From assembly GCF_016938855.1 (NCBI RefSeq), contig NZ_JAFHAP010000008.1:434280-498279 (forward strand): DNA of 64,000 bases, in the 5' to 3' direction. Below the pieces are notes generated by a model. The model saw only the letters and a program-made list of their open reading frames with translations, had not been told where the DNA came from and did no database searches. The stretch is from Polycladomyces zharkentensis (GTDB lineage Bacteria > Bacillota > Bacilli > Thermoactinomycetales > JIR-001). Shown here one piece after another: positions 1-64,000 of the stretch (positions within the stretch are counted from its first letter, which is position 1; every line of letters starts with the position of its first letter). A program made the position numbers and the translations under genes.

Positions 1-761
1 GACGGCGCTTCAAACAACGGTTGCGTCATCCCCAAAAATGGCTGCATCCGCAACACTTCTCCGCCGTTCGGTCCCACGATTGGCGGCATTTCGTACACCT
101 GCACCAATTGCTGCCCTTCAAAGGTGTGCTGGATCTCCGCATGATAACCGGCCATCGAAAACGCAAAGCTGGTGAGGATAAAGCCGATCAGCATCACCAA
201 CAGGAGAAGGGTTCCCTCCAATACGGCAGCACCGGTGGTTCCCCGTTCGTGACCGACAGCACCGATCAGATAAATCAAACCGGCCACGAATCCGACGATG
301 AACGCTCCTTCCCCCAGTGCGGTGGTGGTGACGTGGATGAACAGCCAATAACTTTGCAACGCCGGGATCAACGGCTCCACTTCCCGCGGAAACACGGAAG
401 CGTATGCCAACATGATCACCGCGATCGGCATGGCAAACGCCCCGAGCACAACCGTCCGATACATGTAGAAAATGACAATGAACGCAAGCACGATCGTAAA
501 CGAGAGGAACGATGCGAATTCAAACATGTTGCTGGTGGGAAAATGGCCGCCGATGATGATCCGCGTGATGATGAACATCACTTGAAACAACACGCCCACA
601 ATGGTGAGCATGATGCCCAACCGGGACCATCGCCTTACGTGAACCTCTTCACCCGTACTCCACTTTTTCCCCACGATGGCGATGACAAACACGACCGAAG
701 CCAACACGTACAAAAAAAACGTACACAACAGCAGATTTTCCATTACTTTTTCCCAAACCAT
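1..761 (-). CDS. resC: Cytochrome c biogenesis protein ResC/CcsA, 3' end cut by window edge
   Basis: Integral membrane haem-handling subunit of the ResBC (system II) cytochrome c maturation machine, which moves haem across the membrane and ligates it to apocytochromes. About 253 residues are visible and the reading frame runs off the left edge; the family is near 390 aa. Several hydrophobic segments are seen, including one around residues 9-31, and an HFPTSNMFEF stretch near residue 74 that resembles the conserved entrance to the haem-binding WWD region. The WWD and later parts lie outside the window. The ATG at 761 follows the resB stop by 6 bases and has AGGAG about 11 bases upstream. A closer ATG at 768 (TGATG overlap) opens a frame that does not look like a membrane protein, so it was not used. 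Confidence 0.9.
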   Translation of the reverse strand, partial: MVWEKVMENLLLCTFFLYVLASVVFVIAIVGKKWSTGEEVHVRRWSRLGIMLTIVGVLFQVMFIITRIIIGGHFPTSNMFEFASFLSFTIVLAFIVIFYMYRTVVLGAFAMPIAVIMLAYASVFPREVEPLIPALQSYWLFIHVTTTALGEGAFIVGFVAGLIYLIGAVGHERGTTGAAVLEGTLLLLVMLIGFILTSFAFSMAGYHAEIQHTFEGQQLVQVYEMPPIVGPNGGEVLRMQPFLGMTQPLFEAP

Positions 762-767
762 TTTTCA

Positions 768-2354
768 TCACTCCTGCCCAAGCTGGGTCAAAGACAACTT
801 CAGGCCTGCCCGTTCAGCGATCTGTTCCACCTCGCGTTTCAGTCCGAACCAGTTTTTATTGGTATGAGCGCCCAAATACAGTCTGCCCTCGTGCCAACGC
901 AGCCAGACCCGTCGATGTTGCCAGTAAAAGCCCATCACCAGACCGATCATACAGACCGCCGCGCCGAAAAAGATGACAGGCAAGCTTTTGTCCACGCGTA
1001 CCATCAGCCCGGACTGGTCAACCACCTGCAACCCGGTCATATTGATGTCATACCGATTGTTTCGATTGATATCGTCCAGGTTGGTCTGCGCAATCATCCA
1101 GGACTTCTCACCCTGCTTCAATTCCGGCGTGATCACCTCAAAAACGAAAGCCGGACGGTTGGGAAACTCCGATTTGGTCGCCGGTCGATCCCCTTCCATC
1201 GTAAAGTCGGGGAAATAGTTCAAAATCCGCACGGTTCCCCCGTTTTGAAGCGGATAGGACTCTTTGGGGTGATACAGATTGACGGTAAACGTACCGACGC
1301 TTTTTTTCGTCTTCTTATCCGTCACCGTCATCTGCAGCGATACGGGCTGGTTGGGCTGAAATCCCGACTGGAACAGCATCAAACCCTTGTATTCCATCGG
1401 ATGATTTACCATGATCATCTTGCGTGATACCGGTTCCAATCGCCCGGTCTGCGGATCTTGCCGCATCAGCGTGATATCTGATTTGTACTGTTTCACGGTC
1501 GGTTGGGCATTCTCCTTTTTGCCCGGCAGTTCTTTCGGATCGTAGAACTCCACTTCCGCCTTATTATTCTTCACATAATAGGGCATCTCCGGCACCTTGG
1601 CCATTTCGCCCTCACGCACCCATACAAACTGGTCCAGGTACCAACCGGGTACCAAGCGCAACAATGCACCAAACAAAAAGAGAATCAGCCCGATATGATT
1701 GATATAGGGGCCCCAACGGCTGATCCGTCCTTTCTCGGCCAGCAGGGCATGTCCTTCCCGGCGCACGTGAAAGCGCCGGTTTTGCAATTGGCTCGCCAAC
1801 CGGTCGAGCAATGCATCCCGTTCTTCTTCAGGTACTTCCAGCGTATGACTCACTTTTTGGCGGGAAATAAACGAGAGGTCCTTGGTCACTTGCTGGTTTT
1901 TCAACGCTTTGTACAGCGGGATCACGCGATCCAGGCTGCATACGACCAATGAGATGCCGATCATGGCCAGCAAGGTGACATACCACCATGAATCATACAT
2001 GCTGGACAGACCCAGCTTGTAGAACCACTCACCCCAAATTCCGTACTGCTCCACGTAATATTGAGCAGGATCGGGTGACGGCACATAACGCTCCTGCGGC
2101 AAAATCGTACCGATCGCCGAAGCGATCAGCGTGATGAGGATCAGCACGATCGCCACTTTTACCGAAGAAAAAAAGTTCCACACCCGGTCAAACCACGTCG
2201 TTTGATAGGTTTGGGACCGGCGGGCCTTCCCCTCATATCTCATCTCCAACGGACGCTTCTCATCGTTGTCCTCTTCCAGCGGCTTTCCGCAGTACTCGCA
2301 CAGTATGGTACCGACGGGGTTATTGTGTCCGCATCTGCATTTGGTGTTTTCCAT
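768..2354 (-). CDS. resB: Cytochrome c biogenesis protein ResB with N-terminal zinc ribbon
   Basis: Partner of ResC in system II cytochrome c maturation at the outer face of the membrane. The protein has 528 residues. The first 25 residues carry CRC...CEYC, a small zinc-ribbon-like knuckle preceding the usual ResB body. Hydrophobic segments lie near 57-88, 121-145, 217-237 and 458-482, with a large extracytoplasmic domain between the last two, as expected for the family. The ATG at 2354 is preceded by GGGGGTCGATCAG. A TATAAT lies about 38 bases upstream on the minus strand, so the gene may have its own promoter. In Bacillus the order is rluB-resA-resB-resC; the thioredoxin-like resA is missing here between rluB and resB. 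Confidence 0.95.
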   Translation of the reverse strand: MENTKCRCGHNNPVGTILCEYCGKPLEEDNDEKRPLEMRYEGKARRSQTYQTTWFDRVWNFFSSVKVAIVLILITLIASAIGTILPQERYVPSPDPAQYYVEQYGIWGEWFYKLGLSSMYDSWWYVTLLAMIGISLVVCSLDRVIPLYKALKNQQVTKDLSFISRQKVSHTLEVPEEERDALLDRLASQLQNRRFHVRREGHALLAEKGRISRWGPYINHIGLILFLFGALLRLVPGWYLDQFVWVREGEMAKVPEMPYYVKNNKAEVEFYDPKELPGKKENAQPTVKQYKSDITLMRQDPQTGRLEPVSRKMIMVNHPMEYKGLMLFQSGFQPNQPVSLQMTVTDKKTKKSVGTFTVNLYHPKESYPLQNGGTVRILNYFPDFTMEGDRPATKSEFPNRPAFVFEVITPELKQGEKSWMIAQTNLDDINRNNRYDINMTGLQVVDQSGLMVRVDKSLPVIFFGAAVCMIGLVMGFYWQHRRVWLRWHEGRLYLGAHTNKNWFGLKREVEQIAERAGLKLSLTQLGQE

Positions 2355-2450
2355 CTGATCGACCCCCGTTACGGCATTGAATCCCTTCCTATATTATAAT
2401 CGTGACCATTTTTTGCACCCTTTGGCCAATTTGAAGATTGTTTGAAAGAT

Positions 2451-3167
2451 CTAGAGATCCAACAAACGCTTGAGCCGCTCCAGTTCACGGGGCTTCAGCT
2501 CACGATAGGTTCCCGGTTTCATCGATCCCAGTGTCAGAAAGGCGATCCGCGTCCGGATCAGATGAACCACCGGGTGCCCGATCGCCTCGCACATACGGCG
2601 GACCTGACGGTTGCGCCCTTCATGGATGACGATCTCCAACACAGTGGTGTTGCGACGTTCCTTCACCCGACGCACTTGGGCCGGAGCGGTCCACCCGTCC
2701 TCCAGCCGAATCCCGCGGCGCAATTGATCCAACTGTTCCTCCGACGGATGACCTTTTACCGTGGCCAAGTAACATTTATCCGCCTCGTATTTGGGATGCG
2801 TCAGCCGGTTGGCCAGCTCCCCGTCATTCGTCATCAGCAACAATCCCTCGGTATCATAATCCAATCGTCCCACCGGGTACACCCGCTCATCGATCTCACG
2901 GAAATAATCGGCCACCGTTGGGCGTCCCTGCGGATCGGACATGCTGGTGATCACACGAAGCGGTTTGTAGAACAAAAAGGTCCGCTTCCGTTCCGTCATG
3001 ATCGGTTTGCCGTCCACTTCGATCCGATCCAGCGCCGGATCCACCTTTCTCCCCAGCTCCGTGACCGTTTCCCCATTGACACGAACCCGTCCGTCCAAAA
3101 TCATGTTTTCGCATTTCCGACGCGAGGCCACCCCCGCATGCGCCAAAACCTTTTGCAATCGCTCCAT
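2451..3167 (-). CDS. rluB: rRNA large-subunit pseudouridine synthase RluB-type
   Basis: RsuA/RluB/E/F-family enzyme that isomerises a uridine in 23S rRNA (position 2605 in the E. coli family member). An S4 RNA-binding domain occupies residues 1-60 (MERLQKVLAHAGVASRR). The catalytic-loop motif GRLDYDTEGLL lies at 100-110, with the nucleophilic Asp at 103. A GRNRQVRRM motif sits near 190. The length of 238 aa is normal. Two adjacent ATGs exist at 3170 and 3167; the second is better spaced from GAGGTG. It stands directly upstream of resB, as in Bacillus genomes except for the absent resA. Confidence 0.93.
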   Translation of the reverse strand: MERLQKVLAHAGVASRRKCENMILDGRVRVNGETVTELGRKVDPALDRIEVDGKPIMTERKRTFLFYKPLRVITSMSDPQGRPTVADYFREIDERVYPVGRLDYDTEGLLLMTNDGELANRLTHPKYEADKCYLATVKGHPSEEQLDQLRRGIRLEDGWTAPAQVRRVKERRNTTVLEIVIHEGRNRQVRRMCEAIGHPVVHLIRTRIAFLTLGSMKPGTYRELKPRELERLKRLLDL

Positions 3168-3240
3168 CATTTCACCTCAATAGTCATCTTATCCATCCGG
3201 AACGGGATTCACAAGGCAGGCGAAAATGTGTCACCAAAAA

Positions 3241-3275
3241 GACCAAAAAAAAAAGACGCCGTCAAGGCGAGATCA
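3241..3275 (-). terminator. Rho-independent terminator after the DUF2642-like gene
   Basis: On the minus strand a short CGCC-TTGA-CGGCG hairpin is followed by a run of about ten T. It lies about 100 bases past the stop codon of the gene ending at 3376. Confidence 0.6.
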
Positions 3276-3375
3276 GACAGCTTCTATATGAAACAGCGGA
3301 AACCGTTCAGCGCTTTTTCCCTATTCCTCAAAATCGGTGCTCGCAACCTTTCCTGAGCAGAATGAAAATGGCCGT

Positions 3376-4047
3376 CTAAGGTAAATGGATCGTTTTGATG
3401 TGCTGTAAATTCCAATACACCGTTTCCCTTTCCGCTGTGACAAGAGCCAGCCTGTTATTTCCGACCTTCTGCACAAGTCCGATTTTTTCACTGTTGTCCC
3501 CACCATCGATGACCACAATATGATTCTCCAATTTTTTGCATTGCTCTTCAAAGGTCCTGGCCAATGGAATGGAAGTGGGGTTGACGGGAAGGTGCTGATG
3601 GCTCAGTGAATAAGGCGTTGTCTCTTGATTATTGTAGGGAATCAGCCATTTGACATGGTGCATGGAAATAAACAATGTTTTGTACGCGGGAGAATAAAAG
3701 ACAAAGTAGTCATTCATGATGCTGGTCAAATATCCATGAATCGATTTGTTCCCCGTCACGTATATTTGAACAAATTGTCCTTTGGCGTTTGTTAATATTT
3801 TACGAAATGAAATGGATTCACTGGCAAGCGGTATTTCCGGTTGAGAGACAAACGGGAGTGTTTCATCCATTGTGGCTTCCTTCAACCGCTGAATATGAAC
3901 AATCGGAATATAGAAGAATTGTTGGGTTTTGTTATTGTATACAACAATGATATCCAACCCGATATCAAGCAGGGTGCCTTTGCAGAAATTTTTCCCTGAT
4001 ATCTCGATATCTATATATTTTCCAATAAGATGCTGATAATCACTCAT
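3376..4047 (-). CDS. Protein with three tandem Sm-like (DUF2642-type) units
   Basis: 223-residue soluble protein without signal peptide. The first unit (about residues 7-57) matches the pattern of DUF2642 proteins found in Bacillus, some of them spore-coat associated: GKYIDIEISG, then a short strand with IIVVYNN, then IPIVHIQRL. A similar pattern recurs near residues 85-140 (GQFVQIYVTG ... MHHVKWL) and more weakly near 170-222 (ENHIVVIDGG ... LQHIKTIHL). This suggests three copies of a small beta-barrel. The ATG at 4047 has AAAGGAG eight bases upstream; longer readings starting further upstream lack such a site. The gene lies 28 bases after the ArsB-like pump and is probably co-transcribed. 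Function unknown; the coat link is inference from the family only. Confidence 0.7.
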   Translation of the reverse strand: MSDYQHLIGKYIDIEISGKNFCKGTLLDIGLDIIVVYNNKTQQFFYIPIVHIQRLKEATMDETLPFVSQPEIPLASESISFRKILTNAKGQFVQIYVTGNKSIHGYLTSIMNDYFVFYSPAYKTLFISMHHVKWLIPYNNQETTPYSLSHQHLPVNPTSIPLARTFEEQCKKLENHIVVIDGGDNSEKIGLVQKVGNNRLALVTAERETVYWNLQHIKTIHLP

Positions 4048-4075
4048 TTGAATTCTCCTTTCTTCCCGCATGAGA

Positions 4076-5419
4076 CTAAAACAGCCAAGAAACCCAGTAA
4101 TACAAGACAACCAACGTAACCAGCGTTGCAGGTGGAACGACCAAAAGCGTAATTTTTACATACTGCCCCCACGTAATCTTGACTTTTCCGCGTTTTACGA
4201 TATGCATCCACATCAACGTCGCCAGCGTACCTATGGGAAGAAGTAACGATCCCATATCGCTTCCGATGACATTGGCGAGATAGGAGATTTTTAGGGTGAG
4301 CGGGTCGAGATGCATATTGGTTAACGTGAGTGTTCCAACCATCAGTGCAGGATGATTATTAAATATATTGGACAGAAGAGACAGAAGCACCCCCATCATC
4401 ACACTCGCATGCAGCAGGCTTCCGGAAACCATGGGTTGCATGAAATGAATGAGCCACTTCGTTAACCCTATGTTATGCAAGCCGTAAATGATGACGTACA
4501 TACTGAAGGCGAAAATGAAGATATACCAAGGCGTTTTTTTCAGCATATCGGTCGGGGATATCTTGAAGTAAATCCATCTCCATCCCAACAAGATGAGAGA
4601 GCCGATGACCGCCATGACAGAGACGGGAATCCCAAAATAAGAAGCGACAAAGAGGCTGATGCGGACGGCAAACACGAAAATGAGGATGTTGCGCATAAAT
4701 CGGGAACGTTCCTTTTCCGAGGACGATGAAGCGGGCATTTTGAGCGGATGATAAGTTGGATTTGTGAAGCCGATGACGGTAGTAGGGACCACTCTTGGAA
4801 GGACTTTGTAAAAACGAAGAAACAACAGCAGAACCAGGAACAACAATCCAAGCGTGGCGGGAACAAACATCATCGCCGTATGCATATACAAATCCATATG
4901 CACAATTTTCAGTGCGATTAAATTCACAATATTACTTACTCCAATGGGGGCGCTGGAAGCAGTTGCGACCAAAGCACCGGACAACAAATACGGTATTTTT
5001 TCATGGTTTTTCAATCTCATGTTATTCAGCAAGAACAGCAAAATCGGTGTCGTGATCAAAATACTGCCATCATTATTGAAGTAAACCGTCATGATAAAAC
5101 ACAACAGGTTGACATACCAGAACAGGCGTATGCCTGATCCTCTCGCTTTGGCAGCAAGTTTCTCCGCCATCCAGTGAAAGAATCCAAAGCTTTCCAAGAC
5201 AGTGGCCATCACGATCGTTGCCATAATGGTGATGGCTGCACCGCTGATTGTTTCCGATATTTGACCCAGCTCTGAAACGGAAACACTTCCACTGAGCAAA
5301 ACAAGAATCGCACCGATCGTGGCTGGAACCGCTTCATTGATCCCGCCGGGTCTCCAAAAAAGAAAGAAAAGCGTAGCCAAAAAAGAAAAAACGGTCATCC
5401 AAACCATGGGCTGAAACAT
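4076..5419 (-). CDS. ArsB/NhaD-superfamily membrane transporter (arsenite-pump-like)
   Basis: 447-residue polytopic membrane protein with about ten to eleven hydrophobic segments. Two motifs place it in the ion-transporter superfamily that includes ArsB: FNNDGSILITTPIL around residues 113-126 and a second inverted-half motif NIFNNHPALMVGTL near 350. ArsB proteins extrude arsenite or antimonite; related members carry Na+ or anions, so the substrate is not fixed by sequence alone. The ATG at 5419 follows AAAGGAGTAAAAAC. No arsR or arsC is adjacent, but decayed ArsR and aquaporin genes occur at 21.4-21.9 kb. Confidence 0.8.
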   Translation of the reverse strand: MFQPMVWMTVFSFLATLFFLFWRPGGINEAVPATIGAILVLLSGSVSVSELGQISETISGAAITIMATIVMATVLESFGFFHWMAEKLAAKARGSGIRLFWYVNLLCFIMTVYFNNDGSILITTPILLFLLNNMRLKNHEKIPYLLSGALVATASSAPIGVSNIVNLIALKIVHMDLYMHTAMMFVPATLGLLFLVLLLFLRFYKVLPRVVPTTVIGFTNPTYHPLKMPASSSSEKERSRFMRNILIFVFAVRISLFVASYFGIPVSVMAVIGSLILLGWRWIYFKISPTDMLKKTPWYIFIFAFSMYVIIYGLHNIGLTKWLIHFMQPMVSGSLLHASVMMGVLLSLLSNIFNNHPALMVGTLTLTNMHLDPLTLKISYLANVIGSDMGSLLLPIGTLATLMWMHIVKRGKVKITWGQYVKITLLVVPPATLVTLVVLYYWVSWLF

Positions 5420-5482
5420 GTTTTTACTCCTTTCATTCCAGCAAATTGTTTATGATGAGATACACGATGTAACCTCCTCCGT

Positions 5483-5494
5483 GTACACGTGTAC
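5483..5494. promoter_or_regulatory. Perfect 12-bp palindrome upstream of the ArsB-like gene
   Basis: GTACACGTGTAC reads identically on both strands, 64 bases upstream of the start at 5419. Its position fits an operator, but the binding protein is unknown. Confidence 0.35.
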
Positions 5495-5677
5495 TGGTCG
5501 GCAATTGTCGATCTCTTCCATCTATCCTTTCTATCAATCTGTACTATATGTATATGTATCCGGACAAGAAAAGCGCTGGGCACGTCCCTGTTCTTTCACA
5601 ATTCCACTAAAATCTAGCAACGTCATCTCCCGTTTATCCCGTGCTTGAAAAATAGATTTGCGTGGAACCGCACAACC

Positions 5678-5724
5678 AAACAAAAAAAAGCACCTTACTT
5701 ACAGCGAAGTAAAGTGCTTTACCT
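5678..5724 (-). terminator. Strong terminator downstream of spmB
   Basis: AAAGCAC-CTTACTT and AAGTAAAG-TGCTTT arms form a long, slightly imperfect hairpin. On the minus strand it runs into a T-rich tract. It closes the dacB-spmA-spmB transcription unit. The 280 bases between it and the spmB stop (5725-6006) hold only a 60-codon minus-strand reading frame with no good ribosome site and no recognisable family. Confidence 0.75.
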
Positions 5725-6006
5725 GAAGCCGTCTGAAGTCCGGGGTACCCGCCGGAAATACGCATGGGTTATTTCAAAGGCGGAAACCGATCATGGAGTA
5801 CCATGGGCAGTCGTTCACTCTCCTGCCGGTTCAACGGTGATAACCGTATTCCGTCCCTGTTGTGTCCGATGAAGATCCGGTAATGATGGGAACCTTTGCT
5901 CGCGGGGATGACTTTGGGAGCGTGTTCCGATACTTTGGTTGTGCCATTCAATCCGATCGGTTGGATGCGATCGCCGGGTCAGCGCATGCCATCCCTCCGG
6001 CATGAC

Positions 6007-6540
6007 TCAACCATACACCATCACCACTATGAACCAGGACGCCAGCATCCCCGCCAAGTCGGCCCACAATCCCACCTTGACGGCATACAGCGTGCGCCGG
6101 ATGCCAACCGCACCAAAGTAAACGGTCAGCACGTACAGCGTCGTGTCCGTACTTCCCTGCATCGTGGAAGCCAGCCGCCCGAGAAACGAATCCGGCCCAT
6201 ATGTACGAAAGATGCTTTCAACAAATGCCAGTGAACCGGCACCACTAATCGGGCGCAACACCGCGAGCGGAATCACTTCCTTCGGGAAATGAATCCCATC
6301 CACCAATGGCGACAATAAGCGTAGGTAAAAATGAAGCGCACCTGTTTCCCGAAAAACGGAAACCGCCACCATCATTCCGACCAAGTGGGGAATGAGCTGA
6401 ATCGCGGTGGGGAAGCCTTCCTTGGCCCCTTCCGTAAAACTTTCATACACCGGCACTTTGCGAAATGTGGCATACAGGGGAATGAACGCCAAAATGGCAG
6501 GCAACATCAGCTTGGACAAAAAAGAGACAACTTCGACCAC
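6007..6540 (-). CDS. spmB: Spore maturation protein SpmB
   Basis: Membrane protein of the nucleoside-recognition (Gate) domain family, needed with SpmA for spore core dehydration in Bacillus. The 177-residue length matches the family. It shows multiple hydrophobic segments and the conserved ESIFRTYGPDSFLGRLAS and GSTDTTLYVLTVYFG stretches. The GTG at 6540 is chosen because GGGGGGA lies six bases upstream and the product then starts VVEVVSFLSK, as in family members. The open frame continues upstream to 6765, but that part is repeat sequence, not protein. spmA ends at 6808, so the pair is separated by 267 bases instead of being nearly contiguous. Confidence 0.93.
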   Translation of the reverse strand: MVEVVSFLSKLMLPAILAFIPLYATFRKVPVYESFTEGAKEGFPTAIQLIPHLVGMMVAVSVFRETGALHFYLRLLSPLVDGIHFPKEVIPLAVLRPISGAGSLAFVESIFRTYGPDSFLGRLASTMQGSTDTTLYVLTVYFGAVGIRRTLYAVKVGLWADLAGMLASWFIVVMVYG

Positions 6541-6600
6541 TTTTTCATCCCCCCGTTTATTTGATCCAATATGTCCCAGGGCGTAACCGGTAAATCCTGT

Positions 6601-6785
6601 CCAATCGCTTTGCCTGTTCGCTCCACCTGCATCCTGCAAGGAAGCAGGGCCGCTCCTGGCGGAGCGCAGGACGCGAGCAAAGTACGCTGCGCTTAGCGGA
6701 AATTGCCCGCGAATTCCCATTTCTGCGCTTCCCGGATCTTCGTTCAGCCTGGCTTGGTAAGTCACTGCCGGGAAACATTGTCCCT
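6601..6785 (+). repeat. Interspersed intergenic repeat, copy A (between spmA and spmB)
   Basis: About 185 bases closely related to copies at 25178-25350, 57165-57356 and, inverted, 30290-30445. Shared blocks include CGCTCCACCTGC, GGACGCG, AAATTGCCCGCGAAT, CTGCGCTTCCCGG, and CTTGGTAAGTC before CCGGGAAAC. No reading frame is conserved among copies. The repeat fills most of the spmA-spmB gap. Confidence 0.8.
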
Positions 6786-6807
6786 AACGGACTTGCTCAT
6801 ACACATC

Positions 6808-7401
6808 CTAGTGACCGGACCGTTTCTCCCATTGACTGCGATAGAGGCGGTCCACCAGGATCGCCGTCAGTGTCGCGCATCCGGTTGCAAACAAGGTCGT
6901 TCCGATAATTTCCGTCGGATCGACCGATCCGTATTTCATGCGAATCCCGATAATCGTCGCCGGAATCAGCGTAAATCCGGAGGTATTCAGGGCGAGCAGG
7001 GTGCACATGGCCGGGGAAGCCGTTTTTGGGTTTGGGTTGAGCTTCTGCAATTCTTCCATCGCCTTGATGCCCATGGGGGTGGCCGCATTACCGAGACCAA
7101 ACAGGTTGGCCGTCATATTGGACAAAATGTAACCCATCGCCGGATGATCCGGCGGTACCGACGGAAACAACACACGTACCAGCGGCCGCAGCAGCCGGGC
7201 CAGCTTCTCCAACAGCCCGGCGTCCTGTGCGATCCGCATCATCCCCATCCAAAACACCAAAATGCTGATCAGGCCGATACAGACGGCCACCCCTTCCTTG
7301 GCTCCCTTCAACGCGGCGGACGTGACCAGATCCAATCTCCCCTGCAGGGCGGCAGCCACCACTCCGCTGGCGATCATGAACATCCATATGTAATTAACCA
7401 C
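6808..7401 (-). CDS. spmA: Spore maturation protein SpmA
   Basis: 197-residue membrane protein, partner of SpmB. Diagnostic segments are LGNAATPMGIKAMEEL near residues 102-117 and MCTLLALNTSGFTLIPATII near 131-150, typical of the SpmA Gate domain. The GTG at 7401 overlaps the dacB end by 8 bases, indicating translational coupling. Expected to be expressed in the mother cell under sigma-E with dacB, by analogy with Bacillus. Confidence 0.95.
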   Translation of the reverse strand: MVNYIWMFMIASGVVAAALQGRLDLVTSAALKGAKEGVAVCIGLISILVFWMGMMRIAQDAGLLEKLARLLRPLVRVLFPSVPPDHPAMGYILSNMTANLFGLGNAATPMGIKAMEELQKLNPNPKTASPAMCTLLALNTSGFTLIPATIIGIRMKYGSVDPTEIIGTTLFATGCATLTAILVDRLYRSQWEKRSGH

Positions 7402-8539
7402 TGCCCCCCGCCCCCATTCCCATCAGGTTCCGAAACACGTCCATCCATTCGGAAAAGACGGAAGGCTCGTCTTGATACCGTGTCACAAGCGGAACCGCAC
7501 CGACGGGTTGGCCGTTCACCAGCACGCGGACCGTCCCCACACGCAGCCCCTCGCGATCCATTTTTTTCAGCGGATAGGAAAGCACCGGTTCGACAGATAC
7601 TTGATGCCGTTCCTCCTCCGTCAACGGATAAACGAACGGTCGCTCGGCGGTCACTCGCAACACCAGCTCTCCTTTTTTCTCCCCTTTTACCGTCTGGAAG
7701 GCTTGCCCCTTTTTCACCAGCTCGACGGGATGGAAACGCTGAAATCCGTACTCCAGCAATTGCATCGAATCATTCCAGTCATCGGGTGCGTTCAACGTAA
7801 CGGTCACCAACTGCCTGCCATTCCGCGTGGCGGAAGAAACCAACGTTCGACGCGCTTTTTTGGTGAATCCCGTCTTGACCCCGTCCGCGCCTTTGTAAAA
7901 TCGGAGCATCTTGTTTTTGTTATACCATTTGCGGTGCCATTCTTCTCCCGGCCACGGAACGGTTTTTACCTGCGTCCTGACAATTTCCCGAAAAGTGGGG
8001 TTTTTCAACGCATAAGCGGTCAGCCGCGCCAAATCTGCAGCGGAGGAATAATGATCCGGTGCATCCAGTCCGTGCGGATTGGCGAAATGGGTGTTTTCCA
8101 ATCCGAGATAGGCCGCCTTCTCATTCATCATGTAGACGAACCCTTCCACCGATCCGCCGACATGCCGGGCGATCGCCACCGCCGCATCATTGCCGGATCG
8201 GAGCATCAGGCCGTACAACAGATCCCCCATCCGAATCTGTTCACCCGCTTTCAGGTAAATCGACGAACCTTCCACACCGACCGCCTCGGGAGGAACGCTC
8301 ACCTTGTCGGTGAGACGGCTGTTTTCAATCGCCACGATGGCCGTCATGATTTTGGTCAAACTGGCGATTGGCAAGCGCTCATCCGCATGTTTGGCATATA
8401 ACAGTCGACCGGACTGCACATCGATCATCGCCGCCGCATAAGCACTCACCCGGGGCTCAGACGAGCCCCATCCCCAACCGAGCGAGCCGATCAGTCCGAT
8501 GATCAAAAGGATAAACGCCCCACCTCTGAAATGCCGCAT
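7394..8539 (-). CDS. dacB: D-alanyl-D-alanine carboxypeptidase DacB (spore cortex)
   Basis: Penicillin-binding protein 5* type serine carboxypeptidase, which trims cortex peptidoglycan and lowers cross-linking. The product of 381 residues begins with a signal peptide or anchor (hydrophobic 8-24). Active-site motifs are S60-L-T-K63, SGN near 116 and KTG near 217. A C-terminal PBP5-like domain follows. The ATG at 8539 has GGGAGGG just upstream; the frame extends to 8572 without a better site. Head of the dacB-spmA-spmB operon, as in B. subtilis. Confidence 0.95.
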   Translation of the reverse strand: MRHFRGGAFILLIIGLIGSLGWGWGSSEPRVSAYAAAMIDVQSGRLLYAKHADERLPIASLTKIMTAIVAIENSRLTDKVSVPPEAVGVEGSSIYLKAGEQIRMGDLLYGLMLRSGNDAAVAIARHVGGSVEGFVYMMNEKAAYLGLENTHFANPHGLDAPDHYSSAADLARLTAYALKNPTFREIVRTQVKTVPWPGEEWHRKWYNKNKMLRFYKGADGVKTGFTKKARRTLVSSATRNGRQLVTVTLNAPDDWNDSMQLLEYGFQRFHPVELVKKGQAFQTVKGEKKGELVLRVTAERPFVYPLTEEERHQVSVEPVLSYPLKKMDREGLRVGTVRVLVNGQPVGAVPLVTRYQDEPSVFSEWMDVFRNLMGMGAGGSG

Positions 8540-8610
8540 AACCCTCCCACCCCAACCATGGTTTGTACACATTTATATGCCGGTGGGACAGGGATATGAA
8601 AAAAGAACAA

Positions 8611-8648
8611 CAAAAAACACCGCCCGCTTTGCCGGAAACGGTGTTTCT
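8611..8648 (-). terminator. Terminator after the GerW/YtfJ gene
   Basis: AAACACCG and CGGTGTTT arms (8615-8622, 8639-8646) form a hairpin. On the minus strand it is followed by TTTTTTG. Confidence 0.75.
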
Positions 8649-8652
8649 TCCG

Positions 8653-9120
8653 TTATATATCCATACGGGGAGGTTCGCATCCTCCTTGTTTGTCCCTTTT
8701 TTTCAACGTGTTTTGCACACGTTCCACCAAACCGGGTGCAAAATCGATCAAACGGTCAAACAGGTGCGTGTTGCCGTCCATATTCAATAAACGCACCCCT
8801 TTCTCCCCCACCACGAGGAACGCCACCGGCGTAATCGAAACTCCGCCGCCGCTGCCTCCTCCGAAGGGCAATTTGCCCGACGACTGACCGTTGCCGCCTT
8901 CCCGTTGTTGTCCCTTGTCCCCTTGGGAACCGTCGTCGGCATAGGCGGTGTCGAATTCGCTCCCGCCCGCCGCAAACCCGAAACCGACGCGTGAGACGGG
9001 AATAATCACACTGCCGTCCGGCGTTTCCACCGGATCCCCCACGATGGTATTGACATCCACCATTTCTTTCAGGTTTTCCATGGCGGTTGACATCAGTCCC
9101 TGAATGGGATGTTCAGCCAT
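8653..9120 (-). CDS. ytfJ: GerW-family sporulation protein (YtfJ)
   Basis: 155 residues, matching the GerW/YtfJ family of forespore proteins required for full L-alanine germination response in Bacillus. The N-terminal half has the family signature MSTAMENLKEMVDVNTIVGD and VIIPVSRVGFGFAAGG. A glycine-rich stretch follows near residues 80-92 (FGGGSGGGVSITPVAFLVV). A charged tail follows. The start ATG at 9120 overlaps the upstream DUF2953 gene by 8 bases, the same ytfI-ytfJ pairing seen in Bacillus. Confidence 0.93.
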   Translation of the reverse strand: MAEHPIQGLMSTAMENLKEMVDVNTIVGDPVETPDGSVIIPVSRVGFGFAAGGSEFDTAYADDGSQGDKGQQREGGNGQSSGKLPFGGGSGGGVSITPVAFLVVGEKGVRLLNMDGNTHLFDRLIDFAPGLVERVQNTLKKRDKQGGCEPPRMDI

Positions 9121-9760
9121 GTTTCGCTTCCCCCCTTACCCGGAAATTGAGCAATAATCGTATACCGGCAAGGATAGCGTGCCCGATCCGAAATCGCACT
9201 ATGCATTGGAAATCGGTCTCCAGATACGCCTTGTCAAACACCGGGTCCACCTGGATCTGCGGCGGACGTTCCCATTGCACATAAGCACCGGCCACCCCGA
9301 CGACCGTTGATTTCACTCCCCAGGCAAGGCCGGTCAGCACGCCGGTTTCCGCCGCGTCCCCCGTTCCGATCGCCGAGCGCCAACTCAGGCTCTCCACATG
9401 AAAGCGCCTCAGCAGGCCGCGTAACCATAGATGCAAATGATGGACGTGTTCCCTGAGCCAAACAAATTGCCGGTGCATGCGCCGGAGTACACCCCACGAC
9501 AAGCGTTCCTGCCAACGCCTCCGACTTTGACGGACGGTTGCCTTAAGGTTCAGCTGCCATTTTCCGTCTTCCGTCATGCCGAACAGCTGGAGTGATGGCA
9601 CTGTCCATCGCAGACGGAACCACTTCCACCACCGGAAAGTAATGTTGATCCGGTCGTCCGTATGTACACGCTTGTATTGAATGTGACAGCGAACCGTTGT
9701 CAAGCTGAGTAAAACCACCATCACGCCCAAACCAAGCAAGATCCACAACAGCGTATTCAT
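9113..9760 (-). CDS. ytfI: DUF2953 membrane-anchored protein (YtfI-like)
   Basis: 215 residues: one N-terminal membrane anchor (residues 4-22) and a basic, Trp- and Arg-rich domain. The C-terminal third has the GTGDAAETGVLTGLAWGVKS region characteristic of DUF2953. Function unknown in Bacillus; the gene is regularly paired with ytfJ. The ATG at 9760 has AGGAGG 9 bases upstream; the longer frame to 9814 has no such site. Confidence 0.8.
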   Translation of the reverse strand: MNTLLWILLGLGVMVVLLSLTTVRCHIQYKRVHTDDRINITFRWWKWFRLRWTVPSLQLFGMTEDGKWQLNLKATVRQSRRRWQERLSWGVLRRMHRQFVWLREHVHHLHLWLRGLLRRFHVESLSWRSAIGTGDAAETGVLTGLAWGVKSTVVGVAGAYVQWERPPQIQVDPVFDKAYLETDFQCIVRFRIGHAILAGIRLLLNFRVRGEAKHG

Positions 9761-10030
9761 TCCTCGATCCTCCTGCCGTCTATTTTTAGCTTGGGCATTT
9801 ATTCCTGTTTGCATACAATTGAGAACCGCTCGTCTTGCGTTTTATGAACAATTGAAAAATGAAGCAAGAAAAGTCGTGCTGAATTACACACAGCCGTTGA
9901 TGCAAATGGATGGAAACCGATCAAGGTACCGGCAGTCACATCCGACACTCGCTTTCAACCCAATCCGAAAGGGCCGGGTTTTCCGGCTCGCTCATCATCA
10001 TCGATAATTAGGGCCATATCCATATGAAAA

Positions 10031-10055
10031 GGCGCGGAATGTCCCGCGCCAATGA
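10031..10055 (-). terminator. Weak terminator after the rhamnose-cluster permease
   Basis: A GGCGCGG/CCGCGCC hairpin is followed on the minus strand by TTTTC. It lies about 170 bases past the MFS stop. The rest of the 9761-10224 gap holds only short unsupported reading frames; nothing recognised. Confidence 0.5.
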
Positions 10056-10224
10056 AATGTATTTGCATGACAAAGTTTCCCACGGTACCGCACCCATGAC
10101 GCCTATCCGGGCGACCGTATCCCATTCTTCCGGACAATGGGCGAGCAAAGCGTCCCATACGAATCGGCAGTGGTCAATATCTGGACAAGGCACAACAGAG
10201 AAGTGCGAACGAGGAAAAGAGCAG

Positions 10225-11556
10225 TCAAACCTTCTTCGTCAAGGCAGTCCGCTCCGCCTCGATTTCCTCCAAAGACTTTCCACTTGTTTGTGGTGCCCAA
10301 ATGACTCCTATCAAGCCACTGACGATAAGGAATCCGGTGAGAATCCAAGCCAACGTTGTGAACCCGGTGGCCGTTAGCACTGGTACAAACAAACTCCAGA
10401 TACCAAGTCCGATTCTGATGACGGCGAAAGCCAAGCCTTGGGCCGTACTGCGAATCATGGTCGGAAACAGTTCAGAAGACCACAGTTGGAAGAATGCTTG
10501 TTGACCAAAACCACTCGCAAAGCCACCCAAAAACACATGCAGCAAAGCAACAACAGGCGTTAACGGAAAGAGCGCCAGAAGTGACATGCCGATCACTTGT
10601 ATCAAGGCACTGACTCCGAACAAAACGCGCCGGTTAACACGATCACTCAAAGGCATGAAGATGAGCGCAGTGCCAATGACTCCGAACAAAAATCCCAAGC
10701 ACTGCATGAACACGCTGGTCGCCTGACTGTTCCCCCCCACTGTTTCCAAAATGTATGGAAGGAAAAATCCGGACGTCCCCGCTGTGAGATTCCAAATTCC
10801 GTACATGGAAATCAAAAAGACCAATGCGCCCAAGTGCGGTTGGGTGAAAAGATCTCGATAACCATTTGCCACGCCAAAATTCTTGGACACAGTCCCCGCC
10901 ACAGTGGATTGCACTGAAGTAGCGGTTTCCACAGCATTCTGCCAACGTACCGATTCGACCATGCCGCGACGCAATAACCACGTGACGATTGCAACGACAA
11001 AGAGATGAGCAAACAACAACCTTGCACCCAAGATCCCCAGCGGAGAAAGCACCAAGGACAGCAACAGACAGACAATCGGTCCCATGTTCCACAGAACTTG
11101 CGCCATACCACTCAGCTTTCCGCGTGCTTTAGCTGGCGCATATTCTGCAATGATGGTCCATGATGCGGGGACATCTGCACCAACGGCCAACCCCACAATG
11201 AAATAACCGATGGCTAACATCCAGGCATTGACGGCAAAGATGATCCACAACATACCAAACGCATAAACCAACAAATCCCAAGAGTAAATTCTTTTTCGAC
11301 CAAAAAGGTCACAAATTCTCCCGCCAATCAGGGCTCCGATCCCGGCCGAGATGGCATTTGAACTAAAAGCGGCCAACAGTCCGAGAGCGGTGTTGGACAT
11401 GTGAAAATAGCTCTGCCAGAGACTCAAACTGGCTGCTCCCGCCACAATCGAGCCTGAGTCGATGTAGTTGGCCATGGAAGCCAATAATGTCCACTTCCAC
11501 TGCTGTTTTGAGTTTTTCGGGTCCTCGAGACTAGCCACAGTACCTGCACTCTTCAT
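10225..11556 (-). CDS. MFS sugar permease, probably for rhamnose or rhamnosides
   Basis: 443-residue major facilitator protein with about twelve membrane segments. It has the sugar-porter-like signatures GGRICDLFGRKRIY in the loop after segment 2 and PLSDRVNRRVLFG in the second half. The ATG at 11556 follows GGGGGTG; the frame extends to a TTG at 11574. As last gene of the rhamnose cluster, 87 bases after the rhamnosidase, it most likely imports rhamnose or short rhamnosides. That substrate is an inference from context; no classical RhaT-type transporter is present. Confidence 0.82.
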   Translation of the reverse strand: MKSAGTVASLEDPKNSKQQWKWTLLASMANYIDSGSIVAGAASLSLWQSYFHMSNTALGLLAAFSSNAISAGIGALIGGRICDLFGRKRIYSWDLLVYAFGMLWIIFAVNAWMLAIGYFIVGLAVGADVPASWTIIAEYAPAKARGKLSGMAQVLWNMGPIVCLLLSLVLSPLGILGARLLFAHLFVVAIVTWLLRRGMVESVRWQNAVETATSVQSTVAGTVSKNFGVANGYRDLFTQPHLGALVFLISMYGIWNLTAGTSGFFLPYILETVGGNSQATSVFMQCLGFLFGVIGTALIFMPLSDRVNRRVLFGVSALIQVIGMSLLALFPLTPVVALLHVFLGGFASGFGQQAFFQLWSSELFPTMIRSTAQGLAFAVIRIGLGIWSLFVPVLTATGFTTLAWILTGFLIVSGLIGVIWAPQTSGKSLEEIEAERTALTKKV

Positions 11557-11643
11557 AACGACACCCCCAAACAAATTTTTATTAAATATTCTGTATTTAT
11601 TGTTTTGTAATCGGTTTCAACAAACATGCGACGGACCTTTCGT

Positions 11644-14337
11644 CTAATTGGCAACCTGATCCTGCAGTGGGTAGTTGAATTGATAGACACCGGAACCCAA
11701 TTCCATACACACACCCTCATTTACTTGTTTGAAACAATGAATACCGTTGACTTTCTCAAGTGGTCTGTCGCCCTCCCTAACAGCGCTTAATGTCGCATGC
11801 GGCAAAACCACAGTTGCCGTAGTATTAGCGGGAATTCGCACAAAGACTTCCATGTGTTGTCCATCCACAAATCCCCAGTGAGCAGCAACCTCACCATACA
11901 TGGTCTGCAGCGATGCTTTGACATACTTCAACGCAGGCTCCGGTTTCGGGCGAATCAAAATGTGTTTGTACCCAGGGTGCTCCTCATCGGTATCGATTCC
12001 GGCCACTACACGGTACAACCATTCTCCGACTGCTCCATACGCATAATGGTTAAATGAATTCATATCGTCACTCCAAAACGATCCGTCGACTTTGATGCTG
12101 TCCCAATGTTCCCACATTGTGGTGGCTCCCTTTGTCACCTGATAAAGCCAAGACGGATAATCTGTCTGTAAAAGCAACTTGTATGCCAGAGCGTTGTATC
12201 CGTTTTGAGACAATGCATGGCATAGATACGGAGTACCGACAAAGCCGGTTGAAAGGTGACAGTTGTTGTCTTCGATGTATTTTGCCAATGTTCGCGCAAT
12301 ACGCCCCCGATGTGACTCATCCACCAAATCGAACCACAAAGCGAGTACATGGGCGGTTTGCGTTGGAACAGACAGACGACCATTGGGCGTCACAAACTCT
12401 CGGCGGAAATGTTCGACGATATTTTTGTAGAGCGTTTCATATTCCTCAACATCGTCGTGTTTGCCGAGTACGCGTGCCGCCCGAGCAAGCAGGCGCGTCG
12501 AATAGGCATAAAAAGCGGTTGCGATGTAGTCTTCGTCCGTGGCACCTTTGTAACTGTTCTCCTTGGCGTCCAAACCGAGCCAATCCCCGTAGTGAGATCC
12601 TGTATTGTACAAGTACTCATTGTCTCCCTGACTGCGCATGTACTCTACCCAAGCCTTCATACTGTCGTACTGTTCTTCCAACAAACGCTTGTCTCCGTAG
12701 CAGAGGTAAACCGTCCACGGGCAAATCACAGCCGCGTCCGCCCATGCCGACGATGAGCTTAAGACTTCACTATCTTCAGGAAAGATGTTTGGAATGACGG
12801 ATGGTACACCTCCACTCGGCCATTGATCCGCCTTGAGATCCCGAAGCCACTTGGTGAAAAATGGCGCCACATTCATGTTAAAGGCGGCCGTGCGAATAAA
12901 TATTTGTGCGTCACCCGTCCAACCAAGTCGTTCATTACGCTGGGGACAGTCTGTCGGAATATCCACAAAATTCCCCTTCTGTCCCCACAAGATGTTATGC
13001 TGCAACTGATTCACAAGCGCATTGGAACACTCAAATCGACCCGTCTGCTCCAAATCCGAGTGGATGACACAACCGATAAAGTCGTCCAGCTTTACATCGC
13101 CGGGGACACCTTCAATTTGCACGTAACGGAAACCTTGATAAGTAAAGTGAGGTTGATACCACTCTTCCCCCTCGCCCTTGCAAACATAGCGAATCGTCTG
13201 TTTTGCCTTACGCAGATTCCCAGTGTAAAAGTTGCCATCCCTGTCCAAGACTTCCGCATGTCTCAAAACGATCTCGGTTCCGGCGGGCGCCTTCACTTTG
13301 AAACGAATCCAGCCGACCATGTTCTGCCCCATATCCAGCACTTTCTCACCCGCAGGCGTGTGGATGAGACGGACCGGCCGAATCTCTTCCACGATGCGTG
13401 TCGGCATGTTTTCTTGAGCGACCAACATATCTTTCCCGCGGGGTAATACAGTCACCCCATACCAGTCGCTGTCATCGTACTCTGCAGTACTCCATCCCGA
13501 TCTTTCCAATCTTGCATCATATATCTCCCCATGATAAATTTCCGACATGAGTATCGGTCCAGTCTGGGATGTCCACGTTTCGTCCGAAACGACAGTTTGG
13601 TTGCGACCATCTGCATACTGGATGTGCATCTGCAGCAACACTGCTCTTTGGTTCCCGTAAACGTTCCGAGCCCCTTCCCAACCGAGCTCGCCCTTATACC
13701 AGCCATTCCCAAGAATCACACCAATCGCATTGGCGCCCCCCCGCAAGTGATGAGTAACATCATAGGTTTGGTACTGCAGGCGGTTGTTGTAACTGGTCCA
13801 GCCAGGTGTCAGCACCCAGTCTCCAACCCGTTCTCCATTTAGTTGGAGCTCATACAACCCCAGACTGGTTACATACACTCTCGCTGTTTTTACCTGTCCC
13901 TCAATTGTGAACGTGGTCCTTAGTAGCGGGCAGACTTGCGTTTGGTCCGTTTCAAATTCTGGGGTAATCCACTTTGCCCTCCACTCGTCGGCACGAAGGA
14001 GACCCATTTCAAATAGCGCAATTTCGCTCCATTCTGACATTTCCCCCTCTTGGTTCCAAGCTCGTACACGATAGTAATATCTCGTGCATGATTTCAGAGG
14101 AGGCCCTTCGTACTCCACATGGACCGATTGATCCGATCGTACCTGTCCCGTGTCCCAAATCACCTGCTGAAAATCAGGGTCATTCTCCGAAACCTGGATT
14201 TGATAGGCAGTCTGCATCACATCGCGAGCATCGGATTGAATTTGCCAGCTGAACCTTGGCCTCAATACGTCGATGCCAATGGGATTCTCCTTGTACTCGC
14301 AACGAAGTTTACACACGCTGAAACTCGTCACGACCAT
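11644..14337 (-). CDS. Alpha-L-rhamnosidase, GH78 family
   Basis: 897-residue inverting glycosidase that releases terminal L-rhamnose from glycosides. It has no signal peptide and is thus probably cytoplasmic. The order is typical: an N-terminal fibronectin-like domain (about 10-110); beta-sandwich domains with the GLYELQLNGERVGDWVLTPGWT motif near 165; a catalytic alpha/alpha toroid with DIPTDCPQRNERLGWTGDAQ near 450 that carries the acid residues; and a C-terminal beta domain. Possible starts are GTG 14340, ATG 14337 and GTG 14331. An unusually strong ribosome site (AGAGGTGAT) overlaps the first two, so 14331 may be the true start. Confidence 0.93.
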   Translation of the reverse strand: MVVTSFSVCKLRCEYKENPIGIDVLRPRFSWQIQSDARDVMQTAYQIQVSENDPDFQQVIWDTGQVRSDQSVHVEYEGPPLKSCTRYYYRVRAWNQEGEMSEWSEIALFEMGLLRADEWRAKWITPEFETDQTQVCPLLRTTFTIEGQVKTARVYVTSLGLYELQLNGERVGDWVLTPGWTSYNNRLQYQTYDVTHHLRGGANAIGVILGNGWYKGELGWEGARNVYGNQRAVLLQMHIQYADGRNQTVVSDETWTSQTGPILMSEIYHGEIYDARLERSGWSTAEYDDSDWYGVTVLPRGKDMLVAQENMPTRIVEEIRPVRLIHTPAGEKVLDMGQNMVGWIRFKVKAPAGTEIVLRHAEVLDRDGNFYTGNLRKAKQTIRYVCKGEGEEWYQPHFTYQGFRYVQIEGVPGDVKLDDFIGCVIHSDLEQTGRFECSNALVNQLQHNILWGQKGNFVDIPTDCPQRNERLGWTGDAQIFIRTAAFNMNVAPFFTKWLRDLKADQWPSGGVPSVIPNIFPEDSEVLSSSSAWADAAVICPWTVYLCYGDKRLLEEQYDSMKAWVEYMRSQGDNEYLYNTGSHYGDWLGLDAKENSYKGATDEDYIATAFYAYSTRLLARAARVLGKHDDVEEYETLYKNIVEHFRREFVTPNGRLSVPTQTAHVLALWFDLVDESHRGRIARTLAKYIEDNNCHLSTGFVGTPYLCHALSQNGYNALAYKLLLQTDYPSWLYQVTKGATTMWEHWDSIKVDGSFWSDDMNSFNHYAYGAVGEWLYRVVAGIDTDEEHPGYKHILIRPKPEPALKYVKASLQTMYGEVAAHWGFVDGQHMEVFVRIPANTTATVVLPHATLSAVREGDRPLEKVNGIHCFKQVNEGVCMELGSGVYQFNYPLQDQVAN

Positions 14338-14630
14338 CACCTCTTATTGTGAAATCCACAGTTTCTGTTTTGATGCGTTTCTCCAATCAAGCTCATTCTC
14401 CCATCTTCTTCAGCGTGAATTTCACCTCCCGTATCCAAATTTGTGGAAGATCGAGGCACCGCCGCGTTGAACATGTCCAACACAGCTTGTGCCTCATTGG
14501 ATTCATCTTTGTACAAATCCTTCACTGCACCGTACGTGAAGGGTGGATTGATTGCTGAAATCACGGAGGATAGCGATTTTCTGATTCTTCTACCCAAGCA
14601 AATCCCTTCACACTTATTTACTTCCGGCAC
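14337..14630 (-). CDS. Small unidentified open frame between deoR-type gene and rhamnosidase
   Basis: A 97-codon frame starting at a GTG fills the gap between the regulator and the rhamnosidase. The middle part (INPPFTYGAVKDLYKDESN) looks protein-like, the ends do not. No family is recognised. It could be a small gene or the decayed end of a larger one. Otherwise this 320-base gap shows no feature. Confidence 0.25.
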   Translation of the reverse strand: MPEVNKCEGICLGRRIRKSLSSVISAINPPFTYGAVKDLYKDESNEAQAVLDMFNAAVPRSSTNLDTGGEIHAEEDGRMSLIGETHQNRNCGFHNKR

Positions 14631-14658
14631 TACTTCCGCTTTCGCTTACAGTCCCTGA

Positions 14659-15423
14659 TCAAACTTCCGCAGTGATGACCTTGATCCGGACCTCACGCAG
14701 CGACTCGATCATGCTTGGATCAACCTCGTCATCGGTGATGATGGTGTCGATATCGCTTACATCCGTAATCGGCGCAAACGCACGCACGCCGAACTTGCTC
14801 GAATCGATGAGCAAAATGGCTTTGTCACAGTTTCGAATCATCTTCTCTTTCACCCGTGCCTGCTCTTCCGTGGCCTCGCTCAACCCGTACTGCAGATGCA
14901 ACCCTTGACAGGAGAGGAACGTTTTCTGAACGTGGTAACCCTCCACGGAGCGTTCCGCCAATGGACCGACGAACGAAAGTGACCGAGGCACCAAAACACC
15001 TCCGACGGAAATCACCTGGATATTCTCCTTGTTTCTGAGCTCCATGACGACCTTAATGGAATTGGTTACTACCGTGAGCGGAATATCCGGCAAGATGCGT
15101 GCCATCTGCCAAGCCGTCGTACTTGCATCCAATGAGATACAGTCCCCGGTCTCCACCAACTGTACCGCTTGAAGAGCGATAGCCTTTTTCTGCTTAATCC
15201 TCTCGATCTCCCGTTCTTCAAAAGGAATTTCAAGGGGACGTTCCTCTCTTGCCACCGCCCCGCCATGCGTGCGGATGACCTTCCCTTCCGCCTCCAATTT
15301 ATCGAGATCACGCCTGATGGTCTCCTCCGTGACTTGGAAGAGCTTGCTCAGTTCAGCGACACGGATGCTTCCTTCGGACTGGACGAGTTCTATGATCTTT
15401 CGATGACGCTCAGCTACCAACAT
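14659..15423 (-). CDS. DeoR-family regulator of the rhamnose cluster
   Basis: 254 residues: N-terminal DeoR winged helix (residues 3-58, with VAELSKLFQVTEETIRRDLD) and a C-terminal sugar-phosphate-sensing domain (DASTTAWQMARIL, then VVTNSI, then SVGGVL). Such regulators usually repress sugar operons and are released by a phosphorylated intermediate, here perhaps rhamnulose-1-phosphate (inference). The ATG at 15423 is preceded by GGAGAAAGAGAG and gives the canonical MLVAERHRKII start; the longer frame to 15597 overlaps the upstream gene and is not needed. Confidence 0.9.
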   Translation of the reverse strand: MLVAERHRKIIELVQSEGSIRVAELSKLFQVTEETIRRDLDKLEAEGKVIRTHGGAVAREERPLEIPFEEREIERIKQKKAIALQAVQLVETGDCISLDASTTAWQMARILPDIPLTVVTNSIKVVMELRNKENIQVISVGGVLVPRSLSFVGPLAERSVEGYHVQKTFLSCQGLHLQYGLSEATEEQARVKEKMIRNCDKAILLIDSSKFGVRAFAPITDVSDIDTIITDDEVDPSMIESLREVRIKVITAEV

Positions 15424-15568
15424 CTCTCTTTCTCCCACCACTTTTGTTTTGTATCGAAGTCTTTTGTACCACGAATCCTTACGGGCAGCAGCGATCCGTA
15501 CAACTGCCGCCGCCTGGAACCAGACACGGTGTCCCGTTCCCCCAACCAACGAGAAATTGCAACGGGTT

Positions 15569-17617
15569 TTAACGGGGGAACGCAGCTGCGACACCACCGT
15601 CGACCGTGATCATGCAACCCGTTGTTTTTGCGGACCGCTGGGACGCCAGGAACAGGATCGCCTCGGCAATGTCTTCAGGCAATACGTTGACATTCAAGAT
15701 GGTGCGCTTGCGGTAATACTCCTCAAGCTCGTCAGGATGAATGCCGTATGCGCGCGCCCGTTCTTCCCGCCAGCTCGAACTCCAGATGTTCGACCCTTGC
15801 AGAACGGCATCCGGCAAAACGGAATTGACGCGAATGCCGCGGCTACCGCCTTCCACAGCCAAGCAACGTGCCAAGTGCGTTTCCATCGCTTTTGCGCTGC
15901 TGTAGGCGGAGGTGTCTTTGCCGGCGTAAATGGCGTTCTTCGACGTCACGAAAACGATGCTGCCGCCGATTCCCTGCACTTCCATCACACGGAACGCCTC
16001 GCGCGCAGTCAGGAAGTAACCGGTGCCGAGCACCGCCAGGTTTTTGTTCCACTCGGCCAGCGATGTTTCCGTCACGGGCGCCGAGCTGGCGAGTCCCGCA
16101 TTCGATACCAGGATATCAATGCCTCCGTACTTGAGAATCGTTTCCGCAAGAGATCGCTGCACCGCGTTCTCGTCGGTTACATCAAGATAAACCGCGGCGG
16201 CCCGCTCCTCGCCGTACAACGCGTTGATCTCTTCCGCCAAGCGATTGGCATTTTCCAACGCCAAGTCTGCGATCACGACGTGAGCCCCTTCCTCCGCCAA
16301 CCGTTTGCAGGTCGCACTGCCGATTCCTCCCGCGCCTCCTGTGATAAAAGCGACGTACCTGGACAGCTCTTTCTCGGGCGGTGCAAGTGTGAGCTTGTAC
16401 AGCTCCAAAGGCCAATACTCGACGTCGAACGACTCTTTTTCATTGAGGGAGACAAATTCGCCCAAAGTCGCGGCGCCGCGCATCACGGCCACGGCGCGGT
16501 GGTACAAAGCGGCGGCGATGTCCGCCATCTTCTTCGACTTGCCTGTGGCCACGACCCCGAGCCCTGGGAGCAGGATGACACGGGGATACGGATCGCTCAT
16601 TTGTTCATTTCCTTCGCGGTTGCGCTCAAAGTATGCCATGTACTCTTTTTTGTAACGTGCAAGCCCGTCGCGAAGCACCTGCACGAGGCCGTCCACATCC
16701 CTCGTCGTCGGATCCCAGTCCACATAGAGCGGCACGCGCTTTGTATGGACGAGGTGATCCGGGCAAGCAGCACCGACTTGAGACAACTTCTCTGCATCCC
16801 GACTGCCCGTAAAGCGCAGGAAATCTTCACTGTCGTCGAACGTCAGGACCACCCGTTTGTTCTCCGACACCATTCCGCGGATAACGGGCAAAATCCGAGC
16901 CGCAATCTCTTTCCGAACTTCTTGGGGAAGCGCCTCATACTTCACGCCTCCGAAGAGTTCCTGTTCATTCACGCGGTCCTCGATATATTGACGGGCTTCC
17001 TCGATCACGTTCAGCGTGTTGCGGTAGCACGCTTCCGAAGTGTCTCCCCAAGTGATCAAGCCGTGCTTCTCCATCAGGACAAGCTCACAATCCGGATTCG
17101 CCGCCACCGCTTCTGCGATCAGTTTGGACAACCGGAACCCTGGCCGAATGTATGGGACCCACACCATGCGCCGGCCGAAGATGCGCTCCGCAATCTCCTT
17201 GCCGTTTTTCGTGCAGCACAAGGAGATGATGCTGTCCGGGTGCGTGTGATCCACATGGGGAAACGGCAAAAAAGCGTGCAACAGCGTTTCAATTGACGGA
17301 CGCGGATGGCGACTGTTGAGCATGCAGTACGACAGGTACTCAACCATCTCCTCGTCCGTCATGGATTCCCGCTCCATTAATGGCAACACATCGTTCAAGC
17401 GGAGTGCCGTAAAATTCTTATCCGTCGCATCAGCCAGATCCGAGCCACTTCCTTTCACCCAGAGCACTTCCACCTTTTCACCGCGGAAGTCGGTCTCCAG
17501 GGTCTTCATGGATGTATTTCCGCCGCCCCAGTTGCAGACCGATCTGTCAGCTCCCAGACGGTTGGACCGTTTGACAAGATCTGATAAGGCAGCATGGAGA
17601 TCGTAGCTGGTTTTCAT
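15569..17617 (-). CDS. rhaEW: Bifunctional rhamnulose-1-phosphate aldolase / short-chain dehydrogenase (RhaEW type)
   Basis: 682-residue fusion. The N-terminal part (about 1-410) is a class II aldolase domain that splits rhamnulose-1-phosphate into DHAP and lactaldehyde; it shows NWGGGNTSMK near 29-38 and DHTHPDS near 126. The C-terminal part (about 425-682) is a short-chain dehydrogenase with TGGAGGIG cofactor loop near 430, NAG, and the YSSAK catalytic motif; it oxidises or reduces lactaldehyde. This fused architecture is that of Bacillus YuxG (RhaEW). AGGAGG sits 9 bases before the ATG. It lies 16 bases after the kinase. Confidence 0.95.
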   Translation of the reverse strand: MKTSYDLHAALSDLVKRSNRLGADRSVCNWGGGNTSMKTLETDFRGEKVEVLWVKGSGSDLADATDKNFTALRLNDVLPLMERESMTDEEMVEYLSYCMLNSRHPRPSIETLLHAFLPFPHVDHTHPDSIISLCCTKNGKEIAERIFGRRMVWVPYIRPGFRLSKLIAEAVAANPDCELVLMEKHGLITWGDTSEACYRNTLNVIEEARQYIEDRVNEQELFGGVKYEALPQEVRKEIAARILPVIRGMVSENKRVVLTFDDSEDFLRFTGSRDAEKLSQVGAACPDHLVHTKRVPLYVDWDPTTRDVDGLVQVLRDGLARYKKEYMAYFERNREGNEQMSDPYPRVILLPGLGVVATGKSKKMADIAAALYHRAVAVMRGAATLGEFVSLNEKESFDVEYWPLELYKLTLAPPEKELSRYVAFITGGAGGIGSATCKRLAEEGAHVVIADLALENANRLAEEINALYGEERAAAVYLDVTDENAVQRSLAETILKYGGIDILVSNAGLASSAPVTETSLAEWNKNLAVLGTGYFLTAREAFRVMEVQGIGGSIVFVTSKNAIYAGKDTSAYSSAKAMETHLARCLAVEGGSRGIRVNSVLPDAVLQGSNIWSSSWREERARAYGIHPDELEEYYRKRTILNVNVLPEDIAEAILFLASQRSAKTTGCMITVDGGVAAAFPR

Positions 17618-17633
17618 GTCTGTCGTCCTCCTA

Positions 17634-19163
17634 TCAGGTATCGTGCGCGGAATTCGCCAACTCAGAATCCGATTGAAGTGAATGGTGCATCTTCAGGAGC
17701 CGGACAAACCTTTCGTAAGCCGCATCCCATCCTTCCCGCTGCGAGGTCGGTCGGTAGACCTTCTTCTCGAAGGAACGATCCACCAACGCGGGAATATCTG
17801 AGATACCGGAAAGTTCGTTGGACGCGATCAATTGCGCGCATAGGTTTCCAATCACCGTCGCTTCGACAGGCCCCGCGATCACGATCCGGTTCGTTGCATC
17901 CGCCGTCCACTGGCATAAGACAGTGTTTTTTACACCGCCTCCGACAATGTGAATGATTGGCAAGGATTTCCCCGTGATCTCCTCAAGCCGCTCAATCACC
18001 CAGCGGTACTTCAAAGCCAAGCTTTCCAAGACGGCGCGGCTGATCTCACCAGGACTATCCGGAACAGGTTGACCTGTTCGTCTGCTGTAATCCTGAATGG
18101 CTGCAATCATATCCTCCGGCGCCAGAAAATCAACCGCATCCGGATCAAACAGCGTCTTCAGCGCAGGCGCTTCTTTTGCGGCCTGCATCAAATCGACAAA
18201 ATCGCAGTTCACTCCCGACCGGAGGAACATACGCCGAACTTCCTGCAGAATCCACAAACCCATCACATTTTTTAACAGTCGGTACACTCCGCCGACGCCG
18301 CCTTCGTTTGTGAAGTTATGAATCCTCGTCAAATCCGTGATGATCGGTTCGTTCGACAAAACGCCGACCAAAGACCATGTACCGCTTGAGATGTACACAA
18401 AGTCATCCGTCTCATACGGAACGGCAAGCACCGCTGATGCGGTGTCGTGCTCACCAACATTGACCACGTCCATTCTCCCTGCAGCCGTTCCGGTCACCAG
18501 TTTCTTGCGGACGGACCCCAGCTTCCGTAAGGGTGGAACGACCGGTAAGAACAGATCTTTTGGAAGACCCAGTCTGTCGATCAGATCATACGCCCACGTC
18601 CCGAGTCTGGGATTGAAGAGCTGCGTGGTCGTGGCATTCGTGAACTCGCTGGCCATCTCCCCCGTTAAAAAGTAGTTGATGAGATCCGGAAAGAGCAGCA
18701 GGTGACGGCTGCGTTCCAGGAGTTCAGGACGATGGAGGCAGAGATACTTCAATTGAAAAACGGTATTGATCTGAAGTATTTGAATCCCGGTCTGTTCGTA
18801 CAGCGATTTCGCGGGAACCCGGGCGAAAACTTCGTCGAGCACTGAACCGTGCTGGGGATTACGATAGTGACGCGGATTGGCAACCAGCTCGCCGTATTCG
18901 TCGATAAGACCAAAATCAACACCCCACGTATCCACGCCAACGGTTGAAGGGATCAGCCCCTCGCTGCAGGCCTTGACGAGGCTCTCCTGAATCTCGCTGA
19001 ACAAGTTCAGAAAATCCCAGTACAGCGTGTCACCAAGCCCGACAGGATGGTTCTGGAAACGTTTGATCTCACGCAGGAAAAGCCGTTCCCCGTCGTACTC
19101 GCCGATGACGGTACGCCCGTTGCTCGCACCCAGGTCCACCGCGAATCCGCGCCAAATGGCCAT
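17634..19163 (-). CDS. rhaB: Rhamnulokinase
   Basis: 509-residue FGGY-family sugar kinase that phosphorylates L-rhamnulose. ATPase fold signatures include the N-terminal AVDLGASNGRTVIGEY, DTWGVDFGLID, EHDTASAVLA near 240, SSGTWSL, and the adenosine motif HIVGGGVKN near 420. The ATG at 19163 lies six bases after AGGGTGGTGA and five bases after the isomerase stop; the frame extends to a GTG at 19175 without a better site. Confidence 0.94.
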   Translation of the reverse strand: MAIWRGFAVDLGASNGRTVIGEYDGERLFLREIKRFQNHPVGLGDTLYWDFLNLFSEIQESLVKACSEGLIPSTVGVDTWGVDFGLIDEYGELVANPRHYRNPQHGSVLDEVFARVPAKSLYEQTGIQILQINTVFQLKYLCLHRPELLERSRHLLLFPDLINYFLTGEMASEFTNATTTQLFNPRLGTWAYDLIDRLGLPKDLFLPVVPPLRKLGSVRKKLVTGTAAGRMDVVNVGEHDTASAVLAVPYETDDFVYISSGTWSLVGVLSNEPIITDLTRIHNFTNEGGVGGVYRLLKNVMGLWILQEVRRMFLRSGVNCDFVDLMQAAKEAPALKTLFDPDAVDFLAPEDMIAAIQDYSRRTGQPVPDSPGEISRAVLESLALKYRWVIERLEEITGKSLPIIHIVGGGVKNTVLCQWTADATNRIVIAGPVEATVIGNLCAQLIASNELSGISDIPALVDRSFEKKVYRPTSQREGWDAAYERFVRLLKMHHSLQSDSELANSAHDT

Positions 19164-19168
19164 TTTCG

Positions 19169-20386
19169 TCACCACCCTTGGCCGCCGATACCGCGCTCCA
19201 GGATCTTTTTCGGATACTCACTCTGCAAGTACGCGGCCAGCGGATCTTGCGGCAACCCCATCTCTTCCCGTACGAGAGCAAGCAGCGGTCGCACATCCGT
19301 TTCAAAGGCGTCCTTCAGGATCGACTCGGCGCGAATGACATCCCCCTCTTCTTGTGCTTTTCTCAATGCATCCCGCTGCACAAGCAACGCTTTGGCAAAG
19401 GCCGTTTGAATGTTGACAACGGATTTGATCATCGCGGGAATTTTGCTCTCAATGCTGTGGCATTGGTCGATCATGTACGAGATGTTTCGGGCGCACTCGG
19501 CTGTCGCCGGGTCGTTTTCCCCGTCTATCAGCTCGTTACAGATCAAAAACAGCTCGTACGGATCAATGGTGCCGACCATAAGATCATCATCCGCATATTT
19601 GCGGTTGTTGAAATGGAAACCCCCGAGTTTCCCTTCGTCCAAAAGAAGGGCGACAATGTGGGGGATGTTCGTCCCTTGCGGATGATGGCCCAAGTCGACC
19701 AGGACCTGCGCCCGTTCACCGAGCTTTAAGCAATAGTGATAAGACATGCCCCAGTCCGCGAGATCCGTGTGATAGAAGGCCGGCTCGAAGAATTTGTACT
19801 CTATCAACATCCTCGCGTTCTCCGGAAGCGCCTCGTAAGTTTGGGATAACGCCTCGAGCATATAGCGCTTCCGCTTGCGGATGTGGTCTTGTCCGGGGTA
19901 GTTGGTCCCGTCAGCAAACCATAGACTGAGCACATCCGACCCGACCAACTTCATGATCTCCACGCATTCGAGAATGTGTGAAATCGCTTTCTTGCGAACT
20001 TCTTCACGAGGATGACAGACACTCCCCAACGCAAAGTCGTCATCCTGAAACAGATTTGGATTTACCGCACCAATCTCAAGTCCCAACTCGTTTGCGTAAC
20101 TTTTTAAGTGAAGGTAGTCATCCACTTGATCCCACGGAATGTGGATCGCAACCTTTGGACAGATTCCGGTCAAGCGATGAACTTCCGCAGCGTCTTCCAG
20201 TTTCTCATACGGATTGCGCGGAACCCCGACCTGTTTGTATACCTTGAAGCGAGTCCCACAATCAGCGTATCCCCAGGAGGGTGTTTCGATCACTAAGTTC
20301 TTGAGCCGGTTTTTCACGGTCTCAACGGAGATACCCTTATCTTCATGCACTTTGACCCACAACTCAATTTCGGCTTGGGATACCAC
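19169..20386 (-). CDS. rhaI: L-rhamnose isomerase, Gram-positive RhaI type
   Basis: 405-residue TIM-barrel isomerase converting L-rhamnose to L-rhamnulose. It belongs to the xylose-isomerase-like RhaI subtype and not to the E. coli RhaA subtype: metal and substrate residues occur in IEYKFFEPAFYHTD near 207-220, LVDLGHHPQGTN near 239-250 and GGFHFNNRKYADDD near 262-275. Start is GTG at 20386, with GAGGAGG 9 bases upstream. First intact enzyme gene of the cluster, directly downstream of the broken ASRT gene. Confidence 0.92.
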   Translation of the reverse strand: MVSQAEIELWVKVHEDKGISVETVKNRLKNLVIETPSWGYADCGTRFKVYKQVGVPRNPYEKLEDAAEVHRLTGICPKVAIHIPWDQVDDYLHLKSYANELGLEIGAVNPNLFQDDDFALGSVCHPREEVRKKAISHILECVEIMKLVGSDVLSLWFADGTNYPGQDHIRKRKRYMLEALSQTYEALPENARMLIEYKFFEPAFYHTDLADWGMSYHYCLKLGERAQVLVDLGHHPQGTNIPHIVALLLDEGKLGGFHFNNRKYADDDLMVGTIDPYELFLICNELIDGENDPATAECARNISYMIDQCHSIESKIPAMIKSVVNIQTAFAKALLVQRDALRKAQEEGDVIRAESILKDAFETDVRPLLALVREEMGLPQDPLAAYLQSEYPKKILERGIGGQGW

Positions 20387-20405
20387 GATTGCCCCTCCTC
20401 AACCG

Positions 20406-20771
20406 CTAGTCAAAATAAGGGATGGTTGTTATAAGCGTAAAGTTGGGTTGCGTGACGTCCAACCGACTATATTGCACAATCACGTCCTGGCTGGATTCCA
20501 GCTCAATCTAGTACGGCACGTCCCGTGGAAGTACAGTTCCCCCTAATTGTTCGGGCTGATCGAGGCGGATGTGTTTACACCGTTTCGCCGGAATCGAAAC
20601 CTGTACACCGTGGATCGGATCACGATCTTCAAAGTAAAAATGGAACGTCAACTCGGCTGTTTCTTCGGAACAGTTCAGTACACAAACTGATTCATGACTC
20701 TCCCACTTTTCTCCCTGTCCCGTACTTGGCAAGAACGCGTCAGGGATGTACCAGCGCTTGGCACCTGCCAC
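20406..20771 (-). pseudogene. ASRT-family (sensory-rhodopsin-transducer-like) gene interrupted by an in-frame amber codon
   Basis: The first part encodes about 87 residues that match the ASRT family: AKRWYIPDAFLP, then SHESVCVLN, then FYFEDRDPI and the KHIRLDQPEQLG ... LPRDVPY region. A TAG at 20508-20510 then stops translation. The same frame continues for 33 more codons beginning IELESSQDVIVQYSRLD, the expected C-terminal strand region, to a second TAG at 20406. The family is about 125 aa, so this is a single nonsense change in a gene otherwise intact. A GTG start at 20771 has GAGGTGG seven bases upstream. ASRT relatives have been proposed to bind small sugar-like ligands; position at the head of the rhamnose operon fits that idea. 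Confidence 0.75.
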
Positions 20772-21252
20772 ATACACCCACCTCAATTTTTATATGAACA
20801 CCTGATGTAAGAGCAATTTTGTCACGCTTTCACGCTCAACCATGTTTGTGCCTGTATTGGGTATGTTGCCAATCACGGCACTTATAGCTTGTTTTGGCTT
20901 CCATCAAGCATGAATTCCCATCTTAAGTCCACGAAAGTTTCCACCATCTCCACACGAAACCAGTATCGCCATGCCTTCAGATCACGCAACCGCTTTCAAA
21001 CAAATCAAGAACAGTCAAGTTCTTCACAGACAATATCTACTGCCCGCGTAGCCTGTGCGATATTCCATCGTCACATTTCTGCCAACCATCAGGGAGCAGC
21101 TTATTTTCATCCATATCCGCAGCCTTATAGGCACCTGATCTTATTTGTTTATCTTGCTTTCAGATGAATTGGATATTTTGTTTTATTTTGTTTATTTGCT
21201 TTTTGTTTGTTTTCTCGCTATTAAAATATCTCATCCTTATCCTCCAGTCAAC

Positions 21253-21268
21253 ATGAAACGGCTTTCAT
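21253..21268. promoter_or_regulatory. Candidate CcpA/cre site upstream of the rhamnose cluster
   Basis: ATGAAACGGCTTTCAT has perfect ATGAAA/TTTCAT arms and differs from the catabolite-response consensus by one central base. It lies in the AT-rich leader (20787-21360) about 480 bases before the ASRT start; no other gene is recognised in that leader. It would give glucose repression of rhamnose use. Confidence 0.4.
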
Positions 21269-21379
21269 TTTTCATAAACAGCCATGATATCGCCCGATAA
21301 ATCGGACAATTTCAGTTCGTAAATCCATTTTTCTGTGTTTTCTTTTGTTTTGTTCTGTTTTTAACCCTGTTTTCCTCAA

Positions 21380-21535
21380 GCAGGCACCCTGATGCGACAG
21401 AACGCATGGATCTAAGCTGTTACCACCATCCCAACACGGTGCCCCTCCGATACGTTCGTCATCTCATCGATGACAATCGCCCCTGTCCCTGCAAACATCA
21501 GAAAATACGTACCCATGAATTCTGCAACCATTTCC
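21380..21535 (-). pseudogene. Aquaporin (MIP family) relic
   Basis: The minus strand encodes AEFMGTYFLMFAGTGAIVID, the hallmark first membrane segment of MIP channels, followed by VGMVVTA, then a TAG, then IHAFCRIRVPA and a TGA. The second piece aligns in frame with the expected AFGHISGAHLNPA loop, in mutated form. Everything beyond is missing. Only the first ~55 codons of a ~220-codon gene persist, so the gene is dead. Confidence 0.7.
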
Positions 21536-21589
21536 TGTGCATGAACGTCATGATCCGCACGTCACCCTTATCCCTTCCTCTAAGTCATC

Positions 21590-21862
21590 CATCTCCTAAG
21601 CATGTCCAGTAAACGGGACAACAAACTTTGCATGAAAGGAAAATCGGGTCCAGTCCAATGAGTTAAACCCCACTGTCCCTGACACGTTCTTTGACCAGAC
21701 CGGCGTTTTTCAAATTGGCTCATATGCTGGACACGGCGGGAAGGCTCATTTTCAGGTTCTCGACCAACCCGCAAATGATCAACTCCACTTCCTTCAGCAG
21801 TGCCCATATCCTTATCGGCTCTCCCCATGCTTTGTGACATGCGGTGAGCAGATGTATGTCCA
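21590..21862 (-). pseudogene. ArsR/SmtB-family repressor relic
   Basis: One minus-strand frame reads GEPIRIWALLKEVEL, ICGLVENLKMSLPAVSSI, stop, ANLKNAGLVKERVRDSGV, stop, LIGLDP; another frame supplies DFPFMQSLLSRLLDMLR. Together these match the whole winged helix of an ArsR repressor, with two in-frame stops and one frameshift. A 10-bp palindrome ATCATATGAT at 21885-21894 lies just upstream. The aquaporin relic follows directly, a pairing known from some ars operons. Confidence 0.7.
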
Positions 21863-21905
21863 AGCATCAGCCCATTGATGTATGATCATATGATGATATT
21901 TTGTC

Positions 21906-21949
21906 AAAAAACAACCCCGCCACATCGGGAACGATGTGCGGGGATTGTT
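21906..21949 (-). terminator. Terminator after scpB
   Basis: ACCCCGC-CACATCG and CGATGTG-CGGGG arms make a long hairpin. The minus strand continues TTGTTTTTTG. Confidence 0.8.
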
Positions 21950-22585
21950 TCACCCTTCTTTCTCCATCTGATCCTCTTCGGTCGAGATTGCCGTCTCCGA
22001 CACAGCATCACGGTCCACACCCAAGCGCCTGTACAATTCCTTTCGTTCTGCCTCCCATTCTGCCCAGTCGAAAATCGTATCGGGCATGGGCAGTTCGTCC
22101 AAACTCTTCAACCCGAAGTAGTCCAAAAACTCGCGTGTGGTTCCGTACAGGATGGGACGGCCCAATCCTTCGGCACGTCCCACTTCCTTCACCAATCCTT
22201 TGCGCACGAGGGATTGGATGGTACGTTCGCTTTTAACGCCCCGCACTTCCTCCACTTCCATGCGCGTGATCGGCTGACGGTAGGCGATGATCGCCAACGT
22301 TTCCAAAGCCGCACGGGACAAAACAGACCGATTGGGCGCCTGGGCCAGTTTTTCGAAATACGGGCTGTGTTCCGGCAAGGTGGTCATCTGGTATACCTGT
22401 GCCACTTCGACGATCTGCACACCACGGCCCGCCTGCCGCCATTCCTCTTGCATCTCGCGAATCGTTTCCCGAACGGTGCGGACATCGGTTTCCAGATACT
22501 CGGCAATCTCTTTGGGATGCAAACCCTCCTCACCGGCGGCAAACAGCAACCCTTCAATGATCGCTTTCCTCTCCCGCGGTTCCAA
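21950..22585 (-). CDS. scpB: Segregation and condensation protein B
   Basis: 211-residue dimeric winged-helix (kite) subunit of the Smc-ScpAB condensin that organises the chromosome. Signatures are the two winged-helix blocks, including [24 protein letters not shown] near 93-116 and [23 protein letters not shown] near 137-159. The start is TTG at 22585, 10 bases after GGGGGG, and overlaps the scpA end by 32 bases. Confidence 0.96.
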
Positions 22586-23345
22586 GCGACTGATCCCCCC
22601 TCACATCTGCCGCGACAATCCACAAATCGTCAAACAGTCGTTCCTGTCGGCAAATGATGCGTTTGGCCTTCATCAGCTCCAAGATCGCCAAAAACGTGGT
22701 GACGATCCATTCCCGGGTGATACGACCGCGTTCCACCAGACGGGAAAAGCGAACAGCCCCTCCCTCGGTGCGCAACCGTTCGATGATCTCGCTGATGCGG
22801 TCGCCGATCGAAATCTCCTCCCGCGAGACCCGGGCCACTTGTTGCGATTCTTTTTGCTGGCGGAGTACGTCCACGAAAAACTGCAACAAATCGTCCGGTC
22901 GGATTCCTTCCAGCGGATTCCGTTCCCGTGCATACGGCGTGAGATCCATCGGGGGACGGGAGTAGACCAGGCTGCGGCTGGATTCGTGTTCCCGCAACAC
23001 GTCGGCCAGCTTTTTGTACTTCTTGTACTCCAACAGCCGCTCGATCAACGCTTCACGCGGGTCGGCCTCTTCCTCCCACTCGGCATATTCGTCCAATTCC
23101 ATCTCCGTTGGTTCCTGCCGCGGCAACAACATTTTGCTTTTGATGGCCAGCAATGTGGCCGCCATCACCAGGAACTCGCTGGCGATCTCCATCTCCCATT
23201 CCTGCATCGCTGATAAGTATTCCATGTACTGATCGGTAATCCGCGCGATCGGTACCTCGTAGATGTCCACCTCGGCCCGTTCGATCAGATGGAGCAACAG
23301 ATCCAACGGTCCCTCAAACGTGTCCAGTTTGATTTTGACGTCCAC
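22554..23345 (-). CDS. scpA: Segregation and condensation protein A (kleisin)
   Basis: 263-residue kleisin that bridges the Smc heads. The N-terminal signature [20 protein letters not shown] occupies residues 9-28, and the C-terminal winged helix is near 190-245. An acidic patch ([14 protein letters not shown]) lies in the linker. Start is GTG 23345 with GGGAGG 9 bases upstream. It lies 27 bases after ribH; placement of scpAB just after the rib genes is common in Bacillales. Confidence 0.96.
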
Positions 23346-23372
23346 ATGCGCTTCCTCCCGGACGTCCGCCGA

Positions 23373-23840
23373 TCAGCCTCGGAGTTCCCGCTGCAGATTG
23401 GCCATCTCAATCGCCGCGGTCGCCGCTTCCCAGCCTTTGTTTCCGGCTTTGGTACCGGCCCGTTCGATCGCCTGCTCGATGGTGTCCACGGTGATGACGC
23501 CGAAAATCACCGGCAAACCATGTTTCAAAGCGGCTTGAGAAACGCCCTTGGCCACCTCATTGCACACGTAATCAAAGTGAGGCGTCGCCCCGCGGATGAC
23601 CGTCCCCAACGCGATCACCGCGTCGTATTTACCCGAAGCCGCCATCTGATCGGCGATCAAAGGAATTTCAAACGCACCCGGCACCCAGGCCACTTCGATG
23701 TCCGCCTCATTTGCACCGTGCCGAATAAGGGCATCCTGCGCACCGCCCAAAAGCTTGCTGGTGATAAACTCATTGAACCGGCTCACCACGATACCGATAC
23801 GAAGACCTTGCGCCACCAATTTTCCCTCGTACACTTTTGC
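23373..23840 (-). CDS. ribH: 6,7-dimethyl-8-ribityllumazine synthase
   Basis: 155-residue lumazine synthase, penultimate step of riboflavin synthesis; assembles as an icosahedral capsid in Bacillus. Motifs: [15 protein letters not shown] near 21-35, [10 protein letters not shown] near 53-62 and [17 protein letters not shown] with the catalytic His near 88. The GTG at 23840 has AAAGGAGC upstream; an ATG at 23864 precedes the ribosome site itself and is rejected. Confidence 0.97.
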
Positions 23841-23866
23841 CACGATCCGTGCTCCTTTCTTCATTG

Positions 23867-25066
23867 TTACAGATTGAGCATATGTCCCATTTTGTTTTTC
23901 TTGGTCAACAGATACCGTTCATTGGATTCATTGGGCGGGATCTGGATCGGCACCACTTCGACCACTTCCAGCCCGTACCCCTTCAAACCGGTGATTTTGC
24001 GCGGGTTGTTGGTCATCAAACGCATCTTGCGCACACCCAGGTCTCGCAAAATTTGTGCACCGATCCCGTAATCGCGCAGATCGGGGCGGAAACCGAGTTT
24101 CAAGTTGGCTTCCACCGTATCCAGTCCCTGTTCCTGCAATTTGTAGGCTTTTAACTTGTTCAACAGTCCGATGCCCCGACCCTCTTGTCGCATGTAGAGC
24201 AATACGCCCGATCCCTCATCGTTGATCCGCTTCAACGCTGCATGCAGCTGGGGACCGCAGTCACAGCGGTGCGAACCGAACACGTCACCGGTCAGGCATT
24301 CGGAGTGCACCCGGACCAGCACCGGTTTGTCCGGATCAATCTCTCCCTTGACCAATGCGACATGTTCCCGGTCGTCCACTTCATTGGTGTAGCCGATGGC
24401 CGTGAATTCGCCAAACTCCGTCGGCATTCTCGTCGCGACAACGCGTTCGACCAGTTTGTCTTTGCGGTTGCGGTACTGAATCAAATCCTGAATCGTGATG
24501 ATCTTCAAATCGTGTTGCTTGGCGATCTCCATCAGGTCGGGCACGCGGGCCATCGTACCGTCTTCCTTGATCACTTCACAGATGACACCTGCCGGATATG
24601 CCCCGCACATCCGTGCCAAGTCAACAGCCGCTTCCGTGTGGCCGGCCCGACGCAACACCCCGCCCTTTTTGGCGATCAGCGGAAAGATGTGACCCGGACG
24701 ACGGAAATCTTCAGGGCGCGTCTTCGGATCGATCAAGGCCCGAATGGTGGCCGACCGCTCATGAGCGGATATGCCGGTCGTGCAGCTGACGTGATCGACG
24801 GACACCGTAAACGCCGTTCCATGCGTATCGGTGTTGTGGTGCACCATCGGCGGCAGGTCCAACTCCTGCGCCCGTTCCTCGGTGATGGGCACACACACCA
24901 GCCCACGCCCATACTTGATCATGAAATTGATCACTTCCGGCGTGGCCTTTTCCGCCAGCGCCACGAAATCCCCTTCGTTTTCGCGGTCTTCGTCGTCCAC
25001 CACAATGATGACATTTCCTTGCATCAATTCGTAAATGGCTTCCTCAATCGGGTCGAAGGAATACAT
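23867..25066 (-). CDS. ribBA: Bifunctional DHBP synthase / GTP cyclohydrolase II
   Basis: 399 residues. The RibB half (1-200) makes 3,4-dihydroxy-2-butanone 4-phosphate, with [10 protein letters not shown] at the metal and substrate loop. The RibA half opens GTP, with the zinc ligands in [15 protein letters not shown] near 253-267 and [10 protein letters not shown]. The ATG at 25066 has GGAGGCGGGGGAG upstream. A 340-base non-coding gap separates it from ribE. Confidence 0.97.
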
Positions 25067-25177
25067 CTCCCCCGCCTCCTTTCGCACATGTTCAACCGCC
25101 GGGCGGTTTGATCCATCCCTTGGGAATACGTTGCCCATTGTCCATTGACCAGGGTGTGTCTGGTGAATACTGCACAC

Positions 25178-25350
25178 ATTGCTTTCCGGTGCTTACCGGC
25201 TCGCTCCATCTGCCCTGCGGGGAAGCAGATGATGGCCGCTACAATCCGGTCAGCACAGTTCGCAGGCAAAATATGCTTTGTCTTGAGGAAATGGCCCGCG
25301 ATTTCAATCCAGCGCTCCCCGAGTCTTCGTTTGCCTGGCAAAACATCGCT
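25178..25350 (+). repeat. Interspersed intergenic repeat, copy D (within the rib operon)
   Basis: Lies in the 343-base gap between ribE and ribBA. Relative to copy A it keeps CGCTCCATCTGC, GGAAGCAG, GGCCGCT, GAAATGGCCCGCGA, GCGCTCCCCGAGTCTTCGTT and GCCTGGC, but diverges after that. No supported gene is present in the gap. Confidence 0.7.
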
Positions 25351-25409
25351 ACTTACAGCATGACCAGACACGCTCCAGACCTCTGTCCATTTCGCATCCT
25401 GTCAAACAA

Positions 25410-26051
25410 TCATGCGAATCCGTTTTGCCGGAGTGTCTCCAGCGTCAACCCTTCGTTCTCTTTTGTCTTGCCCAGCATTTTGGCGATATATTTGCCGATC
25501 ATATCACACTCGACATTGACCGGATCTCCCACTTTGGCCGCATGCAATTGGGTATGGGTCAAGGTATGGGGGATCACCGATACGGTGAAGAAATCTTTTC
25601 CCACATCCACCAACGTCAAACTGATCCCGTTAACCGCAACAGACCCCTTTTCCACCATAAACCGAGTCAGTTCCGACGGAACCGAAATGCGGAACAGCAC
25701 CGCATTTTCATAAGGCGTTCGATCTGTGATCGTACCGACGCCGTCCACGTGTCCCTGGACGAAATGACCACCCAACCGTTGTCCCGCGGCCAATGCGCGT
25801 TCCAGATTGACCGGTGAACCGACGGACAGGGAACCCAGGTTGGTTCGTTTCATCGTTTCCGGCATGACGTCGGCGGTAAAATAGTCCTCTCCGAAACGGG
25901 TCACAGTGAGACACACCCCATTGACGGCGATGCTGTCCCCCAATTGCACGCCTTCCAACACTTTGCGGCAGGCAATGGTGAGCTCCATCGCCATCCCCTG
26001 CCTGACCGCTTTCCGGATCGAACCCACTTCTTCGACAATCCCCGTAAACAA
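25410..26051 (-). CDS. ribE: Riboflavin synthase alpha subunit
   Basis: 213-residue enzyme that dismutates two lumazines into riboflavin. It has two homologous beta-barrel halves, each with an (A/V)VNG(V/I)(C/S)LT motif: VNGVCLTV near 46 and VNGISLTLV near 142, plus GHFVQGHVDGVG. The start is inferred to be TTG at 26051, because it follows AAAAGGAGGGATCCGG and gives the universal MFTGIVEE start; the longer frame to 26099 lacks a ribosome site. Confidence 0.95.
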   Translation of the reverse strand: MFTGIVEEVGSIRKAVRQGMAMELTIACRKVLEGVQLGDSIAVNGVCLTVTRFGEDYFTADVMPETMKRTNLGSLSVGSPVNLERALAAGQRLGGHFVQGHVDGVGTITDRTPYENAVLFRISVPSELTRFMVEKGSVAVNGISLTLVDVGKDFFTVSVIPHTLTHTQLHAAKVGDPVNVECDMIGKYIAKMLGKTKENEGLTLETLRQNGFA

Positions 26052-26065
26052 CCGGATCCCTCCTT

Positions 26066-27163
26066 TTATGACGGGAATACGGGATATCCGATCACGCACA
26101 AATCTTCTCCAAAGCGTTGCACTTCGAGATCCCGGAGGTGAATCGCCTCCGCCATCGTCTCCCGCTCTTCCCCTTCGACGGAAGTGGGACTGTTTTTCCC
26201 ACCTAACAGCTTGGGGGCAACAAATGCGATCACTTTGTCCACCAACCGTTCCCGCAACAATGCGGCGTTCAGCGTTCCGCCGCCTTCCACCAATACCGAC
26301 AGCACACCGTGTTCCCCCAAAACCTGCATCACGCGGTGCAAGTCGACACGTGGACCGGGTCCGGTGGATACGATTTTGACCCCTTTGGCACGCAATTGTT
26401 CCTCTTTTTCCGGGTCACCTTCGTCAGTACAAAACACCCACGTCGGTGCTTCCGTCACGTCCGCCACCGGTGTGTCCGTCGGTAGACGCAGACGGCTGTC
26501 GATCACCACCCGGATCGGGTTGTGGCCGCCTCCCGGCAATCGCGTGGTCAACCGCGGCTTATCTGCCAATACAGTGCCGACACCCACCATGATTGCATCA
26601 TGGATATGACGGAGTCTGTGCACCTCCGCCCGGGCGGCTTCTCCCGTCACCCACCGGCTGTGCCCGGTATGTGTCGCAATTTTGCCGTCCAGCGTCGTGG
26701 CCGTTTTCAATGTGACAAAGGGTCTGCCAGTCCGCCGGTGATGAAAATACGCTTCATTGAGCCGGAGGCATTCTGTCTCCAGTACGCCCATCACCACCCC
26801 GACGCCCGCTTCCTGCAAGCGTCGAATGCCGCTTCCCGCCACACGCGGATCAGGGTCCTTCGAACCGATCACGACCGTTTTCACTCCGGAGGCGATTACT
26901 TTTTCCGTACATGGAGGCGTGCGTCCATAATGATTGCATGGTTCCAGCGTGACATACAACGTGCTGCCGTGCGCTTCCGGGCCGGCCATGTCCAGCGCGT
27001 GCACTTCCGCATGCGGCGTGCCCGCACGCAAATGCGCCCCCATCCCGACCAGCCGGCCCTCCTTGACCGCCACCGCCCCCACCAGCGGATTGGGCGAGGT
27101 TTGCCCCTCGGCCGATCGCGCCAACTGCAACGCCAACCGCATCCATTTCTCATGGTGCTCCAT
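26066..27163 (-). CDS. ribD: Bifunctional riboflavin deaminase/reductase RibD
   Basis: 365 residues. The N-terminal deaminase domain has zinc ligands in PHAEVHA near 48 and EPCNHYGRTPPCT near 73-85. The C-terminal reductase (about 147-365) has LKTATTLDGKIAT and VEGGGTLN motifs. First gene of the rib operon, controlled by the FMN riboswitch upstream. ATG 27163 follows AAAGGAGACAGG. The frame extending to 27271 runs through the riboswitch leader and is not used. Confidence 0.96.
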   Translation of the reverse strand: MEHHEKWMRLALQLARSAEGQTSPNPLVGAVAVKEGRLVGMGAHLRAGTPHAEVHALDMAGPEAHGSTLYVTLEPCNHYGRTPPCTEKVIASGVKTVVIGSKDPDPRVAGSGIRRLQEAGVGVVMGVLETECLRLNEAYFHHRRTGRPFVTLKTATTLDGKIATHTGHSRWVTGEAARAEVHRLRHIHDAIMVGVGTVLADKPRLTTRLPGGGHNPIRVVIDSRLRLPTDTPVADVTEAPTWVFCTDEGDPEKEEQLRAKGVKIVSTGPGPRVDLHRVMQVLGEHGVLSVLVEGGGTLNAALLRERLVDKVIAFVAPKLLGGKNSPTSVEGEERETMAEAIHLRDLEVQRFGEDLCVIGYPVFPS

Positions 27164-27202
27164 ATCCTGTCTCCTTTGCTGTCGGGGATCACGACGGTAC
27201 AG

Positions 27203-27228
27203 AAAAAGCCCCGGGGTTCCGGGGCTTG
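27203..27228 (-). terminator. Attenuator terminator of the rib leader
   Basis: AAGCCCCGG-GGTT-CCGGGGCTT is a 9-bp hairpin followed by TTTTTC on the minus strand, between the riboswitch and ribD. Its position identifies it as the FMN-controlled transcription terminator. Confidence 0.85.
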
Positions 27229-27334
27229 TGAAAACATGAACAAGGATGACGCATAACAGTGTGCATAGCAAAACAAACCTTTCAGTGGAATTGGTTTATT
27301 TTCCCAATCCACAAAAAGGGTACACGCATCCCGT

Positions 27335-27472
27335 TCATCCTTCTCCCATCCAGACTCTCACTGTCGGCCCCGGAGTTTCACCGGATCCACCGCGAATTCG
27401 CGGGTCACGGGCTGAGGCGGAATCGTCCGCCATCACCGCCGGTCGGGAATTTCACCCTGCCCCGAAGGATGT
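27335..27472 (-). ncRNA. FMN riboswitch (RFN element) controlling ribDE-BA-H
   Basis: The minus strand shows the conserved RFN blocks in order: CTTCGGGGCAGGGTGAAATTC, CCGACCGGCGGTGAT, the variable stem GGCGGA...TCCGCC, CAGCCCGTGACCCGCG, a stem-loop CGCGAATTCGCGG, GGATCCGGTGAAACTCCGGGGCCGACAGT and GAGTCTGGATGGGAGAAGGATG (each written here in part). The ends pair (CATCCTTC/GAAGGATG). Binding of FMN would favour the downstream attenuator and shut off the operon. Confidence 0.96.
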
Positions 27473-27504
27473 TATCAAATGTTGCCTATACGGTTGTACT
27501 TCAA

Positions 27505-27533
27505 AGTATAACGGAAGTCAAAACAAAAGTCTA
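27505..27533 (-). promoter_or_regulatory. Probable sigma-A promoter of the rib operon
   Basis: Minus strand TAGACT, 17 bases, TATACT, ending about 33 bases before the first riboswitch base. Confidence 0.6.
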
Positions 27534-27548
27534 CGGAAACGACCACCC

Positions 27549-28484
27549 TCACTTCACAGCTTCTTCCCTGAGGGCTGGTTCGTGACGCCAAGGCACGCCC
27601 ACCCGCATGCACAAATAACACATCACCGAGAAAAAGATGGAGATGACCGTCGTGTGCAACAGGGCGATGATCAGCTGGATGCCGGACAACACACTGGCAA
27701 TGCCGGTCACTGCCTGCAAGGTGACAAACCCCCATGCGAACCAAGCGGCACGCACCAACTCACGATGTTGGCGATAAGATCGGACGGTGACCCAGAGCAG
27801 CCCCGTCACCAACAGCCACAGGGAATATGCCGCGCTTCGGTGCAACAGATGGATGCCCGCCGAACTGGTCAAGTCGGGCAGCCATTGTCCGCCACAGCCG
27901 GGGAAGTTTTCTCCGCATCCCAGGCTGGAACCGGTATGGCGCACGTAAGCGCCCGTGTACACGACGAAATACGTGTAGACGGTGATCCCCCACACCCCGA
28001 ACTTGTATCGGGACGACACGTTGCTGTCAGGAGAAGCAGATTCTTTGTCCTTTTGCTCCAAATACAAGACCAACAATACACAAGCCGCCAGCGACATCAG
28101 CGAAAAACCGAAGTGGGTAGCCAACACGGCGTCGGATTGACCCCACACCACGGCAGCCGCTCCCAACAGTCCCTGCAGCACCACGAAAAAAACGCTGGCG
28201 ATGGACAACCACAGTACCACACGATCACGGCTGAACACTTTCCATGCCCAGACGGCCAAAATCACGACAAACAGACCGACCAGCCCGGATACGACGCGGT
28301 GGCTGTACTCCACCCACGTCTGAAACGTGGCATAGGTCGGGAACACTTCTCCGTTGCAAAACGGCCATGTATTGCCGCATCCTTTTCCCGAACCCGTTTT
28401 GGTCACCAGCGCTCCCATGAGCAATATGAGATAAAGCCCGAACGCGGTAGTCCATGCAAACCATTTCAATCCTCGACTCACCAT
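27549..28484 (-). CDS. ctaA: Haem A synthase CtaA
   Basis: 311-residue, eight-segment membrane enzyme that oxidises the C8 methyl of haem O to make haem A for cytochrome oxidase. Both extracytoplasmic cysteine pairs are visible: CGNTWPFC (residues 36-43) and CGENFPGC near 192-199, a Bacillus-type feature. Haem-ligand histidines lie in EYSHRVVSGLVG and LHRSAAYS contexts. ATG 28484 follows AGAGGAGGGACC. It reads away from the PucR-type regulator. Confidence 0.95.
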   Translation of the reverse strand: MVSRGLKWFAWTTAFGLYLILLMGALVTKTGSGKGCGNTWPFCNGEVFPTYATFQTWVEYSHRVVSGLVGLFVVILAVWAWKVFSRDRVVLWLSIASVFFVVLQGLLGAAAVVWGQSDAVLATHFGFSLMSLAACVLLVLYLEQKDKESASPDSNVSSRYKFGVWGITVYTYFVVYTGAYVRHTGSSLGCGENFPGCGGQWLPDLTSSAGIHLLHRSAAYSLWLLVTGLLWVTVRSYRQHRELVRAAWFAWGFVTLQAVTGIASVLSGIQLIIALLHTTVISIFFSVMCYLCMRVGVPWRHEPALREEAVK

Positions 28485-28684
28485 GGTCCCTCCTCTGACG
28501 CACCACCTTCGTCCCTATCATAACACAGCACGCAAAAATTAGACCCGTTACCAGAAAAAGAGGCACAAACTTGCCACAGACCGGTTCGTTCCCTGCGTTC
28601 TGCTGGTAAAAAAACTGACTTTCTCTCTTCCCTGCCCTTGAAGTATCATGATCATGAAACCGACGCATCGTGGGAGGAAGTGCC

Positions 28685-30283
28685 ATGGACATCCAATCGC
28701 CACTGACCGTCTCCGATATCCTGAAGCGCCCGCTGTTTCGGCACGCCAAAGTGGCGGCAGGCTCCCGCGGCCTGAACCGCGAGGTGAAATGGGTTCACAT
28801 CCTGGAGATCATGGACGGATCATCTTATGTGCGGGGGAACGAAATGATTCTCATGACCGGGGTGGGGCTGGGGGAGGAAAAGGAGTTGAAGGTACAGTTC
28901 GTTCGCGAATTGTGGGAAAGTGGCGTGTCCGCCCTGGCCATCGAATTGGTCCATCAATTCGTCCACCTGTCCGAGGAAGCCAAAGCCTTTGCCGACCAGC
29001 ACGCCTTCCCGATCATCGTGTTTGAAGAACCGGTTTCCTTCATTGAGATCACACAGGACATTCACGGTGATCTGATCCATCGTCATCACCGGCAGTTGCT
29101 GGCGTTGGAACGGCTCTCCCATCAATTTCACCAGCTGGTACTGAAACCACAGGGAGTGAAAAACATCCTTCGACTGCTGTATCAGGAAACAGGGTATGCG
29201 GTCCGTTTGGTCGATTATCTGGGGGAAGACCTGGTATATCCCGACTTCCGGGAAATCCCGGAACATCCGCTTATCTTTTCTCATCCGATCGTCGTCCTGG
29301 ACGTACAAGTGGGTGAGCTGCAAATGAGCGGTTCCACCGCACCGACCGACTTCGCACGACTGGTCATGGAACGCGCGGCTACGGCACTCGCCCAGGAACT
29401 GTTGCGGAGCATTTCGTTGGAAGAACGCCGGTTGCGAGTGACACAAGAGTGGATGGATCACCTGATTGAATCGGGTTCGACCCGACCTCCCAAGGAGCTT
29501 TCCGCAGCAGTCGATCAAGGCGGACAACTCGCGATTGGTGCGGTTGAGCCCCGCCATGGAAACGACCCGGAATACAACCGTGTGGAAACCATGCAAAACA
29601 TCGCCTTGCTGAAGTGGACGCACACCATACGAACTGAATTAACACCGCTGGGCATCGGTGTATGGACCGCTCCGCGCGAAGGACTTTGGGTGCTGGTTCT
29701 CGCCGACCTGACTCCCTCCGCCAACCTGTCGTTTCAGGACCGGTTGCGCCGCGGATTCGACCGTTTGTCCGTGCAATCTCTCAACTGGTCTCATCTCGCT
29801 CCCTTTGAATGGAAAGCGGGTGTCAGTCTGGCTTTTAATCGCTGGGAGCAAGCGCCTCAAGCGTGGCGGCAAGCCGTTGCGGCCTTGTCCCTCATCAAGC
29901 CCGCCACTGATGCCCCGGCTGACGACGGGGAAAGCATTTCGTCGGCACCTGTCGTCTACTGCGAGGATCTCCACGCTTGGCAGTTGTTTTTGCAGGTATC
30001 TCCCGCCGTTTTGGCGCAATACGTGGAGGCCCAAATCGGGCCGCTTTTGGCGTACGACCGGGAACACGGCACCCAACTGACCAAAACCCTGGAAGTGTAT
30101 CTGGCTGAAAACCTCTCCAAACAGCAGACGGCCAACGCTTTGTACATTCATCGCCAAACACTGTACTATCGGTTGGAACAAATCGGGCAATTGCTGGGAA
30201 AAGATTGGGACTCCCCAGATCGTCGCCTCGCGTTGGAGACTGCTTTATCGGCACATCGGTTTCTCCAGGCACAAAGGAGATGA
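28685..30283 (+). CDS. PucR-family transcriptional regulator, probably activator of the neighbouring ald (AdeR-like)
   Basis: 532 residues. The N-terminal PucR sensor domain (about 8-125) contains VKWVHILEIMDGSSYVRGNEMILMTG. A GGDEF-like CdaR middle region and a C-terminal helix-turn-helix follow (LAENLSKQQTANALYIHRQTLYYRLEQI near 480-507). In B. subtilis the PucR-type AdeR gene lies beside ald and activates it; here the gene converges on an ald with one repeat between them. That parallel suggests the function but does not prove it. ATG 28685 has GGGAGGAA just upstream; the frame begins at a GTG at 28670. Confidence 0.85.
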   Translation: MDIQSPLTVSDILKRPLFRHAKVAAGSRGLNREVKWVHILEIMDGSSYVRGNEMILMTGVGLGEEKELKVQFVRELWESGVSALAIELVHQFVHLSEEAKAFADQHAFPIIVFEEPVSFIEITQDIHGDLIHRHHRQLLALERLSHQFHQLVLKPQGVKNILRLLYQETGYAVRLVDYLGEDLVYPDFREIPEHPLIFSHPIVVLDVQVGELQMSGSTAPTDFARLVMERAATALAQELLRSISLEERRLRVTQEWMDHLIESGSTRPPKELSAAVDQGGQLAIGAVEPRHGNDPEYNRVETMQNIALLKWTHTIRTELTPLGIGVWTAPREGLWVLVLADLTPSANLSFQDRLRRGFDRLSVQSLNWSHLAPFEWKAGVSLAFNRWEQAPQAWRQAVAALSLIKPATDAPADDGESISSAPVVYCEDLHAWQLFLQVSPAVLAQYVEAQIGPLLAYDREHGTQLTKTLEVYLAENLSKQQTANALYIHRQTLYYRLEQIGQLLGKDWDSPDRRLALETALSAHRFLQAQRR

Positions 30284-30289
30284 AGGGAA

Positions 30290-30445
30290 GGGGACTGTGT
30301 TTTCCCGGGAGATCGACTGACCAATCCCTTCCAAAAGCAGAACCAGTGGCGCAGGATTCAATCGCGCGGGCAATTTCTCCAAACGGACTTTGCCCGCGTC
30401 CCGCGTTCTCTCAGGACGGAGCGGCCGTCATATGCTTGCCGACAA
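30290..30445 (-). repeat. Interspersed intergenic repeat, copy C
   Basis: On the minus strand the order of blocks matches copies A and B: GGCCGCTCC, GGACGCGGGCAAAGT, GAAATTGCCCGCG, CCTGCGCC, GGTTCT, ATTGGTCAGTCGATCTCCCGGGAAA. It begins 7 bases after the PucR-type gene stop. Confidence 0.75.
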
Positions 30446-30471
30446 TGCGGGGGATATGGACAACATTTCCT

Positions 30472-30512
30472 TTGCAAAAACACCCCCACACAGCCCAAGC
30501 CGTGTGAGGGAT
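30472..30512 (-). terminator. Terminator of ald (first copy)
   Basis: CCTCACACGGC and GCTGTGTGGGG arms make an imperfect hairpin followed by TGTTTTTGC on the minus strand. Confidence 0.65.
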
Positions 30513-30546
30513 CAAACAGGGAAAAAGAGGTTGTCATCACAAGGGA

Positions 30547-31662
30547 TTAAACTGTCAGCTTGCTGCCCAAAGCTTCCTCAGGCGAAACGTAGTCCATGTC
30601 GAACGATTCGGCTACACCACGGTGCGTGATGTGACCTGCCGCCACGTTGACACCGCGCAACAGCGCGGGATCTTCATGCAGTTTTCCTTCGGCGAGCCGC
30701 AATACATAAGACAAGGTTGCATTGGTCAAGGCCAGCGTAGAGGTTCGCGGCACCGCACCGGGCATATTGGCCACGGAATAATGGACGACGCCATCCACCG
30801 TATAGGTGGGTTGCTCATGCGTGGTGACCCGGTCCGCCGTTTCGACGCATCCCCCTTGGTCCACGGCCACATCGACGATCACCGATCCGGGTTTCATTTT
30901 GGCGACCATGTCCCGCGTCACCAATTTCGGTGCGCGTTTACCGGGGATCAAAACTGCCCCGATCACCAAATCCGCTTGCTGCACTGCTTCTTCGATGTTG
31001 TAGCGGTTCGACATCAATGTACGGACACGACCGCCGAAGAGGTCGTCCAGTTCGCGCAGACGTTGCCCGTTCACATCCAGAATCGTCACTTGGGCACCCA
31101 GACCAACCGCCATTTTCGCGGCATTGGTTCCCACCACACCGCCGCCCACGATCACCACATTGGCCGGGGGAACGCCGGGTACACCACCCAAAAGGACACC
31201 CAATCCTCCTTTGGGCTTTTCCAACGATTGGGCACCCACCTGAACCGACATCCGTCCCGCCACTTCGCTCATCGGTGCCAACAGCGGCAATGCGCCGTTG
31301 TCGAGCTGTACCGTTTCATAAGCAACCGCCGTGACACCCGATTGCACCAACGCATCCGTCAACGCCCGATCAGCCGCCAGATGCAGATACGTAAACAGCA
31401 ACAAATCGCTCCGGAAATAGCGGTACTCCTCCGGCAGCGGCTCTTTGACTTTCAACACCATATCCGCCGACCAAGCTTCTTCCGCGGACACCATTTGCGC
31501 CCCGGCCCGTACGTACTCCTCGTCGGCAAAACCGCTTCCCACTCCGGCTCCCTGTTGGACCCATACTTCGTGCCCGGCATCCTTGAGTGCCTGTACTCCC
31601 GCCGGGGTGATGGCCACCCGATATTCTCTGTTTTTGATCTCTTTCGGTACACCGACCCTCAT
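30547..31662 (-). CDS. ald: Alanine dehydrogenase (first copy)
   Basis: 371-residue NAD-dependent enzyme interconverting L-alanine with pyruvate and ammonia, important in spore outgrowth and nitrogen use. Signatures: [20 protein letters not shown] start, [11 protein letters not shown] with catalytic His near 95, and the NAD loop [17 protein letters not shown] near 168-184. ATG 31662 has AGGAGGAACGGCTG upstream. A second, clearly divergent copy lies at 46743-47876. Confidence 0.96.
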
Positions 31663-31785
31663 CAGCCGTTCCTCCTGTTTCAGATCTTGCAACCGCTTAC
31701 TGTTCTTAACGTTATCAAAGGGGAAACTAGGTGAAATCAGACAAATTGTAAGAAAAAAGATGGTTGTAATTGGACATTCTCATTT

Positions 31786-32128
31786 GCAAGACAACAATGC
31801 CATTCCGAACACACATGTGCCGAGAATTTTTGGAATTTCCCGCCGCCGTTTCCTTACTGATGCAATTAACACCTGAAGATGTGGTGGAGCAACTGAAGAA
31901 AAGAGAGCGTGCTCTTGAAGGGGCACTGGCTCGAATTGAAAACCAGTTGCAGACAGCAATGGCGGAGGGGCTTCCTCGCTTGTTTTTGCTTGAGACCGAG
32001 TATCAACGTGCGATGTTCATGACCGAATGGAATGGGTTCGATCCATCATTGACGATATACAAACGGAAAAACTGCAATGGGATGAGCAATGGCTACGTAC
32101 CATAGCAACAAAATTCTCCAATAGGTGA
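31786..32128 (+). pseudogene. PadR-family regulator relic (C-terminal domain only, frameshifted)
   Basis: The readable part starts near LEFPAAVSLLMQLTPEDVVEQL and continues through ETEYQRAMFMTEW in one frame. It then resumes in another frame as EWVRSIIDDIQTEKLQWDEQW and ends at TGA 32128. This is the alpha-helical C-terminal domain of PadR proteins; the winged helix is gone. The frame change sits on an exact 5-base tandem duplication, GAATG GAATG at 32025-32034; removing one copy restores the frame. PadR genes often precede small membrane or enzyme genes like those downstream. Confidence 0.75.
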
Positions 32129-32261
32129 ATTGGGTATGAATGAGAAGTTGTGTGATGGAGGAGGTCCGGGTTTTGTTGGAGAAAGAATGCAGCGACGAAA
32201 CCCTGTTTGTCATGTTCAAGGGGATGCTCGGGATATAGGAAACAAAAAGGAGAGAACGCAT

Positions 32262-32936
32262 ATGTCCGATCAAGCCACAAAAGGATATAAAGGAATTGGA
32301 ATGGAAGGTCCCATTGCCAGGTGGTATGCGAAAAATACCCGAAAAAGCATCGCGGGTTACAAAAACGATGCAAAAAAAGTTGCGGCATGTCTTCCGGAAA
32401 AAGCTGATATTCTCGAGATTGCCCCGGGACCGGGATATTTATCCATCGAACTTGCCAAACTCGGCAACTACAAAATAACCGGTTTGGATATCAGTAAAAC
32501 GTTCGTGGAGATTGCACGCGAAAATGCGAAGGAAGCAGGTCTTGAAATCGACTTTCGCCAAGGGGATGCAGCCCGGATGCCCTTTGATAGCGAAACATTT
32601 GATTTGATCATCTGCAGAGCGGCCTTTAAGAACTTTTCACAGCCAATCATTGCCCTTGACGAGATGAATCGCGTGTTGAAGGCCGGCGGAAAAGCGGTGA
32701 TCCTCGATTTGCGGGGAGATGTTTCCCATGAGGCAATCGACAAACATGTAGAAGAGGATTTGGGCCTCACCGGAATCAATCGTTTATTTACAAAATGGGT
32801 TTTTAAGTTCAGTCTCATGAAACGGGCTTACACAAAAGATCAGTTCAGGGAAATGGTGTCCAAAAGCAGGTTTACGAAATGTAAGATTCAAGAGGATCCG
32901 ACTGGGATTGGATTGGAGGTATGGCTGGAAAAGTGA
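32262..32936 (+). CDS. Class I SAM-dependent methyltransferase
   Basis: 224 residues. Motif I ILEIAPGPGYLSIEL near 49-63, motif II region ITGLDIS near 72, and QGDAARMPFDSETFDLIICRAAF near 100-122 identify a Methyltransf_11/25-type fold. Substrate unknown. ATG 32262 follows AAAAGGAGAGAACGCAT. It follows the PadR relic and may once have been its target; the next gene on the same strand is a membrane protein. Confidence 0.85.
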   Translation: MSDQATKGYKGIGMEGPIARWYAKNTRKSIAGYKNDAKKVAACLPEKADILEIAPGPGYLSIELAKLGNYKITGLDISKTFVEIARENAKEAGLEIDFRQGDAARMPFDSETFDLIICRAAFKNFSQPIIALDEMNRVLKAGGKAVILDLRGDVSHEAIDKHVEEDLGLTGINRLFTKWVFKFSLMKRAYTKDQFREMVSKSRFTKCKIQEDPTGIGLEVWLEK

Positions 32937-33085
32937 CTTCTCCTTCATCCTGTCTCGAAGATCGAAAGCTGTGATTCCTTCCTTGAGAGAACAGGGACGT
33001 TGCTCCGATCGTGACTTTTTGCCCCGACACATGATCACTGAATGGACATGCAACATACGGGTCAGATATTCTGCTGAATTTTCGA

Positions 33086-33700
33086 GTGAGAAAAGAAGAG
33101 AATATATCGCTCGGTATATGGACCATGCTGACAGGGCTTTTGGCCTTGGCTGGAATCATCAGTTGGATCGGGAAAAAAAGATCAAAAAAATTAAGTATGA
33201 ATCAGAAAAAAGGCTGGCTGATTGCCCATATCCTCTCTGTTATCATTTATTTCAGCGGTCTGATTGGCACACTTCTATTGGCGGTTTCCACAAAATTCAC
33301 TGCTGATCGTGCGCTCATCCATGCCGCACACTTGTTTATTCAGTTTTTTGACTGGTTTCTCATTATTCCCGGTGCGTTTGCCTCCCTCATTACGGGAGTT
33401 TGGCTGGCGGTACGAACGCATTGGGGAATGACAAAATATTATTGGGTGATGGCGAAATGGCTCGGGAATATTACAGCCATTGTATTCGGCGGCAATTTCA
33501 TGCGAATATGGATCCATGACAATTTTGAACCGATTTTCTCAAGTTCACTTCACCCTCTGCAAAATCCCTTGTATCTTGAAAACAGGGAGATGCTGTTTAC
33601 AGGCACTGCCATCAGTTTCGCCATCTTACTGTTTTTGGTTGTGATCTCATATCTGAAACCATGGGGAAAAAGGAAAGGGATTCACAAAACAACGACGTAA
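33086..33700 (+). CDS. DUF2269-like four-helix membrane protein
   Basis: 204-residue reading with four or five hydrophobic segments. WLIAHILSVIIYFSGLIGTL, HLFIQFFDWFLIIPGAFASLITG and a final segment near 170-190 resemble DUF2269 inner-membrane proteins of unknown role. The start is uncertain: a GTG at 33086, an ATG at 33122 and an ATG at 33197 (MNQKKGWL) are all possible, and none has a strong ribosome site. Confidence 0.6.
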   Translation: MRKEENISLGIWTMLTGLLALAGIISWIGKKRSKKLSMNQKKGWLIAHILSVIIYFSGLIGTLLLAVSTKFTADRALIHAAHLFIQFFDWFLIIPGAFASLITGVWLAVRTHWGMTKYYWVMAKWLGNITAIVFGGNFMRIWIHDNFEPIFSSSLHPLQNPLYLENREMLFTGTAISFAILLFLVVISYLKPWGKRKGIHKTTT

Positions 33701-33823
33701 CTTAGATAGTCTTACGGGTCACTGGTCACAACCCAACAGGATCCTATTTACCCTATACACATATCATGGATTTTACCCAGCGTTTTTTGCTGGTGTTTTT
33801 GCTGTTGACGGGTCCAACAAATG

Positions 33824-33856
33824 GAAAACGCCCGCGAAACAGTTTTCGCGGACGCC
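33824..33856 (-). terminator. Terminator after lysA
   Basis: GCGTCCGCGAAAAC and TTTCGCGGGCG arms on the minus strand, followed by TTTTCC. About 95 bases past the lysA stop. Confidence 0.65.
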
Positions 33857-33951
33857 AGGTGACGATACATTCAAGTGTTCGTTTCCAGCGTCTTTCAGTG
33901 AAAGAATCAACGGCCCTCCGACTGCAAAACACCATTGACTGGTGCGTATTT

Positions 33952-35295
33952 TCATCCCACAGGCTCTTCCTCTTCCCGTTTGACCTGTACAGGCTCGGGA
34001 GAGAGACAGTCGTTGCGGATCAGATCATCCAACGTCTCCCGGCGGACGACAACCTGCGCTCGGCCGTCCCGGACGAAAACCACGGCAGGCCGCCGGATGC
34101 GGTTGTAGTTGTTGGCCATGCTGTAGTTGTAAGCCCCCGTACAGCTGACTGCCAGAATATCTCCCGTTCGGGGTGACGGCAGAGGCAGGTCCCAGATCAA
34201 CATATCTCCGCTCTCGCAACATTTGCCGGCGATCGAAACGACTTCCGCCGGTTCTTCCGCAGCACGATTCGCAAGTAATGCCTCATATTTGGCTTGGTAC
34301 AACGCCGGACGCAGGTTGTCCGTCATTCCCCCATCCACGGCGACATATTTGCGTACACCGGGTACCTCTTTCATCGTCCCTACCGTATAGAGCGTGGTCC
34401 CCGCCTCACCGACAATGCTGCGGCCCGGTTCCAGCCAGACTTCCGGGATCACCGGTTCTCCGGCAAACGCCGCTTTCACCGCATCGGCGATGGCTTGAAC
34501 ATACCGGCGGATCGGCAGAGGATGATCCCCTTTTTGATAACGAATGCCAAACCCGCCGCCCAGATTCAGAATACGGGTTTCCACCCGGAGCGTTTCCCTG
34601 CATTTACGGGCAAAGGCGGCCATCTTATCCACCACCAGACGGAATCCGTCCGTTTCGAAAATTTGTGAGCCGATATGGCAGTGAAACCCTTCCAATGACA
34701 GATGTGCCGCGTCCCGAGCCAATTTGGCAGCCTCGATCGCTTGTCCGCTGGCCAGATCAAAGCCAAACTTGGAATCTTCCTGGCCGGTTTGGATGTATTC
34801 GTGCGTATAAGCTTCAATTCCGGGCGTCACGCGAAGCAATACGCGGGCGTTCATCCCTTTTTCGCCTGCCAGATCGTTCAACATGGACAACTCCACGAAA
34901 TTGTCCACGATAAACAGCCCAATCCCGGCGTTCAACGCCATCTCCAATTCAAACGGCGTTTTGTTGTTGCCGTGAAAATGAATATGTTCGGGCGGAAAGC
35001 CGGCCCGAAGCGCCGTATGCAACTCTCCGTCCGAGACGACATCCAGGTGAAGTCCCTCTTCAGCGACAAGTCGGCACATGGCCAAGGTGCAAAACGCTTT
35101 GCTGGCATAAGCCACCTGATGAGGCAATCCCGTCTCGGCCATCGCGGACCGAAATTCTCTTATCCGTTTTCGGATCAACTCTTCGTCCATCACATACAGC
35201 GGTGTGCCGAAACGGCGTGCCAATTCGACTGTATCGCATCCCCCGATTTCGAGGTGACCGTATTCGTTGATGCGGCTGGTACCATGCAAATACAC
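33952..35295 (-). CDS. lysA: Diaminopimelate decarboxylase
   Basis: 447-residue PLP enzyme of fold type III catalysing the last lysine step. The PLP lysine lies in HQVAYASKAFCT near 67. LNLGGGFGIRY near 245 and the CCESGDML substrate motif near 359 are present. GTG start at 35295 has GGGAGGAGACAACG upstream. In Bacillus lysA also follows the spoVA operon, but here a terminator separates them. Confidence 0.96.
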   Translation of the reverse strand: MYLHGTSRINEYGHLEIGGCDTVELARRFGTPLYVMDEELIRKRIREFRSAMAETGLPHQVAYASKAFCTLAMCRLVAEEGLHLDVVSDGELHTALRAGFPPEHIHFHGNNKTPFELEMALNAGIGLFIVDNFVELSMLNDLAGEKGMNARVLLRVTPGIEAYTHEYIQTGQEDSKFGFDLASGQAIEAAKLARDAAHLSLEGFHCHIGSQIFETDGFRLVVDKMAAFARKCRETLRVETRILNLGGGFGIRYQKGDHPLPIRRYVQAIADAVKAAFAGEPVIPEVWLEPGRSIVGEAGTTLYTVGTMKEVPGVRKYVAVDGGMTDNLRPALYQAKYEALLANRAAEEPAEVVSIAGKCCESGDMLIWDLPLPSPRTGDILAVSCTGAYNYSMANNYNRIRRPAVVFVRDGRAQVVVRRETLDDLIRNDCLSPEPVQVKREEEEPVG

Positions 35296-35420
35296 CGTTG
35301 TCTCCTCCCGTAAACCTGTAGACAGTCCGTGCTTTCACACAGTGTCGTATTATTGATATTCATTATATCTCAGATGGCTTGGGGATCAACAAAAAATCGG
35401 TGCACATGCATATTGAGATG

Positions 35421-35453
35421 CAAAAAAAGGCGAATCGGTCAGCGAATCGCCAA
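35421..35453 (-). terminator. Terminator of the spoVA operon
   Basis: GGCGATTCG and CGATTCGCC arms (one mismatch) followed by seven T on the minus strand, between spoVAEa and lysA. Confidence 0.75.
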
Positions 35454-35489
35454 CAAAGTGAAAGGTCAGTACGGAAAGGCCACCGCTTG

Positions 35490-36080
35490 TCACAAAATCG
35501 ATCTCTCAACACCCAACTCCCCGTTGGCATGTTGCAAAATCAGCTCCACCGCCTTGGTCGTCACCGGTGCTCCCCATTCCGCCCGATCATGGTCTTCCAT
35601 CTTGCCGATGTCACCGATCCCGACGACGATCGGCACTTCGATCCGGTTTAAGACATCCACTGTATCTCCATAGATACGAAGCGGTTCTCGGTGCAACTCA
35701 TGTCCATCCTTGTCCACCCGATGATGAACGATATTGCCATCCTGGTCCAACGCCACATCCACCGGTGTGCCATACACTTTCCGGCTGTCGGATGCCACGG
35801 CGATCACACCCAGCACCTCGATGTCGGGATGGTTGGCCACATACTCCAATGCGCGCTCTCCCCGCCCCTTTTGATTCCACCCGCAATCATCAAACATGAC
35901 CAATACAGGATCATGCTTGGCCGAACGGATCATCTCCACGATTTCCTCCCCGCTCAACGGGGTTGGATTTCCCGCTGAGGCAGAGATACACCGTCCTCCC
36001 ACCTGACGGGCCGCTTCCTCGACGGTCGCTTGCGCCGCACGGTCGCCGTCCGTGATCAGAATCACCTTTCGCTTGGGCAT
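35490..36080 (-). CDS. spoVAEa: Stage V sporulation protein AE, soluble SpoVAEa type
   Basis: 196-residue soluble protein with MPKRKVILITDGDRAAQ start, FDDCGWNQKGRGE near 83 and GTPVDVALDQDGNIV near 123, diagnostic of SpoVAEa. In Bacillus it is co-transcribed with the dipicolinic acid channel genes and contributes to germination. ATG 36080 lies 6 bases from the spoVAEb stop. Confidence 0.92.
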   Translation of the reverse strand: MPKRKVILITDGDRAAQATVEEAARQVGGRCISASAGNPTPLSGEEIVEMIRSAKHDPVLVMFDDCGWNQKGRGERALEYVANHPDIEVLGVIAVASDSRKVYGTPVDVALDQDGNIVHHRVDKDGHELHREPLRIYGDTVDVLNRIEVPIVVGIGDIGKMEDHDRAEWGAPVTTKAVELILQHANGELGVERSIL

Positions 36081-36086
36081 GTAGGC

Positions 36087-36440
36087 TCATCCTTTCGGCT
36101 TAAAGATTACCGCCGTCAAGAAACCGAAAATGATGGCCGCGGAAATCCCCGCGCTGGTGATTTGGAAAATGCCCGACAACACCCCGATCGGTCCGCTGTT
36201 CTTCGCCTCCTGCAATGCACCGTGAACCAATGCGTTGCCAAAACTGGTGATGGGGACTGTCGCACCCGCTCCGGCAAATTTGATGAGCGGTTCGTACAAT
36301 CCGATCCCATCGAGAATCGCTCCTGCCACGACCAAAATACTCAGCACATGAGCCGGCGTGAGCGGTGTCAAATCCATCAACAATTGCCCGATCACACAAA
36401 TCAAGCCACCGATCAAAAATGCAGTCCAAATCGTGCCCAC
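36087..36440 (-). CDS. spoVAEb: Stage V sporulation protein AE, membrane SpoVAEb type
   Basis: 117-residue membrane protein, essential DPA-channel component in Bacillus. The signature [12 protein letters not shown] near 11-22, [22 protein letters not shown] near 49-70 and the [15 protein letters not shown] end are unmistakable. GTG at 36440 is chosen because GGAGGGAAGCAAGA precedes it and the length then equals the family; the frame extends to 36479. Confidence 0.93.
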
Positions 36441-36457
36441 TCTTGCTTCCCTCCATT

Positions 36458-36880
36458 TCACAAGTGAAACATCAGCCATTGAAAAAGCGATCCCGCCACT
36501 TTCCCCATCGCCATGGCCATCAAAAGATAGAGCAAGGCGTCCTGCATTGCCAGCCGCTTGGCCAAGATGGGCAAAACGTTGATCACCTCAGTCAACGCCG
36601 CGGCCAACAAACCGACAAAACAACCCGCCAACAATCCAACCACGGCCGTCAACCAAATGGGACCGTCAAATGACCACCCTCTCAGATCCAACCACGTTGC
36701 CGTAACAGCCCCCGCGACAATGGCAGATTCGTATGCATGAATCCGATCAGGGGTCTTGGACAACTGAGCCAGACGCGGTACGATATCCAACACCGTAATA
36801 AAAGCGACAAACCCGCTTCCTACCGCAATCCCGCCTGCAAAGCCGATCCCGATCAGCAATGCGCATTGCGACACGATCAT
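36458..36880 (-). CDS. spoVAB: Stage V sporulation protein AB
   Basis: 140-residue membrane protein with four hydrophobic segments: [27 protein letters not shown] near 13-39 and [13 protein letters not shown] near 98. Starts with an ATG overlapping the spoVAA stop (ATGA). In Bacillus spoVAC and spoVAD would follow; here spoVAEb follows directly. Confidence 0.93.
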
Positions 36881-37485
36881 AATCGGCTCCGCTCTTTTTG
36901 TTTTTCGTGTTCGATGACATATTGATCCAGATTTTCCTGGTACAAATACATTTCCAACTCCAACGGACTGGGTTCGTCATTTAACCGCCGTTTGAACAGA
37001 TGGTTAAAAAAGACGATCATCCCGATCCCGATGCCGAATGAATACGGAATTTGCAACACCAGCGGTTCCTGTACACGTTGTCCCGTCATCAGGTAGTAGA
37101 TGCGTTGATGAACTTCCCTCATGCTGACATCGGTGTGAAAATTCATGATGGCCAAAGCCGAACCCACAAACAACAGCAACCATACACCCGCCACCCACCA
37201 CCGTCGCGGTCTGATACGATCCGATTGCAATTCGATGATGACTTGCGCCGGACCGATACTGCGCACATCAAGACCTGGAAACGCCGATCGGATTCGACGA
37301 ACCACTTCGATCAGGTCCAGCACCGCCAGGTTTCCGTCTTTCAAGCCTGGTTCATATACCGGGATCTCCTCAACTGCGGCATGCGGTTCATCCACAATGA
37401 CTTGTGCCACATCACGCAACCGCAGAATCTGCCCCGGACGAGCGGTCACTTTTTTGCGGAGACGGACATAGACCATGGAAGACAC
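36877..37485 (-). CDS. spoVAA: Stage V sporulation protein AA
   Basis: About 202 residues. A small soluble N-terminal domain (VYVRLRKKVTARPGQILRLRDVAQV) is followed by two membrane segments near 95-115 and 140-160. GTG 37485 has AAAGGAG nine bases upstream and is preferred; GTG 37509 and ATG 37476 are alternatives. First gene of the operon, with a good sigma-G promoter just upstream. Confidence 0.9.
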   Translation of the reverse strand: MSSMVYVRLRKKVTARPGQILRLRDVAQVIVDEPHAAVEEIPVYEPGLKDGNLAVLDLIEVVRRIRSAFPGLDVRSIGPAQVIIELQSDRIRPRRWWVAGVWLLLFVGSALAIMNFHTDVSMREVHQRIYYLMTGQRVQEPLVLQIPYSFGIGIGMIVFFNHLFKRRLNDEPSPLELEMYLYQENLDQYVIEHEKQKERSRL

Positions 37486-37519
37486 CCGGGACAACTCCTT
37501 TCCGTCCACTGTCTGGAGT

Positions 37520-37549
37520 TAGTATGAAACGGAACCGCCCGGAACATGC
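37520..37549 (-). promoter_or_regulatory. Sigma-G-type promoter of spoVAA
   Basis: Minus strand GCATG, exactly 18 bases, CATACTA, matching the forespore sigma-G consensus. It ends 35 bases before the proposed spoVAA start. Confidence 0.7.
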
Positions 37550-37550
37550 A

Positions 37551-37575
37551 AAGAAAAAAGCACCTCTCGGTGCTC
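37551..37575 (-). terminator. Terminator between sigF and spoVAA
   Basis: AGCACC-GAGA-GGTGCT hairpin and six T on the minus strand. It separates the spoIIA-sigF message from the spoVA operon. Confidence 0.8.
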
Positions 37576-37763
37576 GGGTTGTTGACAAAGTCCGCAGGCC
37601 CGAATTCCCTGTCTTCATCTCCGTATGACAAGGAAAGCTGCTATGCTAAACTGATGGTGGCTGAATTCGGACAAACGATCCTCCTCAGCTTGGTGATTGA
37701 GAAGCGAGTGGAGAAAACGGCTCACCCGATATCGCGAGTAATTTGACCACTTTGTCAACAGCC
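37576..37763. mobile_element. MITE-like element 1 with inverted ends
   Basis: Outer ends GGGTTGTTGACAAAGT and, inverted, GGGCTGTTGACAAAGT bound 188 bases with no real gene. The interior resembles the element at 63717-63879 in scattered blocks (GGTGGC, AACGATC, AGCGAG, CGGC-CACCC). It lies between sigF and its terminator. No target duplication was recognised. Confidence 0.6.
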
Positions 37764-37782
37764 CAAGTACCTCCCGGAGCTT

Positions 37783-38550
37783 TCAATCGTCCGTGGTGGT
37801 GTCCATTTCCTCTCTCATTTTGCGGATGATCTTCTTCTCCAACCGGGACACCTGGACTTGCGAAATACCCAACCGCTCCGCCACTTCCGACTGTGTCTGG
37901 TCCTTATAGTAACGCAAGTACACGATCAATCGTTCCCGCTCGTTCAATCGGTCGATCGCTTCCCGCAACGCCATGGTGTCAAACCAAACTTGTTCCTTCT
38001 CATCGGCAATCTGATCCATCAGCGTAATCGGGTCTCCATCGTTTTCATACACCGTTTCGTGAATGGATGCGGGAGACCGATTGGCTTCCTGCGCGAACAC
38101 GATCTCTTCCGGCGGCACCTGCAATACATCAGCGATTTCCTGAACGGTCGGTGCCCGTCCCAATTCTTTGGCCAAATCGTCCTTCACTTTCCGAATGCGA
38201 TTGGCCAACTCCTTGAGGGATCGGCTGACTTTGACCATCCCGTCGTCACGGAGAAAACGTTGGATCTCGCCGATAATCATCGGCACCGCATACGTGGAAA
38301 ATTTCACGTCATATGACAGGTCAAATTTGTCAATCGCTTTGAGCAGCCCGATCGAGCCGATTTGAAACAGGTCCTCCGCTTCATATCCCCTGTTCATAAA
38401 CCGCTGAACCACCGACCACACGAGGCGGATGTTATGCCGAACCAACCGGTTGCGCGCGTCATCATCTCCATCCTGACTCATCCGAATCAACTTTTTGACC
38501 TCTTCATCCGACAGGTGGGGGTGCTTGGCGTTGCGTACGTCCGCATCCAT
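37783..38550 (-). CDS. sigF: RNA polymerase sigma-F factor
   Basis: 255-residue forespore-specific sigma factor. Region 2 (GYEAEDLFQIGSIGLLKAIDKFD), region 3 and the region 4 helix-turn-helix (SEVAERLGISQVQVSRLEKKI near 222-242) are all present. Held inactive by SpoIIAB until polar division. ATG 38550 follows GAGGG. It lies 9 bases after the spoIIAB stop. Confidence 0.97.
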   Translation of the reverse strand: MDADVRNAKHPHLSDEEVKKLIRMSQDGDDDARNRLVRHNIRLVWSVVQRFMNRGYEAEDLFQIGSIGLLKAIDKFDLSYDVKFSTYAVPMIIGEIQRFLRDDGMVKVSRSLKELANRIRKVKDDLAKELGRAPTVQEIADVLQVPPEEIVFAQEANRSPASIHETVYENDGDPITLMDQIADEKEQVWFDTMALREAIDRLNERERLIVYLRYYKDQTQSEVAERLGISQVQVSRLEKKIIRKMREEMDTTTDD

Positions 38551-38559
38551 GGGCAACCC

Positions 38560-39015
38560 TCAATTGCTCATCGTTTGATGATGGGTTTTGAGCTGCTTGA
38601 CCAACCGTACCGTCGTGCCGTAGCCGGGGCGTGAGAGGATTTCCACTTCGTCCATGAAATTTTCCATGATGGTAAATCCCATGCCGGACCGCTCCAGCTC
38701 CGGTTTGGATGTATAAAGCGGCTGGCGTGCCTGATGGATGTCCGTGATCCCCACCCCTCGATCCTCGATCACAATGCTGACCTTGGAACCTTCGATTTCG
38801 GTCCGGATGGTGATGATACCGTCCTCCCGTCCCTCATATCCGTGGATGATGGCATTGGTAACCGCCTCGGACACCACGGTTTTGATATCCGTCAACTCCT
38901 CCATCGTCGGGTCCAGTTGTGAGATAAAGGAAGCGACTGCCACCCGTGCAAAAGATTCATTTTCCGACCGGCTGGCAAACCGCAATTCCATGAAGTTGTT
39001 ATGTATGCGGTTCAT
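38560..39015 (-). CDS. spoIIAB: Anti-sigma-F factor / kinase SpoIIAB
   Basis: 151-residue GHKL-fold serine kinase that binds sigma-F and phosphorylates SpoIIAA. N box [14 protein letters not shown] near 49-62, G1 box EDRGVGI near 84 and G2 box [10 protein letters not shown] near 107 are intact. ATG overlaps the spoIIAA stop by four bases (ATGA). Confidence 0.97.
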
Positions 39016-39365
39016 GATGCCACCTCACAAGCCGAAATCGCTGCCTGTTCTGAGTCATATCGTTCCAATATTTTAAATAATCCGGATAGCTCAAACAATC
39101 GGGTGATTGACGGATGGACCGCACACAGCACCATCTTCCCTCCGAGTTGGGAAATTCGTTTGATCCGCCCCAGTATGACACCCAAGCCGGAACTGTCCAT
39201 GAAAGTGAGTTGGGACAAGTTCAATACCAAGTCCGTATATAAGCCGGTCGACAGCTCCTCTTCAATCCGGGTTCTTAGCTGTTCAGCAGTGTGATGGTCC
39301 AATTCTCCCGACAACCGCACGACCAAAATGTGACGGTGCCGAGCCACATCAACGGCGAAGCTCAA
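39012..39365 (-). CDS. spoIIAA: Anti-sigma-F factor antagonist SpoIIAA
   Basis: 117-residue STAS-domain protein. The phosphorylated serine sits in [14 protein letters not shown] near 54-67. When dephosphorylated it displaces sigma-F from SpoIIAB. The start is TTG at 39365, downstream of GGGGAGTGAGGATGA. Confidence 0.96.
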
Positions 39366-39395
39366 TCATCCTCACTCCCCTCTTTTTTCACCCAC

Positions 39396-39425
39396 TATTT
39401 CTACAGTCTGGCTATTCTTTCCTTC
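39396..39425 (-). promoter_or_regulatory. Sigma-H-type promoter of the spoIIA operon
   Basis: Minus strand GAAGGAAAG, 12 bases, GTAGAAATA, close to the sigma-H consensus (RnAGGAwWW and RnnGAAT). It lies 31 bases before the spoIIAA start, matching the known sigma-H control in Bacillus. Confidence 0.55.
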
Positions 39426-39441
39426 CGCCTGACAAAAGAAC

Positions 39442-39471
39442 AAAAAAATCGGGGACATCTGTCACCCGATT
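39442..39471 (-). terminator. Terminator between dacF and spoIIAA
   Basis: AATCGGG and CCCGATT arms on the minus strand followed by a T-run. It ends dacF transcription and isolates the spoIIA promoter. Confidence 0.75.
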
Positions 39472-39479
39472 GAAAGGGA

Positions 39480-39727
39480 CTCGCCCCACAAGGCTGAAGT
39501 GCCCGGAGGCACTCCCTTTGGTTGCCGTGGGCTTCGCGCTCCATCTGGCGCGGCAACCCACATCCATCCATGATGGATTGTTTAAGCCTGGGTGATTTTC
39601 GTTTCGTTTTCAGTGTTTTCGCACTTTCCGCCTCGTTTCTGTCGGACTTGCGAGAGGGACCAACCCCTCCCGCGTCCGACGCTCCCTTTCCTGGGTTTTC
39701 CCGCTCGTTCTTGATCAAGTATGCCCG
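39480..39727 (-). other. Hairpin-rich non-coding stretch between dacF and the spoIIA promoter
   Basis: No gene is supported here. On the minus strand at least two hairpins are seen: GTCGGAC...GTCCGAC (within 39637-39683) enclosing GGGA/TCCC, and GTTGCCG...CGGCAAC (39522-39556). In B. subtilis dacF and spoIIAA are much closer. Confidence 0.35.
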
Positions 39728-40912
39728 TCAGGAAGTTGACGGGGAGCTTGCCTTCTCCGGAATCCACAGCACCGATTTGCTTACCCGTTTCCACGTCGCC
39801 CACAAACCGGCACGCGGGATCGCCAGCGGGCTGTTCAATGCCATTTTACTGACAATCCGCCCGTCCTTCACGATTTGAATCTCACCAATCTTTTGTCCTT
39901 TGGCAACGGGTGCCTTCAAATCATCCCACACAACCCGGCGTTGGTATTGTTCAGGTTTGTCTCCCTTTCTCATCAGGATGCTCAACGGATATGGTGCTTC
40001 AACACGAATCTTTCCAGGGTCCCCTTTCTCCACCCGGCGTTCGGCGATCGGATCACCTTTGCGGTAAATCAACCGGTTGGTGTACTGTGAATAAGCGAAA
40101 TCCAACATGCGGGATACGTCCCGATTGCGCGACTTGGTATCCGGTTCCCCCATCACGACCGCGATGACGCGGAAAGTTCCTTTTTTGGCGGATGCAGACA
40201 AGCAGAATTTCGCTTCTGAAGTATATCCGGTTTTCAAGCCGTCCACACCGGGATAAAATTTGACCAAACGATTGGTATTGACCAGCCAGAACGGCTTGGA
40301 AGTACCCTGCCGGAGATAATCTTCGTAAATGCGCGTGAAATTGGTGATCTCCGGATGCTTCAGCAACTCTCTGGACATGATGGCAATATCATGCGCAGAC
40401 GTGAAATGGCCTTCTTCCGGCAGACCGTTCACGTTGCGAAACTGTGTATCCCTCATGCCCAATGCTTGTGCGCGTCGATTCATCTCGTTGACAAAAGCTT
40501 CTTCAGTACCGCTGATATGTTCCGCCAAGGCGACGGATGCATCGTTTGCCGACGCCACTGCAACCGCTTTTAACATATCCCGCACCGTCATGCGCTCACC
40601 GGGTTCCAGATAAATTTGCGAACCGCCCATCTGCGCCGCATGCTCACTGACGCGGACAGTGTCGTCATATTTGATTCTCCCCTGATCCAACGCTTCCATC
40701 ACCAGCAACATCGTCATGATTTTGGTAATGGACGCGGGCGGCAGTTTTTCTCGCCCGTTTTTCTCGTAGAGAATCGTTCCCGTATCCGCATCCATCAGGA
40801 TGGCGGATCGGGCGTTGGGTGCCAAATCGCGCTCTTCCGCAAACGCGCGCGGCATCATTCCCGTGAACAACAAAGTAACCATCAAAACGGACATCACGAT
40901 TCGAGATCGCAT
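39728..40912 (-). CDS. dacF: D-alanyl-D-alanine carboxypeptidase DacF
   Basis: 394-residue forespore penicillin-binding protein with cleavable signal (residues 1-25, AFA-EE). Active-site motifs S61-I-T-K64, SAN near 120 and KTGYT near 227. Regulates cortex cross-linking together with DacB. ATG 40912 with a GGAGGG ribosome site and a sigma-F/G-type promoter upstream. Confidence 0.95.
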   Translation of the reverse strand: MRSRIVMSVLMVTLLFTGMMPRAFAEERDLAPNARSAILMDADTGTILYEKNGREKLPPASITKIMTMLLVMEALDQGRIKYDDTVRVSEHAAQMGGSQIYLEPGERMTVRDMLKAVAVASANDASVALAEHISGTEEAFVNEMNRRAQALGMRDTQFRNVNGLPEEGHFTSAHDIAIMSRELLKHPEITNFTRIYEDYLRQGTSKPFWLVNTNRLVKFYPGVDGLKTGYTSEAKFCLSASAKKGTFRVIAVVMGEPDTKSRNRDVSRMLDFAYSQYTNRLIYRKGDPIAERRVEKGDPGKIRVEAPYPLSILMRKGDKPEQYQRRVVWDDLKAPVAKGQKIGEIQIVKDGRIVSKMALNSPLAIPRAGLWATWKRVSKSVLWIPEKASSPSTS

Positions 40913-40940
40913 GGATCTTCCCTCCTATCCTGACTAGCTT

Positions 40941-40970
40941 TAGTGTGAGCGGCGGACAGGAGGATTATTC
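40941..40970 (-). promoter_or_regulatory. Sigma-F/G-type promoter of dacF
   Basis: Minus strand GAATA, exactly 18 bases, CACACTA, one base from the sigma-G minus-10 consensus. It lies 28 bases before the dacF start. Confidence 0.55.
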
Positions 40971-40986
40971 CAACACGCTGCCACTT

Positions 40987-41973
40987 TTAACCACGATGGT
41001 ATAAATAGGTAAGATACGGGTCTTTTCGCTTTTCGGTCCGGACCGTGTCGTCCCATCGCCGAAGGAGTGAGGTCCCGCGTTCGGCGGTGACTTTGCGCGC
41101 CAAACGGAAAAATTTGGGCGGCGCGGCCATTCGGGAACATAAGGCGGCATATTCGGAAATCCGGAGCGGATATTCTTTGTGATAGCCGTCCAAAAATCGC
41201 GACATCTCCTGCTCGGGCCATCCGTGGCGCGGAAAGTGATATTGCATCAATTGGGCCAAGTCTCTTACCCGATCATCCCAAGCCATGCGTTCGTAGTCGA
41301 TCAGCCAAACCTGCTTTTCCCCATCCATGAGGATGTTTTCATGATGAAGACTGCCGTGACACAATACGCTGATCGGTCCGTTCCCCGATCGTCGCCATTC
41401 CTCCGCCCGTTTCCACGACTGCCAGGCAAGTTGCAGGCGGTATTTCAAGAAAGAGAGATGCTCCATTCCGTCAACCGGGGTGGCCCAAGCGGATTGTACG
41501 CCGCTGAGCCAACGCCACTGCGCCATCAGGTATTTCGGCCATATATCGCGTTCCTGTCGCCGAGAAGGGCACCGGGAATGGCGGTACCGCTTGAAACAGG
41601 CATGATATTGCGCCAACGCACGGGCGGCCGGTCTCAGCCAATCGTGACGTTTGGGCGACACCTCTTCTACATGTTCCAGCCATTCTTCCAGATAATAGGG
41701 ATGATTCCTGTATGCCACCAACCATTGATCATCCTTCGTCGCGATCGGGGCGGGAAGACGGGTGAACCCCCTTTTCTTTACATGCTCCACTACACTGGCG
41801 ATAAAGCCGAGGTCTTTCATCTTGCGGGCATTTTTAAACGCATACACACCCTGATCGGTTTCCACCCGATAGGCTGCACGTACCTTCTCTAACCGGGTAA
41901 CACGAAAGGGATAATGCGTCTCGACCAACATCCGCACTTGCGACGGCTCAATCGTCACATCTGCGTGTAACAC
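40987..41973 (-). CDS. CotS/YutH-like spore coat protein of the aminoglycoside-kinase fold
   Basis: 328 residues. The phosphotransferase signature is present in altered form: CHGSLHHENILMDG near 209-222 (Asp of the usual HGD replaced by Ser) and VWLIDYERMAWDD near 226-238. Such altered kinase folds are typical of spore-coat CotS relatives, so catalytic activity is doubtful. GTG 41973 follows GAGGAGGGTGCCCT. Neighbours are sporulation genes. Identity within the family is not settled. Confidence 0.7.
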   Translation of the reverse strand: MLHADVTIEPSQVRMLVETHYPFRVTRLEKVRAAYRVETDQGVYAFKNARKMKDLGFIASVVEHVKKRGFTRLPAPIATKDDQWLVAYRNHPYYLEEWLEHVEEVSPKRHDWLRPAARALAQYHACFKRYRHSRCPSRRQERDIWPKYLMAQWRWLSGVQSAWATPVDGMEHLSFLKYRLQLAWQSWKRAEEWRRSGNGPISVLCHGSLHHENILMDGEKQVWLIDYERMAWDDRVRDLAQLMQYHFPRHGWPEQEMSRFLDGYHKEYPLRISEYAALCSRMAAPPKFFRLARKVTAERGTSLLRRWDDTVRTEKRKDPYLTYLYHRG

Positions 41974-42058
41974 AGGGCACCCTCCTCAACGACCGGACTT
42001 TTTTACTTATGTGTATGTTCCGGGAGGAGATGGGTTCGTTGCCCTGTAATCGTGAAGA

Positions 42059-42087
42059 CAAAAAAAGGGGAACCCCACGGTTCCCCG
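42059..42087 (-). terminator. Terminator after the nucleoside-salvage genes
   Basis: GGGGAACC-GTGG-GGTTCCCC perfect hairpin and seven T on the minus strand, directly after the pdp stop. Confidence 0.9.
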
Positions 42088-43413
42088 TCATACATTTACG
42101 ATCCCGTTTCGATCCACGATGTGGCGGACCAACTTCGGCGCCGTCACCGGTTGCCCGGATATTTCGTATGCCGCCAACACCTGCGCCTTCACTTCCTCGA
42201 TGCGTGACAAGTCATTGGCATGAAGAGTGGCCAGCGGTGTTCCCTTTTGTACCGCATCTCCGATTTTCTTGCGGAGAACGATGCCCACCGCGTGGTCGAT
42301 CCGGTCCTCCTTGGTGGTGCGCCCCGCCCCCAGCTTCATCGCCGCCAAGCCGATCTCTTCCGCCTGCAGAACGGATACCGTGCCGTCAGTCGGAGACAAT
42401 ACCTCAATCCGGTATTGTGCTTGCGGGAGGCGTTCCGGATGGTCCACAACGGACGCATCTCCTTGTTGAGTCCGAATAAACGAGCGAAACTTCTCCAATG
42501 CGGAGCCGTCTGCCAACTTGGATTCCAATAAGGAACGCGCTTCCGCATACGTGGACACCACCCCGGCCAGTAACACCATCTGTGCTCCCAGCGTCAAACT
42601 CAGCTCGGTGAGATCCGCCGGCCCTTCACCGCGCAGGGTGTCGATCGCCTCCTTGACTTCCAACGCATTGCCGACAGCAAACCCGAGCGGCTGGTTCATG
42701 TCGCTGATAACAGCCACCGTTTCCCGACCCACTTGGGTACCGATGGCCACCATCGCCTCCGCGAGTCGAATGGCATCCTCTTCTTTTTTCATGAAGGCGC
42801 CGTGGCCCGTTTTCACATCCAACACAATCGCATCGGCGCCTCCCGCAATTTTTTTGCTCATGATGGAGCTGGCGATCAAGGGGATGGAATCCACCGTCGC
42901 CGTTACATCGCGCAGCGCGTACAGCTGTTTGTCCGCCGGGGTCAGATCGGCTGTCTGACCGGTCACGGCGATACCAATCTCATTCACCTGGCGAACAAAC
43001 GCCTCCCTCGTCAGCGAGGTGGAAAAACCCGCAATGGATTCCAGCTTGTCGATTGTGCCACCGGTATGACCCAAACCGCGCCCGGACAATTTGGCTACGG
43101 GAACCCCGGCGGCGGCCACCAGCGGCCCCACGACCAGGGTCGTTTTGTCCCCCACGCCGCCCGTGCTGTGCTTGTCCACTTTTTTGCCGCGAATCGAGGA
43201 AAGATCCACTTGCTCACCGGAGCGGACCATCGCCATCGTCAGATCGGCCGTTTCCCGATCGGTCATGCCGTTGAAATAGACCGCCATCGCCCAAGCGGAC
43301 ACCTGATAGTCCGGGATCTCCCCTTTGGCATATCCCCGAATGAGGAATTCGATCTCCTCCGTCGTCAATGCTTGTCCGTCCCGCTTTTTGCGAATCAAGT
43401 CCACCGTGCGCAT
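42088..43413 (-). CDS. pdp: Pyrimidine-nucleoside phosphorylase
   Basis: 441-residue enzyme that phosphorolyses uridine and thymidine. The family signature [18 protein letters not shown] lies near 111-128 and the phosphate loop [13 protein letters not shown] near 81-93. Its C-terminal PYNP domain is present. ATG overlaps the upstream punA stop (TGATG), so the two are coupled. Confidence 0.96.
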
Positions 43414-44240
43414 CAAACGGCCACCTCTTTGATGATGCCCTTCACCAGCCGAATAAACCGGGGCCGTGTCCGGTTGGCCACTTCCACCACCTGTTCATGC
43501 GTCAACGGTTCCAGTTCCTCACCGATGGCTATATCGGTGATGCAAGAAATGCCCAACACGCGCAGACCGGCATGGTTGGCCGCGATCACTTCCGGCACCG
43601 TGGACATGCCGACGGCGGAACCGCCCAGATTGCGCAACATGATCAGCTCGGCCGGAGTCAGGTAGGTGGGACCGCTCACACCCGCATACACACCTTTTTG
43701 TACGCGGATATCCAGCCGTTCGGCCACCTTTTCGGCCAGCTCCACCAATTCGGGATCATATGCCCGCGACATATCCGGGAAACGCGGACCCAGCTCGGAA
43801 ATATTGGGGCCGATCAACGGGTTGTCTCCGGTCATGTTCAGATGGTCGGTGATGATCATCAAATCTCCGGGTACAAACGTCGGATTCATCCCGCCCGCGG
43901 CATTGGTGGCAATCAACGTGGTGACACCGAGGAATTTCATCACGTATACGGGAAACACCACTTCCTGCTGGCTGTATCCTTCGTAATAATGAAACCGGCC
44001 TTGCATGGCAACAACATTTTTGCCTTCCAGCTTGCCGATCACCAATTGGCCCGCATGCCCTTCCACCGTCGACACCGGGAAATGCGGAATGGTTTCATAG
44101 GGAAGCTTGACCGCGTCTTCGATCTCGTCGGCCAGCACGCCCAGTCCGGAGCCCAGGATCAACCCGACTTCCGGGCGGATATCCGTTTGTTGTTCGATAT
44201 ATGCTTTTGCTTCCTGGATTTGTTGCAAACGATTTGCCAT
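43413..44240 (-). CDS. punA: Purine nucleoside phosphorylase (first of two tandem copies)
   Basis: 275-residue trimeric-type PNP cleaving inosine and guanosine. [13 protein letters not shown] near 28-40, the [11 protein letters not shown] motif near 79-89, NAAGGMN near 113 and GPTYLTPAE near 192 are seen. Versus the second copy, the usual ET of GPxYET is LT here, which could alter substrate preference. AGGAGG precedes the ATG. Confidence 0.95.
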
Positions 44241-44338
44241 CTCGGTTCCTCCTCAACTTTCGCCATTATGCTCCGGTGCGCCTGTTTCCCGCAAGCAAAC
44301 AGGCATCCTCCTCCTGGGTCGACATATGAGACATATGA

Positions 44339-45160
44339 TCAGATCCGATTCAAAATGCCTTTGACCAAGCGGATAAATGTTTCTTTTACCCGTTCCGCCG
44401 TTTCCATCACTTCTTCATGACTGAGCGGTTGGGGCAAAATGCCGGCGGCCATGTTGGAGATGCACGAGATGCCCAGTACCTCAATGCCCGCGTGCCGGGC
44501 CACAATCACTTCCGGGACGGTGGACATGCCGACCGCGTCAGCTCCCAGTTTGCGCAACATGCGAATTTCGGCCGGCGTCTCATAGGATGGTCCGAGCAAT
44601 CCGGCATACACTCCCTCACGCAGGCGCAATCCCTGTTCCTTGGCAACCGTATGCGCCAATTCGCGCAAGGATGCCGCATATGCTTCCGACATGTCCGGAA
44701 AACGGACGCCCAGCTCGGGATGGTTGGGACCAATCAGCGGATTGCGGCCTGTCAGATTGAGATGATCCCGGATGAGCATCAGGTCACCCGGTTCAAACGA
44801 TTCATTCACGCCGCCGGCCGCATTGGTGACGATCATACGGCGTACGCCCAACGCTTTCATCACCCGGATCGGGAATGTCACCGCTGTCAGGGGATACCCT
44901 TCATACAAGTGGAAACGGCCTTGCATCGTGATGACCGATTTGCCTTCCAGCTTGCCGATCACCAATTGGCCCGCATGTCCTTCCACCGTTGATACCGGGA
45001 AATGCGGGATGGTTTCATAGGGAATTTTGACCCCATCTTTGATCTCATCGGCCAGCACGCCCAATCCGGAACCCAGGATCAATCCGATTTCCGGGCGGAC
45101 CGTCAAACGCGCTTCGATGAATGCGGACGCTTCCTTGATTTTTTTCAGCATCTCTTCCAT
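44339..45160 (-). CDS. Purine nucleoside phosphorylase (second tandem copy)
   Basis: 273 residues, clearly paralogous to the gene downstream; blocks such as [20 protein letters not shown] are identical. It has the canonical GPSYETPAEI near 192-201. ATG 45160 with GAGGAGAGAGATTG upstream; the longer frame has no site. The pair is separated by 98 bases. Confidence 0.94.
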   Translation of the reverse strand: MEEMLKKIKEASAFIEARLTVRPEIGLILGSGLGVLADEIKDGVKIPYETIPHFPVSTVEGHAGQLVIGKLEGKSVITMQGRFHLYEGYPLTAVTFPIRVMKALGVRRMIVTNAAGGVNESFEPGDLMLIRDHLNLTGRNPLIGPNHPELGVRFPDMSEAYAASLRELAHTVAKEQGLRLREGVYAGLLGPSYETPAEIRMLRKLGADAVGMSTVPEVIVARHAGIEVLGISCISNMAAGILPQPLSHEEVMETAERVKETFIRLVKGILNRI

Positions 45161-45179
45161 CAATCTCTCTCCTCTCCGA

Positions 45180-46370
45180 TCACAACTGGAAACGCAACTC
45201 ACCCAGAAAACTGCGGCCGTGCTTCGGCATTTTCACGCCGAAATTGTCGGCGATGGTCGCTCCCACATCTGAGAATGTTTCGCGAATGCCCAACGATTTC
45301 CCTTCTTGCACAAGTGCGGGACTCCACACCAACAACGGTACATATTCACGCGTGTGGTCGGTGCCGGTGTGCGTGGGATCGTTCCCGTGATCGGCCGTGA
45401 TGATCAACAGATCGTCTTCCCCGCATGCGGATAAAATCTCCGGCACACGCGCGTCGAACTCCTCCAACGCTTGGGCATATCCATCAGGATCGCGCCGGTG
45501 GCCGTATTTGGCGTCAAAATCGACCAGGTTGACAAACGCCAAGCCGCGGAATTCTTCTTTCAACACATCCAACAACCGGTCGACGCCGTCCATGTTGGAT
45601 TTCGTTTTGATCGCCCGCGTCACGCCCTCCCCGTCGTAGATGTCGGAGATTTTGCCGATCGCGATCGAGTCCCATCCCGCTTCGGCCAAATGATTCATCA
45701 CCGTCGAGTGAGGCGGTTTGATCGAATAGTCCCGCCTGTTGGCCGTACGCGTGAAATTGCCCGGCTCACCCACGAACGGCCGCGCGATCACACGGGTAAC
45801 CGAGTAACGCTCGTCCAATGTCAGCTCTCGTGCGATCTCGCAAATGCGATACAACTCCTCCAGCGGGATCACTTCTTCGTGTGCCGCCACTTGGAACACG
45901 CTGTCGGCTGACGTGTAGACAATGACGTCTCCCGTTTTCATGTGTTGCTCGCCCAACTCTTCGATGATGGCCGTGCCGGATGCCGGTTTGTTGCCCAACA
46001 CTTTGCGGCCGATGCGCTTTTCAAAAGCGGTGATCAGTTCTTCCGGAAAACCGTTCGGATAGGTTTTGAACGGAACGGTCGTATGAATACCCATTATTTC
46101 CCAATGTCCGGTCGTCGTATCTTTTCCCGCGGAGACTTCCATCATCTTGCCGTAATGCGCCCGGGGTCTTTCCACAGGCGGAATTCCCTGCACCGGTTCG
46201 ATGTTGCCCAATCCCAGCTCCTTCATGTTCGGCATATGCAAACCATTGCGATGTTCGGCGATATGTCCGAGGGTATTTACCCCCTCGTCCCCGTAATCCG
46301 CCGCATCCGGCAGGGCGCCGATGCCCACGCTGTCCAACACAATCAATGCGACACGTTTGAAACGTTTCAT
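45180..46370 (-). CDS. deoB: Phosphopentomutase
   Basis: 396-residue alkaline-phosphatase-fold enzyme converting (deoxy)ribose-1-phosphate to the 5-phosphate. Metal-site motifs [16 protein letters not shown] near 8-23, DTTTGHWE with the phosphothreonine near 85, and [10 protein letters not shown]...[10 protein letters not shown] near 325-345 are intact. Links the phosphorylases downstream to central metabolism. In Bacillus xerD lies between yqzK and deoB; it is absent here. Confidence 0.96.
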
Positions 46371-46403
46371 CTCCGATTCACCTTCCCATCCACATTTCTG
46401 AAC

Positions 46404-46443
46404 AAAAAAGCCCGCACGGGCAAACCGACCCTTGCGGCTTTCA
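46404..46443 (-). terminator. Terminator after yqzK
   Basis: GAAAGCCGCAAGGG and CCCGTGCGGGCTTT arms, imperfect, followed by TTTTTTG on the minus strand. Confidence 0.65.
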
Positions 46444-46680
46444 TTCCCCCAACCAGTAAAACAGAAGGAGGCGCTCTTTCATCCCCATCTCTTCAGACGG
46501 ACGGGGAATCATTTGCTGAGCGAACACTTTTACGGCCCGACCACCCGGTTCTCGGTAACGCGGCTTGGGTTCCACCAACAGACCGAAAAATGTGATCACC
46601 TGATAAAACAACAGCGTGAGCAGGATGAACAGAAGAAAAAACTTCCCCCATTCCACCCAGCGTCTGAGTGAGATGATCAT
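46441..46680 (-). CDS. yqzK: YqzK-like DUF4227 protein
   Basis: 79 residues with one membrane segment (10-35) followed by an amphipathic tail ending [10 protein letters not shown], as in the DUF4227 family that sits beside fur in Bacillus. ATG 46680 with AAAGGGACGAGG upstream. Function unknown. Confidence 0.75.
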
Positions 46681-46742
46681 GGAACCTCGTCCCTTTCAAC
46701 GGTTTCCCTACAATCGTATGGAACCCCCGCCGCGTTTATGCC

Positions 46743-47876
46743 TTATCCCGTCAAGGCCTGTCCCATCACGTCGTCCAGAGGCGTATACGGCAGATCGAGG
46801 CTTTCGGCCACCGCTTGGTAGGTGACATGACCTTGAATCACGTTGACTCCTTTGGCCAACGGACGACTGTCTTGAATCGCTTGTTCCAACCCTTTGTTGG
46901 CGATTTGCACCGCATAGGGAATCGTGACGTTGGTCAGTGCGATCGTCGATGTCCGCGGCACGGCCCCGGGGATGTTGGGCACCGCGTAGTGCACCACGCC
47001 GTGTTTCACATAAATCGGATCGCTGTGCGTCGTAATCCGGTCGATCGTTTCGATGGACCCGCCTTGGTCGATGGCGACGTCCACAATCACCGATCCCGGC
47101 GTCATCGCTTTCACCATTTCTTCGGTGACCAGCCGGGGAGCACGCCGACCCGGGATCAACACCGCACCGATCAGCAGATCCGCTTTTTTCACGGCTTGGG
47201 CGATGTTGTAGCTGTTGGACATCAATGTCCGCAAACGGCCATGGAAAATGTCGTCCAACTGACGGAGCCGATCCGGATTGATGTCGAGCAACGTCACATT
47301 CGCTCCGAGTCCCAATGCCATTTTTGCCGCGTTGGTACCCACGACACCACCGCCGATGATTACCACTTCCCCCGGTAAAACGCCCGGGACACCACCCAAC
47401 AGGACACCTTTGCCTCCTTTGGGTTTCTCCAGGAACTGTGCGCCGATCTGCACCGCCATGCGACCGGCCACTTCACTCATCGGTGTCAACAATGGCAGGG
47501 AACCATTGTCCAGCTGAATCGTTTCATAAGCAATGGCGGTCACTTTTTTCTCCATCAGTGCCTGAGTCAGCTCCGGTTCGGGAGCCAGATGGAGATAGGT
47601 AAACAGAATCAGCCCTTCGCGGAAATAGCGATATTCGGACGGTTGCGGCTCCTTCACCTTCAAAATCATGTCGGCGGAAGACCAAACCTGCTCGGCGGAG
47701 TTCAATATCTTGGCTCCGTGCGCCACATAATCTTCGTCGACAAAGCCGCTTCCTTCACCGGCACCTTTTTCGATCAGCACCTCATGCCCGGCGAGCACCA
47801 GTGCGTCCACGCCGGCGGGCGTGATCGCGACGCGGTTCTCGTTGTTCTTGATCTCTTTGGGTACCCCGATGATCAT
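46743..47876 (-). CDS. ald: Alanine dehydrogenase (second copy)
   Basis: 377 residues, same fold and motifs as the first copy ([50 protein letters not shown]) but diverged along its whole length, so the duplication is old or one copy was acquired. ATG 47876 with AAAGGAGGCTGGACTCG. It lies between yqzK and fur, an insertion relative to Bacillus gene order, and has no PucR-type neighbour. Confidence 0.95.
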
Positions 47877-48040
47877 GCGAGTCCAGCCTCCTTTGGTATG
47901 TTTATCATACCACCAGACACGGGTCAATCATACAGCAGCCGGAATGGATTTGATTGCAGGGGGAGTGATCATACGGGATGTACCCGGTTACCCGTCGATT
48001 GTAAACGCTTTCTTCCTCGTCCAAGAGGAAGAGAAAACCC

Positions 48041-48072
48041 AAAAACGTGAGATCCCGTCGGATCTCACGTGA
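48041..48072 (-). terminator. Terminator overlapping the fur stop codon
   Basis: ACGTGAGATCC-CGTC-GGATCTCACGT is an 11-bp perfect hairpin ending in TTTTTGGG on the minus strand. The fur stop lies inside its first arm. Confidence 0.88.
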
Positions 48073-48544
48073 CTTTGGAACCAACCAGTTTTTTCGGATC
48101 TTTCACCTTGTCTTTACAGCGATGACAGATACCGTGGAAAGTCAAGCGGTGATCGATGATCTGAAAATCAAACTCCCGTTCCACACGTTCTTCAATCGGT
48201 CCCAACCAGTCATCCACAATTTCATCCACCGTACCGCAGTTCAGGCAGATCAGATGGTGATGATGGTGCTCCGCTCCTTCGGCGCGGAACTCATACCGGG
48301 TGACACCATCGCCAAAGTTCAGCTTGTGGATGATCTGCAATTCACTCAACAGTTCCAATGTCCGATAAACCGTAGCCAAACCGATTTCCGGCGCCTTTTC
48401 TTTCACCAACAGGTAGACATCTTCCGCGCTCAAATGGTCTTCCTCGTTTTCCAACAGTACGCGGACGGTCGCTTCCCGTTGGGGGGTCAATTTGTAGTTA
48501 TGGGCAGATAGCTGTTGTTTGATGCGGTTTACCCGTTCTTCCAC
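48065..48544 (-). CDS. fur: Fur-family metalloregulator
   Basis: 159 residues. The DNA-binding part (YKLTPQREATVRVLLENEEDHLSAEDVYLLVKE) and LATVYRTLELL are close to B. subtilis Fur. The metal sites show HHHHHLICLNCGTVDEI and the C-terminal CHRCK pair. Iron-loaded Fur represses iron uptake. GTG 48544 has GGGGGGG seven bases upstream and gives the usual Fur N-terminus; starts at 48550 and ATG 48565 are possible. Confidence 0.93.
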   Translation of the reverse strand: MEERVNRIKQQLSAHNYKLTPQREATVRVLLENEEDHLSAEDVYLLVKEKAPEIGLATVYRTLELLSELQIIHKLNFGDGVTRYEFRAEGAEHHHHHLICLNCGTVDEIVDDWLGPIEERVEREFDFQIIDHRLTFHGICHRCKDKVKDPKKLVGSKVT

Positions 48545-48626
48545 ATCCACACCCCCCCACTGCATTTCCTGTCCTCATTATATGGGAGGCCGTGGCAGAA
48601 AGTCAAACCTATCAAAAACCAATATT

Positions 48627-48641
48627 AGATAATAATCATTA
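48627..48641. promoter_or_regulatory. Candidate Fur/PerR box upstream of fur
   Basis: AGATAATAATCATTA matches 11 of 14 defined positions of the 7-1-7 Fur consensus, about 85 bases before the fur start, overlapping the spoIIM stop. It could mediate autoregulation. Confidence 0.35.
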
Positions 48642-49319
48642 CAAGTTTATGATGGCACCCAGCCATGCCTGCACCTGATTCAGGGGAGGAACGGCGGAGC
48701 GCATCAGCCACGGTGACACATACGCCTCAAAAAACGACGCGATCACCAACACGACCGCCATCGCCGTAACGGAGACGGAATAGGACAAAAACTGGGGATA
48801 GATCGTCCCTCGCCGCTGGATCAGCCGGTTTTTCACCAACAGAAGCGAAAACTGCAGCCCGGACACCGCCACAAAAATCATGACCGGGACCACGAGCAAA
48901 TTGTGCGGCAAAACCGCCACCATCGCAAACCACAAGCCTTTCCAGGAAAGTTGGTTCACCAAAAAGCCCACCGTGAAACCGATGCCCAACCCTTTTAAGA
49001 ACACCAGGATCAAAATCATCGGCAGCCCCACGATGGACAAACCCAAGATCCACATTAAACCCAGGGTTTTCAGATGATCCCCCATCGCATGCTGGAAGGC
49101 GATACGCGGCTCGGCAATGTTGTTCCGGTTCAACCCCTGAAAGAAATATCCCATATAATGAAGTAAATCCTGTTTTTGTGAATCAGACAACGTATTGACG
49201 ATGATCGCTCCGAACACCACGCCCATCACGAATAGGACGGTAACGAAAATATACAGCGACAGCAAGCTTTGCACATGCTGTTGCACCCAGATTCCGAACC
49301 GCTTCCGATTGCGTTTCAC
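48639..49319 (-). CDS. spoIIM: Stage II sporulation protein M
   Basis: 226-residue membrane protein of the DMP engulfment complex (SpoIID-SpoIIM-SpoIIP). About five to six hydrophobic segments; family patches FGAIIVNTLSDSQKQDLLHYM near 36-56, LPHNLLVVPVMIFVA near 137-151. GTG 49319 with AAGGAGGGGAACAGG. Lies between fur and the EndoQ gene as in Bacillus. Confidence 0.94.
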   Translation of the reverse strand: MKRNRKRFGIWVQQHVQSLLSLYIFVTVLFVMGVVFGAIIVNTLSDSQKQDLLHYMGYFFQGLNRNNIAEPRIAFQHAMGDHLKTLGLMWILGLSIVGLPMILILVFLKGLGIGFTVGFLVNQLSWKGLWFAMVAVLPHNLLVVPVMIFVAVSGLQFSLLLVKNRLIQRRGTIYPQFLSYSVSVTAMAVVLVIASFFEAYVSPWLMRSAVPPLNQVQAWLGAIINL

Positions 49320-49421
49320 CCTGTTCCCCTCCTTGTCCTACTCTATCTCTATGAGCGTGAGTGGAGAAACATACCATCATTTAGGAGAACAGGAGAGGGA
49401 GAAACAGTGGCCGAAGTGTTT

Positions 49422-49437
49422 GAACCACTCGCGGTTC
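49422..49437. other. Hairpin in the nucQ-spoIIM gap
   Basis: GAACC-ACTCGC-GGTTC hairpin in the 240-base gap 49320-49560. The rest of the gap is GC-rich with no supported gene. The minus strand contains GGAACCGCG, reminiscent of part of a T-box core, but no full T-box is visible. Confidence 0.25.
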
Positions 49438-49560
49438 CGAGCTCGCCGCTCCCACTCGGTCCCGAATCGGCTCGAAAGGTCGCCAGCGGAAAAATGGCCA
49501 CCCGCTGTCAGCGAAGTGGTAACGGGAAATCGGAGCCCACGGACTCAGGCAACACCTGAA

Positions 49561-50790
49561 TCAAGTTTGGTTTTGGACCTGTTTCACTTTGCCGTACATG
49601 CCGCCGCCACCCTCGTCAAATTGCAGGCGCTGTTCCCGCGCCAAACGGATGTGCTCGGCGATGGACGTTCCGGCGATCGCCGCGATCTCTTCGATGTCGG
49701 CGTGATGGAGGATGCGCATTTCCGTGCCGAACCGGTCCAGCAGCTTATCCAGCGTTTTGGGACCCAGTTTGGGGATGAACTCCAACGGTACCTGATACAC
49801 ATACGGCGGGCGATGGGCAGGTGAAATCGATGGTTGGTCGGCGATTTCCGCCACGCGATCCCATACGCCCTTCACCACCTTGTGCGAGCCGCATCTCAGG
49901 CATCGCTTGGTTTCCTCGGGCGGCAACAGCGCTTCGCATCCGAGACAACGCGTCCGATAATACTTGCCCAACTTGGGGTTTAAACCATAGTTGGCAATGA
50001 CACGCCGACCGCCTTGTCTGAGCAGTGCCCGCTTTAACTCCAAAAAGCTGGGAGCGACGATACACAGCTCATTATACTCACGACCGATCTTGGGGATGGA
50101 ATGCGCATCCGAATTGGTGACGAACGTGAGAGCGGACAGCTCAGAAAGCCGGTCAGCCAGTGAACTGTCAGCGGACAAACCCAATTCCACCGCCGCGATC
50201 CGTTCCATGTCCAACCAATCGCGCATCCGGTCCGACGCACTGCCGTATACGCTTTTAAACGGGGTAAACACATGAGCGGGTATCATCAAACCGCCCAGTT
50301 CCGTCACTTGCTCCTGCAGATCACTCACAGGCGCGTAAAGTCGTTGGGTGCTCAACTGCACATTTTTCATTCGACCGGACAGCCAATGCGTAAACCGCCG
50401 AATCGCATCCAATGACGGAAAATATGCCAACAGATGAGCCGTTCCGAAACCGGGCTCTTTCACTTCAATCTCCGTCCCCAGTATGACGACAGTCTCACCG
50501 TAAACAAGTCCCCCGTCCGGATGCTCGCGGTACACCCCCGCTTTCAGCCGCGCCGCGATTTCTTCCTGTACCGGTGGAGAATGGGCGTCAATAATGCCGA
50601 TCATGTCCAATCCTTTTCGTTGGGCGGATTCCCTTACGATCCGGTCAAACGTCAGATTGCGCGCGGCGCTGATTTTTACGGGAAGACCTCTTTCGGTACG
50701 CCCGATGTGAATGTGCAGATCGGCGAAAAAGGAACTCAGACGGGGGGAACAAAGTGGTTCCCCCGTTTCACTGTGCCCCGCTCCGTTCAT
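49561..50790 (-). CDS. PHP-domain endonuclease Q homologue (YqxK/TIGR00375 type)
   Basis: 409 residues. The PHP domain has the metal motifs DLHIHIGR near 24-31 and GIIDAHSPP near 63-71, and SDAHS near 230. A zinc ribbon (CLGC...CLRC) lies near 285-305 and a helix-hairpin-helix (FIPKLGPKTLDKLLDRFG) near 348-365. This architecture is that of EndoQ, which nicks DNA 5' of deaminated bases such as uracil and hypoxanthine. ATG 50790 with AAGGAGATACAGAA, overlapping the nudF stop by four bases. Confidence 0.88.
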   Translation of the reverse strand: MNGAGHSETGEPLCSPRLSSFFADLHIHIGRTERGLPVKISAARNLTFDRIVRESAQRKGLDMIGIIDAHSPPVQEEIAARLKAGVYREHPDGGLVYGETVVILGTEIEVKEPGFGTAHLLAYFPSLDAIRRFTHWLSGRMKNVQLSTQRLYAPVSDLQEQVTELGGLMIPAHVFTPFKSVYGSASDRMRDWLDMERIAAVELGLSADSSLADRLSELSALTFVTNSDAHSIPKIGREYNELCIVAPSFLELKRALLRQGGRRVIANYGLNPKLGKYYRTRCLGCEALLPPEETKRCLRCGSHKVVKGVWDRVAEIADQPSISPAHRPPYVYQVPLEFIPKLGPKTLDKLLDRFGTEMRILHHADIEEIAAIAGTSIAEHIRLAREQRLQFDEGGGGMYGKVKQVQNQT

Positions 50791-51329
50791 TTCTGTATCT
50801 CCTTCAGTTGCCAATAATAGACGGCTGCCACTGTTTTTGCATCGCAGATTTCACCATCGGCGATCCGCTGCCAAGCTTCCGGCAACGTCAGCTCCACCAG
50901 TTCCACGAATTCGTCTTGATCCGGTTGTGCCTCTCCTTTGCGCAGTCCATTCGCCACATAGAGATGCATGATCTCGTCGGCAAATCCGGGCGAGGTATAA
51001 AATGAGACGAGCGGTGTCATCTCTTCGGCCTGATACCCCGTTTCCTCCTCCAATTCACGAAACGCGCATGCACGGGGATCTTCGCCCGGTTCCAATTTCC
51101 CTGCCGGAATCTCCAGGATCGTCTTTTCCAGCGGTTTGCGAAACTGCCGCACCAACACCAGTTTCTTTTCATCGGTAATGGCCACTACCGCCACCGCTCC
51201 CGGATGTTTGACGATCTCGCGCTGGGATGTTCCACCGTCGGGCAAAATCACTTGATCCAGTTGCACCCGAATGATGTTGCCTTCATAAATCGTTTGACTC
51301 TTGACCGTTTTTTCCTCCAACCGGCTCAT
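50787..51329 (-). CDS. nudF: ADP-ribose pyrophosphatase (Nudix)
   Basis: 180-residue Nudix hydrolase cleaving ADP-ribose to AMP and ribose-5-phosphate. The Nudix box is complete: GKLEPGEDPRACAFRELEEE followed by TGY, near 77-99. SPGFADEIMHLYVA near 113-126 is typical of ADP-ribose specificity. ATG 51329 with GGAGTGAAAGGGC. Confidence 0.94.
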   Translation of the reverse strand: MSRLEEKTVKSQTIYEGNIIRVQLDQVILPDGGTSQREIVKHPGAVAVVAITDEKKLVLVRQFRKPLEKTILEIPAGKLEPGEDPRACAFRELEEETGYQAEEMTPLVSFYTSPGFADEIMHLYVANGLRKGEAQPDQDEFVELVELTLPEAWQRIADGEICDAKTVAAVYYWQLKEIQK

Positions 51330-51435
51330 GCCCTTTCACTCCCTCACACCTGTATGTTGAAAAGTGGCCGACAGGTACAGACAACCCCTATTATACACCA
51401 AGCCGAAGCGGTGTCTGACGAAACAGGAATCGTCA

Positions 51436-51576
51436 GTGCGGGAAAGTCTGTTGACCCCGTCGGATGCACGATTGTTTCAGACTCATAGATTACGGGCGTT
51501 ACAGCCAGACGCTTTCGCCGTGGCCATTTGGTCGTTTTCAATCAATAACGCAAATGAACGGCGAAGTCTTATTTAA
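51436..51576 (+). pseudogene. N-terminal fragment of a GNAT acetyltransferase gene
   Basis: A 46-codon frame starting at GTG reads ESLLTPSDARLFQTHRLRAL then QPDAFAVA. It is nearly identical at DNA level to the first ~30 codons of the intact gene at 54895, apart from a six-base deletion and point changes, then ends in unrelated sequence. It is followed at once by a strong plus-strand terminator. It is a truncated partial duplicate. Confidence 0.75.
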
Positions 51577-51587
51577 TGAATAAACTG

Positions 51588-51625
51588 AATCCGGTCCCCA
51601 TGATATGGGACCGGATTTTTTATGC
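51588..51625 (+). terminator. Strong terminator after the GNAT fragment
   Basis: AATCCGGTCCC and GGGACCGGATT arms, 11 bp, followed by TTTTTTAT on the plus strand. Confidence 0.9.
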
Positions 51626-51751
51626 CCACTGCCTTCCGAAGTTGATTTCTATTTTCGTGAAAAATCCATCAAAAAGCCACAAGTTTATCACATTCTTTAA
51701 CCCACTTGTTTTTCAGGGATTGATACACTCTTCTTGGTTGAGTTTTGTGTG

Positions 51752-51770
51752 GTTATGTTATAAACATAAC
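51752..51770. promoter_or_regulatory. 8-3-8 perfect inverted repeat upstream of the YcnK-like regulator
   Basis: GTTATGTT ATA AACATAAC, 22 bases before the start codon at 51793 and overlapping a TATAAA minus-10-like sequence (TTGAGT lies 15 bases upstream of it). The position fits an autoregulatory operator of the DeoR-type protein encoded next. Confidence 0.65.
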
Positions 51771-51792
51771 AAAATTCGGGGAGGGATATCAA

Positions 51793-52377
51793 ATGTTGCC
51801 CACAGAACGAAGAGAACGGATTCGCCAACTGATTCAAAAAAGGAAGTACATGAAGATTTCCGAACTGAGCCAAATACTGAAAGTATCTGAGATGACCATA
51901 CACCGGGATCTCAAACCTTTGATTGAAGAAGGATGGGTAAAAAAAACCCACGGCGGAGTGACATGGAACAGAGAAGCGAACACTGCGGCCAATACTGGAT
52001 GCGTGCTATGTGGTCGTCAACCGGATTCACGCTTGATGTACCGCTTGATATTGACGGATCAACGGATTGAAACCGCTTGTTGCAGTCATTGCGGATTGCT
52101 CCGTCATCGACAGATCCAAGAAGAAGTCTTTCAGGCCATGTGCCAGGATTTCTTGACGAATACCACGATCAGTGCAGATCGGGCTTGGTATGTCATGGAT
52201 ACCGAAGTGGATTTCCATTGCTGTCACCCCCAGGTTTTGTCTTTTGAACAGAAGACCACAGCCGAGAAGTTTGTGAGAGGCTTCGGCGGTATAGCGCTGT
52301 CGTTTTCCGAAGCGATCGACCGGGTTCATGATCAAATGAAACGAAACTCGGGATGCGGACGCAAACATTCTCATTAA
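51793..52377 (+). CDS. YcnK-like copper-responsive repressor (DeoR winged helix plus NosL-like domain)
   Basis: 194 residues. Residues 1-60 are a DeoR winged helix (MKISELSQILKVSEMTIHRD). The rest is cysteine-rich: C70-x2-C73, C96-C97-x2-C100, and FHCCHP at 141-146. It ends in FVRGFGGIALSFSEAIDRV, which resembles the NosL copper-binding fold. This two-part architecture is that of B. subtilis YcnK, a copper-responsive repressor. A GCGRKHSH tail adds further metal ligands. ATG 51793 with GGGGAGGGATATCAA. It heads a set of genes for metal-ligand-rich envelope proteins. Confidence 0.8.
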   Translation: MLPTERRERIRQLIQKRKYMKISELSQILKVSEMTIHRDLKPLIEEGWVKKTHGGVTWNREANTAANTGCVLCGRQPDSRLMYRLILTDQRIETACCSHCGLLRHRQIQEEVFQAMCQDFLTNTTISADRAWYVMDTEVDFHCCHPQVLSFEQKTTAEKFVRGFGGIALSFSEAIDRVHDQMKRNSGCGRKHSH

Positions 52378-52395
52378 AAAAGGAGCGAAGAAGCC

Positions 52396-52536
52396 ATGTT
52401 GTGGAAACGGATCATTTTCAGTACTGTTGTGGCATCGTTGTTTTTGTGTTTGACCGCTTGTGGCGGAGGTCAACATCATGATCATCATGAACATCATCAG
52501 GGATATGGAGAACCTTCTTCCTCTGTTCCCTTATAA
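52396..52536 (+). CDS. Small His-rich lipoprotein
   Basis: 46 residues. It has a lipoprotein signal with lipobox LTAC (Cys22), then GGGQHHDHHEHHQGYGEP. The mature peptide is about 25 residues with six His and one Asp/two Glu packed together, a likely metal-binding patch on the outer membrane face. AAGGAG lies upstream of the ATG. It is 18 bases after the regulator stop and clearly in the same transcription unit. No family recognised; metal identity is inferred from the regulator. Confidence 0.75.
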   Translation: MLWKRIIFSTVVASLFLCLTACGGGQHHDHHEHHQGYGEPSSSVPL

Positions 52537-52613
52537 GGTTTCTGATCCAATATCACTGTTCGCAAGGACAATGAGCATGTATACAAATCTGGACACATCA
52601 AGGTGGGATCTCC

Positions 52614-54014
52614 ATGTCCGTTACCGAACCGATAACAAAGGAAAACAGGGAAATGGAAAACATTCCGCATACGGAAAAGCAGTGGTATGCCGCCATTTGG
52701 CGTTGGCATTTCTACGCGGGAATCATTTTTGCCCCGTTCATCATTTTATTGGCGATAACAGGAAGTATCTACCTGTTCAAACCTCAGATCGAATCGATGT
52801 TGTATAAAGACCTCTACTATATCCCGGCAAGCAAACAGAAGCAAATTTCACCTTCAGAACAGATTGATCAGGTGAAAAAACGTTACCCCGATGCGAAAAT
52901 TACCCGTTTTACCCCGAGTTTCCAGTCCAATCGAACCTCTGAAGTGGGTATTTTACGGAGCGGGGAAATGACGACCGTTTTTGTTAACCCTTATAACGGT
53001 AAAATTGTTGGTGACTTGAATGACGACAAACGGCTTATGAATATCATTAAAAATCTGCACAACGGAGAACTGTGGGGCGGTACCTTTGGTAACCGGATGA
53101 TCGAATTGACCGCTTGTTGGGCTTTTATCCTGATCCTGACCGGTATGTATCTGTGGTGGCCCCGGGGTCGCCGATTCGGACAGGGGACGCTGTTTCCCAG
53201 GTTGAGAAACGGGAAACGTACTCTTTGGCGGGATTTGCATGCCGTACCCGCTTTCTGGTTATCAGGACTGATCCTTGTCTTGATCTTTACCGGTCTGCCA
53301 TGGTCCGGAGTGTGGGGAGACATGATCAATCGGGTTGCGACAGCCACTCATACAGGTTATCCTGCTTTTGCCTTCTCCTTCGGTCCGAAACCCGAATCGA
53401 CTCTTCCGAAAAAAACAAAAGACGTGGCTCCGGATGTGCCTTGGGCGGCGGAAAACCTGCCGGTTCCAACGTCTTCTTCCCAAGGCCGACCACTGTCCTT
53501 GGAGAAAGTGATCCAAATCGCCGAATCGCGGAATATCCATTCCGGCTTTACCATCTATTTTCCGGAAGGACCCAAGGGAGTTTACACGATTTCCAACAAA
53601 CCACAACGTCCGGAAGACCAGGCAACCCTGCACCTGGATCAATACAGCGGAAAAGTGTTGTACGATCTGCGTTTCAACGATTATGGTCCCTTGGCGAAAG
53701 CAATCTCCATCGGCATTGCTCTGCATGAGGGACGGTATTTTGGGTGGATCAACCAACTGCTGGGTTTGATCACTTGTGTGGGTCTGATCGGGATAGCAGT
53801 CATGGGGCTCATTCTATGGTGGAAGCGGAGGCCTCAAGGAAAGCTGGGCGCCCCACCCCGACTTCATTCATTCCATCTAGCAAAAGGGCTGGCTGTGATC
53901 GTTATCGCCTTAGGTCTCTTTTTCCCGCTGGTCGGTATCTCCCTGCTCTTGGTCTGGCTGTTGGACCGATGGATCATCCAGCGGATCCCTTTCATTCAAC
54001 AATGGGTGGGATAA
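52614..54014 (+). CDS. PepSY-associated transmembrane protein
   Basis: 466-residue PepSY_TM family protein. Membrane segments are near 33-55 (with the conserved WRWHFYAG), 164-184, 213-234 and 380-402, plus a paired C-terminal hydrophobic stretch near 425-458. Two extracytoplasmic loops contain PepSY-type units (DQVKKRYPDAKITRF near 85; LEKVIQIAESRNI near 300). Relatives occur in iron-siderophore and copper regions and some act as membrane reductases. Here its neighbours suggest reduction or handling of copper (inference). ATG 52614 with AAGGTGGGATCTCC. Confidence 0.85.
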   Translation: MSVTEPITKENREMENIPHTEKQWYAAIWRWHFYAGIIFAPFIILLAITGSIYLFKPQIESMLYKDLYYIPASKQKQISPSEQIDQVKKRYPDAKITRFTPSFQSNRTSEVGILRSGEMTTVFVNPYNGKIVGDLNDDKRLMNIIKNLHNGELWGGTFGNRMIELTACWAFILILTGMYLWWPRGRRFGQGTLFPRLRNGKRTLWRDLHAVPAFWLSGLILVLIFTGLPWSGVWGDMINRVATATHTGYPAFAFSFGPKPESTLPKKTKDVAPDVPWAAENLPVPTSSSQGRPLSLEKVIQIAESRNIHSGFTIYFPEGPKGVYTISNKPQRPEDQATLHLDQYSGKVLYDLRFNDYGPLAKAISIGIALHEGRYFGWINQLLGLITCVGLIGIAVMGLILWWKRRPQGKLGAPPRLHSFHLAKGLAVIVIALGLFFPLVGISLLLVWLLDRWIIQRIPFIQQWVG

Positions 54015-54039
54015 AATGCAAAGCAGGGAGAATGAACGG

Positions 54040-54168
54040 ATGAAAAATATTGACATGATCGTGTTAACTGTCTGGGTCTTAACCGTTGCGGTGGTTTTTG
54101 ACGGATGTACCGCGACGCACGAACATCATCACGGAACGAATCAGGCGACGCCATCCCCCATCATGTGA
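54040..54168 (+). CDS. Second small His-rich lipoprotein-like peptide
   Basis: 42 residues: a hydrophobic signal (residues 6-20), a probable lipobox VFDGC (Cys23; Asp and Gly before Cys are slightly unusual), then TATHEHHHGTNQATPSPIM. It echoes the peptide at 52396, with a His cluster directly after the lipidated Cys. ATG 54040 has AGGGAG upstream; an in-frame ATG at 54016 is possible. It lies 25 bases after the PepSY gene. Confidence 0.6.
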   Translation: MKNIDMIVLTVWVLTVAVVFDGCTATHEHHHGTNQATPSPIM

Positions 54169-54173
54169 TGAAA

Positions 54174-54214
54174 AAACAGCCCACTCCCCCTTATTTTGGG
54201 TAAGTGGGCTCTTA
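54174..54214 (-). terminator. Terminator between the copper-linked island and the convergent gene
   Basis: AGCCCACT and AGTGGGCT arms. The minus strand carries TTTTTT after it, the plus strand CTTATCTT, so it may serve both directions. Confidence 0.7.
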
Positions 54215-54216
54215 TC

Positions 54217-54693
54217 TTAATCAGTGGTCTGTTTTGAGGAAGTGGTATGTGGGTCAGAAGAATCTGAGCGCAGGGTTTCTTGTTGGATCAGCCGAAGGAG
54301 GAAGAGCATGATCACGATAAAAACGACATTCATGAATCCGACCATGAGAACCGGATTCTCCGGGACGACCATTACCCCTAGCATAACTCCCATCATCCCC
54401 CCCATGATCCCGTGCAACATACTATCCAGTGAGGCGACAAGATGAAAAGGCTTTCCTATAACATACCCCATTGCCATCCCGATGAGTACGGTATAGATGG
54501 TCGGTGCCGTCATCTGTTGAAAAAGTACACCTAAAACTGTGCCTATGAGGAGACTGACCATCATGGCAGATCCCATATAGACCTTCATCCCGATCGTGGA
54601 TGACAAAGTATTGCGACGACGAGAAACCGAAATAAAGAGATAGGTGGTGAAGCCCAAAACAGAGAGAACACTGCTAACGAGAACCAGCGTCAA
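54217..54693 (-). CDS. Met-rich membrane protein of unknown function
   Basis: 158 residues with about four or five hydrophobic segments. A striking methionine-rich helix lies near 90-130 (SMLHGIMGGMMGVMLGVMV, then LMVGFMN). Ends in a polar Ser/Thr/Asp tail. Methionine clusters in membranes often mean Cu(I) or Ag(I) handling, and the convergent neighbours look copper-related, but no direct evidence exists. The start is TTG at 54693 after GGGGGAATTGTT. Confidence 0.65.
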   Translation of the reverse strand: MTLVLVSSVLSVLGFTTYLFISVSRRRNTLSSTIGMKVYMGSAMMVSLLIGTVLGVLFQQMTAPTIYTVLIGMAMGYVIGKPFHLVASLDSMLHGIMGGMMGVMLGVMVVPENPVLMVGFMNVVFIVIMLFLLRLIQQETLRSDSSDPHTTSSKQTTD

Positions 54694-54894
54694 AACAATT
54701 CCCCCTTTCTCTTATCTTTTATTCTCCATGTTTATCTCATGTATGGAAAGAGGGAGTTATCCCCCACATCTTAAACCGTGGAATTTTGTGGGTCGTTATC
54801 GTTCTCGTTTCGTTTCCGGGTTCAATAAAAAGGAAACAACATCTGCACCGTCGGGGAAAACATGATATGATAGGCTTCAAAAAGGGGATGTTCA

Positions 54895-55674
54895 ATGGAG
54901 ATTCGTCTGTTGACCCCGTCGGATGCACCATTGTTTCAGACTGTCAGGTTGCAGGCGCTAAAAGAGCAGCCAGACGCTTTCGCCGCTACATACGAGGAGA
55001 CTGCTGCTCAATCGGTCGAACACGTTGCCAAACGTTTATCCCCCACCCCGGAATCATTTGTGATCGGGGCCTTTCAGGATAAACAGCTGGTAGGAAACGT
55101 GGGTTTCAAACGGGAAAAAGGCAAAAAATTGCGGCATAAGGCGGTTATCTGGGGTATGTATGTCGTACCGGAAGTCCGTCGCCACGGAGTGGGGAAAGCA
55201 TTGTTGAAAGAAATAATCGCTCGCGCCCGGGAGATGGAGGGATTGGAACAGCTGATGCTCACCGTGAACGCCGAAAACGAACCGGCCCGCCGATTGTACC
55301 GTTCAATGGGGTTTTGCGTTTTTGCCACCGAACCAAGGGCGATGAAGGAAGGAAACCGGTATGTCGATGAAGACCATATGATTTTGTTTTTAAACGCCAC
55401 GCCCATCGGTGGGCAAGCTGCCCGACTCACCGGGCCGGCTATGCGATGTGCACCCGATGGTCGATCAACAATGCACCTGTACACGGGTGCGGGAACCGGT
55501 GATTCAGGTGTGCCGGATCCGTCGGTCGATCCGAGAGCCGTACACAGAGGAAGAACGATCCACTTCAAAAGCGGAGCGAACATGAGCGGTTACAAATGGA
55601 TGGAAGATGGTTCCATTGCCAATCGTGTGATCCGACTACCGCGAACCGATTCAGGGGTTGTGAAAGAAACCTGA
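54895..55674 (+). CDS. GNAT-family N-acetyltransferase with unusual C-terminal extension
   Basis: 259 residues. Residues 1-167 form a complete GNAT domain: AVIWGMYVVPEVRRHGVGKALL near 84-105 carries the acetyl-CoA loop, and NAENEPARRLYRSMGF near 124-139 is motif B. Substrate unknown. The domain would normally stop after DHMILFL; here a further ~90 residues rich in Gly, Pro and Arg follow, with no recognisable fold. A lost stop codon reading into former intergenic sequence would explain this. ATG with AAAAGGGGATGTTCA upstream. Confidence 0.82.
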   Translation: MEIRLLTPSDAPLFQTVRLQALKEQPDAFAATYEETAAQSVEHVAKRLSPTPESFVIGAFQDKQLVGNVGFKREKGKKLRHKAVIWGMYVVPEVRRHGVGKALLKEIIARAREMEGLEQLMLTVNAENEPARRLYRSMGFCVFATEPRAMKEGNRYVDEDHMILFLNATPIGGQAARLTGPAMRCAPDGRSTMHLYTGAGTGDSGVPDPSVDPRAVHRGRTIHFKSGANMSGYKWMEDGSIANRVIRLPRTDSGVVKET

Positions 55675-55679
55675 ACCCT

Positions 55680-55708
55680 TGTTCCCCTTACGGGGAGATA
55701 TTTTTGGG
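55680..55708 (+). terminator. Terminator after the GNAT gene
   Basis: TCCCC-TTAC-GGGGA short hairpin followed by a TATTTTT tract. Confidence 0.5.
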
Positions 55709-55791
55709 TTATATAATAAACTTTTTTGTTTACAAATTATAAAAACAGAGTTACGATATTCTCAAACCCGATTGAGAATGGGGGATACGCC

Positions 55792-57048
55792 ATGAAAGAG
55801 GTGTTTTTCGACCGGGACTTTCAGAAACTGTTTTTGGCCAACCTGTTCTCCGGGTTCGGTCAGGGCATGACCATGATCGGGATTTCCTGGTATTTGGTGA
55901 CGGAGACCGGTTCGGCAAAACAGTTGGGAACCACGATGTTTGTCTCAGCGATCTTGATGTTTTTGCTCGGACCTTATGTCGGCACGCTGATCGACCGCTT
56001 CCCCCGCAAAACGATCCTGCTTGTGGAAAACGCCGTCGGATTTGTCATCCTGTTCGCCCTTGCCTTGTGGGGATTTTGCGCTCCTTACGGGCATTGGATG
56101 CTGATCTCGTTGTTTATTGTGACCACTCTCATCTTTCAGGTTCACTATCCGACGCAGTCCGCCCTGGTGCAGGAGAAGTTTGAGGAGCGCCACTACCGGT
56201 CGATCAACAGTCTCTTGGAAATCGAAAGTCAGACGGCCAGTGTCCTGGCCGGCGGAGCGGCGGGCCTGGTGCTCGGACGGTACGGCCTCCCGGTCGTGCT
56301 GCTGTTTGATGCCCTCACCTATCTGTTGGCACTCTTACTCATCAGCCGAATGAACTACGTGTTTACGCTGGAAAAGCATGTACGTAAAAGCCCCGAAACG
56401 GGTTGGCTGATGCAGTTCGCACAAAGCTGGCGGTACATAAAGGAAAAACGCGGCTTTCTGCTGTTCGGCGTCTCGGTTTTCATGCCCTTTATCGCCGTGA
56501 TGGTGGGCAACCTGCTCGCCCCCGTGTTTGTGGCACAAACGCTTCGTGCTGACGCCCTTATTTACTCACTGCATGAGATGACTTACGCCATCGGAGCGGT
56601 GGCGGCCGGCTTCCTGGTGACCGGGATGTCAAAATGGTTGGGCGAGGTTCGTTCGCTCGTCGGCAACACGCTCTTGTTTGCGGCAGCCATGACCGCTGTT
56701 GTCGTATTCCCCTACGGATGGGCCTACGTCGCCTTGACCACGCTGTTCGGCTGGTGCAATGCCTCCGTCCGCCTTGTCCGGCAAAACCTGTACATGGTGA
56801 TCGTCCCCAATCACCTGATGGGCCGAGTGCTCAGCTTTTTCCAATTGGTGGGCATGATGATGCGGCTCTCTCTGATCGGACTGTGTACGCTGACCATCGA
56901 CTACACCGGTGCGGGCACCGGTTACCTTGTGCTTGCAGGGTTGTTGGTCTTGGCGGCGTGGGGCGCCCACACGTCGACTCGGCTGCTCTTGCCGTCCTCG
57001 GTTCAATCGGCCGCGACACCACAGGCGAAAGCGATTCACAGATCGTAA
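55792..57048 (+). CDS. MFS exporter of the EntS/MFS_3 type
   Basis: 418 residues, about twelve hydrophobic segments. The N-terminus (FQKLFLANLFSGFGQGMTMIGISWYLV), the loop GTLIDRFPRKTILL and the second-half motif VRQNLYMVIVPNHLMGRVLSFFQL are typical of DHA3/MFS_3 drug or siderophore exporters. Substrate unknown; no biosynthetic genes are nearby. ATG 55792 with GGGGGATACGCC; the frame begins upstream in AT-rich promoter-like sequence. Confidence 0.85.
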   Translation: MKEVFFDRDFQKLFLANLFSGFGQGMTMIGISWYLVTETGSAKQLGTTMFVSAILMFLLGPYVGTLIDRFPRKTILLVENAVGFVILFALALWGFCAPYGHWMLISLFIVTTLIFQVHYPTQSALVQEKFEERHYRSINSLLEIESQTASVLAGGAAGLVLGRYGLPVVLLFDALTYLLALLLISRMNYVFTLEKHVRKSPETGWLMQFAQSWRYIKEKRGFLLFGVSVFMPFIAVMVGNLLAPVFVAQTLRADALIYSLHEMTYAIGAVAAGFLVTGMSKWLGEVRSLVGNTLLFAAAMTAVVVFPYGWAYVALTTLFGWCNASVRLVRQNLYMVIVPNHLMGRVLSFFQLVGMMMRLSLIGLCTLTIDYTGAGTGYLVLAGLLVLAAWGAHTSTRLLLPSSVQSAATPQAKAIHRS

Positions 57049-57101
57049 AACCATTGGCGGATCGGGTTTCCATTTCAGAAACAGGGGGTTGCCCGCGCCA
57101 T

Positions 57102-57121
57102 GATCCTCCCGAGGGAGGATC
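57102..57121. repeat. Hairpin repeat, left unit
   Basis: GATCCTCCCGAGGGAGGATC, a 20-base perfect palindrome followed by TTGAG. Almost the same sequence recurs at 57441-57465, bracketing repeat copy B. Confidence 0.6.
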
Positions 57122-57164
57122 TTGAGACTGCTGACTGTGGTCAGGTTGTGTCAGGCGAGTCGGT

Positions 57165-57356
57165 CCGCTTCGCTTTCCCGGATCGCTCCACCTGCGCCCC
57201 GCAAAGAAGCTGGTCTTGGCCTCTCCGAACTGGGGCGCGCAGGACGCGGATAAAGGACGCTTCGCTTAAAGGACATTGCCCGCGAATGGGTTCCTGCGCT
57301 TCCCGGTTCTCCGCTCGGTAGGGCTTGGTCAGTCGCTCTCCGGGAAACGTTGCGTC
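57165..57356 (+). repeat. Interspersed intergenic repeat, copy B
   Basis: About 190 bases aligned with copies A and C: GATCGCTCCACCTGC, GGCGCGCAGGACGCG, CATTGCCCGCGAATGGG, CCTGCGCTTCCCGGTTCTCCG, GGCTTGGTCAGTCGCTCTCCGGGAAAC. It fills the 420-base gap between the MFS exporter and the peptidase; no gene is supported in that gap. Confidence 0.8.
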
Positions 57357-57436
57357 CTGATCGATCTGCCAGACACAAAAACGGAAAATCGGGGCACCGC
57401 GGACGATGTTCATAACCGGATTCTCTTCGGGAAGAT

Positions 57437-57460
57437 AAAAGTCCTCCCGAGGGAGGACCT
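57437..57460 (-). terminator. Terminator of the methylmalonyl-CoA operon
   Basis: GTCCTCCC-TC-GGGAGGAC hairpin followed by TTTTATC on the minus strand, 14 bases after the peptidase stop. The right member of the hairpin-repeat pair. Confidence 0.65.
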
Positions 57461-57471
57461 TGAGCGTTTCG

Positions 57472-58596
57472 TCAATGTTTCTCCGCGACCGTCCGGATGA
57501 TCGACACAACCAGTTCGGCCGCTTTTTCCAGCTCGGCAATCGGCATCCGCTCGCTGGTGGTGTGAATGTTTTCGTAACCGATGCCCAAATTGACGGTCGG
57601 GACGCCGTAACCGGAGATGACGTTGGCGTCGCTGCCGCCGCCGCTGGCGAGGATCTTCGGATCGCGCCCCACCTTTTTGACCGCGGCGATCGCCGTTTGC
57701 ACCACCGGATGGGATTCCTCATATTTGTACGCGGGATACATTTTTTCCGTTTCCACTTCGACACGGGCGCCCGCTTCCCGAGCCGCCTCTTCAAAGGCTT
57801 GGACCATTTTTTTCACTTGCGCTTCCAGTTTGGCTTCATCGCGACTGCGTGCTTCCGCCACGATTTCCGCCTGTTCCGCGACCACGTTGGTGGCCGTTCC
57901 GCCTCGGAACATGCCGATATTGGCCGTCGTCTCCTCATCGATCCGGCCCAACGGCATTTTGGAAATGGCGCGGCTGGCCACTTGGATGGCACTGATCCCG
58001 TCTTCCGGGTTGACGCCGGCATGAGCCGCCTTGCCGTAAATGGTCGCTTTGATGTGATACTGTGCCGGGGCTGAAGTGATGATTTCCCCCACCGGTCCGT
58101 TGGAGTCCAATGCGAAGCCGAAATCCGCCTTCAACAACGAGCGGTCCAACGCTTTGGCTCCGACCAATCCGGACTCTTCCCCGACCGTGATCACCAATTG
58201 AATCGTGCCATGGTCGATGCCCCGTTCCTTGATCAGGCGGATGCCTTCAAACAGTGCGGCGATTCCCGCTTTGTCGTCACTGCCCAGAATGGTGGTGCCG
58301 TCGGAGACGACATACCCGTCCTGAATGGAAGGTTTGACACCTTTGCCCGGTTTCACCGTGTCCATGTGGCAAGTGAAATACACGACCGGGGCATCTTTCA
58401 CCGTTCCTTCCAGCGTGGCCACCAAATTACCGGCACCGTGGCCGGTATTCTCGGCCGCATCGTCTTCCACGACGTGAAAGCCGAGCGCTGTCCACTTTCG
58501 TTTCAACAGATCGCAGATTTGTCGTTCCTCTTTCGTTTCGCTGTCCGTCTTCACCAGTTCGAAAAACGTTTCCAACAATCGCTCGCGATTGACCAA
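57472..58596 (-). CDS. yqjE: M20-family peptidase (YqjE/PepT-like)
   Basis: 374-residue metallopeptidase. Zinc and catalytic motifs: FTCHMDTVKPG near 71-81, ILGSDDKAGIAAL near 102-114 and VGEESGLVGA near 135-144. A dimerisation domain lies in the middle (KATIYGKAAHAGVNPEDG). Predicted di- or tripeptidase. In B. subtilis yqjE is also the last gene after the methylmalonyl-CoA genes. Start is TTG 58596 with GGGAGGAAGGACGG; the frame extending to 58722 overlaps the upstream gene. Confidence 0.88.
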   Translation of the reverse strand: MVNRERLLETFFELVKTDSETKEERQICDLLKRKWTALGFHVVEDDAAENTGHGAGNLVATLEGTVKDAPVVYFTCHMDTVKPGKGVKPSIQDGYVVSDGTTILGSDDKAGIAALFEGIRLIKERGIDHGTIQLVITVGEESGLVGAKALDRSLLKADFGFALDSNGPVGEIITSAPAQYHIKATIYGKAAHAGVNPEDGISAIQVASRAISKMPLGRIDEETTANIGMFRGGTATNVVAEQAEIVAEARSRDEAKLEAQVKKMVQAFEEAAREAGARVEVETEKMYPAYKYEESHPVVQTAIAAVKKVGRDPKILASGGGSDANVISGYGVPTVNLGIGYENIHTTSERMPIAELEKAAELVVSIIRTVAEKH

Positions 58597-58910
58597 CCGT
58601 CCTTCCTCCCGTCTACCGTTCTCCGGTCGCGAAACCGCTCGGCGCGATGCATGACCGTTCGATCCGTCCATGAGGAGGAACCCGACACCGTCATCTGCCG
58701 CTCTCTGCCCGCCAACCGCCATTCGCTCACATCATTTGGGTTGAACAGGAAGCGGGTTTCAAATGCCCCCAGCAACTTGACCCGACTCGGCGACTCCTCC
58801 GGTTCCAACCGGACGATTGAATTGCATCCTTCCCCCGCTGGTACAGGTTTGCCCACCTTGCCGCGATTGAATACATGTACAACCACCGGGATCGTTTTAT
58901 CGATCGCCAT
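58551..58910 (-). CDS. Hypothetical 119-residue protein in the methylmalonyl-CoA operon
   Basis: Excellent ribosome site (GGGGAGGAAACA) before ATG 58910, 15 bases after the carboxylase stop. The first 75 residues (KTIPVVVHVFNRGKVGKPVPAGEGCNSIVRLEPEE..., quoted in part) look like a beta-rich domain; the tail is basic and overlaps the next gene by 46 bases. No family recognised. Its tight placement suggests a role with the carboxylase or peptidase, unproven. Confidence 0.55.
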   Translation of the reverse strand: MAIDKTIPVVVHVFNRGKVGKPVPAGEGCNSIVRLEPEESPSRVKLLGAFETRFLFNPNDVSEWRLAGRERQMTVSGSSSWTDRTVMHRAERFRDRRTVDGRKDGWSIASDCWKRFSNW

Positions 58911-58925
58911 TGTTTCCTCCCCGCC

Positions 58926-60467
58926 TTACAACGGAATATTGCCGTGCTTTTTGGGCGGGCGGCTTTCCCGTTTGTTTCGCAGCATTTCCAGGGCTTCCCG
59001 CAGCTTTTTTCGCGTCTCGCGGGGGTCGATCACATCGTCCACCATGCCCATCGAAGCGGCCACATACGGATTGGCGAATTTCTCCCGGTATTCAGCGATG
59101 CGGGCGGCCCGCGTCGCCTCGGGATTGTCGCTTTCCCGGATTTCCTTGCTGAAAATGATGTTGGCCGCTCCTTCCGGTCCCATCACCGCCACTTCGGCGC
59201 TGGGCCAAGCGTAAACGAGATCGGCACCGATCGCTTTGCTGTTGAGCGCCACGTATGCGCCGCCGTACGCCTTGCGCGTGATCACGGTGATTTTGGGCAC
59301 GGTCGCCTCCGAGTACGCATACAGGATTTTGGCTCCGTGCCGGATGATGCCGCGGTGTTCCTGGTTGACGCCGGGGAAAAACCCGGTCACGTCAACAAAC
59401 GTGATCAGCGGAATGTTGAAACAATCACAGAAACGGACAAACCGGCTCAGTTTGTCGGAAGAATCGATGTCCAATCCTCCCGCCATCACCTTGGGCTGAT
59501 TGGCGACAATCCCGACCGTCTGCCCTGCAATCCGTCCGAATCCGACGACGATGTTGCGGGCGAACCGCTCCTGCACTTCCAGGAACGATCCCTCGTCCAC
59601 CACGCGGCGGATCACTTCCAGTACGTCATATACCTTGGTTCCTTCCACCGGGACGACCTCGGCCAACTCCTCCACCCATCCGTCGTCGTCCGACGCGTAA
59701 ACGCGCGGTGGATCTTCCATGTTGTTTTGCGGCAGATAGCTGAGCAGTCGACGCACCTGATCGAGCGCTTCTGCCTCCGTCGGTGCCGTGAAATGCGCGT
59801 TTCCGCTCACGGAGGCGTGAACCCGTGCCCCGCCGAGATCCTCCGGGGTGATGGTCTCCCCCGTCACTGTTTCAATTACTTTGGGCCCGGTGATAAACAT
59901 CTGGCTCGTTTTTTCCACCATTACCACGAAATCCGTAATGGCAGGCGAATAGACCGCACCGCCGGCACAGGGTCCCATGATCACCGAGATCTGCGGAATC
60001 ACGCCGGAGTAAATCGAATTGCGGTAAAAAATATGTCCGTAACCGTCCAGTGAGACGACCCCTTCTTGAATCCGGGCGCCGCCGGAATCGTTCAATCCGA
60101 TGATCGGCGCTCCGTTTTTGGCCGCCAAGTCCATTATACGCGCGATTTTCATCGCATGCATCTCACCCAGGGCGCCGCCGAAAACCGTGAAGTCCTGAGC
60201 AAACACATAAACGGGCCGACCGTTGATTTTTCCGTATCCCGTGACCACCCCTTCGCCCGGAGCGGACACCTTGTCCATCCCGAAATGAGTCGCCCGGTGC
60301 TCCACAAACGGATTCAGCTCCACGAACGTTCCTTCATCCAACAGCAGATCGATCCGTTCCCGAGCGGTCAGCTTCCCCTTTTCGTGCTGCGAACGGATTT
60401 TTTCCTCGCCCCCGCCCATCTCCACCCGACGTCTTCTCTCGGCCAATTCGCCAATTTTTTTGTGCAC
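58926..60467 (-). CDS. Propionyl/methylmalonyl-CoA carboxyltransferase subunit (MmdA/PccB family)
   Basis: 513-residue carboxyltransferase with two crotonase-like halves. GGGEEKIRSQHEKGKLTARERIDLLLDEGTF (in part) opens the N-half, the oxyanion loops LNDSGGARIQEG near 124-135 and DVTGFFPGVNQEHRGIIRHGAK near 365-386 are present, and MGPEGAANIIF lies near 440. No biotin carboxylase or carrier gene is in this operon, so those would be encoded elsewhere. GTG 60467 with GGGGGAGAAACC. Confidence 0.92.
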   Translation of the reverse strand: MHKKIGELAERRRRVEMGGGEEKIRSQHEKGKLTARERIDLLLDEGTFVELNPFVEHRATHFGMDKVSAPGEGVVTGYGKINGRPVYVFAQDFTVFGGALGEMHAMKIARIMDLAAKNGAPIIGLNDSGGARIQEGVVSLDGYGHIFYRNSIYSGVIPQISVIMGPCAGGAVYSPAITDFVVMVEKTSQMFITGPKVIETVTGETITPEDLGGARVHASVSGNAHFTAPTEAEALDQVRRLLSYLPQNNMEDPPRVYASDDDGWVEELAEVVPVEGTKVYDVLEVIRRVVDEGSFLEVQERFARNIVVGFGRIAGQTVGIVANQPKVMAGGLDIDSSDKLSRFVRFCDCFNIPLITFVDVTGFFPGVNQEHRGIIRHGAKILYAYSEATVPKITVITRKAYGGAYVALNSKAIGADLVYAWPSAEVAVMGPEGAANIIFSKEIRESDNPEATRAARIAEYREKFANPYVAASMGMVDDVIDPRETRKKLREALEMLRNKRESRPPKKHGNIPL

Positions 60468-60615
60468 GGTTTCTCCCCCTTCCGTCGGAGATGCTGATCC
60501 CGGTTTTCATGGACCAAATCTCCTTTTCAACCCTTTCCCCTGTATCGAGTGAACCATTTTTACGCTCCGCTTTCACCATGCTCAAAGGTCGCTCGCGGGA
60601 AATGTTTCAATCCAG

Positions 60616-61047
60616 CTATTTCGATGAATCCGTCCCGTGTTCGCACAACTCGAACAGGACACCGCCCGTCGATTTGGGATGGAGAAAAGCCACTTTCGCA
60701 TTGTGTGCCCCTTGCTTGGGACGCTCGTGAATGAGCCGGACGCCCTGCTCCGCCAACTCGGACAGGCGCCTTTCGATATCGCTCACCTCCAATGCGATAT
60801 GATGGATGCCCTCTCCCCGCTTTTCCAGGTGCTTGGCGATGGCACTTTCCGGTGACAAGGGTTCCAACAGCTCGATCCGCGTTTCGCCGATCCGGAAAAA
60901 GGCGACGCGTACCTGCTCGCTTTCCACCGTCTCCGTTCCTTCCCATGCCAAGCCCAATATATCGCGGTACAGTGGTATCGCCTCATCTAAACTACGCACA
61001 GCAATGCCGATGTGACTGATTTGGCGGGGTGCCTGCCGCTGATTCAT
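60616..61047 (-). CDS. mce: Methylmalonyl-CoA epimerase
   Basis: 143-residue vicinal-oxygen-chelate enzyme interconverting the 2R and 2S forms. ISHIGIAVRSLDEA near 10-23 and GIHHIALEVSDI near 79-90 supply metal His residues, with Glu in the GVLFELCEH region. ATG 61047 with GGGAGGCACAAAC; its start overlaps the mutase small subunit stop. Confidence 0.94.
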   Translation of the reverse strand: MNQRQAPRQISHIGIAVRSLDEAIPLYRDILGLAWEGTETVESEQVRVAFFRIGETRIELLEPLSPESAIAKHLEKRGEGIHHIALEVSDIERRLSELAEQGVRLIHERPKQGAHNAKVAFLHPKSTGGVLFELCEHGTDSSK

Positions 61048-61454
61048 GTTTGTGCCTCCCTCGCTTTCACCGCCTGGCGGATAAACTCCGCCGTCTCCCG
61101 AGTAGTCGTACCGGATGTGAACACCTCCGCGATACCGTGCTGTTTCAAAAACGGAATATCCTCCTGCGGAATGACCCCGCCGCCGATCACGATGATGTCG
61201 TCAGCCCCTTGTTCCTTCAACAGACGCGTTACTTCCGGAAACAACTCATTGTGCGCTCCGGACAAACAGGAAAGACCGATCACATCCACGTCTTCCTGAA
61301 TCGCCGTTGCCACGATCTGTGCAGGGGACTGGCGCAAACCCGTATAGATGACCTCCATCCCTTCGTCACGAAGCGCCTGCGCGATGATCAACGCGCCACG
61401 GTCATGCCCGTCCAAACCGGGTTTGGCCACCAACACGCGAATAGGTCGATTCAT
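61044..61454 (-). CDS. Methylmalonyl-CoA mutase small subunit (B12-binding)
   Basis: 136-residue cobalamin-binding domain encoded as its own protein. Base-off B12 motif DGHDRG near 16-21, then SGAHNELFPEV and VIGGGVIPQEDI. Pairs with the large subunit upstream, an arrangement frequent in archaea and some thermophilic Firmicutes. ATG 61454 with GGCGGTGATCGGT. Confidence 0.93.
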   Translation of the reverse strand: MNRPIRVLVAKPGLDGHDRGALIIAQALRDEGMEVIYTGLRQSPAQIVATAIQEDVDVIGLSCLSGAHNELFPEVTRLLKEQGADDIIVIGGGVIPQEDIPFLKQHGIAEVFTSGTTTRETAEFIRQAVKAREAQT

Positions 61455-61486
61455 ACCGATCACCGCCTTCTGTCATTTCATCCATG

Positions 61487-63139
61487 TCACACCGGTTGAT
61501 ACTCGCCGAACACGTCACGCAGCGCATGGCAAATCTCCCCTACCGTAGCGTACGCCTTCACGCAGGCGAGAATGTGGGGCATCAGGTTGTCCGTTCCTTC
61601 CGCCGCCCGTTTCAACGCGGCCAGTGTCTCCTGCACGCGTTGCCCGTCCCGTCTTGCGCGCAATGCCTGCACCCGTTCCACCTGTTTCCGCTCCAGAGCG
61701 GGATCGACGCGATGCAGCGGCGGCTGGGGTTCGTCTTCCAATCGGAAACGGTTCATACCGACCACCACTTCTTCCCCGGACTCGATTCTGCGCTGCGTCT
61801 CCAATGCGACGCGGTGGATTTCCCGTTGCATGTACCCTTGCTCCACTGCAGACACCGCGCCACCCAAATCATCAATTTTTTGAATGTAGCGAACCGCTTC
61901 CTCTTCGATCCGGTCCGTCAACGCCTCGACAAAATACGAACCGCCCAACGGATCGACCGTATCGGCCACCCCGCACTCATAAGCGATGATCTGCTGGGTG
62001 CGGAGGGCGATCCGCGCCGATTCCTCCGTCGGCAGTGCCAAGGCTTCATCGCGCGCATTGGTGTGCAGGCTTTGCGTTCCGCCCAACACCGCCGCCAGCG
62101 CCTGCAACGTGACGCGGACGATGTTGTTGTCCGGTTGTTGCGCGGTCAAGGTGGAACCGCCGGTCTGCGTGTGAAAACGCAGTTGCCACGACCGGGGATC
62201 GCGGGCACCGAAGCGTTCGCGCATGATGCGTGCCCACAAACGGCGCGCGGCGCGGAATTTGGCAATTTCCTCGAAAAAGTGATTGTGCGCGTTGAAGAAA
62301 AACGACAGCCTCGGCGCGAACTGATCCACGTCCAATCCCGCTTTTACCGCCGCTTCCACATAGGCGATGCCGTTGGCCAGCGTAAAAGCGACCTCCTGGA
62401 CGGCCGTCGAACCGGCTTCCCGAATGTGATACCCGCTGATACTGATGGTGTTCCATTTGGGCACATGTTCCGCACTGTAGGCGAAGACGTCCGTGATCAG
62501 CCTCATCGACGGTTGGGGCGGAAAGATGTACGTTCCCCGGGCGATGTATTCCTTCAGAATGTCGTTTTGAATCGTGCCTCGCAACTGATGGGAAGGAACA
62601 CCCTGTTTCTCCCCGACAGCGATATACATCGCCAACAACACGCTGGCCGGCGCGTTGATCGTCATGGAGGTGCTGACCTGATCCAGGGGAATGCCTTCCA
62701 GCAAGCGTTCCATATCTTCCAACGAATCAATCGCCACCCCAACTTTCCCCACTTCCCCTTTTGCCATGGGATCATCGGAGTCATACCCGATCTGTGTGGG
62801 CAGATCAAACGCGACGCTCAATCCCGTCTGACCTTGCTCCAGCAGATATCGGAAACGCCGGTTGGTCTCCTCCGCCGAACCGAATCCCGCATACTGGCGC
62901 ATCGTCCAGAGGCGTCCGCGATACATGGTCGGCCGGATGCCGCGGGTAAACGGATATTCGCCGGGAAACCCGATCCGTTCCCAATCTGACGGATTTTCGT
63001 CGCTTCCGACATATAACCGATCCACCTCAATCCCGGAAGAGGTGACGAAAGATTGCTTTCGTTCCGGAAATTTTGTCAAAAAAGATTCGGTTTTCTCTTT
63101 CCACTCCCGGTAAGCGTCATGAAATGTCCGCTTGGTCAC
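61487..63139 (-). CDS. Methylmalonyl-CoA mutase large subunit
   Basis: 550-residue TIM-barrel catalytic subunit. The [16 protein letters not shown] segment near 72-87 has Tyr at the position that distinguishes methylmalonyl-CoA mutases from isobutyryl-CoA mutases (Phe). [19 protein letters not shown] near 106-124 follows. With mce and the carboxyltransferase it connects propionyl-CoA with succinyl-CoA. The GTPase chaperone MeaB, often found here, is not in the operon. GTG 63139 with GGAGGATATGCG. Confidence 0.94.
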
Positions 63140-63306
63140 CGCATATCCTCCAATCGTTCTTCATTGGGGTGATCTCTGTCAAATCAGAAAGAAATGAATG
63201 CGCTATCATCTTTAATATACCAAAAAATCTTTCATCCGGGGCGGTTTCGTTCGATGGACAACCGCCAATAAATGGGCTACAATGTACACTTGAGGTGATG
63301 GAGATC

Positions 63307-63399
63307 GTGCGACCGTTTTGGATCAAATTTGTCGCTTACCTCATCATATTCACCATGGTGATCAGTACCATATTGCTTAGTGTGGCATTCGCGATTTGA
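63307..63399 (+). CDS. Prli42-like small membrane protein
   Basis: About 30 residues: a short basic head (RPFWIKFVAY) and one membrane helix with IIFTMVISTILLSV. This matches the size and pattern of Prli42, the membrane anchor of the stressosome in Listeria and Bacillus. GTG 63307 is preferred because GAGGTGATGGAG precedes it; an ATG at 63298 is within the ribosome site. Confidence 0.6.
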   Translation: MRPFWIKFVAYLIIFTMVISTILLSVAFAI

Positions 63400-63509
63400 C
63401 AAAACATCACCATCAAGGGTCTGTGTATTTCGGCGGGAATTGATTATACTGAGAGTGGGTAACGAAAAACGAGGTCGGAGATCATCGTCAGAAAGCGGGT
63501 GTAATCGGT

Positions 63510-63680
63510 ATGTACATGGTCGTCATTTTGGTCTTGATGTGCATCCTGGCCGTGCGCGGGGTCCTGTACAACAAGCGCACCCAAAACAAAAGCGGTTTCA
63601 TCATCGGTGGTATTTTCACAGCGGGATTGATCGGAGTCACCCTGCTCGCCCTTTATGATACGTTTGTGGGATTGCAGTGA
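63510..63680 (+). CDS. Small two-helix membrane protein
   Basis: 56 residues: helix 1 (VVILVLMCILAVRGVLY), a basic loop NKRTQNK, and helix 2 (FIIGGIFTAGLIGVTLLALYDTF). Resembles DUF2759 (YqgW) proteins of Bacillus in size and layout, not certain. Weak ribosome site; a strong terminator follows directly, supporting a real transcript. ATG 63516 is an alternative start. Confidence 0.55.
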   Translation: MYMVVILVLMCILAVRGVLYNKRTQNKSGFIIGGIFTAGLIGVTLLALYDTFVGLQ

Positions 63681-63686
63681 GTTATT

Positions 63687-63718
63687 GAAAAACGGCTTCT
63701 TTCCAGAAGCCGTTTTGT
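63687..63718 (+). terminator. Strong terminator after the small membrane protein
   Basis: AAAACGGCTTCT-TTCC-AGAAGCCGTTTT, a 12-bp perfect hairpin. Confidence 0.88.
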
Positions 63719-63879
63719 TGACAAAGTCACACGCCCATTTCTTCGCTCCGTGGGCAGACGGGAAAAAAAGAGACGTTTATGACAGAGAGGGTGGCCGTTT
63801 TCCCACGAACGATCGTTGAGCGTATCCGTTACAGGAGCGAGAGGAAAGAAATACGGCACACCCTCCAACGACTTTGTCA
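63717..63879. mobile_element. MITE-like element 2 with inverted ends
   Basis: TTGTTGACAAAGTC at the left and, inverted, TTGCTGACAAAGTC at the right. Interior blocks resemble element 1 at 37576. No gene inside. It abuts the terminator of the preceding gene. Confidence 0.55.
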
Positions 63880-63889
63880 GCAATCGCTC

Positions 63890-63914
63890 GGCTTCCGGTG
63901 GAAGCCGTTTTTTG
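63890..63914 (+). terminator. Second terminator-like hairpin
   Basis: CGGCTTCC-GGT-GGAAGCCG followed by TTTTTTG on the plus strand, similar in stem sequence to the terminator at 63687. Confidence 0.55.
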
Positions 63915-63946
63915 TGCGCTGCAACGGGGATCACACGGTTCTTTCG

Positions 63947-64000
63947 TCAGCCCAAGTTCTCCCCGATCAGTCGCTCCACGATGACGCAATCCACCCATTG
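63947..64000 (-). CDS. Possible 3' end of a gene entering from the right edge
   Basis: The minus strand reads QWVDCVIVERLIGENLG and a TGA at 63949-63947. Seventeen codons are too few to name a family; frame choice is tentative. Confidence 0.25.
   Translation of the reverse strand, partial: QWVDCVIVERLIGENLG

Follow-up and report, generated by a model that had tools for sequence, protein, structure and literature searches.

In Bacillus subtilis, copper supply to oxidases involves YcnK, YcnJ, and CtaK (PMC13344008). The ycnKJI genes of this species encode a repressor (YcnK), a CopC-CopD-YtkA importer (YcnJ), and a Cu(II) chaperone (YcnI), and the YtkA protein CtaK acts with SCO in CuA assembly in Bacillus. 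A 2026 study of B. subtilis describes no known reductase working with YcnJ and no homolog of CcoG in Firmicutes such as this species (PMC13344008). In Bordetella pertussis, the PepSY_TM copper protein CrpH—encoded in the cruR-crtA-crpH operon—supports heme-copper oxidases and requires an invariant histidine, and copper reduction by CrpH is a proposal of its authors (PMC13038864).

The island described here resembles ycnKJI in its leading gene for a DeoR/NosL-type repressor, a predicted extracytoplasmic metal-binding component, a membrane partner, and a presumed purpose in supplying copper to oxidases, but carries a PepSY_TM protein and a micro-lipoprotein in place of ycnJ and ycnI. With CrpH it shares the PepSY_TM family, an invariant heme-type histidine, a predicted copper-starvation operon, and a probable oxidase link; unlike the CrpH operon, it belongs to a Gram-positive host, includes no TonB receptor, and has a YcnK-type regulator instead of CruR. 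Its first micro-lipoprotein (LPP1) is like CtaK in being membrane anchored, here beside the regulator (REG) and PepSY_TM (PEPSY) genes, but is entirely without a YtkA domain.

A YcnK-Type Regulator Heads the Island

Within the window—the whole 64,000-nt stretch of Polycladomyces zharkentensis DNA analyzed here—sequence and ORF checks confirmed the features listed in a preliminary description: its five ORFs are all in place, as is its perfect 8-3-8 inverted repeat. The first gene, REG (51793–52377, forward strand; 194 aa), encodes a YcnK-type repressor with HTH_DeoR (PF08220, 4e-15) and NosL (PF05573, 1.4e-5) domains, both exceeding the Pfam cut-off. Orthologs occur in 15 of 42 genomes of the order and in 35 of 399 sampled genomes of the class, and across 34 sequences C70, C73, C96, C97, H99, C100, C143, and C144 are invariant; these eight Cys/His residues are compatible with a metal site. 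A PDB sequence search with REG returned no match, and a scan of the genome contigs with REG as the lone query confirmed no relatives.

Genes following the 34 REG orthologs include a YtkA lipoprotein in 14 cases, often together with SCO1; CopC/D lies downstream in 8 (7 of them also with YcnI) and PEPSY in 4, and some orthologs have CtaG or YcnI/CopCD upstream. At seven loci, REG orthologs (35–50% identity) head ycnJ-ycnI operons. The inverted repeat itself, GTTATGTTATAAACATAAC (51752–51770; 19 nt), lies 22 nt 5′ of the REG ATG and overlaps TGTTATAA, an extended −10-like element. Its TGTTATAAACATAACA core is kept in the sister species, and TGATGTTATAACATCA stands at the equivalent position of a further locus (L043). 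We regard the repeat as a candidate operator of REG.

PEPSY Combines a FoxB-Like Fold with Copper Gene Neighbors

PEPSY (52614–54014, forward strand; 466 aa) is a PepSY_TM membrane protein (PF03929, E = 1.3e-75) and a candidate heme-dependent Cu(II) reductase. Its only solved relative is FoxB, the siderophore reductase of Pseudomonas aeruginosa (PDB 7abw), which is distant by sequence (25.8 bits) but matches by fold (Foldseek E = 4e-13). H32, H149, H209, and H371 align with the FoxB heme histidines, and these four and H340 are invariant in 18 PEPSY orthologs. Because the four aligned residues are common to a ferrisiderophore reductase, their presence cannot tell a copper enzyme from an iron one; unlike FoxB, PEPSY has no recognized iron-siderophore context at the loci inspected.

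Among PEPSY loci of 42 named Bacilli, a REG-type gene lies directly upstream in 8 and a YtkA-type lipoprotein gene directly downstream in 30. Pseudomonas homologs (~40% identity) adjoin a TonB copper receptor in 32 of 35 cases and have PCuAC nearby in all 35, which links them to copper; the two receptors tested match TIGR01778 (OprC-type; E ~1e-293), and the CrtA paper puts CrtA apart from OprC. Many genomes of the order carry PEPSY with neither REG nor a nearby lipoprotein. The sister genome retains REG and LPP1 and has lost PEPSY, so the first two genes are separable from the third. The comparative context gives strong support to the initial reading of the locus as a copper-handling one, with a YcnK-like regulator and a candidate PepSY_TM reductase.

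LPP1 Belongs to a Diverged Micro-Lipoprotein Family

LPP1 (52396–52536, forward strand; 46 aa) has a signal peptide with a K/R n-region, a hydrophobic stretch, and an LTAC lipobox satisfying [LVI][ASTVI][GAS]C, followed by a mature part, CGGGQHHDHHEHHQGYGEPSSSVPL, that contains HHDHHEHH. Because the host is a Gram-positive member of the Bacilli, the peptides would face outward on the cytoplasmic membrane, and not lie at the outer membrane face to which they had been assigned.

Four other genomes of the order encode lipoproteins of the same type (36–48 aa across the family and likewise His-rich in the tail), with GTAC/GSAC lipobox ends that relax the −3 position; the genes precede PEPSY in three genomes and follow REG in the sister. 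The five open copies keep the signal peptide, the AC lipobox end, and the His tail, and have diverged to 25–34% identity except in the sister pair, where 6 of 141 bases differ and the His motif is identical. A copy in Lihuaxuella thermophila, spotted by eye, is frameshifted at an A8 run. We screened short ORFs for the combination of signal peptide, Cys, and His-rich tail: with L/V/I/F/M/A demanded at −3, the window yielded LPP1 and LPP2 only and mononucleotide-shuffled windows yielded 0, and a later scan of 0.9 Mb of loci (overlaps included), relaxed to admit GTAC/GSAC, matched only genes adjoining REG or PEPSY. LPP1 and LPP2 therefore do not look like products of chance. In 80 named loci the pattern detected no open micro-lipoprotein near PEPSY. 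Judged on its sequences, LPP1 represents a real, diverged micro-lipoprotein gene family.

The LPP1-type genes occupy the position at which relatives encode a YtkA lipoprotein whose linker is rich in His, and most REG-linked YtkA copies have His after the lipid Cys. A Pfam search found no YtkA domain (PF13115) in LPP1 or LPP2, proteins of only 46–50 aa, and no remnant of that domain lies 3′ of the micro-lipoprotein copies. Neither peptide, nor MET, has a Pfam or NCBIfam model, in agreement with the earlier remark that the small lipoproteins match no known family.

LPP2 (54016 or 54040 to 54168, forward strand; 50 or 42 aa) shows a hydrophobic segment, FDG before the Cys, and HEHHH. Its lipobox deviates from the same consensus at −3 and −2, no ortholog was found at L035 or the other loci compared, and its status as a lipoprotein is doubtful; of the two His-rich micro-lipoproteins first proposed, it is the weaker. 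LPP2 shares with LPP1 an 18-nt stretch coding HEHH(Q/H)G and follows PEPSY, the slot of the YtkA lipoprotein in most Bacilli.

Other Copper Genes Lie Elsewhere in the Genome

As the preliminary description had noted, ycnJ and ycnI types are missing beside REG; YcnI (PF07987) is absent across the whole genome, with a positive B. subtilis control. Separate CopC and CopD genes lie on contig C8 (about 16–17 kb), and a CtaK–SCO1 pair is encoded apart from the island on contig C10. Across the 42 genomes of the order, YcnI (8 genomes) and PEPSY at ≥50% identity (15 genomes) never occur together (hypergeometric P ~0.02, ignoring phylogeny). This mutual exclusion is only suggestive, because phylogeny is uncorrected and two genomes with a PepSY protein of 32–33% identity do carry YcnI.

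A Probable Copper-Supply Operon and Its Alternatives

In our view, the island is probably a YcnK-repressed copper-starvation operon for copper supply in the cell envelope, in which Cu(II) is captured and reduced for heme-copper oxidases. By homology, REG would repress REG-LPP1-PEPSY(-LPP2) at sufficient copper and release it under starvation. LPP1, lipid anchored and with closely spaced histidines in its tail, would collect Cu(II) on the outward side of the cytoplasmic membrane; PEPSY, FoxB-like and with a heme-ligating His set, would move electrons across the membrane and convert Cu(II) to Cu(I). The product could pass to a copper importer (the CopC/CopD encoded elsewhere) or to the CtaK/SCO chaperones that would load heme-copper oxidases. 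LPP1 would thereby stand in for the CtaK-type YtkA lipoprotein found with REG and PEPSY in most relatives, with lipid anchor and His-rich linker kept and the folded domain gone. A more specific version, which we advance tentatively, is that the 36–48-aa micro-lipoproteins, pared down to a lipid anchor and a brief His-repeat tail, donate Cu(II) to a dedicated PepSY_TM cupric reductase under YcnK control and so replace the YcnI/YcnJ route for Cu(II).

The micro-lipoproteins might instead be decaying YtkA-type stubs that have lost the domain, leaving REG and PEPSY as the parts that matter. Their position in the YtkA slot, their likeness to the lipobox and His-rich linker of REG-associated YtkA lipoproteins, the frameshifted Lihuaxuella copy, and the poor lipobox and missing ortholog of LPP2 all fit decay; we nevertheless judge it unlikely, given the features kept by five diverged open copies, the lack of any domain remnant behind them, and the near-identity of LPP1 in a sister genome that has lost PEPSY. 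Known PepSY_TM enzymes of demonstrated activity reduce ferrisiderophores. PEPSY could be a FoxB- or FpvG-like ferric (siderophore) reductase, with a copper-type regulator nearby by coincidence. The shared heme histidines agree with this, but FoxB is remote from PEPSY, whose neighbors are a YcnK-type regulator, YtkA, SCO1, a copper receptor, and PCuAC, with no iron gene recognized in the neighborhoods inspected, and we find the proposal very improbable.

Poly-His tails lack metal specificity, so the peptides could bind another metal (Zn, Ni) in another pathway; we give this little credence, as LPP1 lies after a YcnK-type regulator and before PEPSY, at a position that relatives fill with a member of a copper-chaperone family. 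Defense against copper excess, by extracellular binding or detoxification and not acquisition, would suit His-rich extracytoplasmic peptides able to sequester metal, as well as a MET homolog placed next to CsoR- and CopZ-like genes (see below). It appears unlikely: B. subtilis YcnK represses uptake genes (PMC13344008), the locus showed neither a P-type ATPase nor a multicopper oxidase, and by our own reasoning an external Cu(II) reductase should increase toxicity.

REG-PEPSY-YtkA operons are present in many Bacilli, and the set is less isolated than first supposed; the locus is their variant with a micro-lipoprotein in place of the YtkA lipoprotein. In the literature library searched, PepSY and YtkA are never mentioned in the same paper. 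A PepSY_TM gene under a YcnK-type regulator, and in many Bacilli near CtaK-type lipoproteins, is a testable candidate for the missing reductase and, if the reading is true, would fill the cupric reductase gap of the B. subtilis work. LPP1 would then be one of the smallest copper lipoproteins; micro-lipoproteins of this kind, which annotation easily overlooks, would rank among the smallest metal lipoproteins.

MET and the Island Borders

MET (54693–54217, reverse strand; 158 aa) encodes a small membrane protein with a Met/Gly-rich helix, MLHGIMGGMMGVMLGVM. Its homologs adjoin CsoR-like and CopZ-like genes at one locus (L079), lie within a REG cluster at another (L105), and are frequently fused to a Cupredoxin_1 domain; MET directly follows PEPSY at 3 of the 42 named Bacilli loci, all Paenibacillus. 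We take it as a probable co-located copper membrane protein, with no step assigned. Between the convergent LPP2 and MET, a hairpin read from the sequence (GCCCACT...AGTGGGC, 54169–54216) is probably a shared terminator; our hairpin scan, with a loop limit of 8 nt, missed it. The sole Rfam match in the window is an FMN riboswitch outside the island.

In the sister genome, the GNAT-to-NUDIX locus is without the island. Here, the island is flanked by a direct repeat of a GNAT gene 5′ end: a degenerate forward-strand copy at 51421–51520 and the counterpart in the GNAT gene at 54880–54985 on the other side.

Gene Neighborhoods Point to a Probable Copper-Supply Operon

The island lies on contig C8 of the 3.3-Mb genome of this Bacilli species, and the five ORFs of the preliminary description are all present as described. 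A good Shine–Dalgarno sequence precedes ATG 51793, the start codon of the YcnK-type regulator REG (51793–52377, + strand). REG is followed after 18 nt by the 46-aa His-rich micro-lipoprotein LPP1 (52396–52536, +), after a further 77 nt by the PepSY_TM membrane protein PEPSY (52614–54014, +), and after 1 nt by the 42–50-aa peptide LPP2 (alternative start ATG 54040); the Met-rich membrane protein MET (54693–54217, −) is convergent to these four. The copper role proposed from sequence alone is judged the best reading, given the copper-supply neighbors of REG and PEPSY orthologues, and the island is a variant of known copper-supply operons, the variant itself being new.

REG combines HTH_DeoR and NosL domains (Pfam). 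Of 42 genomes from the order, 15 encode an orthologue, as do 35 of 399 genomes sampled from the class. We mapped REG neighborhoods in 34 loci using a copper-protein panel drawn from them and verified with Pfam (YtkA, SCO1, DUF1775/YcnI, and CtaG). A YtkA lipoprotein, often with SCO1, is among the genes after REG in 14 of the 34 loci. CopC/D lies downstream in eight, seven of which also carry YcnI, the same arrangement as Bacillus subtilis ycnKJI; PEPSY is downstream in four, and CtaG or CopCD/YcnI is upstream in other loci. Residues C70, C73, C96, C97, H99, C100, C143, and C144 are invariant. REG is accordingly a YcnK family member whose partners are copper-supply genes.

The perfect inverted repeat reported upstream of the regulator was recovered as GTTATGTTATAAACATAAC, 22 nt ahead of the REG ATG and overlapping a TGTTATAA element. 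Locus L028 of the sister species retains the core of the repeat, and locus L043 carries a comparable palindrome. Elsewhere, the upstream regions of several REG orthologues have GTTATAA at the same position but no perfect palindrome, so the repeat is best taken as a good candidate for the REG operator.

PEPSY Resembles FoxB and Tracks with Copper Genes across Phyla

Of 399 genomes from the class, 72 encode PEPSY relatives (E 1e-80 or better). Across 18 aligned orthologues H32, H149, H209, H340, and H371 are invariant, and all except H340 coincide with histidine motifs of the Pseudomonas aeruginosa siderophore reductase FoxB in a HMMER alignment. FoxB (PDB 7abw) is also the top fold match of the AlphaFold2 model (pLDDT 77; E 4e-13). 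Among 42 named Bacilli loci, a YtkA-type gene lies directly downstream of PEPSY in 30, a MET homologue directly downstream in three Paenibacillus, and REG directly upstream in eight (e.g., Rossellomorea, Brevibacillus laterosporus, and Paenibacillus agilis). Of 35 loci with the Pseudomonas homologues retrieved (about 40% identical), 32 have an adjoining TonB-dependent copper receptor, which matched TIGR01778 in both cases tested, and all 35 have a PCuAC copper-chaperone gene nearby. Copper neighborhoods in both Bacilli and Pseudomonas therefore indicate that copper follows this PepSY_TM clade across phyla.

In the Pseudomonas loci (L185–L225), PepSY_TM genes adjoin OprC-type TIGR01778 receptors and PCuAC in nearly every case; the publications consulted pair PepSY_TM with CrtA-type receptors, a cluster separate from the OprC type. 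The genome also holds a second PEPSY copy (L002, C9:17835–18761), 61% identical. It is truncated by 154 residues at the N terminus, with two of the histidines missing, and is probably a pseudogene.

MET has no Pfam match, and its family's Met-rich domain has no Pfam model. Of 42 genomes from the order, 23 encode relatives, some of them fused to Cupredoxin_1: family members run into a cupredoxin-like domain in L071 (1054–1923) and L079 (1477–2280), both Pfam-confirmed, and in L073 (1471–2343). The L079 relative adjoins CsoR-like and CopZ-like genes, and another sits inside the REG cluster of L105. By these sequence associations, MET is assigned to copper.

Micro-Lipoproteins and Probable Mobility of the Cassette

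LPP1 counterparts lie between REG and PEPSY in G012 (MKRLFLGLLVGMVLLTGTACSSDSNHKHHKNHENHEHH) and G006 (MIKKWSIVLLSVGLLLVGSACSSDSDHKNQENHEHH), and ahead of PEPSY, apart from REG, in G011 (MLKRHLTFSLVLIGLLIMGTACSSSTDSNHQNHMNHKDHENHENHKNH). In the sister species the counterpart (93% identical) follows REG. The gene is also present in the same-order relative Lihuaxuella thermophila, where it loses its frame at an A8 run through either a real frameshift or an assembly error. The micro-lipoprotein pattern was found nowhere else in the scanned loci. In most relatives the LPP1 slot holds a YtkA lipoprotein, and 11 of 14 tabulated slot-sharing YtkA lipoproteins have between one and five His in the 40-residue stretch starting at the lipid Cys; we infer that LPP1 corresponds to a YtkA anchor-plus-linker module without the domain. 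LPP2, a putative lipoprotein whose lipobox is poor and for which no orthologue was found, occupies the position where most Bacilli have a YtkA gene after PEPSY.

In the sister species, REG, LPP1, and MET lie on a different contig beside CopC/D and YcnI. Their order there is permuted, the MET segment being followed after 66 nt by the REG segment, and only a trace of the PEPSY start (MSVTE) is left. Its GNAT–NUDIX interval, the island site in the window, holds 222 nt and no island. A direct repeat flanks the window island: 51421–51520 is a degenerate copy, 75% identical, of the start of the GNAT gene (5′ end, 54880–54985). These arrangements suggest that the cassette relocated within the genus, perhaps via a circular form.

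A Putative Capture-and-Reduce Module

In B. subtilis, YcnK is a repressor, and YcnJ, YcnI, and CtaK supply copper to heme-copper oxidases; according to its authors, no reductase associated with YcnJ is known (PMC13344008). The Bordetella PepSY_TM protein CrpH supports heme-copper oxidases and requires invariant His, and its authors propose a putative copper reduction (PMC13038864). Combined, the two systems point to a starvation-induced module in the window: copper starvation would induce it, LPP1 would bind Cu(II), PEPSY would reduce the Cu(II) so gathered, and chaperones or CopD would receive the reduced copper. The interest of the island lies in PEPSY as a candidate cupric reductase of Bacilli and in a family of minimal lipoproteins.

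Elsewhere in the window, similar stretches of ~180 nt (6583–6748, 25151–25380, and 57143–57318) are 72–77% identical to stretches in L028 (188–366 and 3565–3779) and may belong to a family of intergenic repeats dispersed in the genus. An FMN riboswitch (RF00050, 112.6 bits) lies at 27334–27473 (−).
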